From assembly GCF_900091615.1 (NCBI RefSeq), contig NZ_FMIA01000002.1, forward strand, positions 2,480,001 to 2,544,000: 64,000 nucleotides of DNA. Direction: 5' to 3'. Position 1 is the stretch's first letter; every line of letters starts with the position of its first letter. The stretch is from Micromonospora yangpuensis (GTDB taxonomy: Bacteria > Actinomycetota > Actinomycetes > Mycobacteriales > Micromonosporaceae). Both the position numbers and the translations under genes were made by a program. The notes below the pieces were generated by a model. The model was not told the DNA's origin and did no database searches. It saw only the letters and a program-made list of their open reading frames with translations. Positions 1 through 64,000 of this stretch are shown piece after piece.

Positions 1-2
1 AC

Positions 3-977
3 CGGGTGCTGCACCTGGCCGGGGTCAACCGGGGGAACCCGGTGGACGTCGCCGCCGGCAACGTCGAGCTGGCCGCCGCGCTGGTCCGGGGCCTGCGCCG
101 GTGCGCCACCGCACCCGCCACCGTGGTCTTCGCCAACTCGGTGCAGGCCGGCAACGGCACGCCCTACGGCGACTCGAAGGCCGTCGCGGCGGCGACCCTG
201 ATGGCGGCCCGGCCGGACCTGGTCGACCTGCGACTGCCCAACCTGTACGGCGAACACGGCCGCGCCTACCACAACTCCGTCGTGGCCACCTTCTGCCGGC
301 TGCTCGCCGAGGGACACGTACCCGAGGTGCAGGAGGACCGCGCGATGGCACTGGCCCACGTCACCGACGCCGCCGCCCTGCTGCTCGGGGTCCCGGCCGG
401 CGGCTCGTGGGACCCGGAGCTGCCGATGCTGCACCTCGGGGTCGCCGACCTGGCCGAGCGGTTGACCGGCTGGGCCGACACCTACCGCACCGGCGAGATC
501 CCGCCGCTGGCCGACCGGCACGACATGCGGCTGTTCAACACCTACCGCTCGCACTGCTTCCCGGCGCACTACCCGATCCCGCTGGCCCGCCGCGCCGACG
601 AACGCGGCGAACTGGTCGAGACGGTCCGGATGCACGGCGGCACCGGCCAGACCTTCTGCTCCACCACCCGCCCCGGCGCCACCCGCGGCGAACACTTCCA
701 CCTGGTCAAGATGGAACGGTTCGTGGTGCTGCGCGGCACCGCCGAGATCAGCCTGCGGCGCGTCGGCGACGACCGGGTGCTGCGCTTCGCGGTCAGCGGC
801 CGGGAACCGGTGATCGTCGACATGCCGACCATGTGGGCGCACAAGCTGGTGAACACCGGCACCGAGGACCTGGTCACCCTCTTCTGGACCAACGAACTGT
901 TCGACCCGGCCCGCCCGGACACCTACCGTGAGCCGGTCGAGGCCGACCGGGCCGCCCCGGTGGCGGTTCCCGCGTGA
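3..977 (+). CDS. CapF-like bifunctional UDP-sugar reductase/cupin (5' truncated by window)
   Basis: The first bases are already inside the gene: the reading frame opens with VLHLAGVNR, which in CapF/WbjC proteins lies about 60 residues after the start, so the Rossmann NAD(P)-binding segment is outside the window. What remains of the SDR domain has the YxxxK catalytic pair (YGDSK). The C-terminal third is a cupin with an HFH metal-ligand segment and ends FDPARPDTYREPV, as in CapF. The family acts on UDP-4-keto-6-deoxy sugars on the way to UDP-L-FucNAc. The next gene, an FnlC/CapG-type epimerase 52 bp downstream, is its usual pathway partner. The 4,6-dehydratase partner would be expected upstream and is not visible. 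Family assignment is firm; the exact sugar is inferred. Confidence 0.88.
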   Translation, partial: RVLHLAGVNRGNPVDVAAGNVELAAALVRGLRRCATAPATVVFANSVQAGNGTPYGDSKAVAAATLMAARPDLVDLRLPNLYGEHGRAYHNSVVATFCRLLAEGHVPEVQEDRAMALAHVTDAAALLLGVPAGGSWDPELPMLHLGVADLAERLTGWADTYRTGEIPPLADRHDMRLFNTYRSHCFPAHYPIPLARRADERGELVETVRMHGGTGQTFCSTTRPGATRGEHFHLVKMERFVVLRGTAEISLRRVGDDRVLRFAVSGREPVIVDMPTMWAHKLVNTGTEDLVTLFWTNELFDPARPDTYREPVEADRAAPVAVPA

Positions 978-1029
978 ACGTGCGGATCTCCGCAGCCGTC
1001 CCGGTCGCCCCGACCCGAGGAGGAACGAC

Positions 1030-2154
1030 ATGACCCGGGTGATGACCGTGGTCGGTACCCGACCCGAGATCATTCGACTGTCCCGGGTGATCGCCCGGCT
1101 CGACGAGACCGTCGACCACCTGCTCGTGCACACCGGGCAGAACTGGGACAGCACCCTGTCCGAGATCTTCTTCACCGAGCTGCGGGTCCGCCGCCCGGAC
1201 CGGTTCCTGCGGGTCGACACCTCCTCGCTGGGCCGGGTGCTCGGCGGCGTGCTGGTCGGCATGGAGGAGGCGCTCACCGAGCTGCGCCCCGACGCGCTGC
1301 TGGTGCTCGGCGACACCAACAGCTGCATCGCCGCACTGATGGCCCGCCGGATGCGGATACCCGTGTACCACATGGAGGCCGGCAACCGGTGCTTCGACCT
1401 GAACGTGCCGGAGGAGACCAACCGGCGGCTGGTCGACCACATCGCCGACTTCAACCTGGTCTACACCGAACACGCCCGCCGCAACCTGCTCGCCGAGGGC
1501 CTGCACCCGCGCCGCATCCTGCACACCGGCTCACCGATGCGCGAGGTCCTGGCCCACCACGCCGGCGAGATCGCCGCCTCCCGGGTGCTCGACCGACTCG
1601 ACCTCACCCCCGGCCGGTACGTCGTGGTCAGCGCGCACCGGGAGGAGAACGTCGACCACCCCGACCGGCTGCGTCGACTGCTCGACTGCCTCGGCGCGGT
1701 CCGCGACCGGTGGGGGCTCCCGGTGCTGGTCTCCACCCACCCGCGCACCCGCAAGCGGCTGGAGTCGCTCGCACCGGACGCGTCCACCCTGGACGGCATC
1801 GCCTTCCACGAGCCGTTCGGGCTGCTCGACTACGTCCACCTGCAGACCCGGGCCTACTGCACCCTCTCCGACAGCGGCACGATCAGCGAGGAGTCGGCCA
1901 TCCTCGGCTTCCCCGCGGTGACCCTGCGGGAGTCCATCGAACGCCCGGAGGCGCTGGACGCCGGCGGCATCATCATGACCGGCCTCGACCCGGCCGGCGT
2001 GGTCGAGGCGATCGAGGTCACCGTCGCCCAGGTCACCGCCGACGGGGTGCCCTGCCCGGCCGACTACCAGGTGACCGACACCTCCCGCCGGGTGGTCGAC
2101 TTCATCCTCTCCACCGTCCGCCGCCACCACGCCTGGGCCGGCATCCGCACCTGA
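1030..2154 (+). CDS. UDP-N-acetylglucosamine 2-epimerase family (FnlC/CapG type)
   Basis: A 374-residue non-hydrolysing UDP-GlcNAc 2-epimerase fold protein. Visible signatures are GTRPEIIR (9-16), GDTNS (94-98), HMEAGNR (114-120), AHREEN (202-207) and SDSGTISEES (280-289), all standard for WecB/FnlC. The ATG at 1030 was chosen because GAGGAGGAA sits just upstream; the longer frame starting at 928 overlaps the previous gene and lacks a comparable site. In FucNAc pathways this enzyme inverts C2 of the CapF product to yield UDP-L-FucNAc. Plain WecB (UDP-ManNAc synthesis) is the alternative, but the CapF neighbour favours the FnlC/CapG role. Confidence 0.9.
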   Translation: MTRVMTVVGTRPEIIRLSRVIARLDETVDHLLVHTGQNWDSTLSEIFFTELRVRRPDRFLRVDTSSLGRVLGGVLVGMEEALTELRPDALLVLGDTNSCIAALMARRMRIPVYHMEAGNRCFDLNVPEETNRRLVDHIADFNLVYTEHARRNLLAEGLHPRRILHTGSPMREVLAHHAGEIAASRVLDRLDLTPGRYVVVSAHREENVDHPDRLRRLLDCLGAVRDRWGLPVLVSTHPRTRKRLESLAPDASTLDGIAFHEPFGLLDYVHLQTRAYCTLSDSGTISEESAILGFPAVTLRESIERPEALDAGGIIMTGLDPAGVVEAIEVTVAQVTADGVPCPADYQVTDTSRRVVDFILSTVRRHHAWAGIRT

Positions 2155-2517
2155 GACGCGGCCTAGCGTTTCCCCCGGCCCGGTACACCCGAGCGCCCGA
2201 CCGGCCGGCGACAGTTTCCTTGTTCTGGTGGTCTGGCAGGCGTGGAAGGTTCGCCCAGCTCGCCAACCCGGTCGCCACCACCAGTGGTTCCGCATTGTCT
2301 GGACGCGTCCAGCGCTGATGCTGATCGCCTCCCCTGGTGGCTTCGAGGGCGGGAACGACTCCGCACGGGCCCGGCTGGATGTTGATCGACTCGGTTGGGC
2401 CGATATGGCGGTATCAAACCGCCTCGGACCCAGCCGTATCAGCTCAACCGAGTCGATCAACACCCAGTCCTGGGACGCCTCGGCTGGCGGGTCATCCTTT
2501 GCAGCGGAATTGTCCGG
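2155..2517. other. Gene-poor gap in polysaccharide locus
   Basis: No convincing coding region is seen here on either strand. Apart from the long inverted repeat at 2380-2462, which is listed separately, the stretch has no recognisable feature. Its base composition is less GC-extreme than the flanking genes. Confidence 0.5.
2380..2462. repeat. Long interrupted inverted repeat / stem-loop
   Basis: The 18-bp arms TGTTGATCGACTCGGTTG (2380-2397) and its exact complement (2445-2462) flank a 47-nt interior. The similarity continues imperfectly inward and outward (GGCTGGA outside; GATATGGC against GCCGTATC inside). A second small hairpin lies at the centre: GGCGGT and ACCGCC around ATCAA, 2407-2423. 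The structure could be a terminator for the epimerase gene or a copy of a dispersed MITE/REP-like element. No transposase is nearby. Confidence 0.8.
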
Positions 2518-2691
2518 TCAGATGTCCGAGAGCCCTGCTGCTTCCTCGGGCGCTTGCGGTATGTCGTAATCATCGATGATCTCGATCCGGTCCGCCGGCC
2601 AGACGGACTCCGATACTTCCAGGAGGGTGTCGTCCTCTGCTCGGGCGACGTGGATCAGGTGGACGACGCCCGTGGCCGAGGACCGTCGCTC
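2518..2691 (-). pseudogene. Eroded coding fragment, start lost
   Basis: On the minus strand an open frame between stops reads GVVHLIHVARAEDDTLLEV and, a little further on, RIEIIDDYDIPQAPEEA, then stops at 2518. It looks protein-like (balanced composition, acidic C-terminus) but has no ATG, GTG or usable start. It is opposed by another fragment immediately upstream. I do not recognise the family. It is best read as the 3' remnant of a deleted gene; a chance open frame cannot be excluded. Confidence 0.35.
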
Positions 2692-2702
2692 TCAGCTGCG
2701 GT

Positions 2703-2927
2703 GGGGGCACGCCACTGGCCCACCTGGTCGACGTGGCCCGCGCCTGCGTGCGGCGCAACGACCTGCCGGCGGCCGCCGACGCGTTGCTGCTCGCCGACCG
2801 GACCGCACCGACCGAGGTACGGCACCGACCCGTGGCCCGCCACACCCTGCGTACCGTCGTGGGTCGGATGTCGCGGGCCGACGCGGCGCTGGTCCGCCTC
2901 GCCGAGAGCCTGCGCCTGCTCGGCTGA
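2703..2927 (+). pseudogene. C-terminal remnant of an XRE-type regulator
   Basis: The frame gives GGTPLAHLVDVARACVRRND, then AAADALLLADRTAPTEVRHR, ending in LAESLRLLG and a stop. This matches the C-terminal tail common in actinobacterial XRE regulators, where a helical repeat region ends APxEVRxRPxVR. The helix-turn-helix and everything upstream are missing, and only non-coding-looking sequence precedes it. It is therefore probably the stump of a decayed regulator gene. Expression from an internal GTG (2733) as a short peptide is possible but unsupported. Confidence 0.5.
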
Positions 2928-2945
2928 CCGGCGGGGCAGGCCCGG

Positions 2946-3638
2946 TCAGGCGTCGCTGTGGGCGCGTACCCCGATCCGGTCGAAACCGTCGGGTACGGCG
3001 GCCGGCAACCCGGTCGGCCGGGTCGGGGCCTGCCGGGGCACGGGGACGCCGGCGGGGAAGAGCACCGCCCGGACGGTGGCCAGCAGGATGCGCAGGTCGC
3101 CGAGGATGGTGCGGGTCTCCACGTACCGCAGGTACATCTCCACTTTCTGCGGCAGCAGCACCGAGAGGTAGTGCTCCTCCGGGTTCACCTGGTCGGCCAG
3201 GTGTGCCGACTCGTTGCGGAAGGCGACGGCGGCCGGGTCGGTGATGCCGGGGCGGATGGACAGGATGCGCCACCGGGCCACCGACGGCCAGCAGTGGACG
3301 TAGCGGGGCACCTCCGGCCGGGGGCCGACCAGGCTCATCCGCCCGATCAGTACGTCGTAGAGCTGCGGCAACTCGTCCAGCTTGGTGGCGCGCAGGATCC
3401 GCCCGAGGCGGGTGATCCGGTCGTCGCTGTCCGAGGTGACCAGCACCCCGGGGCCGGCGCGCATGGTGCGGAACTTGTGGATCAGGAACAGTTTGCCGCG
3501 CAGGCCCACCCGTTCCTGCCGGAAGAACACCGGTCCACCGTCGTCGCAGCGGACCGCCACGGCGATCAGGAGCAGCAGCGGGGAGGCGAGCAGCAGCGCC
3601 AGCGCGGCGACGACGATGTCGAAGAGTCGTTTGCTCAC
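2946..3638 (-). CDS. Undecaprenyl-phosphate sugar phosphotransferase (PglC/WcaJ-type PGT)
   Basis: This 230-residue monotopic phosphoglycosyl transferase moves a phospho-sugar from UDP-sugar to undecaprenyl phosphate and so starts glycan assembly at the inner membrane. It has an N-terminal hydrophobic re-entrant helix (about 9-29), FRQERVG (39-45), KFRTM (55-59), the catalytic DE pair in DELPQL (88-93) and SLVGPRPEV (102-110), all Bac_transf signatures. Its length matches the short PglC-like form rather than long WbaP/WcaJ proteins with extra helices. The start overlaps the stop of the upstream aminotransferase (4 nt), showing translational coupling. PglC with a PglE-type aminotransferase suggests a 4-amino sugar as first residue; that is inference. 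Confidence 0.92.
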   Translation of the reverse strand: MSKRLFDIVVAALALLLASPLLLLIAVAVRCDDGGPVFFRQERVGLRGKLFLIHKFRTMRAGPGVLVTSDSDDRITRLGRILRATKLDELPQLYDVLIGRMSLVGPRPEVPRYVHCWPSVARWRILSIRPGITDPAAVAFRNESAHLADQVNPEEHYLSVLLPQKVEMYLRYVETRTILGDLRILLATVRAVLFPAGVPVPRQAPTRPTGLPAAVPDGFDRIGVRAHSDA

Positions 3639-4789
3639 TGGAGCACCTTGCTGACGGTCCGGATGACCAGCTCCACCTGGGCGTCGTCCATCGCCGAGAA
3701 GATCGGCAGGCTGACCACCCGGGGGAACTCCGCGCTGGCGACCGGGAACATCTCGTCGGTCAGGGCGTACCGCTGCTGCCAGTAGGTGTGCCGGTGCAGC
3801 GGGATGAAGTGGACGCCGCAGCCGACGCCGAGCCGGGCCAGCTCCGCGATGAAGCCGTCCCGCCCGACGGGGGCCTCGGGGCGCAGCCGCACCACGAACA
3901 GGTGCCAGGAGTGCAGGTCGGTCTCCGGGGCCGGTTGGGGCAGGTCGATCGGCAGGCCGGTGAACGCCTGCCGGTAGCGGGCGGCGATCTCGGCCCGGCG
4001 CAGGCGCATCGCCTCGGCGCGGTCCAGCTGCACCAGCCCCATCGCGGCGGCGGGATCGGTCAGGTTGTACTTGAACCCGGCCTCCACCACGTTGTACTGC
4101 CAGGCGGGCAGCGTGCTGCGGTACCTGTCGAAGCCGTCCCGGTCGAAACCGTGCAGCCGCATGGTGCGTACCCGCTGGGCCAGGGCCGGGTCGCGGGTGA
4201 CCAGCATGCCGCCCTCGCCGGTGGTGATGGTCTTGGTCGCGTAAAAGCTGAACACGGTGGCCGCCGAGTCACCGCCGCCGACCGGCACCCCCGCGCTGGC
4301 CGCCGGGAAGGCGTGCGCGGCGTCCTCGACCACGGCCAGCCCGTGGTCGCGGGCGAAGGTCCGCAGCGCCTCGGCGGCTACCGGCTGGCCGGCGAAGTGC
4401 ACGGGCATCACCGCGGCGGTGCGGGCGGTGACCTTCCGGGTAACGTCGGCCAGGTCGATGTTCAGGGTCACCGGGTCCACGTCGACAAACACCGGGATCG
4501 CACCCACGTGCACCACGACCTCGGCGGTGGCGGTGAAGGTCCAGGTCGGCACCAGCACCTCCGCGCCCCGGGGCAGGCTGAGCGCCTCCAGCGCCAGGTG
4601 CAGGCCGGCGGTCGCCGAGTTCAGCGCGACGGCTGTCACCCCGGGGCCGCAGCGTTCGGCGAACCGCTGCTCGAACTCGCGTACCAGGGGACCGGAGGAG
4701 ACCCAGCCGGAGCGGATGGCCTCGTTGACCGCCCTGATCTCGGCCTCACCGAGATCGGGAAGCGCGAACGGAAGAGTGCGGTCGCCCAT
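3635..4789 (-). CDS. DegT/DnrJ/EryC1 sugar aminotransferase
   Basis: A 384-residue PLP-dependent nucleotide-sugar aminotransferase. The PLP lysine is K186 in SFYATKTITTGEGG; VEDAAHAF (154-161) supplies the cofactor-contact Asp. The ATG at 4789 is taken because AGGAGG stands seven bases upstream; a start 24 bases earlier has no such site. The family converts a 4-keto (or 3-keto) UDP/dTDP sugar to an amino sugar. It forms an operon with the phosphoglycosyl transferase and lies divergent from the glycosyltransferase/acetyltransferase pair. The acetyltransferase at 6147 would be a logical next enzyme. Confidence 0.92.
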   Translation of the reverse strand: MGDRTLPFALPDLGEAEIRAVNEAIRSGWVSSGPLVREFEQRFAERCGPGVTAVALNSATAGLHLALEALSLPRGAEVLVPTWTFTATAEVVVHVGAIPVFVDVDPVTLNIDLADVTRKVTARTAAVMPVHFAGQPVAAEALRTFARDHGLAVVEDAAHAFPAASAGVPVGGGDSAATVFSFYATKTITTGEGGMLVTRDPALAQRVRTMRLHGFDRDGFDRYRSTLPAWQYNVVEAGFKYNLTDPAAAMGLVQLDRAEAMRLRRAEIAARYRQAFTGLPIDLPQPAPETDLHSWHLFVVRLRPEAPVGRDGFIAELARLGVGCGVHFIPLHRHTYWQQRYALTDEMFPVASAEFPRVVSLPIFSAMDDAQVELVIRTVSKVLQ

Positions 4790-4908
4790 GCCTGATCCTC
4801 CTGGTTGCCCCATTTGAGTCCGGTTTGTTGCGCATGAGGATAGGCTCCAATGGCGTAATCAGGGGCGATATTCACGAAAACCAGGCAGAGATCCGAGAGG
4901 TGAGTTAA
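4790..4908. promoter_or_regulatory. Divergent promoter region of polysaccharide genes
   Basis: This 119-bp spacer separates the aminotransferase operon (leftward) from the glycosyltransferase operon (rightward). It is clearly more AT-rich than the genes. A TAGGCT -10-like hexamer (about 4852-4857, plus strand) precedes the rightward gene. No operator was identified. Confidence 0.45.
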
Positions 4909-6150
4909 ATGCGGATTGGTCTGCTCAGTCAGTGGTTCGACCCGGAGCCGGGTCCGGCCGCGTTACCCGGCGTCCTGGCCCGGGGGCTGGCCGGTCGCGG
5001 ACACCAGGTACGGGTGCTGACCGGCTTCCCGAACTACCCCACCGGGCGGCTCGCACCCGGCTACCGGATGTCCCGGCGGGCCGACGAGACCCGCGACGGG
5101 GTGGCCGTCCGCCGGGTCGCCCTCTACCCGAGCCACGACAATTCGCCGGTACGCCGACTGGCGTCCTACACCTCGTTCGCCGCCTCCGCCCTCGCCTCCG
5201 GCACCGGTACGCTGCGCGGACTCGACGCGCTCTGGGTGAGCAACTCGCCCATCACCGTCTCGCTGCCGATGTGGTTCGTCCGCTACGCCCACCGGGTGCC
5301 GGTGCTGCTGCACGTGCTGGACCTCTGGCCGGACAGCGTCGCGGCCAGCGGATTCCTCGGCGACGGGCGCGGCCGGGCGGCGGCCGAGAAGTGCATGACC
5401 GGCTGGTGCGCGGCGATGTACCGCAGCGCGGCCCGGATCGGCTACATCTCCCCGGGCGTGGGTGAGCTGCTGGCCCGCCGGGGCGTACCCGAGGAGAAGT
5501 TGGTCTACCTGCCCCTGTGGGCGCCGGAGGAGACACCCGCGCCGCCGCACACCGACCTGCGCGCCGAACTCGGCATCGGACCCGACCGGATCGTGCTCGT
5601 CTACGCCGGGACCATCGGCGAGGCGCAGGGGCTGGACGCCCTCGTCGACGCCTGCGCGCTGGTCGATGATCCCCGGCTGGTCTGCCTGGTCGCCGGCTCC
5701 GGCCTGGCCGAGCAACGCCTGCGGGAACGGGCGGCGGCCAGCTCCCGTGACATCCGGTTCCTCGGCCGCCTGCCCCGGGACCGGATGCCGGCGCTGATGG
5801 CCGCCGGTGACGTGCACTACGTGAGCCTGCGGCCCAGCGGCATGGGGGCGTACACCATGCCGAGCAAGGTGCAGGCGACCCTGGCCGCCGGTCGGGCCGT
5901 GCTGGCCGCGGCCGAGGGCGACGTCGCCACGGTGGCCCGCGACAGCGGCGCCGGGATCGTCGCCCGCCCCGGCGACCCCGACTCGATCGCCGACGGCCTC
6001 CGGGAGATCTGCCAACTGGGGCGGGAGAAGCTCGACCTGCTCGGGCTGGCCGGTCGGGAGTACTACCGGCGCACCTTCTCGGTGGCCACCGGCGTTGACC
6101 GGGTGGAGGCCGCGTTGCGGGCGGCCGCGGAGACCGGGAGGCGTCGATGA
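4909..6150 (+). CDS. Glycosyltransferase family 4, WbuB-like (putative L-FucNAc transferase)
   Basis: A 413-residue GT-B enzyme opening MRIGLLSQWFDPEPGPAAL, the characteristic start of WbuB-type transferases. It has the donor-site core VYAGTIGEAQGLDALVDA and, near the C-terminus, PSKVQATLAAGRAVLAA. In E. coli O26, WbuB is the FucNAc transferase, which fits the UDP-L-FucNAc genes at the start of the window; the acceptor and linkage cannot be read from sequence. A GAGAGGTGAG ribosome site precedes the ATG. The gene ends in an ATGA overlap with the acetyltransferase gene. Confidence 0.85.
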   Translation: MRIGLLSQWFDPEPGPAALPGVLARGLAGRGHQVRVLTGFPNYPTGRLAPGYRMSRRADETRDGVAVRRVALYPSHDNSPVRRLASYTSFAASALASGTGTLRGLDALWVSNSPITVSLPMWFVRYAHRVPVLLHVLDLWPDSVAASGFLGDGRGRAAAEKCMTGWCAAMYRSAARIGYISPGVGELLARRGVPEEKLVYLPLWAPEETPAPPHTDLRAELGIGPDRIVLVYAGTIGEAQGLDALVDACALVDDPRLVCLVAGSGLAEQRLRERAAASSRDIRFLGRLPRDRMPALMAAGDVHYVSLRPSGMGAYTMPSKVQATLAAGRAVLAAAEGDVATVARDSGAGIVARPGDPDSIADGLREICQLGREKLDLLGLAGREYYRRTFSVATGVDRVEAALRAAAETGRRR

Positions 6151-6776
6151 CCGAGACCGGAGTGGTCGACACCGAGGAACTGACCGGGGCCGACATCCAC
6201 GCCGCGGCGGCCCTGCACGTCCGGGCCTTCCCCCGCTTCTTCCTGTCCAGCCTGGGGGAGCGGTTCCTGCGGGAGTACTACCACGGGTTCCTGCTGGACC
6301 CCGACGCCGTGACGGTGGTGGCCCGGACCGCCGACGGCGCGCTGGCCGGCATCGTCGTCGGCTCGGTACGCCCGGAGGCGTTCTACCGTCGGTTGCTGCG
6401 CCGACGGGGCCTGCGGATGGCCGTGGCCGCCGCGTGGCCGGCGCTGCGCAGCCCCCGGACCGCGCTGCGCCTGCTGCGCGGGATCGCCTACCGCGGGGAC
6501 GTGCCGGTGGCGGCCCACGGCGCGCTGCTCAGCTCCATCTGCGTGGACCCGGCGGTCGAGAACACCGGCCGGGGCCGCGCCCTGATCGACAGGTGGTGGC
6601 TCCGCGCCCGACAGCAGGGCGCCACCAGCGCCTATCTCGTCACCGACGCCGACGACAACGACCGGGTGAACGCCTTCTACCAGCGCTGCGGCTGGACGCC
6701 GGTGGGCAGCTACCTCACCCGGGAACAGCGGCGGATGAACTGCTACAGCATCACCGCACCGGCCGACGGGAGCTGA
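6147..6776 (+). CDS. GNAT family N-acetyltransferase
   Basis: A 209-residue GNAT protein translationally coupled to the glycosyltransferase (ATGA overlap, 6147-6150). The acetyl-CoA loop is visible as SICVDPAVENTGRGRALIDR (about 130-149), followed by the beta-5 segment ATSAYLVTDADDNDRVNAFY and a C-terminal RCGW. The coupling and the nearby amino-sugar genes suggest it acylates an amino sugar of the polysaccharide. It is a GNAT rather than the hexapeptide-repeat acetyltransferase (PglD type) more usual for this step, so the substrate is inference. Confidence 0.8.
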   Translation: MTETGVVDTEELTGADIHAAAALHVRAFPRFFLSSLGERFLREYYHGFLLDPDAVTVVARTADGALAGIVVGSVRPEAFYRRLLRRRGLRMAVAAAWPALRSPRTALRLLRGIAYRGDVPVAAHGALLSSICVDPAVENTGRGRALIDRWWLRARQQGATSAYLVTDADDNDRVNAFYQRCGWTPVGSYLTREQRRMNCYSITAPADGS

Positions 6777-6802
6777 GCCCGGCCCGGGGCGGCGGTCGCC
6801 GG

Positions 6803-7240
6803 TCAGGTCGGTTCGTCGCCGGCCGCGAGCCGCCGCTGCAACGCCACCCGCAGCTCGATCGACTCGCCGTCGCGCCCGCCCCGGCCGATGACCAGCGGTG
6901 CCGGGTCCGGCTGCGGATCCGCGCCGAACAACCGGGCCCGCAGCCCACCGGGGACCATCAGCAGGTGGAACCGCCCGTCGGTGTCGACCGCCCGGGTGCG
7001 GGCCTGGTCGACGTACCAGCCGGTGAGGCGGGTCCGGTACCGGGCCCGCCCGTCGTAGGAGCGGGCGGTCAGCCGGGTGGGCCGCAGCCCACGGCGTACC
7101 GCCTCGGCGGCGAAGTCGGCCACCAGCCGCGCCGCCTGCGCCTGCTCCACCGCCCGCCGGGCCTCGTCCGCCTCGGCGTGCGCCCGCACCGCATGCCGTT
7201 GCTGCTCCCGCCACCGCGAGTCGTCGTCGGTCACCGCCAC
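6803..7240 (-). CDS. Conserved hypothetical protein
   Basis: This 145-residue protein has no domain I recognise. The N-terminal 50 residues are helical and rich in Ala, Arg, Glu and Gln, and may form a coiled coil. The C-terminal part looks like a mixed fold with TRLTGWYVDQARTRAVDTDG and PLVIGRGGRDGESIELR. It has no signal peptide or membrane segment. The GTG start at 7240 (a second GTG lies at 7234) follows a run of G rather than a clean ribosome site. Coding character is supported by amino-acid balance and by fitting exactly between two other genes. Confidence 0.65.
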   Translation of the reverse strand: MAVTDDDSRWREQQRHAVRAHAEADEARRAVEQAQAARLVADFAAEAVRRGLRPTRLTARSYDGRARYRTRLTGWYVDQARTRAVDTDGRFHLLMVPGGLRARLFGADPQPDPAPLVIGRGGRDGESIELRVALQRRLAAGDEPT

Positions 7241-7311
7241 CCCCCCGACGGTACGCCGCCACCCCGGCCCGCCCGCGCGGACCGGGACGGCGGCGTGTGC
7301 CGGGAGTTGCC

Positions 7312-9804
<2,493 letters not shown>

Positions 9805-9874
9805 GATGATGATCCGCCTTCTCGGGTGGGGTCCGCCCTGCATTGTGCCGGCACCCCCTGACGGCCGTGACTCC

Positions 9875-9892
9875 TAGGCTAGCGTGGCGATC
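9875..9892 (+). promoter_or_regulatory. Possible near-leaderless promoter of the dGTPase-like gene
   Basis: A TAGGCT hexamer at 9875-9880 resembles an actinobacterial -10 box and lies 12 nt before the ATG at 9893. There is no Shine-Dalgarno sequence, so a transcript with a very short leader is likely. No -35 box is evident. Confidence 0.4.
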
Positions 9893-11404
9893 ATGGAGAC
9901 CCCCGCCGACGCGCGCGCCCGCCGACTCTTCGGTGGTAGCGCGCGGGCCCTCGGTGACCTGGCCGGCAGCCCGTTCCGGGCCGACCGGGACCGGATCGTC
10001 AGCTCACCGTTCTTCGCCCGGCTGGGCGGGGTCACCCAGGTGGTCAGCCCCGGCGGATCCGGGCTGCTGCTGCACAACCGGCTGACCCACAGCCTCAAGG
10101 TCGCCCAGGTGGCCCGGGCGATCGCCGAACGGCTCACCGCCGACGAGGACCGGCGCGCCCTACTGGTCGACCTCGGCGGCTGCGACCCGGACGTGGTGGA
10201 GGCCGCCGCGCTCGCCCACGACCTCGGCCACCCGCCCTTCGGGCATCTGGGGGAGCGGGTGCTGGACCGGCTGGCCCGGCAGCGGCTCGGGCTCACCGAC
10301 GGGTTCGAGGGCAACGCGCAGTCGTACCGGATCGTCACCAGCACCGAGATCCGCGGCGCCGCCACCACCGGTCTCGACCTGACCGCGGCGGTCCGCGCGG
10401 CGCTGCTGAAGTACCCGTGGACCCGGCTGGACCATCCCGACCCGCACCCCCGCCACCTCGACCCGCCCCCGCGCGGGGCCACCGTGCCCCCCGACGACCC
10501 GGAGAGCGGCTCGTCGAAGTTCGGCGCGTACCGCACCGAGCTGGAGGACCTGCGGCAGGCACGGGCACCCTTCGTCGGCCGGATCGCCGACTGGCAGCAG
10601 ACCGTCGAGGCGTCGGTGATGGACACTGCCGACGACATCGCGTACGCCATCCACGACGTCGAGGACTTCTACCGGGTCGGGGTGCTCCAGCAGGGGGCGG
10701 TGTCCGCCGAGCTGATGGCCTGGCAGCGGGAGAGCGGACACTTCCGGGCGGTCACCGGCCCGGCGCTGACCGGGGCGTCCCGGCGGCCCGGCGCGGCCAT
10801 CGAGCTGCTCCGCCGGCAGCTGCACCACAAGGACGACTGGATCGCCGACGACGAGGCGTTCGCCGCCGCCGTCGAGCACGTCCGGACCGAACTGGTCGAG
10901 GGGCTGCTCGCGCTGCCCTTCGACGGCTCGATCGAGGCCGAGCAGTACGTGGCCCGCTTCTCCGCCCGGTGGACCAACCGGCTGGTCGACGCGATCACCG
11001 TGACCGCACAGCCATCGATGCGCTCCGGGCACGTGCTGCTCGGCTCGGCCCAGTGGCACGAGGTACAGGTGCTGAAGTTCGTCCACCACCGGTTCGTGCT
11101 GGCCCGCCCCGACCTGGCCCTGCACCAGCGGGGGCAGGCCCGGCTGCTGGCCACCCTGGTCGAGGCGTTGTGGGAGTGGCTGCTCGACCCGGAGGAGGAG
11201 TCCCGGCTGCCGCGCCGGCTGCACGACCTGGTCGAACTGGCCGAGGCCGAGCTGCATCCGCGTACCGTCGACCGGATCTCCCGGGCCCGCGGTCGGGCGA
11301 TCATCGACTTCGTCGCCCAGCTCACCGACGGCCAGGCGGTGGCCATGCTGGACGCCCTCTCCGGCCGTTCCGGCGCGCTCTGGACCGACGCCTTCGTCCT
11401 CTGA
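9893..11404 (+). CDS. dgt: Deoxyguanosinetriphosphate triphosphohydrolase-like protein (HD domain)
   Basis: About 503 residues of the dGTPase family, which hydrolyses dGTP or other dNTPs to the nucleoside and triphosphate. The HD metal site is visible: H in NRLTHSLKVAQVAR, the HD pair in AHDLGHPPFGHLGE (about 108-120) and a downstream Asp in DTADDIAYAIHDVEDF. The last motif is the family-typical metal/substrate helix. Length fits the family. The ATG at 9893 is used; an in-frame GTG at 9884 would add three residues. It is transcribed divergently from tex and converges on the metallo-hydrolase gene. Confidence 0.9.
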   Translation: METPADARARRLFGGSARALGDLAGSPFRADRDRIVSSPFFARLGGVTQVVSPGGSGLLLHNRLTHSLKVAQVARAIAERLTADEDRRALLVDLGGCDPDVVEAAALAHDLGHPPFGHLGERVLDRLARQRLGLTDGFEGNAQSYRIVTSTEIRGAATTGLDLTAAVRAALLKYPWTRLDHPDPHPRHLDPPPRGATVPPDDPESGSSKFGAYRTELEDLRQARAPFVGRIADWQQTVEASVMDTADDIAYAIHDVEDFYRVGVLQQGAVSAELMAWQRESGHFRAVTGPALTGASRRPGAAIELLRRQLHHKDDWIADDEAFAAAVEHVRTELVEGLLALPFDGSIEAEQYVARFSARWTNRLVDAITVTAQPSMRSGHVLLGSAQWHEVQVLKFVHHRFVLARPDLALHQRGQARLLATLVEALWEWLLDPEEESRLPRRLHDLVELAEAELHPRTVDRISRARGRAIIDFVAQLTDGQAVAMLDALSGRSGALWTDAFVL

Positions 11405-11552
11405 CCCCCCGCCCGCCGCCGTGCCCGACCCGCCGCCCGCCGTCGTCGAGCCCGGCCCGCCGCCCGCCGCCCGCTGCCGCTGCCGCCCGCTGCCGCCCGC
11501 TGCCGCTGCGGCCCGCCGCCGTGCCCGGCCGGTCGTCCGCCCGCGGTGGGTG
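11405..11552. repeat. Low-complexity CCGC/CTGC tract
   Basis: The bases just after the dGTPase-like stop are built from short repeats of CCGCCGCC and CCGCTGCCGCC. They look like slippage-derived simple sequence with no gene signal. Confidence 0.6.
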
Positions 11553-11553
11553 T

Positions 11554-11606
11554 GAGAGGGGTTCCCCTCTCTACCGGATGCGTTAACAGGGGGCCCTTCC
11601 TTACAC
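11554..11606. terminator. Hairpin plus half of a GGGCCCTTCCTTAC-type element
   Basis: An eight-base inverted repeat, GAGAGGGG and CCCCTCTC (11554-11571), is followed by GCGTTAACAGGGGGCCCTTC and CTTACA. The latter is identical to the right half of the complete element at 45545-45606. It separates the converging dGTPase-like and metallo-hydrolase genes, so it may act as a bidirectional terminator. Confidence 0.65.
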
Positions 11607-11607
11607 G

Positions 11608-12747
11608 TCAGGCGATGGGTTGCCACCAGGGGTCTACCGGGGGTGGGTTGTCGACGACCACCCGTTCACCGGGGCGGGGGACGGCGATCGAGACGTCGCG
11701 GGCCTTGGCCTCGGCCCAGAGCCGGTCGACCGGCTCGGCCCAGTCGTGCAGGGCGAGGTTGAAGGTGGCCCAGTGCACCGGGACGAACAGGCCGCCGCGC
11801 AGGTCGAGGTGGGCGGTCACCGCCTCCTCGGGGAACATGTGGATGGCCGGCCAGGCCCGGTCGTACGCCCCGATCTGCACGAGCGTCGCGTCGAACGGCC
11901 CGTGTTCCGCGCCGATCTCGGCGTACCCGTCGAAGTAGCCGGAGTCCCCGGTGTAGAAGACCCGGCGGTGCGCCCCGGCCACCACCCAGGAGCTCCAGAG
12001 CGTGCCGTCGCGGCGTAGCCCGCGCCCGGAGAAGTGCTGCGCGGCGGTGGCGGTGATCGTCAACCCGCCGACCCGGTGGCCCTGCGACCAGTCCAGCTCG
12101 ATGATCCGCTCGGCCGGCACCGCCCAACGGTCCAGGTGTGCGCCGACGCCCAGCGGGACCAGGAACGGCGCGGACTGGGTGCGGACCAGCTCCCGCACGG
12201 TGGCCATGTCCAGGTGGTCGTAGTGGTCGTGGGAGATCAGGATCGCGTCCACCGGCGGCAGTTCGTCGAGGGTCACCGGGGGCTGGTGGATCCGCCGGGG
12301 CCCGACCGCCGCCGAGGGGGAGCAGCGGTCGCTCCACACCGGGTCGATCAGCACCCGGTGTCCCTCGATCTCGATCAGCGCCGACGCGTGGCCGTACCAG
12401 ACGATGTTCAGTTCCCGCTCGTCGGCGGCGGGTGCGGCGTCCGGGCGGCGCAGCGGCACGGCGGTGCGGGGGCGGCGGCGCTGCTTGCCGAAGATCAACT
12501 CCCGGAGCAGGTTGGGCCCCGGCTCGCTGAGCGTGCTGCGCAGGCCGGCCCGGTTGTGGAAGGTGCCGTCGCGGAACTGCGGCGAGCGGGCCGCCCGTTG
12601 CGCCCGGGCCCCGGTGAGCCGGCCGCCGAGCGCCGCCGGCACGTCGCGGGCCACCCAGGCCACCCCGGCCAGCGCCGCGAGCCCGGCGACCTGCCACAGT
12701 CGGCGGCCGGCGGCCCGCTCCAGTGCCTGCTCCGGTGGTGTCGCCAT
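11608..12747 (-). CDS. MBL-fold metallo-hydrolase (NAPE-PLD/UlaG-like)
   Basis: A 379-residue metallo-beta-lactamase fold protein. The zinc-binding SHDHYDH lies at about 172-178, with further His/Asp ligands in TAAQHFSGRG, FYTGDSGYFDG and FVPVHWATF. The combination resembles the NAPE-PLD-like subgroup. A hydrophobic helix near the N-terminus (WQVAGLAALAGVAWVA) may anchor it to the membrane. ATG 12747 is preceded by GGGAGGGG five bases upstream, which decides the start. The substrate is unknown; phosphodiester or lactone hydrolysis is possible. Confidence 0.85.
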   Translation of the reverse strand: MATPPEQALERAAGRRLWQVAGLAALAGVAWVARDVPAALGGRLTGARAQRAARSPQFRDGTFHNRAGLRSTLSEPGPNLLRELIFGKQRRRPRTAVPLRRPDAAPAADERELNIVWYGHASALIEIEGHRVLIDPVWSDRCSPSAAVGPRRIHQPPVTLDELPPVDAILISHDHYDHLDMATVRELVRTQSAPFLVPLGVGAHLDRWAVPAERIIELDWSQGHRVGGLTITATAAQHFSGRGLRRDGTLWSSWVVAGAHRRVFYTGDSGYFDGYAEIGAEHGPFDATLVQIGAYDRAWPAIHMFPEEAVTAHLDLRGGLFVPVHWATFNLALHDWAEPVDRLWAEAKARDVSIAVPRPGERVVVDNPPPVDPWWQPIA

Positions 12748-12821
12748 CGTCGCCCCTCCCGCCCACGGTTCCCCGGGATACACGTTAGCCACCCGACTGG
12801 CCGTCACACCTGGCAAGGACG

Positions 12822-12850
12822 GCGGTCGGCCACCGACGGTGGCCGACCGC
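12822..12850 (-). terminator. Perfect 13-bp-stem hairpin after the beta-lactamase-like gene
   Basis: GCGGTCGGCCACC and its complement surround a three-base loop (GAC). It lies 41 bases beyond the stop codon of the leftward serine hydrolase gene. There is no T-tract, as is usual in high-GC actinobacteria. Confidence 0.75.
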
Positions 12851-12890
12851 GACGCCGGCCACCGCCGGGCGGTGGCGGAAGGCCCGGCGC

Positions 12891-13967
12891 TCAGCCGCCG
12901 TTGCTCGGCCGGCGCGGTGCCGGCAGGTGGGCCCGGCCACCGCCACTGAGCTGCCCGAGCGCGTCCAGGAACCGGCGGCCCATCCGGGCCCGGGCCGCCA
13001 CCGCCGGGTGGGTCGCCCCGAAGTCGTCCGCGCCGGGCTGACCGTCGGCGAAGAGGGCGTACGTCATCAGCGGCGCCCCGGCCGTGTCGAAGATCACCCC
13101 GGCCTCGTGCCGGGCGTCGACGAACCAGCCCGCCTTGGTCGCCACCCGGGCCCGCTCCGCCGAGGACATCGTGCGTCGGATGCCGTCGGTGAAGGCGACC
13201 GGCGAGCGCAGCAGCCCGAGCAGGAACGCCGTCGACGTCGCGCCGAGCAGGGTGCCGCCGACCAGCGCCCGGAGCAGGTCGTGGGTCTCCCGTGGGGTGC
13301 TGGTGCCGAGGTAGAACCGGTTCGGGTTGGCCACCGGCTCGACCTGGGTGTGCACGAAGCCCTTGGCCCGCAGGATGGCGTTCAGCTCGGCGGCCGGGCA
13401 GACCAGCCCGCAGAGTCGTACGGCGGTGTCGTCGGAGACGGTCAGCAGGTTGGCCAGCACGTGGCCGAGCGTCACCGAGCTGGGGTACGCCCCGTCCAGG
13501 CTGAAGATCCCGTCCCCGCCCGGCACCACGATCGACGCCGTCACCTCCACCCGCTGGGCCAGGGTCAGCAGGCCCCGGTCCACCTTGTCCAGCACCGCCG
13601 TGGCGACCGCGATCTTGTTGACGCTGTACGCCTCGATCCGCTGGTCCGGCTCGTCGGCGACGGCCACCGCCGGCGGACCCGCCGGATCGGTCAGGCTGAC
13701 GTAGGACTGCCAGTTCCCGCCGGCCGCCGCGGTCTCCGCCTCGTAGATGGCCGTCACCCGGGGCACGGCCAGCCGGGGCGAGGCGGCGGGCCGCTCGGTG
13801 GCGGTCAGCTCAGCTCCCGGGGCGGGACGCTCGGCGGCGGCCAGCTGGGGCGCGGCGGCGGGTCGGCCGGCCTGGGCGAGGCCCGGGGTGCCGGCACCGA
13901 GCACGGTGCCGGCGGTCGCCATGGTGCCCAGGCCGATCGCCGCCCTCCGGTTGACCTTCATGTTCAA
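12891..13967 (-). CDS. Class A beta-lactamase-like serine hydrolase, exported
   Basis: A 358-residue protein of the penicillin-recognising serine hydrolase fold. The nucleophile motif is SVNK (115-118), the second motif SDD (178-180, SDN in true class A enzymes) and the third KAG (278-280, KTG in most). The N-terminus VNRRAAIGLGTMATAGTVLG is a Tat-like twin-Arg signal, followed by an Ala/Pro-rich spacer to about residue 65. The motif variants fit the divergent actinobacterial class A-like proteins rather than a proven resistance enzyme. A TTG at 13967 has GGGAG at good spacing; ATG 13961 is the alternative. Confidence 0.82.
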   Translation of the reverse strand: MNMKVNRRAAIGLGTMATAGTVLGAGTPGLAQAGRPAAAPQLAAAERPAPGAELTATERPAASPRLAVPRVTAIYEAETAAAGGNWQSYVSLTDPAGPPAVAVADEPDQRIEAYSVNKIAVATAVLDKVDRGLLTLAQRVEVTASIVVPGGDGIFSLDGAYPSSVTLGHVLANLLTVSDDTAVRLCGLVCPAAELNAILRAKGFVHTQVEPVANPNRFYLGTSTPRETHDLLRALVGGTLLGATSTAFLLGLLRSPVAFTDGIRRTMSSAERARVATKAGWFVDARHEAGVIFDTAGAPLMTYALFADGQPGADDFGATHPAVAARARMGRRFLDALGQLSGGGRAHLPAPRRPSNGG

Positions 13968-14012
13968 CGTCGTCGCTCCCGTCGGGTCGCCGGATCGGCA
14001 GTGGTTGCCCGG

Positions 14013-14915
14013 TCACCCTAGGCGATCCGATCGACGCGCGTGATCCCGTCCGCCCCGCCAGCCGCCGCTTACCGTGCCGCCCGGCGCGGAGGTGAACACC
14101 ACGCCCTCGTGCGGGGCCACCGGCTCGTCGGTGAGGCCGACCCGCCGCATCAGCGGGCCGACCAGCCGGTCGTACACCCCGGGCAGCACGGTGAAGCCGA
14201 ATCGCATCAGCACGTTGATCCGCCCGACCGAGACCTCCCGCCGGGGCCGGTCGGCGCTGCGCACGATCGCCCGCGCCACCCGGGAGGCCGAGGAGACCGG
14301 CGGGGGCGGGCGGCCGATCCGCCCCAGGTAGTTCGCCGCCCGCTGGTAGACCGGCGTGTCCACGCTGCCCGGACTGACCAGGCAGACCTGGACGCCCGGC
14401 AGGTCCCGGCACTCCTGTTGCAGCGCCCGGGCCAGCCCGCGCAGACCCCACTTGCTGGCCACGTACCCGCTCATGTACGGCGCGGTGATGTGCCCCAGCA
14501 CCGACCCGGTCAGCACCAGGGTGCCGGCACCGGTGGCCCGGAAGAGCCGCAGCGCGCTGCGGGCCACCGCCGCGGCGGCGATCAGGTTGGTCCGGACCAC
14601 CTGGTCGAACACGTGCTCCGGTTGCCTGTCGAAACGTCCGTACGCCATCACCGCGGCGGTGTGCACCCACACGTCGACGCCACCGAAGGCCTCGGTGGCG
14701 GCCCGGGCGAGGGCGTCCGGGGCGCCGGCCTCGGCGATGTCGGTAGGCACCGCGACCACCTGTGCGCCGGCGGCCAGGCACTCGGCGCGTACCTCGGTCA
14801 GGGTGTCGGCGTTGCGGGCGGCGAGGACCAGCCGGTCACCGCGCGCGGCGAACGCCCGGGCCGTGGCCCGGCCGATACCGCTCGTCGCGCCGGTGATCAC
14901 GACCGTCCGACTCAC
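14013..14915 (-). CDS. SDR family oxidoreductase
   Basis: A 300-residue classical short-chain dehydrogenase. It shows TGATSGIG (8-15) for NAD(P), the NxA-type segment VWVHTAAVMAYG, the catalytic Ser in LVLTGSVLGHITAP and YVASK. The C-terminal extension after the core (LMRFGFTVLPGVYDRLVGPL) is longer than in minimal SDRs. Translation starts at a GTG that overlaps the TGA of the preceding alcohol dehydrogenase gene (GTGA), so the two are coupled and may act on related substrates. Confidence 0.88.
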   Translation of the reverse strand: MSRTVVITGATSGIGRATARAFAARGDRLVLAARNADTLTEVRAECLAAGAQVVAVPTDIAEAGAPDALARAATEAFGGVDVWVHTAAVMAYGRFDRQPEHVFDQVVRTNLIAAAAVARSALRLFRATGAGTLVLTGSVLGHITAPYMSGYVASKWGLRGLARALQQECRDLPGVQVCLVSPGSVDTPVYQRAANYLGRIGRPPPPVSSASRVARAIVRSADRPRREVSVGRINVLMRFGFTVLPGVYDRLVGPLMRRVGLTDEPVAPHEGVVFTSAPGGTVSGGWRGGRDHARRSDRLG

Positions 14916-16096
14916 GGCGCGAGCACGACCTTGATGCACCCGTCGCTCTTCTCCTGGAACATCTCGTACGCCTGCGGCGCGTCGAGCAGCGGCACCCGGT
15001 GGGTACGCAGATCCTCCACGCCCAGCGGGTCGTCGTCGCCGGCCAGCAGCGGCAGGATCTCGTCGGTCCACCGGCGCACGTGGCACTGGCCCATCCGCAG
15101 CTGGATGCCCCGGTCGAACATCTCCATCAGCGGCAGCGGGTCGGCCTCCCCGCCGTACACGCCGGAGATCGAGACGGTGCCGCCCCGGCGGACCGCCTTC
15201 AGCGCGGCCTTCAGCACGACCAGCCGGTCCCCGCCCACCTTGTCGATCATCGGCTGGGCGACCGCGTCCGGCAGCAGCCCCGCGGCGGCCTGGGCGAACT
15301 TCCCGGTGTTCGAGCCGTGCGCCTCCATCCCGACCGCGTCGATCACCGCGTCCGGCCCCCGCCCGTCGACCAGGTCGATCAGGGCCTCCGGTACGTCGTC
15401 GAGCTTGCTCACGTCGAGCACCTCGATGCCGTGCCGGCGGGCCAGCTCCAGCCGCTCCGGCACCAGGTCCAGGCCGATCACCCGGCCGGCGCCCAGGTGC
15501 CGGCCGACCCGGGCGCAGAACTGCCCCACCGGTCCGAGCCCGAACACGGCGAGGGTGCCGCCGGGCGGGACGTCGGCGTACTTCACCGCCTGCCAGGCCG
15601 TGGGCAGGATGTCGGAGAGGTAGAGGTACCGCTCGTCGGCCCCGGTCTCCGGCACCTTGATCGGCCCGAAGTGCGCCTGTGGCACCCGCAGGTACTCGGC
15701 CTGTCCGCCCGGGACGGACCCGTACAGCGAGGTGTAGCCGAACAGGCTGGCACCCTTGCCCTCGGCGGTGACCTGGGTGGTCTCACACTGGGCGTAGAGC
15801 TGGCGCTGGCACATCCAGCACGAGCCGCAGGAGATGTTGAACGGGACCACCACCCGGTCGCCCGGCTTGAGGTGGGTCACCCCCGCCCCGACCTCCTCGA
15901 CGATGCCCATCGGCTCGTGCCCCAGCACGTCACCGGACTTGAGGTACGGCCCGAGCACCTCGTAGAGGTGCAGGTCGGAGCCGCAGATCGCGGTCGAGGT
16001 GATCCGGACGACCGCGTCGGTCGGCTCCTCGATGCGCGGGTCCGGAACGTCGGACACCCGGACGTCCCGCTTGCCGTGCCAGGTCAGTGCCTTCAT
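14912..16096 (-). CDS. Zinc-dependent alcohol dehydrogenase (formaldehyde dehydrogenase-like MDR)
   Basis: A 394-residue medium-chain dehydrogenase. Catalytic zinc ligands are the Cys in TAICGSDLHLYE and His-Glu in VLGHEPMG; the structural zinc loop is CGSCWMCQRQLYAQC. The NAD site is VFGLGPVGQFCAR. The extended length and the sequence around SLFGYTSLYGSVPGGQAEYL match the glutathione-independent formaldehyde dehydrogenase-like subgroup common in actinobacteria. GAGGGG precedes the ATG. The gene is first in a two-gene operon with the SDR. Confidence 0.9.
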   Translation of the reverse strand: MKALTWHGKRDVRVSDVPDPRIEEPTDAVVRITSTAICGSDLHLYEVLGPYLKSGDVLGHEPMGIVEEVGAGVTHLKPGDRVVVPFNISCGSCWMCQRQLYAQCETTQVTAEGKGASLFGYTSLYGSVPGGQAEYLRVPQAHFGPIKVPETGADERYLYLSDILPTAWQAVKYADVPPGGTLAVFGLGPVGQFCARVGRHLGAGRVIGLDLVPERLELARRHGIEVLDVSKLDDVPEALIDLVDGRGPDAVIDAVGMEAHGSNTGKFAQAAAGLLPDAVAQPMIDKVGGDRLVVLKAALKAVRRGGTVSISGVYGGEADPLPLMEMFDRGIQLRMGQCHVRRWTDEILPLLAGDDDPLGVEDLRTHRVPLLDAPQAYEMFQEKSDGCIKVVLAP

Positions 16097-16186
16097 GGTC
16101 GTCGTCCCCTCTGTCTGCCGTCGGTGGACTGCTACCCGGCAGCGGGGACTTGAACCGGACCGGTGCCCGGCACCGGGCGCGGACGG

Positions 16187-16225
16187 ACCGACCGCCGCAC
16201 CCCGGGCGGGGGTACGGCGGTCGGT
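16187..16225 (-). terminator. Hairpin terminator after sdhB
   Basis: The 10-bp arms CCGACCGCCG and CGGCGGTCGG, plus an A-T pair, enclose a 17-nt G/C-rich loop. It lies 32 bases past the sdhB stop and before the upstream region of the alcohol dehydrogenase gene. Confidence 0.65.
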
Positions 16226-16256
16226 GGGTCGGTGTCGGCTCCGAGGGGCCTGGCGG

Positions 16257-17014
16257 TCAGGTGCCCGGGGTGTCGCCCCGCTTGGCGGTGGCCGTCAGGT
16301 AGTCCCGGTTGAGCCGGCCGATGGTGCTCAGCGGGATGCCCTTCGGGCAGACCACCGTGCACTCGCCGGCGTTGGTGCAGCCACCGAAGCCGGCCTCGTC
16401 GTGCGCGTCGACCATGCCGATCACCCGGGTCTGCCGCTCCGGCTGGCCCTGCGGCAGCAGCGAGAGCTGGGTGACCTTGGCCGCGGTGAAGAGCATCGCC
16501 GAGCCGTTCGGGCAGGCCGCGACGCAGGCGCCGCAGCCGATGCAGGCGGCCGACTCGAAGGCGGCGTCGGCGTTGACCTTGGCCACCGGCACCGAGTGCG
16601 CCTCGGGCGCGCTGCCGGTCGGCACGGTGATGTACCCGCCGGCGGCGATGATGTCGTCGAAGGCGTCCCGGTTGACCACCAGGTCCTTGATGACCGGGAA
16701 GGCGCGGGCCCGCCACGGCTCGATGTCGATCGTCTCGCCGTCGGAGAACTGCCGCATGTGCAACTGGCAGGCGGTGGTGCCGCGCTGCGGCCCGTGCGCG
16801 TCCCCGTTGATCATCAGACCGCACATGCCGCAGATGCCCTCGCGGCAGTCGTGGTCGAAGGCCACGGGCTCCTCGCCGGAGAGGATCAGGCGCTCGTTGA
16901 GCACGTCGAGCATCTCCAGGAACGACATGTCGGGGGAGACGTCGTCGACCTGGTAGGTGACCATCCGACCCTTGTCCTCGGGGCCGGCCTGGCGCCAGAT
17001 GCGTAGGGTCAGGT

Positions 17015-17018
<4 letters not shown>
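16257..17018 (-). CDS. sdhB: Succinate dehydrogenase iron-sulfur subunit
   Basis: A 253-residue SdhB. The [2Fe-2S] ligands are in [15 protein letters not shown] and an earlier part of the plant-type ferredoxin fold. The [4Fe-4S] and [3Fe-4S] cysteines are in [12 protein letters not shown] and [16 protein letters not shown]. It passes electrons from SdhA to the membrane cytochrome and quinone. Its start overlaps the sdhA stop by 4 nt, and it closes the sdhC-sdhA-sdhB operon. Confidence 0.97.
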
Positions 17019-18952
<1,934 letters not shown>

Positions 18953-18954
18953 GG

Positions 18955-19650
18955 TCAGGACACCAATCCGGTGAGTACGGCGAACGGAACCACCAGGAAG
19001 CCGGCGCAGATCACGACGGCGAAGGCCAGGGCCACCGCGCGGGCCCGGCGCTCACCGCCGGGGGTCTGCTGGCCGAGGCTGCGGAGCGCGCTGAACACGC
19101 CGTGCCGCAGGTGGAAGCCGAGCGCGACGATCGAGACGGTGTAGAAGAGCGTGACGTACCAGCGCTCCGGTGCGAAGTCCGCGACCACGTTGGCGAACGG
19201 CCGGCTGGGGTCACCGACCGGGTTCAGGTGGCCGGTGGTCAGGTCCAGCAGGTGGTAGATCACGAAGAGCAGGATGATCACCCCACCCCAGCGCATCGTC
19301 CGGGCGGCGTAGCTGCCCTGGACCTTCTTGCGGTGGGCGTACTTGACCGGGCGGGCGGCGCGGGCGCGCAGCGCGAGCACGGTGGCCGCCCAGATGTGCG
19401 CCAGCACGGCGACGACGAGGCCGGCGCGCAGGATCCAGAGCGCCCAGACCCCGGGCAGGGCCGGCTTGCCGAGGTCCCGCAGCCAGTGCGCGTAGTCGTC
19501 GAACGACGACGCGCCCGCGAAGACCTTCAGGTTGCCGAGCATGTGTGCGATCAGGAACAGCACCAGGACGATGCCCGACACCGCCATGACGGCCTTCAGG
19601 CCGACGTTGGAGCGGATGGGCGACCGGGTTCTCGTGACTACCACAACCAC
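18955..19650 (-). CDS. sdhC: Succinate dehydrogenase cytochrome b subunit
   Basis: A 231-residue membrane anchor with five hydrophobic helices, starting at about [20 protein letters not shown] and ending with [20 protein letters not shown]. Conserved histidines in [27 protein letters not shown] and FHLRHG are candidate haem ligands. There is no separate sdhD, as in the single-anchor b558 type. GTG 19650 is used; a second in-frame GTG is two codons later. It is the first gene of the operon and is divergent from a LysR regulator 72 bp away. Confidence 0.94.
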
Positions 19651-19702
19651 GAAGCTAGGAGTTTCCTGGATCAGTCGTCCAATGCATCGAACTCGCAGCC
19701 AT

Positions 19703-19719
19703 GATAGCTATAGGCTATC
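19703..19719. promoter_or_regulatory. Palindromic operator between sdhC and the LysR gene
   Basis: GATAGC and GCTATC are perfect inverted 6-bp arms around TATAG, ending 3 bases before the LysR start codon. It lies in an AT-rich island and covers a TATAGGCTAT sequence that could be the -10 region of the LysR gene. The position fits LysR autoregulation and control of the divergent sdh operon. Confidence 0.65.
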
Positions 19720-19722
19720 GAG

Positions 19723-20655
19723 GTGCAGCTTCATCAGCTGAAGTACTTCGTAGCCGTGGCAGAAGTACGACATTTCACCCAAGCTGCCGATCTCGTCGCC
19801 ATAACCCAGCCGTCGTTGAGTAAGCAAATTCACGCTTTGGAGGCCGACCTCGGGGCACCGCTCTTCGAGCGGGTACGGGGAAACATCACCCTCACCGCCG
19901 CCGGTGAGGTGCTGCTGCCGCTGGCCCGACGGATCCTGGCCGACGTCGACACCGCCACCCGGGAGGTGCAGGAGCTGGTCGGGCTGCGCCGGGGGCGGGT
20001 CCGGCTGGGAGCCACCCCGAGCCTGGCCACCGCGCTCGCCCCACCGGTGCTGCGCCGGTTCCGCGACGCCCACCCCACCGTCGACCTCCAGGTCGAGGAG
20101 GGCGGCTCCCAGGACCTGGTCCGTCACCTGCTCCGCGGTGACCTGGACCTAGCGCTGATCATCATGCCGGCCCAGGGCGCCGATCCGGCACTGCGGGCCG
20201 AGCCGATTCTGCGGGAGAGCCTGGTGGTCGCCTCGGTGGACGAGCTGCCCGCCGCGCGCCCGACCGGCCGGCTGCGGGTGACCGACCTGCGCGACCAGCC
20301 GTTGGTGATGTTCCGCGAGGGCTACGACCTGCGCGACGTCACCCTGCAGGCCTGCCGGGAGGCCGGCTTCGAGCCCTCGTTCGCGGTCGACGGCGGGGAG
20401 ATGGACGCGGTGCTCAGCTTCGTCGAGGCGGGCCTCGGGGTGGCCCTGGTGCCCGGGATCGTCGTGGTGCGCCGCCCCGGGATCCGGGTCACCCCGCTCG
20501 CCCCGCCCGGGGTGCAGCGGACCATCGCGGTGGCCCGTCGGCGGGAGGCGGTGCCCACCCACGCCGGGCGGGAGCTGCGCCGGATCCTGCTCGACTACGT
20601 ACGCGCCGCCACCGAGACCGACGCGCTGCCGCCCGGCGTCGAGCCGCTAGGTTAA
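19723..20655 (+). CDS. LysR family transcriptional regulator
   Basis: A 310-residue LysR protein. The N-terminal winged HTH starts MQLHQLKYFVAVAEVRHFTQ and contains ITQPSLSKQIHALEADLGAP. The effector domain runs from RVRLGATPSLATALAP (about 92) to the end. The N-terminus places the start at GTG 19723, immediately behind the small palindrome. It is divergent from sdhCAB, and the arrangement suggests it senses a metabolite linked to succinate or redox state; the ligand is unknown. Confidence 0.93.
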   Translation: MQLHQLKYFVAVAEVRHFTQAADLVAITQPSLSKQIHALEADLGAPLFERVRGNITLTAAGEVLLPLARRILADVDTATREVQELVGLRRGRVRLGATPSLATALAPPVLRRFRDAHPTVDLQVEEGGSQDLVRHLLRGDLDLALIIMPAQGADPALRAEPILRESLVVASVDELPAARPTGRLRVTDLRDQPLVMFREGYDLRDVTLQACREAGFEPSFAVDGGEMDAVLSFVEAGLGVALVPGIVVVRRPGIRVTPLAPPGVQRTIAVARRREAVPTHAGRELRRILLDYVRAATETDALPPGVEPLG

Positions 20656-20858
20656 ATCCCCCTTAAGGTGTCGATATTACCCGCAAGGGCGCTTTGTTCA
20701 CCTATCGTAGATCCTTGCACGGGGACTAACCTCCCACTTCTCCCATCGAGGCCCAAACCGCACGTGCGGCCGGGGAGTGACGGAGTAACCAGTCCACCCG
20801 GCGGGGCCGCGGTGGCCGGACAGACGATGCGCGGGTTCGCGTGGCAGGGAGGCCACAG
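20656..20858. promoter_or_regulatory. Upstream region of the dTDP-glucose dehydratase gene
   Basis: A 203-bp spacer. Its first half is AT-rich (TTGTTCACCTATCGTAGATC near 20695-20714) and is the likely promoter. A 12-bp perfect palindrome, CCGCACGTGCGG, is at 20758-20769 and could be an operator. No gene is seen. Confidence 0.4.
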
Positions 20859-21905
20859 ATGAGAATCCTGGTGACCGGTGGTGCCGGTTTCATCGGGTCG
20901 CACTTCACCCGGTGCCTGTTGGACGGGCGTTACCCCGGCTTCGAAGACTGCGCCGTGACCGTGGTGGACAAGCTCACCTACGCCAGTGACCGGCGGAACC
21001 TGCCAGCCGTCCATCCCCGACTGACCTTCGTCCGGGGCGACATCTGCGACGTCGCGCTGCTGCGGGAGGTGGTGCCCGGACACGACGCCGTGGTGCACTT
21101 CGCGGCCGAGTCGCACGTGGACCGCTCCATCGACGACCCCGCGCCGTTCTTCGAGAGCAACGTGATGGGCACGCACCGGCTGATGGCCGAGTGCGCGCGC
21201 AGCGCGGTCGCCCGGGTGGTGCACGTCTCCACCGACGAGGTGTACGGCTCGATCAGCGAGGGCTCCTGGGACGAGCGCTGCGTGCTGGAGCCCAACTCGC
21301 CGTACGCGGCGTCCAAGGCGGCCAGTGACGCCGTCGTGCGCTCCTACTGGCGCACGTACGACCTGGACGTCTCGATCACCAGGTGCGCCAACAACTACGG
21401 GCCGTACCAGCACGTGGAGAAGGTCATCCCCCGCTTCGTCACCAGCCTGTTCACCGGCCGGGACATCACCCTGCACGGCGACGGCAGCGCGGTACGGGAG
21501 TGGCTGCACGTCGACGACCACTGCCGGGCCATCTCCCTGGTGCTGGCCAAGGGGCGCGCCGGTGAGGTCTACAACATCGGCGGTGACGTGGAGCTGACCA
21601 ACCGGGCGCTGGCCGAGCGGATCCTGCGGCTGGCCGGCGCCGACTGGGACCGGGTCCGGCACGTCGCCGACCGCAAGGTCCAGGACCAGCGGTACTCGCT
21701 GGACTTCCGCAAGATCTCCGAAGAGCTGGGTTACCAGCCGCAGATCCGGTTCGCCGACGGCCTGACCGAGGTCTACCACTGGTACCGGGAGAACCGCGCC
21801 TGGTGGGCGATGCCGTACCCGGAGCCCCGGTCGACCGCCAACGCCCTGGCCAACTCGGTTCCGGCGCTGCCGGCGGGCCGGGTGCTGCCGGTACAGGTCG
21901 GCTGA
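20859..21905 (+). CDS. dTDP-glucose 4,6-dehydratase family
   Basis: A 348-residue extended SDR of the RmlB type. It has GGAGFIGS (7-14), AAESHVDRSI, STDEVYGS with the acid/base DE pair, and YAASKAASD (catalytic YxxxK), followed by RCANNYGPYQ. GGGAGG six bases before ATG 20859 fixes the start. RmlB forms dTDP-4-keto-6-deoxyglucose for rhamnose or natural-product deoxysugars. No rmlA, rmlC or rmlD accompanies it, so it either serves genes elsewhere or belongs to a dispersed pathway. The C-terminal 25 residues (RSTANALANSVPALPAGRVL) are an unusual extension. Confidence 0.9.
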   Translation: MRILVTGGAGFIGSHFTRCLLDGRYPGFEDCAVTVVDKLTYASDRRNLPAVHPRLTFVRGDICDVALLREVVPGHDAVVHFAAESHVDRSIDDPAPFFESNVMGTHRLMAECARSAVARVVHVSTDEVYGSISEGSWDERCVLEPNSPYAASKAASDAVVRSYWRTYDLDVSITRCANNYGPYQHVEKVIPRFVTSLFTGRDITLHGDGSAVREWLHVDDHCRAISLVLAKGRAGEVYNIGGDVELTNRALAERILRLAGADWDRVRHVADRKVQDQRYSLDFRKISEELGYQPQIRFADGLTEVYHWYRENRAWWAMPYPEPRSTANALANSVPALPAGRVLPVQVG

Positions 21906-21917
21906 GCCGGCCGGCGC

Positions 21918-24900
21918 TCAGCGTCCCTCGGCGTCGTCCATCGCCCGGTAGATCCGTTGCTCCGAGACCGGGTACGGCGTCCCGAGCGCCTGGGCGAAGA
22001 CGTTCACCCGGAGCTCCTCGATCATCCAGCGGATCTGCCGGACCGCCGCCGAGGACCGCCGGGTCTCCGGTAGCGCGGCGAGCAGGTCGGCGTACTCCTT
22101 CTGCACCACCGCGATCCGGTCCTGTTGCGACCTGTCCCGCTGCGGGTTGCCGGCTAGCCGGTCCAGCCGCCGCTCGATGGCGGTCAGGTAGCGCAGCAGG
22201 TCGGGCAGGCGGGCGTAGCCGGTCTCGGTGACGAACCCGGCGTGCACCAGTCCGGCCAGTTGCGCCCGGATGTCGGCCAGCGCGGCCACCACGGCCAGGT
22301 TCCGCGTCGCGCCGAGCCGCTGTTCGACGGCGTAGGCCGCGGCCAGCACCCGGCGGACCCGGTCCATCACCTCCACCACCGTGTCGACCAGGTCGGCCCG
22401 CACCCGGTCGCGCAACGCGGTGAAGCCCGCGGCGTCCCAGGCCGGACCGCCCGCGTCGCCGACCAGCTTGTCGATCGCCGCGCCCGCCGCGTCCTCGATG
22501 AGCTGCTGCACGTTGCCGTGCGGGTTGCGGCTCAGCGCCAACTTCGCCTCGTTGCTCAACCGGCCCTGCAGGATCTTCGCCGGAGACGCGACGGTCAACC
22601 GCAGCAACCGGCGGGTACCGGCCCAGTGCGCCGCCGCCTGCTCGGCCTCGGAGTCGAAGACCCGGACCCCCACCGTGGTGCCCTCGTCCACCAGCGCCGG
22701 GTGGCCGGTCACCGCGAAACCGGCCCGGACCTGCTCGACGGTGCGCGGCAGGGTGCCGATGCTCCACTCCCGCAGCCCGGTACGGGCCACCTCGGGCGCG
22801 GCGGCGGCCACCACCTGACGTACCTCCTGACGGAGCTGGCGTTGCAGCGCCGGCAGGTCCTTGCCCTCGGCGACCGGCTTGTCCTCCTCGCCGATCACCC
22901 GGAAGGTGACCCGCAGGTGCGGCGGGAGCCGGCTCAGGTCCCACGCGTCGGCGGGCACGCTCACCCCGGTCATCCGGCGCAGCTCGCGGGTGAGCGCGGT
23001 GAGCAGCGACTCCTCGCCGGGCCTGATCGCCGCCAGCGCCGCCCGCGCGTGGTCGGGCACCGGGACGAAGTTGCGGCGTACCGCCTTGGGCAGCGACCGG
23101 ATCAGCGCGACGACCAGCTCCTCCCGCAGCCCCGGCACCTGCCAGTCGAAGCTCTCCGCCGGCACCTGGTTGAGCATCGGCAGCGGGATGTCGACGGTCA
23201 CCCCGTCGGTCGACGTGCCCGGCTCGAACCGGTAGGTCAACGGCAGCGCCACCGGACCGGCGCGCCACTGGTCCGGGTAGTCCTGCTCGTCCACCCCGCC
23301 CCGGCCGGCGTTGACCAGCAGCTCACGGGTGAAGGTGAGCAGCTCGGGCCGCTCCCGCCGGGTGGTCTTCCACCAGGCGTCGAAGTGCCGGCCGGAAACC
23401 ACGTCGGCGGGGATCCGCTCGTCGTAGAACTGGAACACCGTCTCGTCGTCGACCAGGATGTCCCGGCGGCGGGCCCGGTTCTCCAGCTCCTCGATCTCGG
23501 CCAGCAGCCGGCGGTTGTCCCGCAGGAACTGGTGGTGGCTCTGCCAGTCCCCCTCGACCAGGGCGTGCCGGATGAACAGCTCCCGGCTCAGGCCCGCATC
23601 GATCCGGCCGAAGTTCACCTTGCGGGCGCTGACCAGCGGGACGCCGTACAGGGTCACCTTCTCGTAGGCCAGCACCGCGGCCTGCTTCTTCTCCCAGTGC
23701 GGCTCGCTGTAGCTGCGTTTGACCAGGTGTTGGGCGAGCGGCTCGACCCACTCCGGCTCGACCCGCCCGGCGACCCGACCCCAGAGCCGGGAGGTCTCCA
23801 CCAGCTCGGCGGCCATCACCCAGCGGGGTGGCTTCTTGAACAGCGCCGAGCCGGGGAAGAGCGCGAACTTGGCCCCCCGGGCGCCCAGGTACTCGTGCTT
23901 CTGCGCGTCCTTGAGCCCGACGTGGGAGAGCAGCCCGGCCAGCAGCGACTGGTGCACCTTCGGGGTGTCGATCTCCTCCGGCAGGTCCGCGCCGCCGGCC
24001 CGCCGGCCGCCGTCGGCCGCCGGGTTCTCCGCGCCCCGCCGGCCCCGCCGCCCGGCACCCCCCTCCGGGGTACGCCCCACCTGACGCAGCTGGCTGACGA
24101 TGTCCTGCCACTCGCGTACCCGCAGGTAGTTGAGGTACTCGGCGCGGCACATCCGGCGGAACGCGCTGGAGGAGAGGGCGCGTTGCTGCTCGCGCAGGTA
24201 CCGCCAGAGGTTGAGCAGCGCGACGAAGTCCGACTCGGCGTCGGCGAACCGGGCGTGCGCCTGGTCGGCCTGGGCCTGCTTCTCCGCCGGCCGTTCGCGG
24301 GGATCCTGGATGGAGAGCGCGGCGGCGATCACCATCACCTCGGTGCCGCAGCCGTTGCGCTCGCCCTCCAGCACCATCCGGGCCAGCCGGGGGTCCACCG
24401 GGAGCTGGGCCAGCCGCCGGCCCAGCGGGGTGAGCCGCTTGTCCGGGTCGGTCTCGGTCGGATCCAGCGCGCCCAGCTCGTGCAGCAGGTTGACCCCGTC
24501 GGTGACGTTGCGCCGGTCCGGCGGGTCGACGAACGGGAACGCGGCGATGTCACCGAGCCCGATCGAGGTCATCTGGAGGATCACCGAGGCCAGGTTGGTC
24601 CGCAGGATCTCCGGGTCGGTGAACTCGGGGCGGCTGGCGAAGTCCTGCTCGTCGTAGAGGCGGATGCAGATGCCGTCCGAGGTCCGCCCGCAGCGGCCCT
24701 TGCGCTGGTTGGCCGAGGCCTGCGACACCGCCTCGATCGGCAGCCGCTGCACCTTCAACCGGCTGGAGTACCGCGAGATCCGGGCGGTGCCCGGGTCCAC
24801 CACGTACTTGATCCCCGGTACGGTCAGCGAGGTCTCCGCCACGTTGGTGGCCAGTACCACCCGGCGGTTGCTGTGCGCGGCGAAGACCCGGTGCTGCTCG

Positions 24901-25952
24901 GCGGCGGAGAGCCGGGCGTACAGCGGCAGGATCTCGGTGCCCAGCAGCGACCGCTTCGACTGGACCAGCCTGCCCAGCGCCTCGGCGGTGTCCCGGATCT
25001 CCCGCTCGCCGCTGAGGAAGACCAGCACGTCACCGGGGCCCTCGGCGGCCAGCTCCTCGACCGCGTCGCCGATGGCCTGGATCTGGTCCCGGACGTTCTC
25101 GCCGTCCTCGTCCGCCTCGTCCCCGGTCACCTCGACCAACGGCCGGTAGCGCACCTCGACCGGGTACGTCCGACCGGAGACCTCGACCACCGGCGCCGGC
25201 TTCCCGTCGGCGTCGGCGAAGTGCTGGGCGAACCGGTCGGTCTCGATGGTCGCCGAGGTGATGATCACCTTCAGGTCGGGTCGGCGGGGCAGCAGCTGCC
25301 GCAGGTACCCGAGGATGAAGTCGATGTTGAGGCTGCGCTCGTGCGCCTCGTCGATGATCAGGGTGTCGTACCGGCGCAGCATCCGGTCGGTCTGCAGCTC
25401 GGCCAGCAGGATGCCGTCGGTCATCAGCTTGACCAGGCTGCGGTCGCTCACCTGGTCGGTGAAGCGGACCTTGTACCCGACCACGTCGCCCAGCTCGGTG
25501 CCGAGTTCCTCGGCGATCCGGTCGGCGACGGTCCGGGCCGCCAGCCGGCGGGGCTGGGTGTGGCCGATCAGCCCGGACACCCCACGCCCCAGCTCCAGAC
25601 AGATCTTGGGCAGCTGGGTGGTCTTGCCGGAGCCGGTCTCGCCGGCCACGATCACCACCTGGTGGTCGCGGATGGCGGCGGCGATGTCGTCCCGGCGTTC
25701 GCTCACCGGCAACCCGGCAGGGTAGGTCACCGCCGGAACGGCTGCCTGCCGGGCCGCCAGCCGGGCCTCGGCCCGACCCACCTCGGCGGTGATCTCGGCA
25801 AGCGTGTCGGCGCGCCGCTGCGGATCGCGCAGGCGCTTGACGCCGTCGAGCCGCCGGCGCAGCCGACGTTGGTCGTCGAAGATCAGAGGGGCGAGGCGAC
25901 GGTGCAGCTCGCGAACCGTGTCGGTCGCGGCCGGTGCGGGTGGAGTCTGCAT
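21918..25952 (-). CDS. hrpA: ATP-dependent RNA helicase HrpA
   Basis: A 1344-residue DEAH-box helicase of normal HrpA length. Motif I is GETGSGKT (104-111), motif II DEAH (201-204), motif III SATIETDRF; motif VI is in NQRKGRCGRTSDGICIRLY. The helicase core is followed by HA2/OB-type domains and the long HrpA C-terminal domain (DUF3418). A low-complexity insert rich in Gly, Arg and Ala (TPEGGAGRRGRRGAENPAAD) splits the middle and may be a linker. The family acts on mRNA structure and stalled ribosomes. It stands alone between rmlB-like and the deaminase gene. Confidence 0.95.
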   Translation of the reverse strand: MQTPPAPAATDTVRELHRRLAPLIFDDQRRLRRRLDGVKRLRDPQRRADTLAEITAEVGRAEARLAARQAAVPAVTYPAGLPVSERRDDIAAAIRDHQVVIVAGETGSGKTTQLPKICLELGRGVSGLIGHTQPRRLAARTVADRIAEELGTELGDVVGYKVRFTDQVSDRSLVKLMTDGILLAELQTDRMLRRYDTLIIDEAHERSLNIDFILGYLRQLLPRRPDLKVIITSATIETDRFAQHFADADGKPAPVVEVSGRTYPVEVRYRPLVEVTGDEADEDGENVRDQIQAIGDAVEELAAEGPGDVLVFLSGEREIRDTAEALGRLVQSKRSLLGTEILPLYARLSAAEQHRVFAAHSNRRVVLATNVAETSLTVPGIKYVVDPGTARISRYSSRLKVQRLPIEAVSQASANQRKGRCGRTSDGICIRLYDEQDFASRPEFTDPEILRTNLASVILQMTSIGLGDIAAFPFVDPPDRRNVTDGVNLLHELGALDPTETDPDKRLTPLGRRLAQLPVDPRLARMVLEGERNGCGTEVMVIAAALSIQDPRERPAEKQAQADQAHARFADAESDFVALLNLWRYLREQQRALSSSAFRRMCRAEYLNYLRVREWQDIVSQLRQVGRTPEGGAGRRGRRGAENPAADGGRRAGGADLPEEIDTPKVHQSLLAGLLSHVGLKDAQKHEYLGARGAKFALFPGSALFKKPPRWVMAAELVETSRLWGRVAGRVEPEWVEPLAQHLVKRSYSEPHWEKKQAAVLAYEKVTLYGVPLVSARKVNFGRIDAGLSRELFIRHALVEGDWQSHHQFLRDNRRLLAEIEELENRARRRDILVDDETVFQFYDERIPADVVSGRHFDAWWKTTRRERPELLTFTRELLVNAGRGGVDEQDYPDQWRAGPVALPLTYRFEPGTSTDGVTVDIPLPMLNQVPAESFDWQVPGLREELVVALIRSLPKAVRRNFVPVPDHARAALAAIRPGEESLLTALTRELRRMTGVSVPADAWDLSRLPPHLRVTFRVIGEEDKPVAEGKDLPALQRQLRQEVRQVVAAAAPEVARTGLREWSIGTLPRTVEQVRAGFAVTGHPALVDEGTTVGVRVFDSEAEQAAAHWAGTRRLLRLTVASPAKILQGRLSNEAKLALSRNPHGNVQQLIEDAAGAAIDKLVGDAGGPAWDAAGFTALRDRVRADLVDTVVEVMDRVRRVLAAAYAVEQRLGATRNLAVVAALADIRAQLAGLVHAGFVTETGYARLPDLLRYLTAIERRLDRLAGNPQRDRSQQDRIAVVQKEYADLLAALPETRRSSAAVRQIRWMIEELRVNVFAQALGTPYPVSEQRIYRAMDDAEGR

Positions 25953-26010
25953 GACGTCGCCAAGGATAGGCAGCCCGGCCCGGTACCGCCCGTGGGTTAC
26001 CGGTTCGGCG

Positions 26011-26140
26011 TCACCGAACCGCCTGCGATCGGCACGGCCGATGTCACCGAACCGCCTGCGATCGGCACGGCCGATGTCGCCGAACCGCCTGCGATCGGCG
26101 CGGCCGATGTCGCCGAACCGCCCGCGGTCGGCCGGGCATC
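26011..26140. repeat. Four tandem copies of a 33-bp repeat
   Basis: Repeat units begin at 26011, 26044, 26077 and 26110, each starting TC(A/G)CCGAACCGCC and running through GCGATCGGC. Copies 1-3 differ at only two or three positions; copy 4 is more divergent. They lie between the hrpA start and the deaminase-like gene and are not in either gene's frame. The period is a multiple of three, and one plus-strand frame reads an EPPAIG-type repeat, but there is no start. This looks like a minisatellite. Confidence 0.85.
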
Positions 26141-26194
26141 GACCAGTTCCGCCGTCTAGAGTGGGCCACCGACCGAGTCGATCGTGGGGACGGG

Positions 26195-26599
26195 ATGACG
26201 ATGCGGGACACCGACCGGGCGCTGGTGCAGGCGGCCAGCGCGGTGGCCAAACTACGCTGCCGCAGCGCCAGCCACACGCTGGCCAGCGCGGCCCGGACCG
26301 CCCAGGGCCGGGTGGTCACCGGCGTGGACGTCGTGCACCCCGCCGTCGACGCCTGCGCCGAGGTGGTGCTCCTCGGCGCCGCCGCCACCCAGGGCGTCGG
26401 CGAGTTGGAGACCCTCGTCACGGTGGGGGACCGGGGGCGCAGCCTGGTGCCGCCCTGCGACCGGTGCCGTCGGCTGCTCGCCGACCACTTCCCGGCGCTG
26501 CGGGTGATCGTCGGCCCGCTCGAGGATCCCCAGGTCGTGCCGGTGACCGACCTGACCGCCCTGGTACCGCCTGTCGCAGGTGACCCCGATCCTGAGTAA
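26195..26599 (+). CDS. Cytidine deaminase-like protein
   Basis: A 134-residue protein of the cytidine/blasticidin-S deaminase fold. The zinc and catalytic motif is CAE within VDACAEVVLLGAA, and the second zinc motif is PPCDRCRRLL (PCxxC). The N-terminal helix and length fit small tetrameric Cdd-type enzymes. Compared with typical Cdd the substrate-binding segment before CAE is altered (VTGVDVVHPAVDA), so the substrate may differ from cytidine. GGGGACGGG precedes ATG 26195; a second ATG is at 26201. Confidence 0.8.
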   Translation: MTMRDTDRALVQAASAVAKLRCRSASHTLASAARTAQGRVVTGVDVVHPAVDACAEVVLLGAAATQGVGELETLVTVGDRGRSLVPPCDRCRRLLADHFPALRVIVGPLEDPQVVPVTDLTALVPPVAGDPDPE

Positions 26600-26680
26600 T
26601 ATTCCGCTTTTGCACTGATTGGCAGCTTTGTGAGCCAACTTCTGTTTAGTCTCGGTTGGGAGCTACGGAGGGGGCGGCTC

Positions 26681-28549
26681 ATGGTCACTCGGCGGCGGTT
26701 GCTGGTCACGGGGGCGGTCGGCACGGCGGCGGCGCTGGCCCCGCCCGGTTGGGCGGGCGCAGGGGCGGGGACGGGGACATCGGCCCCGACGCTGGCCGCC
26801 GAGACGATCCCCAAGTACGTCACCCGGCTGCGGGTGCCGGGGACCATGCCCACCGTCGCCCGCACCGACGCCGACGAGTACTCGGTCGGGCTGCGCCAGT
26901 TCCGGCAGCAGGTGCTGCCGACCTCCCTGCCCGGCACCCGGGTGTGGGGGTTCGGCTCCACGGCCCACCCGTGGACGTTCCGCTACCCGGGCAACACCAT
27001 CGAGGCCCGGGTGGACCGCCCGGTCCGGGTCACCTGGCGCAACGAGCTGGTCGACGGCGACGGGCGGTACCTGCCCCACCTGCTACCGGTCGACCCGGCA
27101 CTGCATTGGGCCAACCCGGCCGGCGGCACCGAGGGCCGGGACACCCACCCCGACCCCGACCGGACGCCGGCCCGCTACCTCGGCCCGGTCCCGCTGGTCG
27201 TGCACCTGCACGGCGGCCACAACCTGCCGGAGAACGACGGCTACCCCGAAGCCTGGTACCTGCCGGACGCGCGGGACATCCCCGCCGGCTACGCCCGGGT
27301 GGGCAGCTCCTACGAGGAGTTCGACGCCCTGGCGAACGCCGGAACGCACTGGTCGCCCGGCTCGGCCCGCTTCGAGTACCGCAACGACCAGCAAGCCACC
27401 ACGCTCTGGTACCACGATCACAGCGTCGGGCTCACCAGGTTGAGCATGTACGCCGGTGCCGCCGGCTTCTACCTGCTGCGGGGCGGGGACGCCGACCTGC
27501 CGCCGGGCGTGCTGCCCGGCGCGGCAGCCGGGCCCGACGGAACGCCCCACGAGATCCCGATGCTGATCCAGGACCGCAGCTTCCGCGCCGACGGCGAGCT
27601 GTCCTACCCGTCGGGCCGGGCCGGGATGCCCTTCTTCGGTACCACCATGGTGGTCAACGGCAACACCTGGCCGGTGCTGCCGGTGCAGCGCCGCCGGTAC
27701 CGGTTCCGCCTGCTCAACGGCTGCAACAGCCGGTTCCTCCAGCTCTGCGTGGCGGCGCGGCCGACCAGCCGGCCGGCCCGCCCGGTGCTGCCGATCTGGC
27801 AGCTCGGCAGCGACGGCGGCTTCCTGCCCGCCCCGGTCGAGCAGGACCGGCTGGCCCTCTCCATCGGGTCCCGCTCCGACGTGCTGATCGACTTCACCGA
27901 CGTCCCCGCCGGCACCGAGCTGTACCTGGTCAACGAGGGACCGGACGGACCGGACGCCCGCGGGGGACCGGCCGACCCGCAGACCACCGGGCAGGTGCTG
28001 AAGTTCGTCGTCACCGACCGGATCGGCCCGGACGACACCGTCCCCGCGCACCAGCTGCGGCTGCCCGCGGTGCCCCCGCTCGGACCCGCCGACCGCGTCC
28101 GGCGACTCTCCCTGTCGTACGCGAACTCCACCGGGCACGGCGTTCTCCAGCTGGGCGTGGTCGACCAGCGCGGCCGACCCGTGCCGCTGCCCTGGGGCGC
28201 CCCCGTAACCGAGCAGGTGGGACTCGGCAGCACCGAGATCTGGGAACTGCACAACTTCACCTCGCAGACCCACCCGGTTCACCTGCACCAGGTGCAGTTC
28301 GAGCTACTCGGGTCGGGCCGGTCGGGCGGCGGACCGGCCCGGGGCGACCAGGGTGGCCGGCACGACACCGTCCCGGTCTTCCCCGGCAGCGTGCGCCGGA
28401 TCAAGGCCCACTTCGACCTGCCCGGCCGGTACGTCTGGCACTGCCACATCCTGGAGCACGAGGATCACGACATGATGCGCCCGTACGTCGTGACCCCCGC
28501 CGGTGCCCCCGAAGCCGGCGGCGGAGGCGCCGCCCACCTCACCCCCTGA
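26681..28549 (+). CDS. Multicopper oxidase (CotA/phenoxazinone synthase-like), Tat-exported
   Basis: A 622-residue three-domain multicopper oxidase. All copper-binding segments are present: HLHGGH (175-180), WYHDHS (244-249), HPVHLHQVQ, and HCHILEHEDHDMM (587-599) with the type 1 Cys, His and axial Met. The N-terminus VTRRRLLVTGAVGTAAALAP is a Tat signal, consistent with folding around copper before export. Among MCOs the spacing fits the CotA/phenoxazinone synthase/bilirubin oxidase group. ATG 26681 follows ACGGAGGGGG; the longer ORF has no such site. Substrate could be phenolic, or it could serve copper or manganese oxidation; this is not readable from sequence. Confidence 0.93.
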   Translation: MVTRRRLLVTGAVGTAAALAPPGWAGAGAGTGTSAPTLAAETIPKYVTRLRVPGTMPTVARTDADEYSVGLRQFRQQVLPTSLPGTRVWGFGSTAHPWTFRYPGNTIEARVDRPVRVTWRNELVDGDGRYLPHLLPVDPALHWANPAGGTEGRDTHPDPDRTPARYLGPVPLVVHLHGGHNLPENDGYPEAWYLPDARDIPAGYARVGSSYEEFDALANAGTHWSPGSARFEYRNDQQATTLWYHDHSVGLTRLSMYAGAAGFYLLRGGDADLPPGVLPGAAAGPDGTPHEIPMLIQDRSFRADGELSYPSGRAGMPFFGTTMVVNGNTWPVLPVQRRRYRFRLLNGCNSRFLQLCVAARPTSRPARPVLPIWQLGSDGGFLPAPVEQDRLALSIGSRSDVLIDFTDVPAGTELYLVNEGPDGPDARGGPADPQTTGQVLKFVVTDRIGPDDTVPAHQLRLPAVPPLGPADRVRRLSLSYANSTGHGVLQLGVVDQRGRPVPLPWGAPVTEQVGLGSTEIWELHNFTSQTHPVHLHQVQFELLGSGRSGGGPARGDQGGRHDTVPVFPGSVRRIKAHFDLPGRYVWHCHILEHEDHDMMRPYVVTPAGAPEAGGGGAAHLTP

Positions 28550-28630
28550 CCCAACTCCCCCGACACCCATCGGACAGCGGGAACCCCGTTCAGGTCGACC
28601 GGGCCGCTCAGGTTGCGGTGGCCTCCGTCG

Positions 28631-28870
28631 CTGGTGGGGGCACTGGATCGTGGTTGTGGTGGTGTTTTGCGCTTGTTAGGGCACTGGATCGTGGATGTGG
28701 TGGCCTTCGGCGCTGGTGGGGGCGCTGGATCGTGGTTGTGGTGGTGGTCGGGTTGCTGGATCCGGGATGTGGTGGTGTCTGGTGCCCGTTGGGTTACCTG
28801 GATCCGGGTCGGGGTGGGTGTCCCCGCCCGACCAGACGAGCGCACGCCGCTCCTTCCTGGATGTGGTGGC
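28631..28870. repeat. Degenerate tandem repeats with 41-bp period (tract 1)
   Basis: The 578-bp gap from 28550 to 29128 holds no gene. In it the core TGTGGTGG recurs at 28655, 28696, 28737, 28768 and 28862, each copy except the last preceded by CTGGATC(G/C). The first intervals are exactly 41 bp. The tract is strongly strand-asymmetric, with G and T on the plus strand. A 41-bp period rules out a continuous coding repeat. The last part (28850-28915) contains a second pair, GCTCCTTCCTG. Confidence 0.75.
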
Positions 28871-29128
28871 CACGCCGACGAGCATCGGCCGCTCCTTCCT
28901 GAATCTGGTGACCTGACAGTCGGGTATGAATGGTGGGGTGCCAGTCTGCTGGCCGTCGTCGGCCGTCCATACGTTCGCCGCGAGCTTGATCCGGACCTGG
29001 CCGGGCTCATCGGCAGCAGCGACCACGCCCGCGGACCGGAGCCAGGAACGGAACGGGCACCACAGGGCACCACATTCCGGCGTAACGACGGGTGCCGCCA
29101 GAGACCGGTGTGCCGGTGGGGTGTGGTG

Positions 29129-30046
29129 TCAGAGTCGGGCGCCTCGGGATCGCAGGGCGATGTGGACCTCGCCCAGGAATCCGTCGAGGTCCTCCCGTAA
29201 CCGTCGGGCGGTGACGTGCAGGACGAGCCAGCCTTCGCCGACCAGTTGGTTGAGTCGACGCCGGTCGCGGTGAAGTTGTTCCGGATCGTCGTGCCAGCGG
29301 CCGTCGTACTCGACCGCCACCTTGAAGGCCGGCCACGCCAGATCGACCCGTGCGATGAACCGCCCCTGACCGGTGATCACGTACTGGGTGACCGGCCGGG
29401 GCAGCCCTGCCCGCACGAGGTGCACCCGCGTCCGGGATTCCTGCGGAGACTCCGCACCGCCGTCGGTCAGCTCGACGACCCGCAGCAACGCCCGCCAGCC
29501 CCGCCGGTCGCGGTGCTCCCACGCATAGGCACGAAGGTCGTCTTGGCTGGTCAACCGCTGTCTGAGTAGTGCGTCGACGACCACGACCGCCTCCATGGCA
29601 GTCAGCCAGCAGGCCAGGTCCCAGCAGGTACGGGTGACGGTCGTGACGAGGATGCCGTCCCGGTCTACGGCATCCGTCGCCTCGCGCAGGCCACGATGCA
29701 CCCGTACACCCGAGATCGGACCCATCCGGACATCCGCGGGAGTCAGCACGTCGATCGGTTCCTCGTTGGCTGTGGCAGCCGCGCCGTGCAGGGCGGCTGC
29801 CGCACGTCCGGCGATGGCCGTGCCTGGGGGAGCCAGCCAACGGCTCACCGCCAGGCAACGGGCCCGGTGAGTCAGGGTCAGGTCGGTGTCGGCGTAGATG
29901 TCGCGGAACAGTCGCTGCCAGGCCGCACTTCGGAGGTCGTTGCGGCTGAGCAGGCCGTCGTTGACGACGGTGGAACCACGGAAGATGCGACCTCGCAGCT
30001 GCGGGGGCGCCGGGCGGTTTCTGCCATGCCCGCCAGGCTGGCGCAT
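29129..30046 (-). CDS. DUF559 endonuclease-like protein with N-terminal AbiEi-like region
   Basis: A 305-residue protein with an N-terminal winged-helix-like region (LLSRNDLRSAAWQRLFRDIY), a middle segment of the type seen in AbiEi-antitoxin-like actinobacterial proteins, and a C-terminal Vsr/PD-(D/E)XK-type DUF559 domain. The latter shows RVDLAWPAFKVAVEYDGRWH, then DRRRLNQLVGEGWLVLHVTA, matching the D-ExK-like core with VEYDG. Such genes are abundant in actinobacteria and are often annotated as hypothetical; nuclease activity and target are not established. It stands alone between two repeat tracts. The start is uncertain, because the first 25 residues are low in conservation-like character. 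Confidence 0.75.
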   Translation of the reverse strand: MRQPGGHGRNRPAPPQLRGRIFRGSTVVNDGLLSRNDLRSAAWQRLFRDIYADTDLTLTHRARCLAVSRWLAPPGTAIAGRAAAALHGAAATANEEPIDVLTPADVRMGPISGVRVHRGLREATDAVDRDGILVTTVTRTCWDLACWLTAMEAVVVVDALLRQRLTSQDDLRAYAWEHRDRRGWRALLRVVELTDGGAESPQESRTRVHLVRAGLPRPVTQYVITGQGRFIARVDLAWPAFKVAVEYDGRWHDDPEQLHRDRRRLNQLVGEGWLVLHVTARRLREDLDGFLGEVHIALRSRGARL

Positions 30047-30199
30047 CCACCGTCACCGCCGCGCCCCCTGTGGACAACGGCCAAGGGCCAGCACCGGTCA
30101 CCTGTGGATAACTCCGAGAACCGCCCCCCTCTCTGGTATGACGCCTCCCCGCGCCGCCCCCACCCGAACACCCCTCGCTGCTTCCCGGATCCTGGTGTC

Positions 30200-30370
30200 G
30201 CTGGTGTGGTGGGAGCCTGCTGTTTCTCGGATTCAGGGCCTCTCATGTGGTGGCTGTTCGCTGTTTCCGGGATTCAGGGCGTCCCGGTGTGGTGGGAGCC
30301 TGCTGTTTCCGGGACGTGGTGGCTTCCGTCTGGTGGGCCCTCACTCGTTCGGGATGTGGGGGCGTTGGGT
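30200..30370. repeat. Degenerate tandem repeats with 41-42-bp period (tract 2)
   Basis: The 351-bp gap from 30047 to 30397 holds no gene. The core TGTGGTGG recurs at 30205, 30246 and 30288 (intervals 41 and 42 bp), with a variant at 30315. Between cores lies GTTTC(T/C)CGGGATTCAGGGC. It shares the core, period and G/T strand bias with the tract on the other side of the DUF559 gene. Confidence 0.75.
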
Positions 30371-30397
30371 GGCGGCTCTTGCGCGGGTGCTGTTTCG

Positions 30398-31042
30398 TCA
30401 GGCGGCGGTGGACCAGATGGCGCGGAACGCGGCGGCCTCGCCGGCCAGCCACTGCTCGACCTGCTCGGGCTTGACGGAATCCGGCATCCGGTGGGTCGTG
30501 CCCCGGCGGACGTCGACCAGGATCGGCTGGGCGTGCGGCAGGACCGCGTCCATGTGTCGGGCCATCAGGTGCAGGGTCGCCAGGGCGGCCTCCTCGCTGG
30601 GCGGAGCCTCGTCGAAGTGCAGTCGGACGGCCTCGGCGCGGCCGTCGGCGTACCGGATGCCGAAGTGGGGGTTGATCTTGACTGGGAGGTCGCCGAGCAG
30701 GGCGAGGGCGTCGCGGGTCTGCGCCAGCTCCACCTCGCGCGGGTCGCCGAGTGAGTGCAGCCACTGCGTCGCGCCGGGCACCAGCGCCTGGTAGAGCGGA
30801 CGCCACCGGGGCTTGACCACGTCGACCACCTGGGCCAGGTGGGTGCCGCCGGTGTGGAAGGCGACGTCGGCCTTGAGCGCCTTGACGAACTGACCGTGCG
30901 GGTTGAAGCCGGAGCGGCTGGCCCGCTGCTTGCGCAGGCCGCCGACGAAGGTGGCCTTGGTGGGTCCGGTGCGGTCGACGTACCGGGTGAAACCCAGCAG
31001 GGTCGCGTACGGCGTGAGGGGGGTGGAGGTGGGCGCGTTCAT
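30398..31042 (-). CDS. Conserved hypothetical protein of unknown family
   Basis: A 214-residue soluble protein that I cannot assign. It starts MNAPTSTPLTPYATLLGFTR and contains GPTKATFVGGLRKQRASRSG, PHGQFVKALKADVAFHTGGT and INPHFGIRYADGRAEAVRLH. Residues look evenly structured, without low complexity, signal peptide or membrane helix, and a clear GGGAGGA site precedes the ATG, so it is a real gene. The KATFVGGLRKQ and DVVKPRW segments are rich in basic and aromatic residues, which would suit nucleic-acid or nucleotide binding; that is speculation. An operator-like repeat covers its promoter. Confidence 0.75.
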   Translation of the reverse strand: MNAPTSTPLTPYATLLGFTRYVDRTGPTKATFVGGLRKQRASRSGFNPHGQFVKALKADVAFHTGGTHLAQVVDVVKPRWRPLYQALVPGATQWLHSLGDPREVELAQTRDALALLGDLPVKINPHFGIRYADGRAEAVRLHFDEAPPSEEAALATLHLMARHMDAVLPHAQPILVDVRRGTTHRMPDSVKPEQVEQWLAGEAAAFRAIWSTAA

Positions 31043-31066
31043 GGGCGTCCTCCCAGCTCAAAGGCT

Positions 31067-31090
31067 CGATTAGTACACACATTCTAATCG
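31067..31090 (-). promoter_or_regulatory. Operator-like inverted repeat over a -10 box
   Basis: CGATTAG and CTAATCG are perfect 7-bp arms separated by 10 bases. Read on the minus strand the left arm runs into TAGAAT (31086-31081), a good actinobacterial -10 hexamer, 38 bases before the ATG at 31042. A dimeric repressor bound here would block RNA polymerase. The AT-rich sequence stands out from its surroundings. Confidence 0.65.
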
Positions 31091-31115
31091 ACGGGTCTGA
31101 CATCGCCCAGGGCAG

Positions 31116-31148
31116 AAAAGGGGCCGCCCGGACACTCCGGACGGCCCC
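31116..31148 (-). terminator. Intrinsic terminator with T-tract after the helicase gene
   Basis: GGGGCCG and CGGCCCC enclose CCGGA/TCCGG in a nearly perfect stem with a 3-nt loop. On the minus strand the stem is followed by TTTT. It lies just past the DUF3516 helicase stop at 31162 and insulates the next leftward gene. Confidence 0.8.
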
Positions 31149-31161
31149 GCGAAGAGAAATT

Positions 31162-33669
31162 TCAGAGCTGTCCGACGTCGGTGATCCGCACCACGGCGGC
31201 ACCTGTCTCGTCCGAGGCGACCAGGTCCACCTCGGCGCTGATCCCCCAGTCGTGGTCGCCGTCCGGGTCGTCCAGGATCTGCCGCACCGTCCACCGCTGC
31301 GAGTTGCTCTGGTCGATCATCAGCAGCGCCGGTCCTCGGGCGTCCGGACCGGTCCCGATCCCGTCGTACGCCTCGAAGTACGGTGCCAGCGCGTCCGTCC
31401 ACGCCCCGGCGTCCCAGCCGTCGGCGGCGTCCAGCTCACCGAGCAGGTCGTAGCGGCGCAGCGCGGCCAGCTCGACCCGGCGGAACAGCGCGTTGCGCAC
31501 CAGCACCCGGAAGGCGCGGGCGTTGCGGGTGACCGCCGGTGGCCGGTCGTCCAGGGCGGCGGCCACCTCCTCGGCGTCCGACGGGTTGCGCAGCCGTTCC
31601 CACTCGTCGATCAGGCTGGAGTCGACCTGGCGGACCAGCTCGCCCAGCCACTCGATGAGGTCGACCAGCTCCTCGGTCTTGGCGTCCTCGGGCACCGTCT
31701 GCCGCAGCGTCTTGTAGGCGTCGGCCAGGTAGCGCAGCACCAGCCCCTCGGACCGGGTCAGGCCGTAGAACTGCACGAACTCGCCGAAGGTCATCGCCCG
31801 CTCGTACATGTCGCGGACCACGGACTTGGGGGAGAGCTGGTGGTCGGCGACCCACGGGTGCCCCCGCCGGTACATCTCGTACGCGGCGTCCAGCAACTCG
31901 GCCAGCGGCTTCGGGTAGGTCACCTCGTCGAGCAGTTCGAGCCGGGCCTCGTACTCGATGCCCTCGGCCTTCATCGCGGCGACCGCCTCACCACGGGCCT
32001 TGAACTGCTGCGCGGAGAGCACCTGGCGGGGGTCGTCGAGGATCGACTCGACCACGCTGAGCACGTCCAGGGCGTACGCGGGGCTCTCCGCGTCGAGCAG
32101 CTCGATCGTGGCCAGGGCCAGCGGGGAGAGCGGCTGGTTGAGGGCGAAGTCGAGTTGCAGGTCGACGGTGAGCCGGACCCGCCGGCCGGTCTCGTCCGGC
32201 TCGGGCAGCTCCTCGACCACCCCGCCGGCGCGCAGGGCCCGGTAGATCGCGATGGCCCGGCGGATGTGCCGGCGCTGCGCGGCGGCGTCCTCGTGGTTGT
32301 CGGTGAGCAGGTGCCGCATCGCGGCGAACGCGTCACCGGGGCGGCCGATGACGTTGAGCAGCATCGAGTGGCTGACCTGGAAGCTGGAGGTCAACGGCTC
32401 CGGCTCGGCCTCGACCAGCCGCTGGAAGGTCGGCTCGCCCCAGCCGATCGAGCCCTCCGGCGGCTTGCGGCGGACCACCTTACGCCGCTTCTTCGGGTCG
32501 TCGCCCGCCTTGGCCAGCGCCTTCTCGTTCTCGATCACGTGCTCGGGGGCCTGCACCACCACCCGGCCGATGGTGTCGAATCCGGCCCGGCCGGCCCGCC
32601 CGGCGATCTGGTGGAACTCCCGGGCCTTCAACAACCGGGTACGGACCCCGTCGTACTTGCTCAGGCCGGTGAAGAGCACCGTACGGATCGGCACGTTGAT
32701 GCCGACGCCGAGGGTGTCCGTACCGCAGATGACCTTGAGTAGGCCGGCCTGGGCGAGGGTCTCCACCAGCCGGCGGTACTTGGGCAGCATCCCCGCGTGG
32801 TGCACCCCGATGCCGTGCCGGACCAGCCGGGACAGGGTCTTGCCGAAGCCGGAGGTGAACCGGAACCGGCCGATCGCGGCGGCGATCAGATCCTTCTCGG
32901 CGCGGGTGCTGACGTTGACGCTCATCAGCGCCTGGGCCCGTTCCAGGGCGGCGGCCTGGGTGAAGTGCACCACGTACACCGGGGCCTGCTTCGTCTGCAG
33001 CAGCTCCTCCAGGGTCTCGTGCATCGGCGTCATCGCGTACGAGAAGAGCAGCGGGACCGGCCGCTCGGCGGTGCGTACGACGGCGGTGGCGCGGCCGGTA
33101 CGCCGGGTCAGGTCGTCGACGAAGCGGGTGGTGTCGCCGAGGGTGGCCGACATCAGGATGAACTGCGCCTGGGGCAGCTCGATGATCGGCACCTGCCAGG
33201 CCCAGCCCCGGTCCGGCTCGGCGTAGAAGTGGAACTCGTCCATGATCACCTGACCGACGTCGGCCCGGGCGCCCTCGCGCAACGCCAGGTTGGCCAGGAT
33301 CTCGGCGGTGCAGGCGATCACCGGGGCGTCGGCGTTGACGCTGGCGTCCCCGGTGAGCATGCCGACGTTCTCCGCGCCGAAGATCTCACAGAGGGCGAAG
33401 AACTTCTCCGACACCAGCGCCTTGATCGGCGCGGTGTAGAAGGTGGTGCGGTTGTCGGCCAGCGCGGCGAAGTGCGCGGCGGTGGCCACCAGGCTCTTGC
33501 CGGAGCCGGTGGGCGTGTTCATGATCAGGTTCGCGCCGGAGACGATCTCGATGACCGCCTCCTCCTGATGGGGGTAGAGGTCGAGGCCGCGCTCCTTCGC
33601 CCAGCCGGCGAACGCGTCGTACAGGGCATCGGGGTCGGCGCTTGCAGGCAGCGCGGCGGTGAGCGTCAT
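31162..33669 (-). CDS. Ski2-like DEAD/DEAH-box helicase with DUF3516 C-terminal domain
   Basis: An 835-residue superfamily 2 helicase. Motif I is TPTGSGKS (52-59); motif II is DEFH (144-147), replacing DEVH/DEAH; motif III is MSATLGD; motif VI is in FHQIAGRAGRAGFD. This architecture with the C-terminal DUF3516 (from about 480) is characteristic of a group restricted mainly to actinobacteria and related to HelY/Mtr4-type RNA helicases. ATG 33669 has GGAG five bases upstream; the longer ORF runs through the repeat element and is unlikely. RNA processing or repair is the likely theme, without direct evidence here. Confidence 0.9.
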   Translation of the reverse strand: MTLTAALPASADPDALYDAFAGWAKERGLDLYPHQEEAVIEIVSGANLIMNTPTGSGKSLVATAAHFAALADNRTTFYTAPIKALVSEKFFALCEIFGAENVGMLTGDASVNADAPVIACTAEILANLALREGARADVGQVIMDEFHFYAEPDRGWAWQVPIIELPQAQFILMSATLGDTTRFVDDLTRRTGRATAVVRTAERPVPLLFSYAMTPMHETLEELLQTKQAPVYVVHFTQAAALERAQALMSVNVSTRAEKDLIAAAIGRFRFTSGFGKTLSRLVRHGIGVHHAGMLPKYRRLVETLAQAGLLKVICGTDTLGVGINVPIRTVLFTGLSKYDGVRTRLLKAREFHQIAGRAGRAGFDTIGRVVVQAPEHVIENEKALAKAGDDPKKRRKVVRRKPPEGSIGWGEPTFQRLVEAEPEPLTSSFQVSHSMLLNVIGRPGDAFAAMRHLLTDNHEDAAAQRRHIRRAIAIYRALRAGGVVEELPEPDETGRRVRLTVDLQLDFALNQPLSPLALATIELLDAESPAYALDVLSVVESILDDPRQVLSAQQFKARGEAVAAMKAEGIEYEARLELLDEVTYPKPLAELLDAAYEMYRRGHPWVADHQLSPKSVVRDMYERAMTFGEFVQFYGLTRSEGLVLRYLADAYKTLRQTVPEDAKTEELVDLIEWLGELVRQVDSSLIDEWERLRNPSDAEEVAAALDDRPPAVTRNARAFRVLVRNALFRRVELAALRRYDLLGELDAADGWDAGAWTDALAPYFEAYDGIGTGPDARGPALLMIDQSNSQRWTVRQILDDPDGDHDWGISAEVDLVASDETGAAVVRITDVGQL

Positions 33670-33710
33670 AGCCGCTCCATCGTGCCCGCCCACCGCCCCC
33701 GCGCGCCAAC

Positions 33711-33774
33711 CGGGTGTAAGGAAGGGCCCCCTGTACAACAGAAAGCGATAGGAAGGGGCCCTTCCTTACACCCG
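33711..33774. repeat. Palindromic element with perfect 20-bp arms (full copy 1)
   Basis: The arms CGGGTGTAAGGAAGGGCCCC (33711-33730) and its complement (33755-33774) surround 24 nt that include ACAGAAAGCGATAG. The stop codon of trmB (33766-33768) lies inside the right arm, so the element forms the end of that gene and probably its terminator. It is related to the copies at 45545-45606 and 11581-11606. Confidence 0.9.
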
Positions 33775-34509
33775 GTGGTAGATCAGGTCGAAGACGTCGC
33801 GGCTGGCGGTGCGGGCCCGGCGTTCGAACTTGGTCACCGGCCGGTGCGCCGGGCGCGGCGCGTACCCGGGGTGGGCGTTGACCAGGCCCGGGTCGTCATC
33901 GAGGGTCCGGCGCATCGACTCGGCGTACTCCGCCCAGTCGGTCGCGCAGTGCAGCGTGCCGCCGGGGGTCAGTCGGGAACGCAGCAGGGCGACGTGCGCG
34001 GGTTGGATCAGTCGCCGTTTGTGGTGGCGGGTCTTGGGCCACGGGTCGGGGAAGAAGACGTGCACCGCGTCCAACGCGTCGACCGGTAGGCCGCGTACCA
34101 GCTCCAGCGCGTCGCCCTCGACGATCCGGACGTTGCCCAGCCCGTGCCGGCGGACCAGGTCCAACAGGTTCGCGATTCCCGGCGTGTGCACCTCGACCGC
34201 CAGATAGTCTCGGCTCGGGTCGTCGGCCGCCATGGCGGCCGTGGCGTCCCCCATACCGGAACCGATCTCCAGCACCACCGGTGCCCGGCGTCCGAACAGG
34301 TCGGCCAGGTCCAGCGGGCTGCCGGCAGGCTCCGGCACGGTCAGCCCGAAGACCGGCCAGAGCTGGTCCATCGCGTCGAGCTGACGGCCGGTCATCCGGC
34401 CACGGCGTGGGTGGAAGGTCCGGATCGGGATCGCGGTCGGGACGGGGGTCGACGACGTGGCCGGTGACGGCCCGGCGACGGCGGCGGGTTCGTGGTCGGT
34501 GGAGGTCAC
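33766..34509 (-). CDS. trmB: tRNA (guanine-N7-)-methyltransferase
   Basis: About 247 residues of the TrmB family, which makes m7G46 in the tRNA variable loop using SAM. It has RTFHPRRGRMT, the SAM motif LEIGSGMGDAT, the acidic EVHTPGI, the signature FPDPWPKTRHHKRRLI and C-terminal TDWAEYAESM. A GTG at 34509 starts VTSTDHEP and lies nine bases after a TACTCT -10-like hexamer (34524-34519), suggesting a transcript with almost no leader; an ATG at 34578 would add 23 residues of less typical sequence. The last codons lie in a palindromic element. Confidence 0.9.
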   Translation of the reverse strand: MTSTDHEPAAVAGPSPATSSTPVPTAIPIRTFHPRRGRMTGRQLDAMDQLWPVFGLTVPEPAGSPLDLADLFGRRAPVVLEIGSGMGDATAAMAADDPSRDYLAVEVHTPGIANLLDLVRRHGLGNVRIVEGDALELVRGLPVDALDAVHVFFPDPWPKTRHHKRRLIQPAHVALLRSRLTPGGTLHCATDWAEYAESMRRTLDDDPGLVNAHPGYAPRPAHRPVTKFERRARTASRDVFDLIYHRV

Positions 34510-34637
34510 AGCGACCCGAGAGTACGCGACGCCGCGGTCGGAGCGGATGTGATGTGCGACCCGGGATGAGAGGATCATCCCGTACGGCAGGCCGGGCGGT
34601 CGCCGCCCGGCAGGGGTGGACCGCGCCGGGAGGGGAC

Positions 34638-35315
34638 ATGGGGGCAGGTAGGCGCCTCGGCGCAGCGCTGGCGATCACACTCGCCACCTTCACCGTTTCG
34701 CTGGCCGGTGGCGCGCCGGCCCTGGCCGGTGCCCGTCCGCTGGCCCAGCCGGCCGATCCGCTGCCCGGTGACCCGCTGCCCGTCGACCCGCAGCCGGGCG
34801 ATCCGCAGCCCGGTGGCCCGCCGCAGCCGGCACCACCCGCCCCGCCCCACCCGGACAACATCTTCGTCCAGGTCAGTCCGGCCGTGGTGCAGCCCGGTTA
34901 CCTGGTCGGGATCAGGGCCAGCTGTCGGGACAACTCGGTCCCGGCGACCGTCTGGTCGGACGCCTTCGGCAAGGTCACCGTCCATCCCCAGTACGGCTAC
35001 CTGACCGCCTCCCCGATGGTGGCCACGCGTACCCGGCCGGGCAACTACCGGGTGAAGCTGGAATGCCGTTCGGGGGCGACCGCCACCACGACCCTCCAGG
35101 TCACCAAGCACTACCCGCCGACCTATCCGCCGACTCGTCCGCCGACCCACCGACCCAGCCACGGCCCGGCCACCGGTTTCGGCGGCGCGGCCGGCGGCGG
35201 ACCCGGTGACCTGCTGGTCCCGGGCGGGCTGGCGTTGACGCTGGCGGGTGCGGTGGCCGGTGTCCTGGCGGCCCGCCGACCGCGTGACGGCCACGGTGGT
35301 GGGGGCCCGTCGTGA
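34638..35315 (+). CDS. Secreted, Pro-rich protein with C-terminal membrane anchor
   Basis: This 225-residue protein has a signal peptide (RRLGAALAITLATFTVSLAG, cleavage near ALAGA) and a repetitive Pro/Asp/Gly segment with PGDPLPVDPQPGDPQPG. A globular domain of about 80 residues follows, with two cysteines (RASCRDN, LECRSG) likely in a disulfide. A second Pro/Thr linker leads to the C-terminal helix GGLALTLAGAVAGVLAARRP. No LPxTG-like motif is present before the helix. GGGAGGGGA precedes ATG 34638. Its stop overlaps the GTG start of the sortase gene (GTGA), so the two are made together and the product is a candidate partner or substrate. Confidence 0.8.
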   Translation: MGAGRRLGAALAITLATFTVSLAGGAPALAGARPLAQPADPLPGDPLPVDPQPGDPQPGGPPQPAPPAPPHPDNIFVQVSPAVVQPGYLVGIRASCRDNSVPATVWSDAFGKVTVHPQYGYLTASPMVATRTRPGNYRVKLECRSGATATTTLQVTKHYPPTYPPTRPPTHRPSHGPATGFGGAAGGGPGDLLVPGGLALTLAGAVAGVLAARRPRDGHGGGGPS

Positions 35316-36463
35316 CCGTCGACCGCCGCGACGCGCCACCGGACCGCCTGCTCGGACCGGACCGCCGCGACGCGCCACCGGACCGCCTGCTCGGACCGGA
35401 CCACCTTCCCGGGCCGGGCCGGTTCGCCGCCGCCACCTATCTGGCGTCCCGCCCGGTGGTGGGCAGGTTCGGTCGCCCCCGCCGACTCGTCGATCCACCC
35501 GACTTCGCCCGGCCCGATCCGTCGGGAGCGGAACCGGCCCGGCAGTCCCGGCCCTGGTCGGACCTGGCCCGGCAGGCCCTTTCGGGGAGTGTCGCTTCCC
35601 GCCCTGGCCAGGCCGGCGGGGACACGACCCGTCCCGGTCGGCCGGGCACCGGTGCCGGCGGGGGTGCGGCCGGTGCCGGCTGGGCCGGCTGGAGCGTGGC
35701 CGCTGCCGGTTGGACTGGCGGGAGTGGGGCCGGAGGTGGCCCGGCCGGCGGGGGTGCGGCCGGAGGTGGCCGGGCTGGCGGGGGTGCGGCCGGTGCCGGC
35801 CGGGCGGCAGGCGAGGCCGCCGGAGCGGGCCGGCCGGACGGGCGGCGCCCCTGGTCGGTGCCGTTGGCGGTGGTGCTGGTGCTGGTCGGGATCTTCGCCA
35901 CCGGCGCGGGCCTCGGCCGTACCGTCGGGCCGTTCGACTGGGTGGCCGCGACGCCGGAGGCCGAACCGGCAGCGGGTGAGTCGGTGGCCGGCGGGTTGTC
36001 CGCCAGCCGGCCGGTGGGTCTGGCGGTGCCCACGATCAAGGTCAACGCGCCGGTACGGCCGGTCGGGCAGGCCCCCGACGGCACGATCGCCGTGCCGCCG
36101 CTGGAGCGGCACAACGAGACCGGTTGGTACGACCGCGCACCGACCCCGGGCGAGGCCGGTCGGGCGATCATCGTCGGGCACGTGGACAGCAAGGACGGCC
36201 CGTCGGTCTTCTACGAGCTGGCCCGGCTCACCCCCGGTGACCGGATCGAGGTGACCCGGGCCGACGGGTCGGTGGCCGTCTTCGCGGTCGACTCGGTGGA
36301 GCACTTCGCCAAGGACAACCTGCCTGCCGACCGGGTCTACGGCGACTCCGGCCCGCCCGAACTGCGGTTGATCACCTGCGGCGGGCAGTGGCTCGGCGGA
36401 CGGACCGGGTACCAGGACAACGTGATCGCCTTCGCCTCGCTTGTCGACTCCCGCAGCCGGTGA
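35312..36463 (+). CDS. Class F sortase with long low-complexity N-terminal region
   Basis: A 383-residue transpeptidase-family protein. The catalytic His is in IIVGHVDSKDGPSVFYELAR and the Cys in LRLITCGG, with the Arg-region GGRTGYQDNVIAFA, as in class F sortases. A single membrane helix (VPLAVVLVLVGIFATGAGLG) precedes it, so the catalytic domain is outside. The cytoplasmic N-terminal about 185 residues are unusual: a 13-residue segment (DRRDAPPDRLLGP) occurs twice in tandem and is followed by a Gly/Ala/Pro-rich stretch. It is coupled to the secreted protein gene. The last codons and stop lie in a 26-bp sequence that recurs 2.16 kb downstream. Confidence 0.88.
   Translation: MTVDRRDAPPDRLLGPDRRDAPPDRLLGPDHLPGPGRFAAATYLASRPVVGRFGRPRRLVDPPDFARPDPSGAEPARQSRPWSDLARQALSGSVASRPGQAGGDTTRPGRPGTGAGGGAAGAGWAGWSVAAAGWTGGSGAGGGPAGGGAAGGGRAGGGAAGAGRAAGEAAGAGRPDGRRPWSVPLAVVLVLVGIFATGAGLGRTVGPFDWVAATPEAEPAAGESVAGGLSASRPVGLAVPTIKVNAPVRPVGQAPDGTIAVPPLERHNETGWYDRAPTPGEAGRAIIVGHVDSKDGPSVFYELARLTPGDRIEVTRADGSVAVFAVDSVEHFAKDNLPADRVYGDSGPPELRLITCGGQWLGGRTGYQDNVIAFASLVDSRSR
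35321..35398. repeat. Exact 39-bp tandem duplication inside the sortase gene
   Basis: Bases 35321-35359 are repeated without change at 35360-35398, in frame, giving two copies of DRRDAPPDRLLGP. The identity points to a recent duplication. Confidence 0.9.
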
Positions 36464-36471
36464 CCCGGCTG
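36446..36471. repeat. Left copy of a 26-bp direct repeat
   Basis: This 26-bp sequence (GACTCCCGCAGCC then GGTGACCCGGCTG) includes the last codons and TGA of the sortase gene. It is identical to 38602-38627, and with one mismatch the match continues three or four bases further. It contains an internal hairpin, CAGCCGG and CCGGCTG around TGA(C). It may be an attachment/duplication border or a repeated terminator. Confidence 0.85.
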
Positions 36472-36497
36472 CTGCACTCGCGGTGCCCGGTAGAAAG

Positions 36498-36555
36498 CCC
36501 GCCCCGGGGGCGTCGCGGCGGCGGGGGACCGAAAGCGACGCCGCACCGGGGCGGG
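36498..36555. terminator. GC hairpin between sortase and the leftward hypothetical gene
   Basis: CCCGCCCCG and CGGGGCGGG plus inner GGCGTCG/CGACGCC form a long imperfect stem with a 20-nt loop. It separates the converging sortase and Cys/Trp-motif genes and probably terminates both. Confidence 0.7.
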
Positions 36556-36569
36556 CGGTCCGGGGGAGG

Positions 36570-37121
36570 TCAGGTCACCGCGGGTCGGATGGCGTCCCGC
36601 GCCCAGGCGAGAAACCGTTGGTCGAGCGTCGCCGGGTGGGGGCGTTGGCCGAGTTGGTGAAGCTGGTCGCCCGCGTGGGCCAGCATCGCGCCGAGATACA
36701 TCACCAGGGCGTCCGGCTCACCCTCGTAGACGCGTAGTAGCGCCGCCTGGGCGGGCCCGCACGGCCAGTCCTTCCGGCACGCCGAGCAGCCCCAGAGTGG
36801 GCGCATCGGAGTGTGTCGGGTGCGGGTGATGTCGGGCAACGGCTGCCGTGAGCGCATCAGGTCGAGCGCCACCGCCCGCGCGTCGGCGTCGCTCAAGGGC
36901 GTGCAGAACACGAACCGTCGGACGACCTCGGGCGCGGGCAGGTAGCGCATGTCCCGGATAGCCAGCTGGGTCAGGTAGATCAGCGCGCCGACGATCTGCA
37001 TCGACGCGTCGCCGGACCGGTACTCCGTGCACGGCCACGGCTCCGCGCACGCCGTGCAGTCCCACGTCGGTCGGGTCGGCACGTGTGAGGCGTCCGCGCC
37101 GTAAGTGATCGGGATCATCAT
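36570..37121 (-). CDS. Small protein with duplicated WxCxxCxxxWPC motif
   Basis: A 183-residue protein of unknown function. It contains two copies of a cysteine/tryptophan motif: TRPTWDCTACAEPWPC (about 16-31) and MRPLWGCSACRKDWPC (about 102-117), each followed by a helical stretch. Single-copy relatives of this motif are familiar from small actinobacterial genes near XRE/DUF397 pairs; the three cysteines could bind zinc. Here the module seems duplicated within one chain. ATG 37121 overlaps the stop of the small upstream gene (ATGA), and the longer frame would run through that gene. It is divergent from the XRE-DUF397 operon. Confidence 0.72.
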   Translation of the reverse strand: MMIPITYGADASHVPTRPTWDCTACAEPWPCTEYRSGDASMQIVGALIYLTQLAIRDMRYLPAPEVVRRFVFCTPLSDADARAVALDLMRSRQPLPDITRTRHTPMRPLWGCSACRKDWPCGPAQAALLRVYEGEPDALVMYLGAMLAHAGDQLHQLGQRPHPATLDQRFLAWARDAIRPAVT

Positions 37122-37327
37122 CGCCAGCGCCCCCGGTTCGCCCGCCATGCCTGAGCCGGGGTCAGGTTCCCGGCGCTGCCCGGCCGCACGACCGGGTACA
37201 CGGCGGTGCGCGTGTTCGCCCAGTCCGGGTGCGGGGTCGTGCGGTCGGTCGCCGGCTGGCGGGATCCTGCGGCGTGGCGCGGCCCGGGTCGCTGCCCGCG
37301 GTTCGTGCGCCGTCTGCGGAAAAGCAT
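37118..37327 (-). CDS. 69-residue basic protein coupled to the WPC-motif gene
   Basis: This short ORF starts at ATG 37327 with AGAGGGG six bases upstream, and its TGA overlaps the next start codon (ATGA). Both points argue strongly that it is translated. The product is very basic (MLFRRRRTNRGQRPGPRHAA) and ends NLTPAQAWRANRGRWR. No known domain is recognised. It may bind nucleic acid or the WPC-motif protein. Confidence 0.62.
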   Translation of the reverse strand: MLFRRRRTNRGQRPGPRHAAGSRQPATDRTTPHPDWANTRTAVYPVVRPGSAGNLTPAQAWRANRGRWR

Positions 37328-37567
37328 CGGGTACCCCTCTGTGTGGTCGCTTGTGGTCTGTGAGGGGGCCGCCTTCGAGCAAGGTGGGTGAACCGCGAGG
37401 CGGCCCCCGGGACGGCGCGGCCTGCCGGTCCCGACGGGCCGGGTCGGGATTCACCTTCCCGCCGGGAAGCTGCGCCGTCCTGTGACCACTATGGCTATCG
37501 GAGGGTAGGCGGCCACACCACGTTAGGTAAGATAGACAGACGTCGCAAACGTCGGGGAGGGTGCTTC
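37328..37567. promoter_or_regulatory. Divergent control region of the XRE-DUF397 island
   Basis: This 240-bp spacer lies between the leftward WPC operon and the rightward XRE gene. A TAAGAT -10-like box (37528-37533) stands upstream of the XRE gene. GACGT and ACGTC around CGCAA (37539-37553) form a small perfect inverted repeat next to the XRE ribosome site, a candidate autoregulatory operator. Confidence 0.5.
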
Positions 37568-38335
37568 GTGAACCACGTTCTGATTGAAGCCATGACGCAG
37601 TGCGGGGAGACCGCCGACAGCCTTGCGGCCCAGGTGGGGGTAGACCCGAAGTCTGTCCAGCGGTGGGTCAACCCTGGTGCCGTGCCGCATCCTCGGCACC
37701 GGTCGACCGCCGCGCGGGTGCTGGGCCGCGACGTTGGCGACCTTTGGCCGAGCACGGTGCGCCGCCGTGAGCCGGCATGGTTCCGGCGGTGGGCCGACAT
37801 CGAACGCGCGGCGGTGTCCCTGCGGACATTCCAACTCGCCTGGGTGCCCGGCCTGTTGCAGACCGAGGCGTACGCGCGGGCGACCCTCGCCGGCGAGGCG
37901 CTGAGCGTCGCCGAGGTAGATGGCCTGGTCGAGGGTCGGACAGCGCGGCAATCGATCCTGCGCCGGGACCGGCCGCCGTTGCTGGTCGCGGTTATCGACG
38001 AGACTGTACTGCGGCGGACGCTCGGCGGTGACCGGGCGATGATGCGCGAGCAGTGCGCCTATCTGCTCGCCTGCGCCGAGCTGCCGTCGGTGCGCGTGCA
38101 CGTCGTACCGAGCACCGTCGGCATCTATTCGGGGCACGGTGGGCCGATCACGCTCGCTGAATTGGGCGACGGGTCGGCCTGGGCGCACGTGGACAGTCAG
38201 GGGCGCGGCGAGATCGTCGACAGCGCGACGGACCTTGCTACGCTGAGTCGCAGATGGGAACTCATCCGGGGCGTGGCGATGTCCGTCGACCAGTCCCGTG
38301 ACCTGCTCGAAGAGGTGGCAGCATCATGGACCTGA
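37568..38335 (+). CDS. XRE-type regulator with DUF5753 domain (WhiJ-like)
   Basis: A 255-residue protein with an N-terminal helix-turn-helix (ETADSLAAQVGVDPKSVQRW, about 13-32) and the typical PHPRHRSTAARVLG recognition region. From about residue 75 a DUF5753 domain follows (FQLAWVPGLLQTEAYARATL, then RQSILRRDRPPLLVAVIDE). GTG 37568 follows GGGGAGGG and is the likely start, because the 60 preceding residues of the long frame look non-coding. Its 3' end overlaps the DUF397 gene by 10 bp. In Streptomyces such XRE/DUF397 pairs influence development and antibiotic production and have been proposed to behave like toxin-antitoxin pairs. Confidence 0.9.
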   Translation: MNHVLIEAMTQCGETADSLAAQVGVDPKSVQRWVNPGAVPHPRHRSTAARVLGRDVGDLWPSTVRRREPAWFRRWADIERAAVSLRTFQLAWVPGLLQTEAYARATLAGEALSVAEVDGLVEGRTARQSILRRDRPPLLVAVIDETVLRRTLGGDRAMMREQCAYLLACAELPSVRVHVVPSTVGIYSGHGGPITLAELGDGSAWAHVDSQGRGEIVDSATDLATLSRRWELIRGVAMSVDQSRDLLEEVAASWT

Positions 38336-38517
38336 CCCGCGCGCGGTGGCGCAAGAGCACGTACAGCGGCAACAACGGCGGCGACTGTGTCGAGGTCGCC
38401 GACAATGTGCCCGGCGTCGTCGGTGTTCGGGACTCGAAGGACCCGGCCGGCCCGGCGCTGACCTTCGGTCCGGCCGCGTGGCGGGCGTTCGTCGGCATGG
38501 CGGCGGCGCAGCGCTGA
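38326..38517 (+). CDS. DUF397 small protein
   Basis: A 63-residue protein with the full DUF397 pattern: ARWRKSTYSGNNGGDCVEVA at the front, then VGVRDSKDP and FGPAAWRAFV. It overlaps the XRE gene and is the expected partner. Its biochemical role is not settled; related proteins in Streptomyces coelicolor are encoded next to WhiJ-like regulators and modulate them. Confidence 0.93.
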   Translation: MDLTRARWRKSTYSGNNGGDCVEVADNVPGVVGVRDSKDPAGPALTFGPAAWRAFVGMAAAQR

Positions 38518-38550
38518 GCGGAAGGGCCCTTCACGCCTCGCGGATTCTGG

Positions 38551-38591
38551 CGATCCCCGCAACACCCTGAATCAGGGAGTTGCGGGGATCG
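38551..38591 (+). terminator. Strong hairpin after the DUF397 gene
   Basis: CGATCCCCGCAAC and GTTGCGGGGATCG form a perfect 13-bp outer stem. An inner CCCT/AGGG stem continues after one A-A mismatch. TGGTTTT follows on the plus strand, so it resembles an intrinsic terminator for the XRE-DUF397 operon. Confidence 0.85.
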
Positions 38592-38601
38592 TGGTTTTGC
38601 G

Positions 38602-38627
38602 GACTCCCGCAGCCGGTGACCCGGCTG
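38602..38627. repeat. Right copy of the 26-bp direct repeat
   Basis: It is identical to 36446-36471, the 3' end of the sortase gene, and in the same orientation. In this position it encodes nothing and stands immediately after the DUF397 terminator. Confidence 0.85.
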
Positions 38628-38674
38628 TTGCCCACTGTCGGTGGTCTGCCCGCCGGGCCGCCACCAGACTGTGG

Positions 38675-38995
38675 TCAGCGGGGGCCGGGGACCTGCTGGA
38701 CCACCTCGAACTCCAGCAGGTTCGCGCCGGTGGCGACCGGCCGGCGGGGCGGCTCACCCTCCCCGGCGCCGTGTGCGGCGCGGGACGGCCCGGCGGCCCA
38801 GTTCTGGTACGCCTCCTCGCTCTCCCACCTGGTGTAGACGAAGTAGCGGCTCTCGCCGCCGACCGGACGCAGCAACTCGAACCCGAGGAAACCGGGGGAG
38901 TTCTCCACCGCGGCGGCCCGGGCGGCGAAGCGCCGTTCCAGTTCCTCGCCGCCGCCGGGCGGTACGTCGAGCGCGTTGATCTTCACGATGGCCAT
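38675..38995 (-). CDS. Antibiotic biosynthesis monooxygenase (ABM) domain protein
   Basis: A 106-residue single ABM-domain protein of the dimeric ferredoxin-like fold. It starts MAIVKINALDVPPGGGEELE and has the conserved NSPGFLGFELLRP and YFVYTRWESEEAYQNW. These features are shared with IsdG/MhuD-like haem-degrading monooxygenases and with quinol monooxygenases. The N/W pattern (N and W at the expected positions) favours the haem-degrading subgroup, but this cannot be settled from sequence alone. It lies next to xthA, in the same direction. Confidence 0.85.
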   Translation of the reverse strand: MAIVKINALDVPPGGGEELERRFAARAAAVENSPGFLGFELLRPVGGESRYFVYTRWESEEAYQNWAAGPSRAAHGAGEGEPPRRPVATGANLLEFEVVQQVPGPR

Positions 38996-39013
38996 GTTCT
39001 CCAGCCTAGGCGC

Positions 39014-39811
39014 TCACAACGACTCCACGGCGGGCACCAGGTCAGCGTCGACCACCACCGGGGCGTGGTCGGAGGGGCCCTTGCCCTTGCGTGCCTCCCG
39101 GTCGACGTACGCCGAACGCACCGCGTGGGCGAGCGGCGCGGAGGCGTACACCAGGTCGATCCGCATGCCCTTGTTCTGGTGGAACATCCCGGCCCGGTAG
39201 TCCCAGTAGGTGTACGGGTGCGGCCCCTTCATTGCCGTCGGCACCACGTCCCGCAGCCCCAGGTCCCGCAGGGCGGCCAGGGCGGCGCGTTCGGCCGGGG
39301 TGACGTGGGTGGAGGTGACGAAGAGCGCCGGATCCCAGACGTCGGCGTCGGTGGGGGCGACGTTGAAGTCGCCGCAGACGGCCAGCGTGGGCGCCCCGGT
39401 CAGCTCCTGCTCCAAGGCGTCGCGCAGGGCGGCGAACCAGGCCAGCTTGTACGCGTAGTGCGGGTCCTCGGGCGTCCGCCCGTTCGGCACGTACACCGAC
39501 CAGACCCGCAACCCGGCGCAGGTGGCCGAGATGGCGCGGGCCTCGGGGGCGGGGAAGCCCGGCTCACCGGGGAACCCGACGGTCACGTCGCCCAACCCCA
39601 CCCGGGACAGGATGGCCACGCCGTTCCACCGGCCGTCGCTGTGACTGGCCACCGTGTAGCCCAGCTCGCCCACCTCGGCGACCGGGAAGGCCCCGTCGGG
39701 GCACTTGGTCTCCTGCAGGCACACGACGTCGGGGCCGGTGGTGGCCAGCCAGTCGAGCAGCCGGGGCAGGCGGGCCTTCACGGAGTTCACGTTCCAGGTC
39801 GCCAGGCGCAT
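39014..39811 (-). CDS. xthA: Exodeoxyribonuclease III
   Basis: A 265-residue ExoIII-family AP endonuclease of the exonuclease-endonuclease-phosphatase fold. Conserved motifs are ATWNVNSVKAR (N-terminal metal site), CLQETKCPD (Glu), SVYVPNGR, GDFNVAP and the C-terminal SDHAPVV with the catalytic Asp-His. ATG 39811 follows GGAGG. It acts in base-excision repair at abasic sites. Confidence 0.95.
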   Translation of the reverse strand: MRLATWNVNSVKARLPRLLDWLATTGPDVVCLQETKCPDGAFPVAEVGELGYTVASHSDGRWNGVAILSRVGLGDVTVGFPGEPGFPAPEARAISATCAGLRVWSVYVPNGRTPEDPHYAYKLAWFAALRDALEQELTGAPTLAVCGDFNVAPTDADVWDPALFVTSTHVTPAERAALAALRDLGLRDVVPTAMKGPHPYTYWDYRAGMFHQNKGMRIDLVYASAPLAHAVRSAYVDREARKGKGPSDHAPVVVDADLVPAVESL

Positions 39812-39849
39812 GCCTCCAGCCTGCCCCATTCTCGGCCCCGGCCGGTGGA

Positions 39850-40770
39850 TCAGCTGCCCGGGGTGTCACCCGGGCGGCTCTGCTCGGCCAGGAAGCGTTC
39901 CAGCTCGGCACCGAGCTCGTCGGCGGTGGGCAGCGGACCGTTCTCGGCGGCGAGCAGGTTCTTCTCGCCACGTCCTCGGGCGAACGCGTCGTACTGCTCC
40001 TCCAGGGCCTGGACCAGCGCGGCGGCGTCCTCGGTCTGGCCCACCTGCCGGTCGATCTCGACCCGGACCACCTCGGCGGCCGACCGCAGGTCCTCGGTGG
40101 GCAACAGCAGGCCGGTGCTGCGGGAGACCGAGGTGAGCAGCACCTCGGCAGCGGCCGGGTACTCGGTCTGGGCGACGTAGTGCGGCACGTGCGCGGCGAA
40201 GCCCAGCGCGTCCCGGCCGGCCTCGCCGAGCCGGAACTCCAGCAGGTGGCCGACGCTGCCGGGGACCTGCACCCGCTGCAACCACGGCTCGTGGCCGGCG
40301 ATCAGGTCCCGCCGGGTGGCGTGCGCGGTCACCCCGGTCGGCCGGGTGTGCGGCACCGCCATCGGGATCGAGTTGAGTCCCACGGTCAGCCGGACGTCGA
40401 GGCGGGTGGCGAGCCCGGCCACGGCGGCGGCGAAGCGCTCCCACTGCAGGTCCGGCTCGGGGCCGGTGAGCAGGAAAAACGGGGTCTCGTCGTCGTCGTG
40501 CAGCAGGTGCAGGGCCAGCTGGGGCGCGTCGTAGGACTCCCAGTGGTCCTCGACGAAGGTCATCACCGGCCGGCGGGAGCGGTAGTCGAAGAGCTGGTCG
40601 ACGTCGAAGGTGGCCACCGGGCGGGCCTCCAGCGAGGTGAGCAGCTGTTCCCGGGCCAGCCTGGTGGCGCTGCCGGCGTCGACGAAACCGGTCAGGGCCT
40701 GGATGAGCACCGGCTGACCGAGGTCGGGCAGCTCGTCGGCGAGTTCGTAGAGCTCGTGTGGGTCGAGCAC
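39850..40770 (-). CDS. PAC2 family protein
   Basis: A 306-residue protein of the PAC2/DUF75 family. It has LIQALTGFVDAGSATRLARE, FDYRSRRPVMTFVEDHW, a family-typical middle domain with LTGPEPDLQWERFAAAV, and a C-terminal helix rich in Glu and Gln (LVQALEEQYDAFARGRGEKN). Eukaryotic relatives are proteasome assembly chaperones, and actinobacteria have 20S proteasomes, but the bacterial role is not settled. GTG 40770 has GGGAGG upstream; the long frame into the divergent region is unlikely. Confidence 0.9.
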   Translation of the reverse strand: MLDPHELYELADELPDLGQPVLIQALTGFVDAGSATRLAREQLLTSLEARPVATFDVDQLFDYRSRRPVMTFVEDHWESYDAPQLALHLLHDDDETPFFLLTGPEPDLQWERFAAAVAGLATRLDVRLTVGLNSIPMAVPHTRPTGVTAHATRRDLIAGHEPWLQRVQVPGSVGHLLEFRLGEAGRDALGFAAHVPHYVAQTEYPAAAEVLLTSVSRSTGLLLPTEDLRSAAEVVRVEIDRQVGQTEDAAALVQALEEQYDAFARGRGEKNLLAAENGPLPTADELGAELERFLAEQSRPGDTPGS

Positions 40771-41016
40771 CGGACGGGACCTCCCTGGGGCTGTGCGTAC
40801 GGCGACCGCGCGGGCGGCCACCCGAACGGGGGAACGTACCCACCATCCTCGTGCATTCCTGAGCCGGCCGTGTCGCCGGCCGGCACCTGGAGATATGGAG
40901 CCTATCGTCCGACTTCTGCCGGGCGGACCCGCTCCGTGCCGGCGACACAGTGGACGGTTGGTGGTTGCCCCCACGGGGTACACATGACTGCGGGGTCGTC
41001 GACAGGAGGATATGAG

Positions 41017-41166
41017 ATGTCAGCACTGATGCAGCGGATCAGCCGGTTCCTGAGTTCGCCGAAGGGTCAGCAGATGGTCGACCGGGGTCGCCGTGAGCTG
41101 GCCAAGCCCGGCAACCAGGACAAGCTGCGGCAGCTGGCCAGCCGGTTGTCCGGTCGGCGCCGCTGA
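41017..41166 (+). CDS. Conserved 49-residue basic protein
   Basis: A short ORF, MSALMQRISRFLSSPKGQQM and onward, ending SRLSGRRR. AGGAGGA lies six bases before ATG 41017, a strong ribosome site, and an upstream out-of-frame ATG is not supported. It is very basic and probably helical. Small proteins of this type are common in actinobacteria; no function is known. It is divergent from the PAC2 gene and 76 bp before the EcsC gene, perhaps in one transcript. Confidence 0.7.
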   Translation: MSALMQRISRFLSSPKGQQMVDRGRRELAKPGNQDKLRQLASRLSGRRR

Positions 41167-41242
41167 GCCACTTGCGCCGCGGAGCCCGTCCGCGGCCGTC
41201 CGACCAGGTCCGTAAGCGTCCATCCGACCAGGGGAGCCATCC

Positions 41243-42094
41243 TTGACCGACTCGGTGCCTGTCGACGGAGAGTCCACCCTGCCGACGCCGTCGTCGGCCA
41301 CCGGAGGCCCGGGGCCGTCCGGCCCCGTCCCGCCGGCCCCACGGTCACCGCAGGACCCACCGCCACCGGCGGCCCCGGCGGGCTCGCGCCCACCGGCGCA
41401 ACCGGCCGGGGCCGCCGAGGACGCCCCGGAGGGGCCACCGGCCCGGCTCTGGGACCGGATGCGGGAGGATCCCCAGTACGCCCCGGAGCACCTGGCCCTG
41501 GAGGCGGTCCGCCGGCTCGGTCCCGAGGCCCGGCAGTGGGCCCGGAAGGTACGCGCCGAGCGGCCGGGGGCGACCCCGGAGGCCCTAGCCGAACTGGCGG
41601 TGAAGCGGTTCGTCAACCGGGCCCGGCTCTCCGGTGCCGTCTCCGGTGCCGCCGGCCTGCCCGGCGCGGTGATCGACGTCGGCGTGCTGGCCTGGACGCA
41701 GGCCCGCATGGTGCTGCACATCGCGGCGGCCTACGGGGTCGACCCGGAGCACACCGACCGCGCCACCGACCTGCTGGTCCTGCAGAAGGTGCACAAGGCC
41801 GCCGCGAGCGCCCGGTTGGCCCTCGGGGTGGCCGCCGGCCGGGAACGCGCCGGTGCGCTGTTCGGCACCGGGTCGCAGACCCCGCTGGGGCGGGTGATGC
41901 TGCGGTTGGGGGTCAAGCTGGCGCAGATGGCCGGGGTACGTGCCGCGAAGCGGGTCTTCGCCAAGATGGTGCCCGGCGCGGCGATCGTCCTCGGCACCTG
42001 GGCGAACTCGTCGGCCACCAAGAGCCTCGCCGATCGGTCCCGGGCGCTCTACCGGGACGCCGCGGCCGGCGACCCGCAGGCCCGCCCGGACTGA
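41243..42094 (+). CDS. EcsC family protein with Pro-rich N-terminus
   Basis: A 283-residue protein with an N-terminal disordered segment of about 65 residues, mostly Pro, Ala and Gly. The EcsC domain follows, with LAELAVKRFVNRARLSGAVS, then GLPGAVIDVGVLAWTQARMV and AAYGVDPEH. EcsC proteins contain Gly/Ala-rich helices and are linked to membranes; the biochemical role is unknown. Translation is assigned to TTG 41243 because AGGGGAG is six bases upstream; GTG 41258 is the alternative. Confidence 0.82.
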   Translation: MTDSVPVDGESTLPTPSSATGGPGPSGPVPPAPRSPQDPPPPAAPAGSRPPAQPAGAAEDAPEGPPARLWDRMREDPQYAPEHLALEAVRRLGPEARQWARKVRAERPGATPEALAELAVKRFVNRARLSGAVSGAAGLPGAVIDVGVLAWTQARMVLHIAAAYGVDPEHTDRATDLLVLQKVHKAAASARLALGVAAGRERAGALFGTGSQTPLGRVMLRLGVKLAQMAGVRAAKRVFAKMVPGAAIVLGTWANSSATKSLADRSRALYRDAAAGDPQARPD

Positions 42095-42122
42095 TCCGCC
42101 CGGACTGATCCGCCCGGCGCGG

Positions 42123-42974
42123 TCAGTCGGCGAGCCGGGCGGCCCGCCAGGTCACCTCGGCCAGCCGGTTCTGCCCGGCCACGCTGGGGTGGAACCAGTC
42201 CAGCCGGTTGACCATGTCTGGAGTGAATCGGACCCGGTGCGCGGCACCGCCGTCGTACCGGCAGCGGGAACCGTACGCCCGGCAGGCGGCGGAGAGTTGG
42301 TCGTTGTACGCGTCGATCCGCTTGCCGAACCTCGCCCGGCGGTTCTTGGCGGCCTGCTCCGTCGAGGTCGGGTCGGCCAGCAGGGCGGGACAGATGCCGG
42401 TGCGCCAGGCCCGTACCGCGCGACTGTCGGTGTGCCCGATCTCCCAGAGCCGGTTCAGGTCCGGGATGCTGACCACCAGCACCCGGGCCTTGGGCCGCCC
42501 CTTGCGCAGCGTCCGCAGGCCCTGGTCCACCTGCTCGCGGAAGGTCGCCACCGGGGTCATCTGGTCGATGTCCTGTCGGCAGGCGTCGTTGGCGCCGATC
42601 AGTACCGTGACGTAGTCGGCCTTGGCGCGTACGGCCGCGTCGGCCTGCTTGGCCAGGGCGGCGGCCCGCGCGCCCGACTCGGCGTGGTTGGTCGCCCGGC
42701 CGCGGATCTTCGGATCCTGGTCGACCAACCGGCGGTAGAGACTGTCGACCCGGACGCCGTCCCCGGTCGACCAGGAGTTGCGTTCGCACGCGGTGAGCAC
42801 CAGGCAGGAGGCGAAGCCGGTGGTGACCGAGTCGCCGAGGGCGGCGATGGAGCCGGGGCCGCCGCTGCCCGGCGGGTCGTCCGACGGGCGGGGAGCGGCG
42901 GTGCCGTCGCCCTCGCAGGCGAGCGCGGCCAGCGCCAACAGGCAGACGACGGCGGTGGCCCAACGTCGAGGCAT
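42123..42974 (-). CDS. SGNH/GDSL hydrolase, lipoprotein
   Basis: A 283-residue exported esterase-like protein. The N-terminus RRWATAVVCLLALAALACEG ends in a lipobox (LAALAC), so it is probably a lipoprotein. Block I is GDSVTTGF, block III is IGANDAC with the Asn, and block V is DWFHPSVAGQ with the Asp-His of the catalytic triad. ATG 42974 is preceded by GGGGAA. The family hydrolyses esters of lipids or carbohydrates; the substrate is not evident. It converges with the EcsC gene. Confidence 0.88.
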   Translation of the reverse strand: MPRRWATAVVCLLALAALACEGDGTAAPRPSDDPPGSGGPGSIAALGDSVTTGFASCLVLTACERNSWSTGDGVRVDSLYRRLVDQDPKIRGRATNHAESGARAAALAKQADAAVRAKADYVTVLIGANDACRQDIDQMTPVATFREQVDQGLRTLRKGRPKARVLVVSIPDLNRLWEIGHTDSRAVRAWRTGICPALLADPTSTEQAAKNRRARFGKRIDAYNDQLSAACRAYGSRCRYDGGAAHRVRFTPDMVNRLDWFHPSVAGQNRLAEVTWRAARLAD

Positions 42975-43097
42975 GGCTTCCCCGGCTGGCATGGCTTCCC
43001 CGTCCGGCATCGAGAGCTACGGGCAGGTAACCCTATGTGTCCGACCGGGGTGGCAGGGTGGTCGATGTCGGGTATCCGGCACTTTCTGGCGGAAAGG

Positions 43098-43697
43098 TCA
43101 GCGGTCTGCTACCCGCCAGGGGGCGGGCTGGCCGTGCAACCACCAGTGCAGCCAACGGGTGATCCGGGGCAGCACCAGGTAGGTCATCAGCGGCGTCAGG
43201 CAGAGGGTGATCAGCAGGGTCCGGGCGGCCAGCGCGGCGTCCGGAAGCAACCAACCGACCAGCAGGTTGGCGGCCAGACTCAGCGGAAAGAACGCCAGCC
43301 AGATCGTCACCGCCTGTTTCCACCGGGGCGGGGACGGGATCGGCCCGGCGGCCAGGCCCGGCTCGTGCACGACCTGCTCCAGCGGCGGGTCGAACCAACC
43401 CTCGATCCCGGTCCGCCGCTCGACCCGGGTGTGCTCGACCATGCCCTGCGCGGAGGTCAGCCACCAGTTCCGCTGCGGCGATTCCTCCCAGTGCCGCAGC
43501 GTGTCGGCGTCGGCGAAGCGGTAGAGCATGTGCCACTGGGCCGAACCGGGCGCGTTGCGGACCCACCCCGCGCCGAGGAAACCGGGGAAGGCCTCCGCCA
43601 GCGCCGTGCCGGCCCGCATCCACGCCACCATCTCACTGGTACGACGAGGATCGGCGCGTCGGGTGATGGCGACGGTCACCGGTACCAGGTGGGTCAT
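43098..43697 (-). CDS. ABM domain protein with C-terminal membrane helices
   Basis: A 199-residue protein. Residues 1-100 are an ABM/ferredoxin-like fold (VTVAITRRADPRRTSEMVAW, AFPGFLGAGWVRN, HWEESPQRNWW). The rest carries two hydrophobic helices, AVTIWLAFFPLSLAANLLVG and LLITLCLTPLMTYLVLPRIT. Similar fusions occur in other bacteria (antibiotic biosynthesis monooxygenase with a DUF-type membrane tail) and differ from the soluble ABM protein at 38675. The start is set at ATG 43697 because MTHLVPVTVAI is the usual N-terminus; the ribosome site is weak. Confidence 0.82.
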   Translation of the reverse strand: MTHLVPVTVAITRRADPRRTSEMVAWMRAGTALAEAFPGFLGAGWVRNAPGSAQWHMLYRFADADTLRHWEESPQRNWWLTSAQGMVEHTRVERRTGIEGWFDPPLEQVVHEPGLAAGPIPSPPRWKQAVTIWLAFFPLSLAANLLVGWLLPDAALAARTLLITLCLTPLMTYLVLPRITRWLHWWLHGQPAPWRVADR

Positions 43698-43811
43698 GGC
43701 ATCATCTTCGTCGCCACCTGCCCGGACCACCACGGCGACGCGGTGTGATCCTTGCCCGCCGTGCGTCGCCGGGCGTTGGTTAACGGCGACGATCCGGGGT
43801 AGCTCGACAGG

Positions 43812-44075
43812 ATGACGCGATCACAGCCCCGGCGTGCCCGAGGCACCGTCGGTCACGCCAACAGTGCGCTCAACCTCCGGTTCGCCCTGGCCAGCTTCGG
43901 TCTGGTCAGCATGACCGTCTTCGCCGTCCTCGCCTTCACCGCCGGGGTGGCGTGGCTCGGCGTGGCCTGCGCGGTCCTCGCCGTGGTGGCCGTGCTCGAC
44001 CTGGTCGTCATCCAACGCCGCCGGATCGCCCGCCGCCGCGAGGAACCCGGCACACGCCACTCACTCTTCGAGTGA
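43812..44075 (+). CDS. Small two-helix membrane protein (DUF6343-like)
   Basis: An 87-residue protein with a basic N-terminus, then the segment HANSALNLRFALASFGLVSM and two predicted helices (ASFGLVSMTVFAVLAFTAGV and LGVACAVLAVVAVLDLVVIQ). The tail is basic (RRRIARRREEPG). The pattern resembles the small DUF6343 membrane proteins of actinobacteria. No catalytic motif is seen. It lies 12 bp before the dehydrogenase gene and may share its transcript. Confidence 0.7.
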   Translation: MTRSQPRRARGTVGHANSALNLRFALASFGLVSMTVFAVLAFTAGVAWLGVACAVLAVVAVLDLVVIQRRRIARRREEPGTRHSLFE

Positions 44076-44087
44076 CAGGAGTACGAG

Positions 44088-45500
44088 ATGTCCATCGCCA
44101 CCGTCAACCCCGCCACCGGTGAGGTGCTCAAGACGTACGACCCGATGTCGGACGAGCAGGTCGACGCGGCCATCGACCGGGCCGACCTGGCCTTCCGGCA
44201 GCTGCGCGGCACCTCGATCGCCCAGCGGGGCGACTGGTTGCGCGCCGCCGCCGACCGGCTGGAGGCCGACCGCGACGAGATCGCCCGACTGATGACCACC
44301 GAGATGGGCAAGACGTACGCCGCGGCGAAGGCCGAGGTGACCAAGTGCGCCGCGGCCTGCCGGTTCTACGCGGCCAACGCCGCCCGGATGCTCGCCGACG
44401 AGCCCGCCGACGCCCGCGCCGTGGGCGCCACCCGGGCCTTCGTCCGGTACCAGCCGATCGGGCCGGTGCTGGCGGTGATGCCGTGGAACTTCCCCCTCTG
44501 GCAGGTCATGCGGTTCGCCGCACCGGCCCTGATGGCCGGCAACACCGGCCTGCTCAAGCACGCCTCGAACGTGCCGCAGACCGCCCTGCTGATGGAGGAC
44601 CTGTTCCGGCGGGCCGGGTTCCCCGAGGGGGCGTTCGGCACCCTGCTGGTCGGCTCGGACGCCGTGGACCGGATCCTGAGCGACCCCCGCGTACGGGCCG
44701 CGACGCTTACCGGCAGCGAGGCCGCCGGGCGGTCCATCGGCGCGATCGCCGGTCGGGAGTTGAAGAAGACCGTGCTGGAACTCGGCGGCAGCGACCCCTT
44801 CGTGGTGATGCCCTCGGCCGACGTACGGCGGGCCGCCGAGGTCGCCACCACGGCCCGCTGCCAGAACAACGGGCAGTCCTGCATCGCCGCCAAGCGGTTC
44901 ATCGTGCACACCGACGTCTTCGACGACTTCGCCCGGGCGTTCGCCGAGCGGATGTCCGCGCTGCGCCTCGGCGATCCGATGGACGAGCGCACCGACGTCG
45001 GTCCGCTGGCCAGCGAGCGGGGCCGCGACGAGATCCACGCCCAGGTACGCGACGCGGTCGAGCACGGGGCCACCGTGCTCTGCGGTGGCGAGGTCCCCTC
45101 CGGCGCCGGGTGGTTCTACCCGCCGACGGTGGTGACCGACCTGACCCCACAGATGCGGATGTGGGCCGAGGAGGTGTTCGGCCCGGTCGCCGGCCTCTAC
45201 CGGGTGTCGTCGTACGACGAGGCGATCGAGGTGGCCAACGGCACCAGCTTCGGCCTGGGCTCGAACGCCTGGACCACCGACCCGTCCGAGCAGGAGCGCT
45301 TCGCCACCGACCTGGACGCCGGCAACGTCTTCGTCAACGGGATGACCACGTCCTTCCCGGAGCTGCCGTTCGGCGGGGTGAAGAACTCCGGGTACGGCCG
45401 CGAGCTGTCCGCCCTGGGCATGCGGGAGTTCTGCAACACCAAGACCGTCTGGGTGGGCGACGGCTCGGCGGTGGCCGGCGCCGGCTCGCACGCCGAGTAA
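44088..45500 (+). CDS. gabD: Succinate-semialdehyde dehydrogenase (NADP+)
   Basis: A 470-residue ALDH. It has the ALDH core PWNFPLWQVMRFAAPALMAG, LTGSEAAGRSIG, the Glu in ELGGSDPFVV and the nucleophile Cys in NNGQSCIAAKRFIV. N-terminal MSIATVNPATGEVLKTYDPM is typical of GabD/Sad. It oxidises succinate semialdehyde to succinate in GABA or 2-oxoglutarate bypass metabolism. AGGAG precedes the ATG. The palindromic element downstream probably ends the transcript. Confidence 0.92.
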   Translation: MSIATVNPATGEVLKTYDPMSDEQVDAAIDRADLAFRQLRGTSIAQRGDWLRAAADRLEADRDEIARLMTTEMGKTYAAAKAEVTKCAAACRFYAANAARMLADEPADARAVGATRAFVRYQPIGPVLAVMPWNFPLWQVMRFAAPALMAGNTGLLKHASNVPQTALLMEDLFRRAGFPEGAFGTLLVGSDAVDRILSDPRVRAATLTGSEAAGRSIGAIAGRELKKTVLELGGSDPFVVMPSADVRRAAEVATTARCQNNGQSCIAAKRFIVHTDVFDDFARAFAERMSALRLGDPMDERTDVGPLASERGRDEIHAQVRDAVEHGATVLCGGEVPSGAGWFYPPTVVTDLTPQMRMWAEEVFGPVAGLYRVSSYDEAIEVANGTSFGLGSNAWTTDPSEQERFATDLDAGNVFVNGMTTSFPELPFGGVKNSGYGRELSALGMREFCNTKTVWVGDGSAVAGAGSHAE

Positions 45501-45544
45501 CCCACCCCGCACCCGCCGCGCACCGGTGCCGCCCGCCGCGCCGC

Positions 45545-45606
45545 ACCTGTAAGGAAGGGCCCCTTCCTATACAGAAAGCGTTAACAGGGGGCCCTTCCTT
45601 ACAGGT
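45545..45606. repeat. Palindromic element with perfect 19-bp arms (full copy 2)
   Basis: ACCTGTAAGGAAGGGCCCC (45545-45563) and its complement (45588-45606) surround TTCCTATACAGAAAGCGTTA and a few more bases. The arms match the copy at 33711-33774 in GTAAGGAAGGGCCCC, and the interior ACAGAAAGCG is shared. It lies between two genes of the same direction and is probably a terminator for gabD. Confidence 0.9.
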
Positions 45607-45641
45607 ATGGGTGGGGGGTGGGGTGGGTAGGAGTGGCGGCC

Positions 45642-46607
45642 ATGACGGTGTTCGGCTTTCACGCGTCCCACGAGCAGATCCACCCGCGCGCCCTGCTGGA
45701 GGCGGTGATCCACGCCGAGCGGGCCGGTTTCGACGCCGCCATGTCGTCGGACCACTTCGCACCCTGGAGCGAACGCCAGGGCCAGTCCGGGTTCGCCTGG
45801 TCCTGGCTGGGCTCCGCCCTGCAGGCCACCAACCTGTCCTTCGGCGTGGTCAACGCGCCGGGGCAGCGCTACCACCCGGCGATCATCGCCCAGGCGATCG
45901 GCACCCTCGGCGCGATGTACCCGGGCCGGTTCTGGGCCGCCCTGGGCAGCGGCGAGAACGCCAACGAGCACATCACCGGCGAGGTGTGGCCCCGCAAGGA
46001 GCTGCGCAACGCCCGGCTGCGCGAGTGCGTCGAGGTGATCCGGGCGCTGCTGGCCGGCGAGGAGGTCAGCCACGACGGGCTGGTCCGGGTCGACCGGGCG
46101 AAGCTGTGGACCCGGCCGGAGCAGCCGCCGGCGCTGATCGGCGCGGCCACCAGCGTGGCCACCGCCCGCTGGTGTGCCGAGTGGGCCGACGGGCTGATCA
46201 CCGTCAACGCCCCGGTGGCGCACCTGCGGCAGATGATCGACGCGTACCGGGACGCCGGTGGGCGGGGCCCGCTGCACCTGCAGGTGCACCTGAGCTGGTC
46301 ACCGGACGAGCGGGAGGCCTTCGAGCTGGCGTACGACCAGTGGCGCAGCAACGTCTTCGCCCCGCCGGTCTGCTGGGACCTGGCCACCCCGGAGCACTTC
46401 GACGTGGTGTCGCAGGAGATCTCCCGGGAGAAGCTCGCCGAGGTGGTCCACATCTCCGCCGACCTGGGCCGGCACGTGGGCTGGTTGGAGGAGTACGTGG
46501 CGTTGGGCTTCGACCAGATCGCGCTGCACCACGTCGGGCAGGAGCAGCGGGCCTTCATCGACACCTTCGGGGCGGAGGTGCTGCCGAAACTGCGCACCGC
46601 GGGGTGA
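45642..46607 (+). CDS. LLM class (F420-type) flavin-dependent oxidoreductase
   Basis: A 321-residue luciferase-like TIM-barrel protein. It starts MTVFGFHASHEQIHPRALLE and contains RAGFDAAMSSDHFAPWSERQ, the GSGENANEH and AATSVATARWCAEWADGLIT segments. These place it near F420-dependent glucose-6-phosphate dehydrogenase-like enzymes (TIGR03885-type), probably using F420 rather than FMN. Actinobacteria make F420. GGAG precedes ATG 45642. The substrate is unknown. Confidence 0.88.
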   Translation: MTVFGFHASHEQIHPRALLEAVIHAERAGFDAAMSSDHFAPWSERQGQSGFAWSWLGSALQATNLSFGVVNAPGQRYHPAIIAQAIGTLGAMYPGRFWAALGSGENANEHITGEVWPRKELRNARLRECVEVIRALLAGEEVSHDGLVRVDRAKLWTRPEQPPALIGAATSVATARWCAEWADGLITVNAPVAHLRQMIDAYRDAGGRGPLHLQVHLSWSPDEREAFELAYDQWRSNVFAPPVCWDLATPEHFDVVSQEISREKLAEVVHISADLGRHVGWLEEYVALGFDQIALHHVGQEQRAFIDTFGAEVLPKLRTAG

Positions 46608-46618
46608 GGGTCGCCGCC

Positions 46619-46632
46619 TAGGCTCATACCTC
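46619..46632 (+). promoter_or_regulatory. Leaderless promoter of the antiporter gene
   Basis: TAGGCT (46619-46624) lies eight bases before ATG 46633, and no ribosome site is present. This spacing is that of leaderless actinobacterial transcripts whose first base is the A of the start codon. A -35 box is not obvious. Confidence 0.55.
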
Positions 46633-48204
46633 ATGGAGGCCCTCTTCGAGGTCGTGGTCCTGCTGGCGGTGGCCGCCCTCGGCGCGGCCCTGGCCCGCCG
46701 GTTCGGTCTGCTCGCCCCGATCGTGCTGGTGGTGATCGGCCTCGCGCTGTCCTTCGTGCCGGGCTTCCCGCACCTGCGGATCGAGCCGGACTTCGTCCTG
46801 GTCGGGGTGCTGCCACCGCTGCTCTACGTGGCGGCGCTGGAGACCTCGGTACCGGCGTTCCGGCTCAACCTGCGGCCGATCCTGCTGCTCGCGGTCGGGT
46901 TGGTGATCTTCACGGCGTTCGCGGTCGGTCTGGTGGTGCACCTGCTGTTGCCGGCGGTGCCGTTCGCGATCTGCCTGGCCCTCGGCGCGGTGGTCGCCCC
47001 GCCGGACGCGGTCGCGGCCAGCGCGGTGGCCCGGCGGATCGGGCTGCCGCGGCGGGTGGTGACCATCCTGGAGGGGGAGAGTCTGGTCAACGACGCCACC
47101 GCGCTGGTGCTGCTGCGGGTGGCCTCGATGGCGGCGATCGGCTCGGCGGTGAGCGTCGGCGAGGTGGCGCTCGAGGTGGTCCGGGCGGCCGGTGGCGGCG
47201 TCCTGGTCGGGGTGGTCGGCGTGGTCCTCTTCAGCTTCCTGCACGGGCGGATCAGCGATCCGCTGCTGGACAACGCGCTGTCGCTGCTGATCCCGTTCGC
47301 GGTCCTGCTGGCCGCCGAGACGATCGGCGCCTCCGGGGTGGTCGCCGTGGTGGTGACCGGCCTGGGCATCGGGCACAAGCTGCCGGTGCTGCTCTCGGCG
47401 GCCTCCCGGTTGCAGGTAGGCGCGTTCTGGCGGCTGGTCCGGTTCGTGTTGGAGGGCCTGGTCTTCCTGCTGGTCGGCCTGCAGCTGCGGGACCTCGTCC
47501 TCGGCCTCGGTGAGCCGTTGGGCACCCTGGTCGGGACCACCCTGGCGGTGCTGGCCACGGTCTTCCTGGCCCGTTACGTCTGGGTCTTCCCGGCGACCTA
47601 CCTGGCCCGGCTGGTGCCGAAGGTGCGCCGGCGGGACCCGGCACCGCCGGTGCGGATCCCGATGGTGGTCGGCTGGGCCGGGATGCGGGGGGTGGTCACC
47701 CTGGCCGCCGCGCTCGCCCTGCCACTGACCCTGGACGAGGGGGAGTCGTACCCCCGACGGCTGTTCATCTGGTTGGCCTTCGCGGTGATCGTGGTGTCGC
47801 TGGTCGCCCAGGGTGCGACCCTGCCGGCGGTGGCCCGGCGACTGCGGCTGCCCCCCGACGACCCGGTGCAGGACGCCCTGGCCGCCGCCGGGGTCCAGCA
47901 GCAGGCCAGCCGGGCGGCCCAGGAGCGGCTGGACGAGTTGGCCGGCAGCGCCCCCGACTCGGTGGTGGAGCGGTTGCGCTGGCTGTCGGAGTTCCGGGCC
48001 AACCTGGCCTGGGAGCAGTTGGGTGGTGGCGCCCAGGAGACCCCGTCACAGGCGTACGGTCGACTACGACAGGAGATGATCGACGCGGAGCGGGAGGTCT
48101 TCCGGACCGCCCGCGACTCCGGTCGGATCCCCGAGGAGGTGCTCGTGCGGGCCTACCGTGACCTGGACCTGGAGGAGTCGTTGTTGCGGCGGGACGACCA
48201 GTGA
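46633..48204 (+). CDS. Na+/H+ antiporter, CPA1 family
   Basis: A 523-residue transporter with about 12 hydrophobic helices over the first 400 residues. It includes the CPA1 signature around LGAVVAPPDAVAASAVARRI (the Asp of the ion site in PPDA) and EGESLVNDATALVLLRVASM. The hydrophilic C-terminal region (about 400-523, rich in Glu, Gln and Arg) is cytoplasmic. It is likely involved in pH or sodium homeostasis. The gene ends in a GTGA overlap with a zinc-finger gene. TM topology is inferred from hydrophobicity only. Confidence 0.9.
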   Translation: MEALFEVVVLLAVAALGAALARRFGLLAPIVLVVIGLALSFVPGFPHLRIEPDFVLVGVLPPLLYVAALETSVPAFRLNLRPILLLAVGLVIFTAFAVGLVVHLLLPAVPFAICLALGAVVAPPDAVAASAVARRIGLPRRVVTILEGESLVNDATALVLLRVASMAAIGSAVSVGEVALEVVRAAGGGVLVGVVGVVLFSFLHGRISDPLLDNALSLLIPFAVLLAAETIGASGVVAVVVTGLGIGHKLPVLLSAASRLQVGAFWRLVRFVLEGLVFLLVGLQLRDLVLGLGEPLGTLVGTTLAVLATVFLARYVWVFPATYLARLVPKVRRRDPAPPVRIPMVVGWAGMRGVVTLAAALALPLTLDEGESYPRRLFIWLAFAVIVVSLVAQGATLPAVARRLRLPPDDPVQDALAAAGVQQQASRAAQERLDELAGSAPDSVVERLRWLSEFRANLAWEQLGGGAQETPSQAYGRLRQEMIDAEREVFRTARDSGRIPEEVLVRAYRDLDLEESLLRRDDQ

Positions 48205-48458
48205 GCTGTCGGCACCTGACCGAGGCGGGCACCGCCGAGCCGGAGACCACCGAGGTCTGCCCGGAGTGCGTGGCCATCGGCAACGACCACTGGGTGCACC
48301 TGCGCTCCTGCCTCACCTGCGGGCACGTGGGGTGCTGCGACTCGTCGCCGTACCGGCACGCCCGGGCCCACTTCGAGCAGTCGGGTCACCCGGTGATGCG
48401 CTCGGTGCAGCCCGGCGAGGCGTGGCGCTGGTGCTTCGTGGACCAGGAGATCGGCTGA
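48201..48458 (+). CDS. UBP-type zinc finger protein
   Basis: An 85-residue protein consisting almost only of a ZnF-UBP domain. The ligands are visible in CRHLTEAG, VCPECVAIGNDHWVHLRSCL, CGHVGCCDSSPYRHARAHFE and GHPVMRSV. In eukaryotes the domain binds the C-terminus of ubiquitin; bacteria lack ubiquitin, and small bacterial members may bind another C-terminal tail. It is translationally coupled to the antiporter (GTGA), and this pairing suggests it may regulate that transporter. Confidence 0.88.
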   Translation: MSCRHLTEAGTAEPETTEVCPECVAIGNDHWVHLRSCLTCGHVGCCDSSPYRHARAHFEQSGHPVMRSVQPGEAWRWCFVDQEIG

Positions 48459-48553
48459 CCTCACCGTCGGGCGGCCATTCATACATCGGCAAGGTTTCAT
48501 GTCCGGTCGGGGGCGGGTAGCCAGGGGCACACCCCACCCGTCGGAGGTCCCCG

Positions 48554-49981
48554 ATGCCGCAGACCGCAGCCGATCGATTTCCCACCCGCCACCTGCCCGG
48601 TGTCACCGTCCGGGAGCTGCCACCACCGCCGGGCTCGGCCTGGCCGATCATCGGCCCGGGGGTGATCGCCGCCGGGGTGGGGCTGGCCTCCGGTGAGTTC
48701 GTCCTCTACCCGTACATCGCCTCGCAGGTGGGGCTGGTCTTCCTCTGGGCGGCGGCGGTCGGCATCGTCACCCAGTGGTTCCTCAACATGGAGATCGAGC
48801 GGTACACCCTGGCCACCGGGGAGACCGCGCTTACCGGCTTCTCCCGGTTCTGGCGGCACTGGGGACTGGTCTTCGCCGTGATGGTCTACTTCGCCAACCT
48901 CTGGCCCGGCTGGGCGTCCAGCTCGGCGACGATGGTGACCTACCTGGTCGGCGGGGACGTCACCTGGATCTCGATCGGCATGCTGCTGGTCATCGGCGCT
49001 ACCCTCACCCTCGCCCCGGTGGTCTACCAGGCGTTGGAACGGGTCGAGTTCGTCAAGGTCGGCCTGGTGGTGCTCTTCATCGGCGTGGCGGTGGTCTTCG
49101 CCATCTCCGCCGACACCTGGGGTGAGCTGCCGCGGACGGTCACCGCACCGGACTTCCCGACGGAGCTGGGCTTCGCCCTGATGCTCTCCGCGCTGGTCTT
49201 CGCCGGCGCCGGCGGCGGGCAGAACCTGGTGCAGTCCAACTGGATCCGGGACAAGGGCTACGGCATGGGCGCGTACGTGCCCCGACTGGTCAGCCCGGTC
49301 ACCGGGCGGGAGGAGGCGGCCGGTGGCGCGGCCGGCTTCGTCTTCGAGCCGACCGAGGAGAACCTGCGCCGGTGGCGGCGCTGGTGGCGGCTGGCCAACC
49401 GGGAACAGCTGGTCACCTTCGTGCTGATCTCGTTCGTGACCATCACCCTGATGTCGATGCTCGCCTACTCGACCGTCTACGGGGTGCCCGGCCTGGCCAA
49501 CAGCGTGTCGTTCCTGGAGGTCGAGGGCAACCGCCTCAAGGAACTGGTCGGACCGTGGTTCGGCACCCTGTTCTGGCTGATCGGCGCGCTCTCGCTGTTC
49601 GCCGCCGCGCTCGGCATCGTCGACTACACCAGCCGGCTCGCCGCCGACGTGCTCAAGACCTCGTACCTGCGGGGACGCTCGGAGAGCCGGATCTACTTCG
49701 CCCTGGTCTGGGGCCTGGTCGTGATCGGCTGCCTGATCCTGCTCGCCGGCCTGAGCCAGCCCCTGCCGCTGCTGGTGATCTCCGCCTGCGTCGGTGGGCT
49801 GATGATGTTCGTCTACTCGATCCTGCTGCTGGTGCTCAACCGACGGGTGCTGCCCGAGCAGATCCGTCCGCGCCGCTACCGGGTGGCCGCGCTGATCTGG
49901 GCGGTGCTGCTCTTCGGCGTCTTCTCCGTGCTGACCATCTGGCAGCAGGGCGGCGAGCTGCTGCGGTGGCTGGGCCGCTGA
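48554..49981 (+). CDS. Divergent Nramp-like transporter
   Basis: A 475-residue membrane protein with about 11 helices, similar to the Nramp/LeuT-fold family (IIGPGVIAAGVGLASGEFVL at TM1). However the canonical metal-site motifs are not present: TM1 has AGVGLASGEF where Nramps have DPGN, and the TM6 region reads FAGAGGGQNL rather than xMPH. This places it in the Nramp-related branch rather than a certain Mn/Fe transporter. It may move another cation or a small solute. The gene is monocistronic with a strong hairpin after it. Confidence 0.78.
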   Translation: MPQTAADRFPTRHLPGVTVRELPPPPGSAWPIIGPGVIAAGVGLASGEFVLYPYIASQVGLVFLWAAAVGIVTQWFLNMEIERYTLATGETALTGFSRFWRHWGLVFAVMVYFANLWPGWASSSATMVTYLVGGDVTWISIGMLLVIGATLTLAPVVYQALERVEFVKVGLVVLFIGVAVVFAISADTWGELPRTVTAPDFPTELGFALMLSALVFAGAGGGQNLVQSNWIRDKGYGMGAYVPRLVSPVTGREEAAGGAAGFVFEPTEENLRRWRRWWRLANREQLVTFVLISFVTITLMSMLAYSTVYGVPGLANSVSFLEVEGNRLKELVGPWFGTLFWLIGALSLFAAALGIVDYTSRLAADVLKTSYLRGRSESRIYFALVWGLVVIGCLILLAGLSQPLPLLVISACVGGLMMFVYSILLLVLNRRVLPEQIRPRRYRVAALIWAVLLFGVFSVLTIWQQGGELLRWLGR

Positions 49982-49997
49982 GGCCCGGGGCGCACGC

Positions 49998-50039
49998 GCC
50001 GGTGCCGCCGCCCGACGAGTTGCGGGAGGCGGCACCGGC
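49998..50039. terminator. Bidirectional hairpin between Nramp-like and GH9 genes
   Basis: GCCGGTGCCGCC and its exact complement enclose an 18-nt loop that itself can pair in part (GCCCG/CGGGA). The converging genes end on either side. Confidence 0.8.
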
Positions 50040-50064
50040 CGTGCTCGGTGGTGCCGGTGGGAGG

Positions 50065-52680
50065 TCAGGAACAGGCCTTGCCGTTCAGGGTGATCAGACC
50101 CGGTGCGGGGTTGGCGCCGCCGCCGGTGGTGGCGTTGAACCCGAACGTCACCGTGCCGCCGGGGGCGATCCGGGCGTTGTACGACTCGTTCTTCGCGCTC
50201 AGCGTGGCCCCGCTCTGGCTCGCCCTGGCCAGCCAGGCCTCGCGCAGCTTCTGGTCACCGGTGAAGGCGAACCGGGCGGTCCAGCCGTCGACCGTGCTGG
50301 TGCCGGTGTTGCGGATGGTCACCTGGCTGGTGAAGCCGCCACCGCCGGCCCAGGTGCCGTAGTTGACGTACTCGGCGGTGCAGGTGGAGCGGGCCGGCGC
50401 CGGGGCGTCGTCCTGGTCGGCGAGGAAGGAGGCGATCCAGGCCAGCGCCGAGTTCCAGTTGATCGCCACCTCGTTCGTGGAGTACGAGGCGATGTCGTCG
50501 ACGTAGCAGAACATCGGCTCGCAGCCGGGCAGCAGCGCGGCGACGAACGGGTCCTGCAGGGCGGCGTTGGCGCCACCGGCGAGCGAACCGGCGGGCGGGT
50601 TCGGCAGGGACGGGTCGGACTGGTTGCCGAACATCCGGCTGTGCTGGTTCTTGGCGTGGTGCTCGCCCCAGCCGGTGACGTAGGAGATGTTGAGCGCGTT
50701 GCGGCCGAGGAGGTAGTCCATCGCCTGCACCGCGCCGTCGCGGTACTTCGCGTCACCGGTCAGGTCGAAGGCGGTGGCCAGCACCACCGCGTTGTTGATG
50801 ATGTTGCCGTTGGCGCCCCAGAAGTAGCTGTTCGCATCGCCCGGCATCGGCAGCCCGTACGCCTGGTCGGCGATCTCGGCCAGGTACTCGTCGGCGGCCC
50901 CGGTGACCGAGGCGCGGATCCGGGTGCGCTCGGCGGCCGGCAGGCCACTGGGCACGGTGGCCAGGTCGAGCCGGCCGAGGGCCGCGACGCCCTGCCAGCT
51001 GAAGCCGCGCGCGTCGAAGACGTCTGCGGTGTGGTGCGGCGAGGCGGTCAGGTCGGTCAGGTACTTCTGCTCGCCGGTGGTGAGGTACAGCTCGGCCGCC
51101 GCCCAGTAGAACTCGTCGGTGACGACGCTGTCGTCGTACGCGCCGCCGCCGGTGGAGTCGGCGGGGCTGGCGTACCGGGCGGGGTTGGCCTTGGCCGCCG
51201 CGTAGGCGGTCCTGGCCGCGGTGCCGCAGCGGGTGGCGAACGCCGCGTCGTAGGGGGCGAAGAGCCGGGCGCACTGAGCGGCGGTGGCGGCCATGTTCAG
51301 CGTGGCCGCGGTCGACGGCGGGTGCAGCTCCCGGGGCTCCGGATCGTCGGCCGGGTCCAGCGGCAGGCCGGTCCAGTTCCGGTCGTGGATCTTGTGGTGC
51401 ACCATCCCGGCCAGCGGCTTGCCGGTGGGCACCTGCATGCGCAGCAGGAACTCCAGCTCCCAGCGGGCCTCGTCGAGGATGTCCGGCGTGCCGTTGCCCC
51501 GCTCGGGCACCCGCAGGGTGTTGTCGCCGAGCGCCGCCCCGCCGTCGGCGGTGGCCGCGGTCTTGGTGCGCTCGAAGGTGTTCAGCAGCTGGTACGTGGC
51601 CAGGCCGCCGTTGACCACGTACTTGCCGTGGTCGCCGGCGTCGTACCAGCCACCCCGCACGTCCAGCCGGTAGTCGCAGACCCCGGCCTGGCAGGGCACG
51701 TCGACGTCACCCTGGTTGGGGGCGACGCCCAGGTGCCCGGCGGGCCGGGCGTACTCCTCGCCGATCAGGTCGCCGTCGATCTCGATGCCGCTGCGCTGGG
51801 CGTAGAAGAACTGCAACGAGTCGGAGCGCAGCTGGTCGTAGACGGTGCCGGAGATGTCGAACGGGTGGCTGGTCTCGCCGTCGGCGACCAGTGTCAGCCC
51901 GGTCCCGGCGGTGCGGTAGGCGGAGAAGTCGACGCTGTGCACGTTCTGCCCGGAGGCCTCGTCGACCCCGCGCGGAGTGCTCCGGCCGCTGGCCAGCACC
52001 GCGCCGGTCGCGGAGGTGAGCCGCCAGGGCAGCGCCTCGGTGGCCGCGGTGACGATGGTGGCGTTCTTCGGGCCGCCCGGCAGGTAGCCGACCTGGTTGA
52101 CCCGGACCCGGGGGCCGGTGTCCGGCTCGTACGGCTCGGGCGCCTCGCCGCCGCGCAGCGAGACGTTGTCCAGGCAGAAGGTCTGCGCCGCGGCGCTGCC
52201 GCCGATCTGGAAGATCAGTTGGGCGGAGGGGTTGCCCTCCGGGACGGTGAAGGTCTGTTCGACCCGCTCGCCGGAGCTGCCGGCGGTGGCGTCCACCGTG
52301 GCGTACGAGGTGTACGGCGGCCCACCGAGCTGCAGCACCGCCTTGATGGCGGTGCCCGGGTCGGCGGTGGCGTCGAAGCCGAGGGTGTACTCGGCGCCGG
52401 CGATCAGCGGGATGCCCTCCTGGCCGATTCCGGCGTCCCAGGGGTTGGCCAGGCCACCGGGTACCGTGGTGCAGAGTTTCCCGTCGGTCACCTGCAGCGC
52501 GCCGGTGCCGAAGGAGAACCAGGGGCTGACCCCTTCGCCGAAGTCGCCGTTGCGGACCTGTTCGGGGGCGTCCGGTGGGACTTCGGCGCCGGCCACGCCG
52601 GCGGTGGTGCCGGTGAGGGCCAGTGTGCTCGCGGCGGCCAGCAGCGCGAGCCGGCCGCTGCGGCGTCTCAATGACGTCAC
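50065..52680 (-). CDS. Secreted glycoside hydrolase family 9 cellulase with CBM4/9 and CBM2
   Basis: An 871-residue exported enzyme. Signal peptide: RRRSGRLALLAAASTLALTG. Domains in order are CBM4/9 (about 40-185, VRNGDFGEGVSPWFSFGTGA), the Ig-like CelD N-terminal domain (about 200-280, RVRVNQVGYLPGG), the GH9 (alpha/alpha)6 catalytic domain (about 285-760) with GGWYDAGDHGKYV, carrying the catalytic Asp pair, and SYSTNEVAINWNSALAWI, carrying the acid Glu, and a C-terminal CBM2 (about 775-871) with two cysteines near its ends. GTG 52680 follows GGAAGGAA. Endoglucanase or processive cellulase activity is expected. A CebR-type palindrome controls it. Confidence 0.95.
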   Translation of the reverse strand: MTSLRRRSGRLALLAAASTLALTGTTAGVAGAEVPPDAPEQVRNGDFGEGVSPWFSFGTGALQVTDGKLCTTVPGGLANPWDAGIGQEGIPLIAGAEYTLGFDATADPGTAIKAVLQLGGPPYTSYATVDATAGSSGERVEQTFTVPEGNPSAQLIFQIGGSAAAQTFCLDNVSLRGGEAPEPYEPDTGPRVRVNQVGYLPGGPKNATIVTAATEALPWRLTSATGAVLASGRSTPRGVDEASGQNVHSVDFSAYRTAGTGLTLVADGETSHPFDISGTVYDQLRSDSLQFFYAQRSGIEIDGDLIGEEYARPAGHLGVAPNQGDVDVPCQAGVCDYRLDVRGGWYDAGDHGKYVVNGGLATYQLLNTFERTKTAATADGGAALGDNTLRVPERGNGTPDILDEARWELEFLLRMQVPTGKPLAGMVHHKIHDRNWTGLPLDPADDPEPRELHPPSTAATLNMAATAAQCARLFAPYDAAFATRCGTAARTAYAAAKANPARYASPADSTGGGAYDDSVVTDEFYWAAAELYLTTGEQKYLTDLTASPHHTADVFDARGFSWQGVAALGRLDLATVPSGLPAAERTRIRASVTGAADEYLAEIADQAYGLPMPGDANSYFWGANGNIINNAVVLATAFDLTGDAKYRDGAVQAMDYLLGRNALNISYVTGWGEHHAKNQHSRMFGNQSDPSLPNPPAGSLAGGANAALQDPFVAALLPGCEPMFCYVDDIASYSTNEVAINWNSALAWIASFLADQDDAPAPARSTCTAEYVNYGTWAGGGGFTSQVTIRNTGTSTVDGWTARFAFTGDQKLREAWLARASQSGATLSAKNESYNARIAPGGTVTFGFNATTGGGANPAPGLITLNGKACS

Positions 52681-52714
52681 GTGGGTTCCTTCCGGGGGTG
52701 GCAAGGTGGGGGAG

Positions 52715-52740
52715 ATCGCCTGGGAGCGCTCCCAGGCGAT
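52715..52740 (-). promoter_or_regulatory. CebR-type operator, 26-bp perfect palindrome
   Basis: The centre TGGGAGCGCTCCCA (52721-52734) is the known CebR binding sequence of Streptomyces. Here the symmetry extends six bases further on each side. It lies 35-60 bases upstream of the GTG start and overlaps the predicted transcription start, so a cellobiose-responsive LacI-family repressor should block initiation. Confidence 0.9.
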
Positions 52741-52745
52741 GGATC

Positions 52746-52775
52746 GATATTTCCAGCAGGTGACGGGCGTGTCAA
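52746..52775 (-). promoter_or_regulatory. Promoter of the GH9 gene
   Basis: On the minus strand TTGACA (52775-52770) and AATATC (52751-52746) are separated by 18 bases. The -35 matches the consensus. The predicted start near 52739 is inside the palindrome. Confidence 0.65.
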
Positions 52776-52904
52776 TTGACGCAGCTTGATTTCTTCCCCG
52801 ACCTGCCCGAACCGGTCCGTCGGTCAGTGAGATTCGCCGCGCCACGCCGGGTCGTCGTGATCTCCTAGAGACAACTACGCCCTTCGCCTGGCAGGCTTCC
52901 TCCC

Positions 52905-53633
52905 ATGACCCTGAAGCTGCGTTCCGTGGGGGCGAGCGACCGTGGGCTGATCCGCAGCGGAAACCAGGACGCCCACCACGCCGGATCCTGGCTCGTCGCC
53001 GTCGCCGACGGCATGGGCGGGATGGCCGCCGGTGATCTCGCCAGCACCATCGCCATCGAGGCGGTCGGGCCGTTGGACCTGGAGACACCCGAGGACGCGC
53101 TGGTGGCCGCCCTGCAGAGCGGCATCGACCTGGCGACCCGGCGAATCCGGCAGGCGGTCGACGAGGACTCCGACCGGCGGGGCATGGGCACCACCCTGAC
53201 CGCCCTGCTCTTCGCCCGTACCGGCAGCTGCCTCGCGCTGGCGCACATCGGCGACTCGCGGGCGTACCTGTTCCGGGAGGGGGTGCTCAAGCAGATCACC
53301 CGCGACGACACCTTCGTGCAGATGCTCGTCGAGCAGGGTGTGATCACCGCCGACCAGGCCAGCAGTCACCCCCGTCGGGCCGTGGTGACCCAGGCGTTGC
53401 AGGGCGACGAGGTCTCGCCCACCTACGCGACCATGGTGCCCTGGGCCGGTGACCGCTGGCTGCTGTGCAGCGACGGTCTGTCCAACGTGGTGCGCCCGGA
53501 CACCCTGGCCGAGGTGCTGGCCGGGCATCCCGACCGCACCGAGTGCGCCGGGACGCTTATCGACCTGGCCCTGCGGGCCGGTGGGCCAGACAACGTCACC
53601 GTCGTCGTGGCCGACGTGGTCGACGAGGCGTGA
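52905..53633 (+). CDS. PP2C family protein serine/threonine phosphatase
   Basis: A 242-residue PP2C phosphatase without extra domains. Motifs are SDRGLIRSGNQDAHH, VAVADGMGGMAAGDLAS (metal Asp and Gly), GTTLTALLFAR, ALAHIGDSRAYLFR and LLCSDGLSNVV, with the final metal Asp in GGPDNVTVVV. There is no membrane helix, so it acts in the cytoplasm. It probably reverses Ser/Thr kinase action. The convergent gene behind it encodes a GPP34 protein. Confidence 0.93.
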   Translation: MTLKLRSVGASDRGLIRSGNQDAHHAGSWLVAVADGMGGMAAGDLASTIAIEAVGPLDLETPEDALVAALQSGIDLATRRIRQAVDEDSDRRGMGTTLTALLFARTGSCLALAHIGDSRAYLFREGVLKQITRDDTFVQMLVEQGVITADQASSHPRRAVVTQALQGDEVSPTYATMVPWAGDRWLLCSDGLSNVVRPDTLAEVLAGHPDRTECAGTLIDLALRAGGPDNVTVVVADVVDEA

Positions 53634-53639
53634 GCCGGG

Positions 53640-54305
53640 TCAGCGGCGTACCTGCACGGCGGTGCTGGCCACCGCGGAGTCGACCGCGCTGAGCAGTGAC
53701 TGCAGCACCATCGGCAGGTGCTGCCGACCCGCGTCGATCCGGTCGGACACCGACCGGTCCACCAGCGTCAGCACCTTGACCAGGTTGCCGGCCCGGGTCA
53801 ACGCGGCCAGCGTCGCGGTGGTGGTGTCCAACGGGCGGTGGTCCTGCTGGAGGCTGGCCGCCAGTCGTACCCGGGGGGCGGCCACCTGGTTGGGGTTGAC
53901 CCCGGGCCAGCGTACGGACATCCGCAGGCTCAGACCCCGGCTCTCCTCCCGGCGTACCCACCCGCCACTGACCAACCGGGTGCCCACCCGTTCCCGAATC
54001 TGCATCTCGTCGCGGATGAATGCCAACCAGAGTCGGGTCGAGTGTCCGCTGCCCCGCCGGAGAATCTCGCCGAGCACGAGGTCGGTCAGCGGTTCCTGAC
54101 GGGGTTGGTTGTCCAGGGCGACCACCGCGGCGTTCTCGATGGACAGTCGCCCGTCGAGAATGAGTTCGGCGAGGGCCGCGCCGGCCAGCGCGGTGTCGAG
54201 AACTTTCGCCGCCGCCAGGGGCTTGCCGGTGAAGTCGTCGTGCCCGATAAGGAAGAGTTCATCGGCCAGGCGCATTACGGACGGGCCGTAATTGGCATTG
54301 GTCAT
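53640..54305 (-). CDS. GPP34 (GOLPH3) family protein
   Basis: A 221-residue helical protein. The family features are RLADELFLIGHDDFTGKPLA at the N-terminus, ALAGAALAELILDGRLSIEN and GWVRREESRGLSLRM. Eukaryotic GOLPH3 binds phosphatidylinositol-4-phosphate in the Golgi; bacterial members are widespread in actinobacteria with unknown role, perhaps membrane association. The gene has a well-formed promoter. GAGG precedes ATG 54305. Confidence 0.9.
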   Translation of the reverse strand: MTNANYGPSVMRLADELFLIGHDDFTGKPLAAAKVLDTALAGAALAELILDGRLSIENAAVVALDNQPRQEPLTDLVLGEILRRGSGHSTRLWLAFIRDEMQIRERVGTRLVSGGWVRREESRGLSLRMSVRWPGVNPNQVAAPRVRLAASLQQDHRPLDTTTATLAALTRAGNLVKVLTLVDRSVSDRIDAGRQHLPMVLQSLLSAVDSAVASTAVQVRR

Positions 54306-54354
54306 CCTCAGCCTTCCGAGGGAATGGGCATACGGGTGCAGCAGCCGACATCGG

Positions 54355-54383
54355 ATGGTACGGCAAGATCACTGAAGGTTCAA
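54355..54383 (-). promoter_or_regulatory. Promoter of the GPP34 gene
   Basis: On the minus strand TTGAAC (54383-54378) and TACCAT (54360-54355) are separated by 17 bases, matching housekeeping sigma-70 spacing. The expected start lies about 40 bases before the ATG. Confidence 0.65.
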
Positions 54384-54479
54384 CCATGTTGATCCAAAGT
54401 GACGAAACGAGTAGGGAATGACCGAGTTGTCCTAGCTTCCGGATGGTCCGGACGGAATGAACCACAGTGGACGAACATC

Positions 54480-54508
54480 TTGTGAGGGGCTGGAAACAGC
54501 CCTACTCT
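54480..54508 (+). promoter_or_regulatory. Promoter of the APC permease gene with inverted repeat in the spacer
   Basis: TTGTGA (54480-54485) and TACTCT (54503-54508) are separated by 17 bases. The spacer holds a perfect inverted repeat, GGGCTG GAAA CAGCCC (54487-54502). A protein bound there would sit between the -35 and -10 boxes. Confidence 0.65.
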
Positions 54509-54560
54509 TCGATGGTTCCAGTCCGTGGATCATCCCTGCCCCCATCTTTGGAGCCAATCC

Positions 54561-56075
54561 ATGTCTGCCGACGAGTTCCCCTTGGACAGCGGCCTGCGTC
54601 GCGGCCGGTTGGGAACAGCACACCTCGTCTTCTTCACCGTCGCGGCATCCGCGCCACTGACCGTTCTCGGTGGTGGGGTCACCACCATGTACGCCGTCAG
54701 TGGAAACGTCGGTGCGGCCCTTTCCTACCTTCTGCTCGCCGTCGTCCTGGGGCTTTTCGCGGTCGGTTACGCGGCGATGAGCAAGTACGTCGCCAACGCC
54801 GGCGCCTTCTACGCGTACATCGCCAACGGAATCGGGCGCTCCGCCGGAGTGGCCGGCTCGTTCATCGCCCTGGCCGCCTACAACGCCATTCAGATCGGGC
54901 TCTACGGACTCTTCGGGGCGATCTTCGGCGACTTCATGGCGACGAAGTTCTCCGTCGAGTTGGACTGGTGGGTCTGGGCCCTCGTCTCCTGGGCGGTGGT
55001 CGGCGTGCTGGGCCTGCTGCAGGTCGACCTGAACGCCACCGTGCTGGCGATCCTGCTGGTGCTGGAGTGCGTCGCGGTCGTCATCTTCGACGTGGTCGCC
55101 CTGGGCAACCCGGCCGGCGGCAGCATCACCCTGGACGGGCTGGCACCCGGCAACCTCTTCGCCGCGGGACTCGGCGCCGTGCTGGCACTGGGCATCGCCT
55201 CGTTCACCGGCTTCGAGTCCGGCGCGATCTACAGCGAGGAGGTGAAGGACCCGCGGACCACGGTGGCCCGGGCCACCTACATCACCGTCGCCTTCACCGG
55301 CCTCTTCTACGCCTTCTCGGCCTGGGCGCTTACCGTCTCCACCGGGCCGCAGAACGCCCAGGCCGCCTCCGCCGAGGCGGGACCGGGAGTGATCTTCGGT
55401 GCGCTGGCCGAGCACGCCGGCACGACGGTCGCCGACATCGCCAACGTCCTGTTCATCACCTCGGTACTGGCCGCGCTGCTGTCGTTCCACAACGGCGTGG
55501 CGCGGTACCTGTTCGCGTTGGGCCGGGAGCGGGTGCTGCCGGCCTTCCTGGGGCGCGCCGGCCGGCGTACCGGCGCGCCGGTCAGCGGTTCGCTCACCCA
55601 GAGCGTGCTGGCCGTGGTGGTGGTGTTGGCCTTCGCCTGGGCCGGACGGGACCCGATCATCGACCTGTTCACCTGGTTCAGTGGGGTGTCCGCGGTCGGC
55701 GTGGTGCTGCTGATGACGCTGACCTCCGCCGCGGTGGTCGGCTACTTCCGTAGTCGGCGTTCCGGCCCGGAGACCGCCTGGCAGCGGGTCGTCGCACCGG
55801 TGGCGGCCACCGTTTCGCTGCTGCTGATCCTGGTCGTCCTGGTGGTGAACTTCGACGCGTTGCTCACCCCGGACACGCCGCCCGCGCTGCGCTGGCTGCT
55901 GCCGGCAATCGTGCTGCTGGCCGCCGCCGTCGGGCTGGCCTGGGGGGCCGTGCTGCGGGCCAACCACCCCGAGGTGTACGCCGGAATCGGTCGTGGCGCG
56001 ATCGAGGAGGGGCTGCCCGAGCCCAGCCTGCACCCGACCCCCGCGCCGGCGCACCCGTACCCCGCCCGGCGGTGA
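54561..56075 (+). CDS. APC family amino acid permease
   Basis: A 504-residue transporter with about 12 membrane helices. It starts ADEFPLDSGLRRGRLGTAHL and contains AASAPLTVLGGGV (TM1 unwound region, APC-typical), GAFYAYIANGIGRSAGV and GIASFTGFESGAIYSEEVKD, all hallmarks of the amino acid-polyamine-organocation family. GGAG seven bases upstream selects ATG 54561; the earlier ATG at 54525 lacks a site. The substrate is probably an amino acid or amine. A GNAT acetyltransferase follows in the same direction. Confidence 0.9.
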   Translation: MSADEFPLDSGLRRGRLGTAHLVFFTVAASAPLTVLGGGVTTMYAVSGNVGAALSYLLLAVVLGLFAVGYAAMSKYVANAGAFYAYIANGIGRSAGVAGSFIALAAYNAIQIGLYGLFGAIFGDFMATKFSVELDWWVWALVSWAVVGVLGLLQVDLNATVLAILLVLECVAVVIFDVVALGNPAGGSITLDGLAPGNLFAAGLGAVLALGIASFTGFESGAIYSEEVKDPRTTVARATYITVAFTGLFYAFSAWALTVSTGPQNAQAASAEAGPGVIFGALAEHAGTTVADIANVLFITSVLAALLSFHNGVARYLFALGRERVLPAFLGRAGRRTGAPVSGSLTQSVLAVVVVLAFAWAGRDPIIDLFTWFSGVSAVGVVLLMTLTSAAVVGYFRSRRSGPETAWQRVVAPVAATVSLLLILVVLVVNFDALLTPDTPPALRWLLPAIVLLAAAVGLAWGAVLRANHPEVYAGIGRGAIEEGLPEPSLHPTPAPAHPYPARR

Positions 56076-56150
56076 GCCCGTGCGGGCCGGCCCGACAGCC
56101 GGCCCGCACGGCCCCGCGTCCGTCCCCCTGGTGTTTGGAGCAAGACGACG

Positions 56151-56813
56151 ATGTCCCGTTCAGTTGCTGCCGTCCGGCCGGCCACCTCGGTCGCCGACGT
56201 CGAACAGGCCACCCGGATCTTGGCGGAGGCCTTCCTGCCGGACCCGGTCAGCCGGTGGATCTTCCCCGACGACGCCGCCCGTGCGCGGCTGCATCCGGCC
56301 TTCTTCCGGCCCTTCGCCGAACTGGCGCTCGCCGACGGTGAGCTGCACCTGACCGACGACGGCAGCGGGGTCGCCCTCTGGCTGCCGTTCGAGGGTCACC
56401 CCACCCCGTCCGGTGGACCAGCCGGCGCTGGTCCGGCGGACGGGGGCGCACCGGGCGACGGTGAGTCCGGCGACGACGAGTTGTCCGCCGTGCTGGCGGC
56501 GGCGATCGGCCCGGAGCACGCCAAGCGGTTCGCGGTGCTGGACGCCCTGATGGCCGCCGACCATCCGACCCGGCCGCACAGCTACCTGCCGTTCATCGGG
56601 GTGCGCCCGGACCGTCAGGGTGCCGGCGCCGGCGCGGCACTGCTGGAGCACCAGCTCGCCCAGCTCGACGCGACCGGCACCGCCGCCTACCTGGAGGCGA
56701 GCACCCTGCGCAGCACGAACCTCTACCACCGGTACGGCTTCCGCCGGACCGCCACCACCCTGGACGTGCCGCAGGGGCCGACCCTCTACCCCATGTGGCG
56801 AGACCCGACCTGA
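56151..56813 (+). CDS. GNAT family N-acetyltransferase
   Basis: A 220-residue GNAT enzyme. The acetyl-CoA binding segment is FIGVRPDRQGAGAGAALLEH (about 150-169), followed by AAYLEASTLRSTNLYHRYGF. A low-complexity loop rich in Gly, Asp and Pro (about 87-110) is inserted between early strands. GGAG precedes the ATG. It lies 75 bp behind the permease gene and may be co-transcribed, so an imported amine could be its substrate; this is inference. Confidence 0.85.
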   Translation: MSRSVAAVRPATSVADVEQATRILAEAFLPDPVSRWIFPDDAARARLHPAFFRPFAELALADGELHLTDDGSGVALWLPFEGHPTPSGGPAGAGPADGGAPGDGESGDDELSAVLAAAIGPEHAKRFAVLDALMAADHPTRPHSYLPFIGVRPDRQGAGAGAALLEHQLAQLDATGTAAYLEASTLRSTNLYHRYGFRRTATTLDVPQGPTLYPMWRDPT

Positions 56814-56848
56814 CGAGACACGACGGTGGGCCGACTGGTCGTGGGACA

Positions 56849-56888
56849 CGACGGTGGGCCGGGTCTCCGTTGACCCGGCCCACCGTCG
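56849..56888. terminator. Perfect 16-bp-stem bidirectional terminator
   Basis: CGACGGTGGGCCGGGT and its exact complement enclose eight bases. A partial copy of the left arm (CGACGGTGGGCCG) is at 56821-56833. It separates the converging acetyltransferase and sigma factor genes. Confidence 0.88.
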
Positions 56889-56896
56889 AACCTGTG

Positions 56897-57724
56897 TCAG
56901 TAGGTGCCGTCGAGCTGCCCACGCAGCTTGGTAAGCGCCCGGGCCAGCAGCCGGGACACGTGCATCTGCGAGACGCCGATCTGGCCGGCGATCTGCGACT
57001 GGGTGAGGTTGCCGTAAAAGCGCAGGGTGAGGATCTTCTGCTCGCGCTCGTCGAGGGTGGCCAGCGCCGGGCCGAGGGCGACCCGCAGCTCGGCCAGCTC
57101 GAACTCGCCGTCCTCGCCGCCGAGCATGTCGCCCAGCTCGGTCGCCCGGTCACCGTCACCGGTCGGGGTGGAGAGCGACACCGCGTTGTAGGCGCGGGCA
57201 CCCTCCAGGCCTTCCAGGACCTCTTCCTCGGTGAGCTTGAGGTGGGCGGCGATGTCGGCGACCGTCGGCGAGCGGCCCAGGGTCTGCAGCAGCTGGCTGT
57301 TGGCGTCGGAGATCGCCAGGCGCAGCTCCTGCAGGCGGCGGGGGACCCGGATGTCCCAGGTGCGGTCCCGGAAGTGCCGCTTGAGCTCGCCGATGATGGT
57401 GGGGATCGCGTAGCCGGCGAAGTCGACACCACGGGTGGGGTCGAACTTGTCGATGGCCTTGATCAGCCCCACGGCGGCGGTCTGGGCCAGGTCGTCGGTC
57501 GGCTCGCCACGCCCGCTGTAGCGGTGGGCGAGGTGGTTTGCCAGCGGCAGCCAGGCCTCGATGGCCCGGTCCCGCAGGGACGTCCGGGACGGGTGGCCCG
57601 CCGGCAGCGCGGCCATGGCGTTCAGCAGGTCGCTGGCGCTGTCGGTGAGCGACCGGGGGTCCAGCTTCTCCGGCCGGGTCGCGGTGGCTCTCGTGGCCTG
57701 CTCGTGAATCGTTGGCGCGGTCAT
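56897..57724 (-). CDS. RNA polymerase sigma factor, SigB/SigF/SigG family
   Basis: A 275-residue group 3 sigma factor with region 2 (YSGRGEPTDDLAQTAAVGLI and FDPTRGVDFAGYAIPTIIGE), region 3 (RSPTVADIAAHLKLTEEEVL) and region 4 (LDEREQKILTLRFYGNLTQS with the HTH IAGQIGVSQMHVSRLLARAL). Its members direct stress and development genes in actinobacteria. ATG 57724 follows GGGAGGA. No anti-sigma or anti-anti-sigma gene lies next to it, unlike many SigB/F operons, so its control must come from elsewhere or from transcription. Confidence 0.93.
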   Translation of the reverse strand: MTAPTIHEQATRATATRPEKLDPRSLTDSASDLLNAMAALPAGHPSRTSLRDRAIEAWLPLANHLAHRYSGRGEPTDDLAQTAAVGLIKAIDKFDPTRGVDFAGYAIPTIIGELKRHFRDRTWDIRVPRRLQELRLAISDANSQLLQTLGRSPTVADIAAHLKLTEEEVLEGLEGARAYNAVSLSTPTGDGDRATELGDMLGGEDGEFELAELRVALGPALATLDEREQKILTLRFYGNLTQSQIAGQIGVSQMHVSRLLARALTKLRGQLDGTY

Positions 57725-57902
57725 GGTGGTCCTCCCTGCACCTCGTCCGCGGATAAAGACGTGACGCGTTTGGTTTAACTTGAGATGTCCGTTCGGGAGC
57801 AACCTTAGCCTGATCGGGCCCGTGAAATCCAGCCGAAAGGCTGATGTACTTAAGTGATTTCAACTCACTAAGCGGTCATATCGGGCGTTTGGCTTCGGAT
57901 GG
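57725..57902. promoter_or_regulatory. AT-rich upstream region of the sigma factor gene
   Basis: About 140 bases here are clearly richer in A and T than the surrounding DNA, with TTTGGTTTAACTTGAGATG at 57769-57787. It holds the promoter of the sigma gene and ends at the 3' end of the phospholipase gene. A specific promoter could not be assigned. Confidence 0.45.
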
Positions 57903-59492
57903 TCACCAGGTTCCGGCGAGTCGAGCCCGGAGCGGACGGCCATCCGGGTCGTAGAACAACCGGTAGGCGGGCAGCGCCCAGGCCCGGGTGTGCCAGGGCA
58001 GTCGCCGCGGGCGGTGTGGCCGCAGCCGGCCGGGTGGGCGGGGTCCGACCCGCCCGCCGTCGTACCACCGTTGCAGGGCCTCGGCGGCCTCGCTGATCGC
58101 CCGCACCGCGCGCTCCGGGGCCAGCAGGTCGGCGTCGTCGGCGCCGTCCGGGTCCCGGTCCAGGTGCTCGCGCCACAACCGCAGCCGCAGGTCACGGGCG
58201 AAGGTCCGGGCTCCGTCACCCCGCCCGGCCGGATCGTGAGGACTGCGGGTGTCCCGGGTGTCGTCGAGCACGGCACAGGACAACTCGCTGTCGTGGGTCC
58301 AGGATCGGCGGTTGAAGTTGTCACTGCCCACGCTGGCCCAGACGTCGTCGACCACGCAGACCTTCGCGTGCACGTAGACCGGGGTCCCCTCGTGGTTCTC
58401 CACGTCGAAGACGTGCACCCGGTCCGGGGCGGCCTTCTCGCACAGCGCCAGCGCCTGCTCGCGCCCCACCATGTTCGGCGGCAACGCCAGCCGGCCGTCC
58501 ACGTCCGGATGGCGGGGGACCACCGCCACCAGGTGCAGCCTCGGATTGTCCCGCAGGGCGTTGGCGAACAGGTCGGCCACCTCGGTGGACCAGAGGTACT
58601 GGTCCTCCAGGTAGATCAGCCTGCGGGCCCGGCGGACGGCCTTGGTGTAGCCCCGGGCCACGGTGCGTTCCCCGTCGGGGGCGAAGGAGTACCGGGGGCG
58701 CACCGCCGGATAGGTGCGCAGCACCTGGACCTGGTGCGGGCCGCAGGGCGGCGGGTCGGCCGGCTGGTCGGGCAGCGGGTCGGGGCGCAGGTCCGCCCCG
58801 CGCAGCCGGTCCCGTAGATAGGCCATCGGGTTCTCCGAGTCCAGCGGCATCGGGTCGGTCCACCGCTCCCGGAAAGCGGTGTCCAGCGCGCCGACCGCCG
58901 GCCCCCGGATCGCCAACTGCACGTCGTGCCACGGGGGACGGTCGCCGTAACGGGGCGACATCCGGATCGCCTGTGGGTCGCCGTGGTGCTCCGCGTCGTC
59001 CCGCCTGCTGTGGCAGAGGTCTATCCCACCGGCGAACGCGATGTCCCGTTCCGGGGCGTTCGGATGGCGCAGCACCACCAGTTTCTGGTGGTGCGACCCG
59101 CCGCGGCGGACCCGCTGGTCGAGCAGTACCTCCCCACCGGCGGCCGAGACCGTCTCGCTGAGGCTGCGGTTCTCCTGGTGGCTGTAGGACAGGACGTCCA
59201 GGTGCGAACGCCAGATCAGGCCCTTGACCACCACCTGACGCTGGGCGGCCCGGGCGAACACCTGGGCCACCGTCGGGCCGTCCGGGCGTAGCCGCTGGTC
59301 CGGGTCGCCCCGCCAGTCGGTGAAGAAGAGGTGGTCACCGGCGGTCATCGCGTCGACCGCACGGGCCAGGCGATCGAAGTACGCCGCGCCGTGAATCAGC
59401 GGCTCGGCCAGGTTTCCGCTGCTCCAGACGGGTAACCCAGAGGCCGGGTTGGCGCGTTCGGCAGCAGTGAGAAACCAGTCCTGCGTCGGCAC
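57903..59492 (-). CDS. Phospholipase D-like protein
   Basis: A 529-residue protein with two HKD (PLD) motifs: GGSHHQKLVVLRHP (about 157-170) and YVHAKVCVVDDVWASVGSDN (about 385-404), arranged as in monomeric PLDs with a duplicated domain. GTG 59492 follows GGAGG seven bases upstream. No signal peptide is present, so it is cytosolic or membrane-peripheral. The family acts on phosphodiesters; actinobacterial members have not been assigned a lipid. The C-terminal 60 residues (PRPPGRLRPHRPRRLPWHT) are very basic. Confidence 0.9.
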   Translation of the reverse strand: MPTQDWFLTAAERANPASGLPVWSSGNLAEPLIHGAAYFDRLARAVDAMTAGDHLFFTDWRGDPDQRLRPDGPTVAQVFARAAQRQVVVKGLIWRSHLDVLSYSHQENRSLSETVSAAGGEVLLDQRVRRGGSHHQKLVVLRHPNAPERDIAFAGGIDLCHSRRDDAEHHGDPQAIRMSPRYGDRPPWHDVQLAIRGPAVGALDTAFRERWTDPMPLDSENPMAYLRDRLRGADLRPDPLPDQPADPPPCGPHQVQVLRTYPAVRPRYSFAPDGERTVARGYTKAVRRARRLIYLEDQYLWSTEVADLFANALRDNPRLHLVAVVPRHPDVDGRLALPPNMVGREQALALCEKAAPDRVHVFDVENHEGTPVYVHAKVCVVDDVWASVGSDNFNRRSWTHDSELSCAVLDDTRDTRSPHDPAGRGDGARTFARDLRLRLWREHLDRDPDGADDADLLAPERAVRAISEAAEALQRWYDGGRVGPRPPGRLRPHRPRRLPWHTRAWALPAYRLFYDPDGRPLRARLAGTW

Positions 59493-59626
59493 GTTCCAGC
59501 CTCCAGAGGTCGACACCGTCCTCACGGTAGGACCCCCGCCGTGGGCCCGCACGCTGACCGGCGTCTGCGCCTGATCGTGCCCGCCCGTCGGCGGCCACCC
59601 GACGCGACAACCGAGGAGGCCCCACC

Positions 59627-59767
59627 ATGCCCATGGAAACCACTCCCAACCCGACGACGGCGGTGACCGAGGAGCCCGAGCAGGCGGTGGAGAGCGAGGG
59701 CGGCGCCCTGGTGGCGGTGCTGCTGATGGTGATCCTCGGGGTGGCCGGGATCTTCGCCGTCTCCTGA
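59627..59767 (+). CDS. 46-residue membrane peptide
   Basis: A short ORF with GAGGAGG eight bases before ATG 59627. The first 25 residues are acidic and Thr-rich (MPMETTPNPTTAVTEEPEQA), and the rest is a single hydrophobic helix, LVAVLLMVILGVAGIFAVS. A clear ribosome site and amino-acid pattern support it. It is divergent from the phospholipase D gene. The role is unknown. Confidence 0.65.
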   Translation: MPMETTPNPTTAVTEEPEQAVESEGGALVAVLLMVILGVAGIFAVS

Positions 59768-59823
59768 CCCCAGCCGGCGGGCGCCCCGGGGATCCGGGCC
59801 GCCCGCCCACGCAGATCGGCAGG

Positions 59824-60810
59824 TCAGGGGCGGGAACCCTGGCCGCCGGTATGCGGCAACCGCTCGGCGGGCACCACGCCGAGCTTTCCGGCCTGGAAGT
59901 CCTCGACGGCCTGGATCAGCTCCGCACGGGTGTTCATCACGAATGGCCCGTAGTGTGCCACCGGCTCCCGGATCGGCTGACCGCCCATGATGTACAGGTC
60001 CAGCGCCGGGGTGTTGCCGTCCTGCCGGTCGTCCGCGGTGACCCGTAGTGCGTCGCCTGGGCCGTGTACCGCCAACTGTCCGGTGTGCACCGGACGACGG
60101 TCGGTGCCGACGGTGCCCCGACCGCCCAGCACGTAGACCAGCGCGTTGAAGTCGGCGCGCCAGGGCAGGTCCAGCTGCGCGCCGGGCTGGAGGGTGACGT
60201 GGGTGATGGTGATCGGGGTGTGCGTCGAGCCCGGCCCCCGGTGCCCGGCGATCTCCCCGGCGATCACCCGGATCAGCGCGCCCCCGTCCGGCGTGGTGAG
60301 CAGTGCGGACTCCCGGCCCCGGATGTCCTGGTACTTCGGTTGGCTCATCTTGGCCACCCGGGGCAGGTTGACCCAGAGCTGGAGGCCGTGGAAGAGGCCC
60401 CCGCTGGTGACCAGGTGCTCCGGCGGCGCCTCGATGTGCAGCAGGCCGCTGCCGGCGGTCATCCACTGGGTGTCGCCGTTGGTGATGGTGCCGCCGCCAC
60501 CGTGGGAGTCCTGGTGGTCGAAGACGCCGTCGATGATGTAGGTGACCGTCTCGAACCCGCGGTGCGGGTGCCAGGAGGTGCCCTTGGGCTCACCAGGGGC
60601 GTAGTCCACCTCGCCCATCTGGTCCAGATGGATGAAGGGGTCCAGCTCGTGCATGGGCACGCCGGCGAAGGCCCGGCGGACCGGGAAGCCCTCGCCCTCG
60701 TAGCCGCTGGGCGCGGTGATCAGCCGGGTGACCGGCCGGTAGTCGGTGGCCTCGTCGAGGCGGGGCAGCCGGGGCAGGACGAGGACGTCGTCGACGGTGA
60801 CAGCGGGCAT
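59824..60810 (-). CDS. Pirin family protein
   Basis: A 328-residue bicupin. The N-terminal cupin carries the metal-binding HPHRGFETVTYII and later His/Glu residues (HIEAPPEHLV), and the C-terminal cupin holds PITITHVTLQPGAQLDLPWR. Pirins are iron-containing proteins, some with quercetinase activity or regulatory roles. ATG 60810 follows AGGAG; it lies five bases past the MarR stop, so the two genes form an operon. Confidence 0.92.
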   Translation of the reverse strand: MPAVTVDDVLVLPRLPRLDEATDYRPVTRLITAPSGYEGEGFPVRRAFAGVPMHELDPFIHLDQMGEVDYAPGEPKGTSWHPHRGFETVTYIIDGVFDHQDSHGGGGTITNGDTQWMTAGSGLLHIEAPPEHLVTSGGLFHGLQLWVNLPRVAKMSQPKYQDIRGRESALLTTPDGGALIRVIAGEIAGHRGPGSTHTPITITHVTLQPGAQLDLPWRADFNALVYVLGGRGTVGTDRRPVHTGQLAVHGPGDALRVTADDRQDGNTPALDLYIMGGQPIREPVAHYGPFVMNTRAELIQAVEDFQAGKLGVVPAERLPHTGGQGSRP

Positions 60811-60815
60811 CGTGA

Positions 60816-61298
60816 TCACTCCTGACGTGTGGTGGTCGACGCGTCGCGGGCGGCGCGCAGGCGGTTGCCGAGTCGGGTGAAGACCCGGGTGAGGCAGGCG
60901 ATCTCGGCGTCGTCGAGGTCGTCCATCAGGTGGTGCCGGACCGAGGCCAGGTGGTGCGGGGCGGCCTCGCGCAGGGTGAGCAGACCGGCGGCGGTGAGCA
61001 CCGCCTCACTGCCCCGACCGTCCTCGGCGCAGGACTGCCGGGCCACCAGGCCGCGCCGGGACATGGTGGAGATCTGGTACGTCAACCGGCTGGGTGAGAA
61101 GACCAGCCGGCTGGCCAGGTCACCCATCCGCAGGCGTTGCCCGGGTGCCTCGGAGAGCAGCACCAGCACGTGGTAGTCGGCGAAGCTCAACCCGCTGTCG
61201 GCGCGCAGATCCTCCTCCAACTGGGTGGAGAGTCGCTGGCTCGCCTCGATGTAGGCGCGCCACGCGGCCATCCGCGCACTGTCCAGGCTCTCGATCAT
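60816..61298 (-). CDS. MarR family transcriptional regulator
   Basis: A 160-residue winged-HTH protein. The DNA-binding core is RLRMGDLASRLVFSPSRLTY (about 56-75), with the wing GRGSEAVLTAAG. Family members respond to phenolic or oxidant signals. It is the first gene of the operon with pirin, which suggests that it represses both genes. The ATG at 61298 has no ribosome site and follows a -10 box by seven bases, so the transcript is leaderless. Confidence 0.93.
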   Translation of the reverse strand: MIESLDSARMAAWRAYIEASQRLSTQLEEDLRADSGLSFADYHVLVLLSEAPGQRLRMGDLASRLVFSPSRLTYQISTMSRRGLVARQSCAEDGRGSEAVLTAAGLLTLREAAPHHLASVRHHLMDDLDDAEIACLTRVFTRLGNRLRAARDASTTTRQE

Positions 61299-61305
61299 GT
61301 GGGCT

Positions 61306-61333
61306 ACAGTAGCACTCTTTCAAATTTTGACAA
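61306..61333 (-). promoter_or_regulatory. Leaderless promoter with operator for marR-pirin
   Basis: On the minus strand TTGTCA (61333-61328) and TACTGT (61311-61306) are 16 bases apart, and the -10 is seven bases from the ATG. The small palindrome TCAAA-T-TTTGA (61320-61330) overlaps the -35 box and the spacer and is a probable MarR site. A related TTTGAAAG sequence lies at about 61393-61400. Confidence 0.75.
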
Positions 61334-61450
61334 CCCCGCTGCAGTGAGCGTGAGCTGGGCCACGGGAAGATGACGGGGAAGCTTTCTTGCACTTTGAAAG
61401 GTGCCGGCGAACCCGGGACATCCGAGGTCCGCCGGCCGGTCGGGCGCGGG

Positions 61451-62017
61451 TCAGCCGGTGGGCTGCTGGTGCAGCCGGCCCAGCAACTGCCGGGCCTGGT
61501 CGGCAACCTGCGCGTCGACAGTGACCGCGTACTGACCGGCACGCAGTGAACTGGCCGAGGTGAAGTCGCGCTGCCCACCGGACATCGCGTGCGCCACCGC
61601 GCCGAACACCGCGCCCCAGATCGCCCCGATCACCAGCCCGACCAGGATCACCGCCAGCCAGTTGCCGATCGTGAAGATCCCGAAGAGCAGGCCGATGAAG
61701 AGACCGAACCAGGCGCCGGTACCGGCGCCGATCAACGCTGCCCGGCCGGTGTTCAGCCGCCCGAGCACCGTCTCCACCAGGGTGAGGTTCGTCCCGACGA
61801 TGGCGGTGTGCTCCACCGGGAACCGGTTGTCCGCCAGGAAGTCCACCACCCGTTGGGCGGACGGATAGTCCGGGTACGAACCGATCGTCACCGCCGGTGC
61901 GCCGACGTCGGGTCCGTGCCCGTTCCCACTGGGCGCGCTGGGCCAGCCCGCCGGCCCGGACGGAAGGTTGGTGCCGCCGGGCTGCCAGGCCGTTCTGGTT
62001 GTCGGGCCACTGGTCAT
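61451..62017 (-). CDS. General stress protein (17M-like) with glycine-zipper membrane region
   Basis: A 188-residue protein. A disordered N-terminus of about 45 residues is followed by the YflT/GSP17M-like domain (VTIGSYPDYPSAQRVVDFLA, then AIVGTNLTLVETVLGR). A hydrophobic glycine-rich part, GAWFGLFIGLLFGIFTIGNW and then LAVILVGLVIGAIWGAVFGA, comes next, and the C-terminus is soluble. AGGAGG before ATG 62017 fixes the start. Related proteins are induced by stress sigma factors; the SigB/F-type sigma gene lies 4 kb away, but a link was not seen in the promoter. Confidence 0.85.
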   Translation of the reverse strand: MTSGPTTRTAWQPGGTNLPSGPAGWPSAPSGNGHGPDVGAPAVTIGSYPDYPSAQRVVDFLADNRFPVEHTAIVGTNLTLVETVLGRLNTGRAALIGAGTGAWFGLFIGLLFGIFTIGNWLAVILVGLVIGAIWGAVFGAVAHAMSGGQRDFTSASSLRAGQYAVTVDAQVADQARQLLGRLHQQPTG

Positions 62018-62139
62018 GAGCAACCTCCTTCGGTCCCGCGTCGCTTTCCCGCCTGGCCCGACGGGGTAACCCGGGGCCGGGGTCGGATGTCGGCCCCCGA
62101 CCGGGGAATGCTGCCCCGGCGGCCCGGGTAGCCACGCAC

Positions 62140-63996
62140 GTGGACAGCGGACGAATCAGCGAACACGGCTTCCTGGCCGACGGCCGCAGCGCGGCCCTGG
62201 TGGACCGGGCCGGGTCGGTGAACTGGTGGTGCCCGGAGCGCTTCGACGCCCCGTCGGTCTTCGGGCGGATCCTGGACGACGACGCCGGACACTGGTCGAT
62301 CCGGCCGGTCGACGCCTTCAGCGTGGACCGGTCCTACCTCGACGACACGCTCGTGCTGCGTACCGTCTTCACCACCCGGCACGGGGCGGTCGCGGTGACC
62401 GACGCGTTGGCGCTCGCGCCGGACGTACGTGGACACGAGATCGGCCTACGCTCGCCGGGAGTGCTCGCCCGGGTCGTCGAGGGGCTCTCCGGTGAGGTGC
62501 CGATGCGGCTGCACTACCGGCCCCGCTTCGAGTACGGCCGGGTCACCGCCTACCTGGTCGGCCGGGACGAGGGCGTGGACCGGCACGTCGCCGGTGCGGT
62601 GGGCGTCGCCCGGATCGACGCCACCGCGGGGGCGGCCCGCCTGACGCTGCGTGGCGAGGTGCCGATGACCTGCGGCGAGGGGGAGGCCACCGCCGAGTTC
62701 ACCGTCTCGGCCGGACAGCGGTACCGGTTCAGCCTCGGCTACGCGCCCACCTACGACGGTGGGCCGCCCCCCACGCCGGACGCCGGGCAGGTGGTCGCGA
62801 ACGCGACGGCCGGCTGGCGGTCGTGGGCCGGGCTGCACGACTACCGGGGGCGCTACCGTGACCAGGTCCGGCGCAGCGCGATGGTGGTGCAGGGAATGAC
62901 GTACCAGCCCAGCGGCGCGGTGGTGGCCGCCGCCACGACCAGCCTGCCGGAACAGCTCGGCGGGGACCGCAACTACGACTACCGCTTCGTCTGGGTCCGC
63001 GACTTCAGCCTCACCCTGCAGGCGCTCTGGCGGGCCGCCTGTCCGGACGAGGCCAACCGGCAGTTCTCCTGGGTCGCCCGGGCGATGGGCCGCATCGGCG
63101 ACGAACCGGTGCCCATCATGTACGGCGTCCAGGGCGAACGCGACCTCACCGAACACCGGCTGGACCACCTGCGCGGGTACGCCGACAGCCAGCCCGTCCT
63201 CGTCGGCAACGACGCGTGGCGGCAGCGGCAGACCGACGTACTCGGTGAGGTGCTCGACGCGGCCTGGTTGATGCGGCACTACCTGGACCCGATGGAGCCC
63301 GAGGTACGGCAACTGCTGCGGGCACTGGCCGACCAGGCGACCCGGGCCTGGCGGGAGCCGGACGCCGGCATGTGGGAGGCGCGCGACGCCAACCGGCACT
63401 ACGTGTCCTCGAAGGTGCAGTGCTGGACGGCGCTGGACCGGGCGGTACGTTTCGGTCCCCGGCTCGGCGACGCCGGTGAGGTCGCGGGCTGGGCGGCGGC
63501 GCGCGACGAGGTTCGCGATGCGGTGCTGACCCGGGGGTGGCACGCGCCGCTCGGCGCGTACACCGGGGCCTTCGACTCCGCTGAGCTGGATGCCTCGGTG
63601 CTGCTCATGCCGCTGGTGGGTTTCCTGCCCGCCGACGACGACCGGATGCTCTCCACCATCGAGGTGATCGAGCGGCGACTGTCCCACGACGGCTTGCTCC
63701 GACGCTTCGACGGCGATCCGGCCGGCTTCGTCATCTGCTCGTTCTGGCTGGTGGGCTGCCTGGCGCTGGCCGGTCAGCGGGACCGGGCCGGCCGGCTCTT
63801 CGAGCAGCTGGCCGCCCGCACCAACGACCTTGGCCTCTTCGCCGAACAGATCGACCAGGTCACCTCGGAGCAGCTCGGCAACTTCCCGCAGGCGTTCAGC
63901 CACATCGGGCTGATCAACGCCGCGGGCCGACTGACCGAGGCGGACGAACAACCCGTGCCGGTCGGTGCGGGTCGGAGGGAAGGAGCACGCCGATGA
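62140..63996 (+). CDS. Glycoside hydrolase family 15 protein
   Basis: A 618-residue cytosolic GH15-type enzyme. An N-terminal beta-sandwich (about 1-230) is followed by an (alpha/alpha)6 barrel with GGDRNYDYRFVWVRDFSLTL, DAGMWEARDANRHYVSSKVQ and the C-terminal FAEQIDQVTSEQLGNFPQAF, which carries candidate catalytic glutamates. Family members in actinobacteria include trehalases and glucoamylase-like enzymes, so an alpha-glucosidic substrate is likely. GTG 62140 is used; its ribosome site is weak. The stop overlaps the start of the next gene (ATGA). Confidence 0.9.
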   Translation: MDSGRISEHGFLADGRSAALVDRAGSVNWWCPERFDAPSVFGRILDDDAGHWSIRPVDAFSVDRSYLDDTLVLRTVFTTRHGAVAVTDALALAPDVRGHEIGLRSPGVLARVVEGLSGEVPMRLHYRPRFEYGRVTAYLVGRDEGVDRHVAGAVGVARIDATAGAARLTLRGEVPMTCGEGEATAEFTVSAGQRYRFSLGYAPTYDGGPPPTPDAGQVVANATAGWRSWAGLHDYRGRYRDQVRRSAMVVQGMTYQPSGAVVAAATTSLPEQLGGDRNYDYRFVWVRDFSLTLQALWRAACPDEANRQFSWVARAMGRIGDEPVPIMYGVQGERDLTEHRLDHLRGYADSQPVLVGNDAWRQRQTDVLGEVLDAAWLMRHYLDPMEPEVRQLLRALADQATRAWREPDAGMWEARDANRHYVSSKVQCWTALDRAVRFGPRLGDAGEVAGWAAARDEVRDAVLTRGWHAPLGAYTGAFDSAELDASVLLMPLVGFLPADDDRMLSTIEVIERRLSHDGLLRRFDGDPAGFVICSFWLVGCLALAGQRDRAGRLFEQLAARTNDLGLFAEQIDQVTSEQLGNFPQAFSHIGLINAAGRLTEADEQPVPVGAGRREGARR

Positions 63997-64000
63997 CCGG
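63993..64000 (+). CDS. Start of next gene (truncated by window)
   Basis: ATG 63993 overlaps the stop of the GH15 gene (ATGA), with GGAAGGAG a few bases upstream. Only two complete codons are visible, so nothing can be said of the product except that it is translationally coupled to GH15. Confidence 0.6.

Follow-up and report, generated by a model that had tools for sequence, protein, structure and literature searches.

A regulatory cassette of about 2.1 kb, bounded by a perfect 26-bp direct repeat, is inserted between a class F sortase gene and the convergent antibiotic biosynthesis monooxygenase (ABM) gene of Micromonospora yangpuensis, within a window (the whole stretch of DNA analyzed) of 64,000 nucleotides. 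The preliminary description of this locus had proposed a 2.16-kb cassette, possibly moved in trans as an integrating element; the insertion with a duplicated sortase 3' end is upheld by the empty site of the nearest relative, whereas the integrating element is not. With moderate confidence, we attribute the insert to illegitimate recombination, homologous perhaps on one side, at a convergent junction that tolerates such additions; the event left a scar of the gene end. The features of the locus are as follows.

35312..36463, + strand: class F sortase gene (Pfam PF04203, E 9e-23; NCBIfam NF033748, 204 bits, cutoff 166), with its last 18 nt, including the stop codon, in the left repeat copy
36446..36471, + strand: left copy of the 26-bp direct repeat, the sortase 3' end (sequence comparison, genome-wide count)
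36497..36556 (approximate limits), no strand: strong hairpin on the inner side of the insert's left end, adjoining the 3' end of the Cys/Trp gene
36570..37148, - strand: 192-aa protein with two Cys/Trp motifs (W-x-C-x-x-C-x4-W-P-C); start codon chosen by us
37118..37327, - strand: 69-aa ORF that overlaps the Cys/Trp gene at its 5' end (ORF only)
37568..38335, + strand: XRE-type (WhiJ-like) regulator with DUF5753 (PF19054, E 3e-50, 170.8 bits); start codon chosen by us
38326..38517, + strand: DUF397 (BldB-like) small protein (PF04149, E 3e-25, 88.5 bits, cutoff 24)
38540..38605, + strand: truncated left end of an IS30-type insertion sequence, containing a hairpin (38551-38591); its final 4 nt (GACT) are common to the right repeat copy
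38602..38627, + strand: right 26-bp repeat copy, which runs on directly into the native ABM side (sequence comparison, genome-wide count)
38675..38995, - strand: ABM-domain gene, which converges on the sortase where the site is empty (PF03992, E 2e-19; synteny)
39014..39829, - strand: syntenic anchor gene (synteny), which we take, from its sequence, to be exonuclease III-like

The insert contains what had been claimed for it, namely a reverse-strand Cys/Trp protein with an overlapping 69-aa ORF, followed by a divergent XRE (DUF5753)-DUF397 pair. Neither the Cys/Trp protein nor the 69-aa ORF matched a family in Pfam or NCBIfam, and a search with the former returned one other relative (56%) besides its own entry. 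The XRE regulator matched NF058600 partially (111 bits, under the cutoff of 350), and no Pfam match to its HTH was found at E 0.01. Judging from the family, the cassette most likely functions as other WhiJ/BldB-type pairs do, in which a DNA-binding regulator is modulated by a small partner. The hairpin at the left inner end (-53.7 kcal/mol, z -4.1) is a probable terminator.

The perfect 26-bp repeat was confirmed: 36446-36471 and 38602-38627 are identical in the same orientation, and the left copy is indeed the sortase 3' end with its stop codon (the last 18 nt of the gene plus 8 nt). When extended, the match covers 35 nt at 91% (36441-36475 against 38597-38631); a gapped alignment has a score of 31, the maximum over 500 shuffles being 20. 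The chance expectation of the repeat within the window is 0.00 (100 shuffles). A chance origin of the repeat was rejected on the basis of the shuffles and of 700 control pieces, none of which had a far-side copy. Beyond the 26-mer, homology is not significant (fraction 0.055). RNA folding confirmed the small hairpin described within the repeat (z = -3.7); no match was obtained in Rfam, and a sigma-70 scan gave no promoter. Only two copies of the 26-mer are present in the 6.5-Mb genome with up to 3 mismatches allowed, no third copy being found at that threshold, and no exact copy was found in the viral or GTDB genome collections, from which the genome's own record is possibly left out. A similar stretch in another genome (L199 in G157) lies inside an unrelated coding frame. 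Among 146 relatives, no sortase tail agrees with the 26-mer at more than 20 of 26 positions (median 14), and both copies therefore probably come from one species.

The comparison covered 146 of 159 further genomes from the genus (those left out include G006, G022 and G083), and relatives were counted without the window itself (L011) and without L019, L031 and L032, which are short duplicates of L041-L043. In a tree of the sortase and exonuclease with 132 tips (without L013, L024 and L176, where the exonuclease is missing or cut off), the nearest relative (L012, support 0.995) has an empty sortase-ABM gap of 131 nt. Since this relative has an empty site and the gap is at most 300 nt in 70 of the 135 resolved relatives, an insertion is supported. 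The arrangement foreseen for related genomes, in which the sortase stop is followed almost directly by ABM, was found, with a spacing of 16 nt in L014, L015 and L020; the largest gap among the 135 relatives with ABM located is 7.2 kb. A foreign sortase end on the left was considered and rejected, as identity to the nearest relative shows no drop near the insert.

The sortase-ABM gap is a hot spot for small regulatory cassettes. In relatives, the same gap holds other XRE-DUF397 or small-GntR cassettes, and it exceeds 400 nt or is unresolved at the locus length in 11 of 29 sortase loci, versus 0 of 7 loci at one control convergent junction and 3 of 29 at another, each of these three being unresolved. 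This control consists of two usable junctions, with loci from 61 genomes as against 160 for the sortase; control junction d was dropped because the partner gene was missing in 29 of 29 loci. On the far side of the insert, 4 of 140 relatives have a copy of the sortase 3' end, whereas none of 700 control pieces gave one (6 of the 146 relatives were excluded for a downstream stretch under 300 nt). All four hold regulator cassettes; since the copy appears in only 4 of the 23 regulator-bearing gaps, the duplication is not a constant companion of such inserts. The duplicated stretch spans -18 to +8 in the window, about -51 to +14 in L049, -38 to +3 in L041 and -19 to +14 in L013, and the flanking inner sequences also differ among these cases.

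The right edge of the insert is formed by an IS30-type remnant, composed of the 62 nt preceding the right repeat copy and the first 4 nt of that copy. The IS end breaks off exactly at the start of the right repeat, with the GACT overlap, and is fused to the sortase tail. The remnant aligns to positions 2-70 of a 1472-bp IS, which is present in two copies in genome G136 and contains a 460-aa ORF with HTH_38 and rve domains; identity to a complete IS30-type copy is 91% over 57 nt (E 3e-13) and 90% over 69 nt (E 3e-18). The remnant sequence is also located directly upstream of annotated IS30 transposases on Gordonia and Rhodococcus plasmids. The 66-nt left terminus resembles that of a complete IS30-family element, but the terminus alone remains here, and no further match to other parts of the IS (transposase, second end) was found in the window. 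The preliminary description overlooked that the larger hairpin at 38551-38591, on the inner side of the right repeat copy, is the end of this IS30-type element. No other copy of the IS end was found in the genome among the best five candidates scored, so the remnant probably arrived with the cassette, and it was presumably a passenger rather than the agent of the insertion.

We propose that a horizontally acquired cassette, comprising the Cys/Trp gene, the divergent XRE-DUF397 pair and a trailing IS30-type copy, entered the convergent sortase/ABM junction. On the right side, the sequence directly shows the incoming DNA stopping inside the IS30-type element and joined via GACT to position -18 of a sortase gene end, in what appears to be an illegitimate join. 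The final 26 bp of the gene end are thus still present on the right, and the sortase on the left is complete, including its 3' end. Completion of the left side probably relied either on pairing with a homologous sortase end donated by the same strain or one very close to it, or on a template switch by a polymerase. Selection would retain only insertions that leave both facing genes intact, and the duplicated gene end would therefore be a survivable scar, not a recognition site. In homology-facilitated illegitimate recombination, one side can be homologous and the other is joined at a few matching bases, so that part of the target would end up duplicated; the present case differs in that its homologous side is a postulated step.

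Several observations run counter to an illegitimate join. The same gene end is duplicated in about four lineages, which is more regular than random breakage unless the selection argument is accepted. The left junction bears no diagnostic feature, similarity does not extend significantly past the 26-mer, the 4-nt overlap could have arisen by chance, and an att-flanked element later deleted rightward from the IS would look identical.

An integrase-type insertion is an unlikely alternative to illegitimate acquisition. The sortase stop region would then be an attachment site, served by an integrase acting in trans or since lost, and the insert would be a decayed, cis-mobilizable-like element flanked by attL and attR, with its right end trimmed by a later IS30 insertion and deletion. 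Tyrosine integrases also leave direct repeats of 8-60 bp at gene 3' ends (PMC5704250). The perfect 26-bp repeat with its gene 3' end and inverted repeat fits such an origin, as do the far-side copies in relatives that are absent from the control pieces, and the copy in L013, which covers the sortase stop, spacer and ABM end, resembles a clean site duplication; the sortases nearest to it (L014 and L015) have an empty site. The insert is also similar to CIMEs and IMEs located at gene 3' ends in being short, in lacking integrase and transfer genes, and in having at its borders direct repeats that include the target gene's 3' end. However, no related integrase-bearing element was found at the sortase site among the gap ORFs scanned, and there is no fixed core and no defined ends: the duplication limits and inner flanks vary between cases, and the right inner edge is a truncated IS. 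The target is, moreover, poorly conserved across species.

Searches for recombinases and for repeats at other loci also argue against this origin. No recombinase or transfer genes were detected among the four insert ORFs by Pfam and NCBIfam scans. In the gaps of relatives, 77 ORFs of at least 140 aa (ABM and XRE excluded) formed 41 clusters; among the 39 representatives scanned (all except L078 and the 154-aa ORF of L151) no tyrosine or serine recombinase family was found, the sole integrase-core match being an rve (DDE) domain encoded by an IS30-type ORF of L043. No close relative of the sortase end or ABM was found in viral contigs. A phage or plasmid origin was rejected, the matches being only partial (DUF397, XRE or the IS end); in bases 1-8650 of Micromonospora plasmid H2, the annotation includes a DUF397 gene but no other gene of this kind. 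Flanking repeats were scored at 30 XRE-DUF397 loci (L122-L150 and L004, with L139, L140 and L142 near the sortase): the best score was 15, compared with a control maximum of 16 (93 pairs) and 27 for the window, and none of the 27 pairs elsewhere exceeded the control. For 27 GntR units (6 at the sortase site and 21 elsewhere), repeats were sought within 600 nt. Only L207, the unit of L049, scored above the control maximum of 16 (189 controls) and L227, at the sortase site, tied with it; the scores of the other four sortase-site units were 12-13, and those of the 21 units at other places did not go beyond 12, so none of the latter exceeded the control. By eye, no conserved cassette ends were obvious among the GntR units. 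The trans-moved integrating element is not supported, on account of the broken IS30-type right edge, the 4-nt join, the variable limits, the absence of recombinases in 39 of 41 representatives and the lack of repeats elsewhere. It is also quite improbable that the junction is a recurrent attachment site of the genus, at which a trans-acting recombinase would install two unrelated sorts of cassette without an integrase (XRE-DUF397 pairs, and GntR genes accompanied by a small partner) and regenerate the sortase 3' end each time.

Ancient vertical inheritance, with the cassette at the junction in the genus ancestor and many subsequent losses, is very unlikely. In the XRE tree (without the short matches L076, L090 and L107), the XREs at or beside the junction in other species fall in one part together with L131 from elsewhere (node support 0.74), and a part of the wider pattern may therefore be old. 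The window XRE, however, groups apart from the XREs at the same gap, deep support in this tree being weak; the nearest relative is empty, and the repeat copies are still identical, whereas the relatives' tails differ at 6 or more of the 26 positions. Transposition by an IS30-like transposase, with the repeat as target-site duplication, would account for the IS30-type end inside the right edge, but it is highly improbable, given a single IS end with no other IS part matched in the window and a contradictory repeat size: the flanking sequences of the two complete copies in G136 show repeats of 3 nt (TCG and ACC) rather than 26. Finally, a dispersed terminator, the competing view in the preliminary description, or a chance match is scarcely credible. 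In its favor are the small hairpin and the stems of at least 6 bp at the sortase stop, somewhat more frequent (10 of 146 loci, window included) than in control gene pieces (16 of 735), although mean stem lengths are equal (3.5 at the sortase stop and 3.6 in the control). Against it, the 6.5 Mb hold only the two copies (up to 3 mismatches), none is expected by chance in the window, and the left copy is sortase coding sequence.

The cassette resembles the XRE-DUF397 pairs known as WhiJ/BldB, Scr1/Scr2 and proposed TA modules, in which an XRE gene with DUF5753 is followed by an overlapping DUF397 gene; such pairs were reported on plasmids and in actinomycetes (PMC2701414, PMC4255298). It differs from the Streptomyces pairs, beside which the anti-sigma-like protein AbaA was described (PMC10294661), in having as its neighbor a Cys/Trp protein of no known family. 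The case also cautions against deducing an integrase solely from a perfect direct repeat at the 3' end of a gene. Since insertions have repeatedly landed at this junction in many species, a comparison of strains can test whether the mechanism is att-like or illegitimate. The locus shows how a WhiJ/BldB-type cassette can be gained between two tightly facing genes with both unharmed, the copy of the gene end being the price of a clean insertion.

The interval between the class F sortase gene and the convergent antibiotic biosynthesis monooxygenase (ABM) gene is bounded in the window by two 26-mers without any difference, in direct orientation, the left one comprising the final 18 nt of the sortase gene, stop codon included, and the next 8 nt. 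The preliminary description had claimed both this repeat and the content enclosed by it, and the sequence confirms the two claims:

36446-36471: left 26-mer, at the sortase 3' end
36573-37148, reverse strand: gene for a Cys/Trp protein (192 aa, two Cys/Trp motifs, no family)
between the 26-mers: 69-aa ORF overlapping the 5' end of the Cys/Trp gene
between the 26-mers: XRE(DUF5753)-DUF397 pair, divergent from the Cys/Trp gene
38602-38627: right 26-mer, 47 nt short of the convergent ABM gene, beyond which lies an exonuclease III-like gene

The sortase gene interior carries a perfect 39-bp tandem duplication (35321-35398) and a 30-bp periodic repeat encoding a Gly/Ala-rich linker (35654-35863). 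A protein search with the Cys/Trp protein returned one relative only, besides its own entry; its partial matches adjoin XRE-DUF397 pairs at 22 of 30 other loci, so it is probably the third member of the XRE-DUF397 module in the genus. In earlier reports, such pairs were proposed as toxin-antitoxin modules that occur on plasmids too (PMC2701414, PMC4239341), and in Streptomyces they regulate antibiotic production and development (PMC10364602, PMC6262351, PMC10294661, PMC4255298).

Of 159 further genomes of the genus that were searched, 146 were used to place the sortase stop and to look for the ABM and exonuclease genes. The ABM gene was located in 135. Of these, 21 have a sortase-ABM gap of at most 50 nt and 70 one of at most 300 nt; the gap exceeds 400 nt in 64. 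Relatives with the sortase stop almost directly before the ABM gene, which the preliminary description had suggested looking for, exist: the gap is 16 nt at loci L014, L015 and L020. In a tree of exonuclease and sortase ends (132 tips), L012 is placed nearest to the window (support 0.995), and its gap is 131 nt and holds no cassette. The cassette between the 26-mers is an insertion.

At its right edge, positions 38540-38605 align with positions 2-70 of a 1472-bp IS30-type insertion sequence (IS) present as two identical copies in genome G136 (91% over 57 nt; 90% over 69 nt in another search), whose 460-aa ORF has HTH_38 and rve domains. The same IS-end sequence directly precedes annotated IS30 transposases from one Gordonia and one Rhodococcus plasmid. 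No other part of the IS was matched within the window, and no further copy of its left end was found in the genome among the best five candidates scored. Since the match terminates at ...GGACT, of which GACT forms the opening 4 nt of the right 26-mer, and the rest of the IS is unmatched, the right boundary of the insert is a break inside the IS, joined to the sortase tail via a 4-nt overlap. Both G136 copies (L196, L200) have 3-nt flanking repeats, and the L196 copy lies amid a terminator-like palindrome; the window remnant likewise comes after a gene end (DUF397).

The sortase-ABM junction is an insertion hot spot, and its gaps in other genomes hold varied cargo. XRE-DUF397 pairs occur in the sortase-ABM gaps of L041, L064, L151 and L176, and XRE genes have entered the neighbouring ABM-exonuclease gap too, in seven relatives (L076, L088, L090, L107, L110, L165, L182), with DUF397 in at least four of them. 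The window XRE falls outside the group of XREs from the same place in other species, in a tree whose deep support is weak, so its arrival was probably separate. Another cassette type, a 74-aa GntR protein and/or a small partner, occupies 19 sortase-ABM gaps, including L049 (603-1400), L013, L066, L081, L082 and L164. This cassette, in which the GntR gene and that for the partner (about 70 aa) diverge, occurs outside the gap as well; the partner is present in 35 of 101 genomes and has no family in Pfam or NCBIfam. An alpha/beta hydrolase gene represents the largest cluster of gap ORFs (17 ORFs), and other gaps hold an IS30-type ORF (L043) or more metabolic and regulatory genes. In 25 of 146 relatives (e.g. 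L024, L028, L038, L039), the gap contains a dispersed palindromic repeat whose ends are TTGATCCAC / GTGGATCAA. For a comparison at similar length, 29 sortase loci were taken: the gap was resolved in 26 and exceeded 400 nt in 8 of these, and the three initially unresolved gaps measured 1464, 2450 and 3963 nt once longer stretches were retrieved. Gaps of this size numbered 0 of 7 at one control convergent junction and 0 of 26, with three unresolved, at another; a third was unusable. The comparison, with control loci from 61 genomes and sortase loci from 160, is indicative only.

A search for further copies of the sortase 3' end (-40 to +10, score at least 17) in the downstream stretches of 140 relatives was positive in four (L041, L013, L049, L024); none of 700 pieces from elsewhere in the same genes reached 17 (top score 16). 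In gapped alignments, the window and these four loci each scored above all 500 shuffles. So did L055, which adjoins L049 in the tree; it was excluded because its score came mostly from a dispersed palindromic repeat. The sortase tails and the GntR genes of L024 are similar to those of L049, and the copies at these two loci may reflect one event; together with the window, L013 and L041, the gene-end duplications would amount to about four. All four copy-bearing relatives hold regulator cassettes, and just 4 of 23 regulator-bearing gaps (19 GntR, 4 XRE) have a sortase-end copy.

Gene-end copies that recur are also a mark of site-specific integration; according to PMC5704250, the repeats at which IMEs recombine measure 8-60 bp, and attL and attR are retained in CIMEs, which are decayed elements. 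The preliminary description had proposed such an integrating element, possibly moved in trans; the insertion itself stands, and integration by a recombinase at the sortase end now appears unlikely. The broken-IS junction and the lack of recombinases among the scanned gap ORFs weaken it, as do the variable limits of the copied stretch (-18 to +8 in the window, -38 to +3 in L041, -19 to +14 in L013, about -51 to +14 in L049). The 77 gap ORFs of at least 140 aa in relatives (ABM and XRE excluded) formed 41 clusters, and Pfam scans of 39 representatives detected no tyrosine or serine recombinase, the sole integrase-core (rve) match being the IS30-type ORF in the L043 gap. Our literature search found no paper joining sortase, integration site and Micromonospora, and the term class F sortase appeared in none of the first six papers listed by another search. 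The competing view of a dispersed terminator at many unrelated gene ends fails, as no third 26-mer copy with up to three mismatches was found across the 6.52-Mb genome.

Insertion, duplication, IS truncation and 4-nt overlap are all present at the window locus. The right side would have formed by illegitimate joining, and the left either through homologous recombination with DNA of a very closely related donor or by template switching. Since the 26-mer is specific to the window genome (the sortase ends of 146 relatives match at no more than 20 of 26 positions), both copies probably represent alleles within a single species, on whose scale the event would be recent. An empty junction can be tight, so an insertion would survive only if it leaves or regenerates both gene ends, and selection for intact gene ends can alone suffice to explain duplications over the stop codon. 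The window locus carries a genuine insertion scar, well preserved, at a place where insertions have landed repeatedly.
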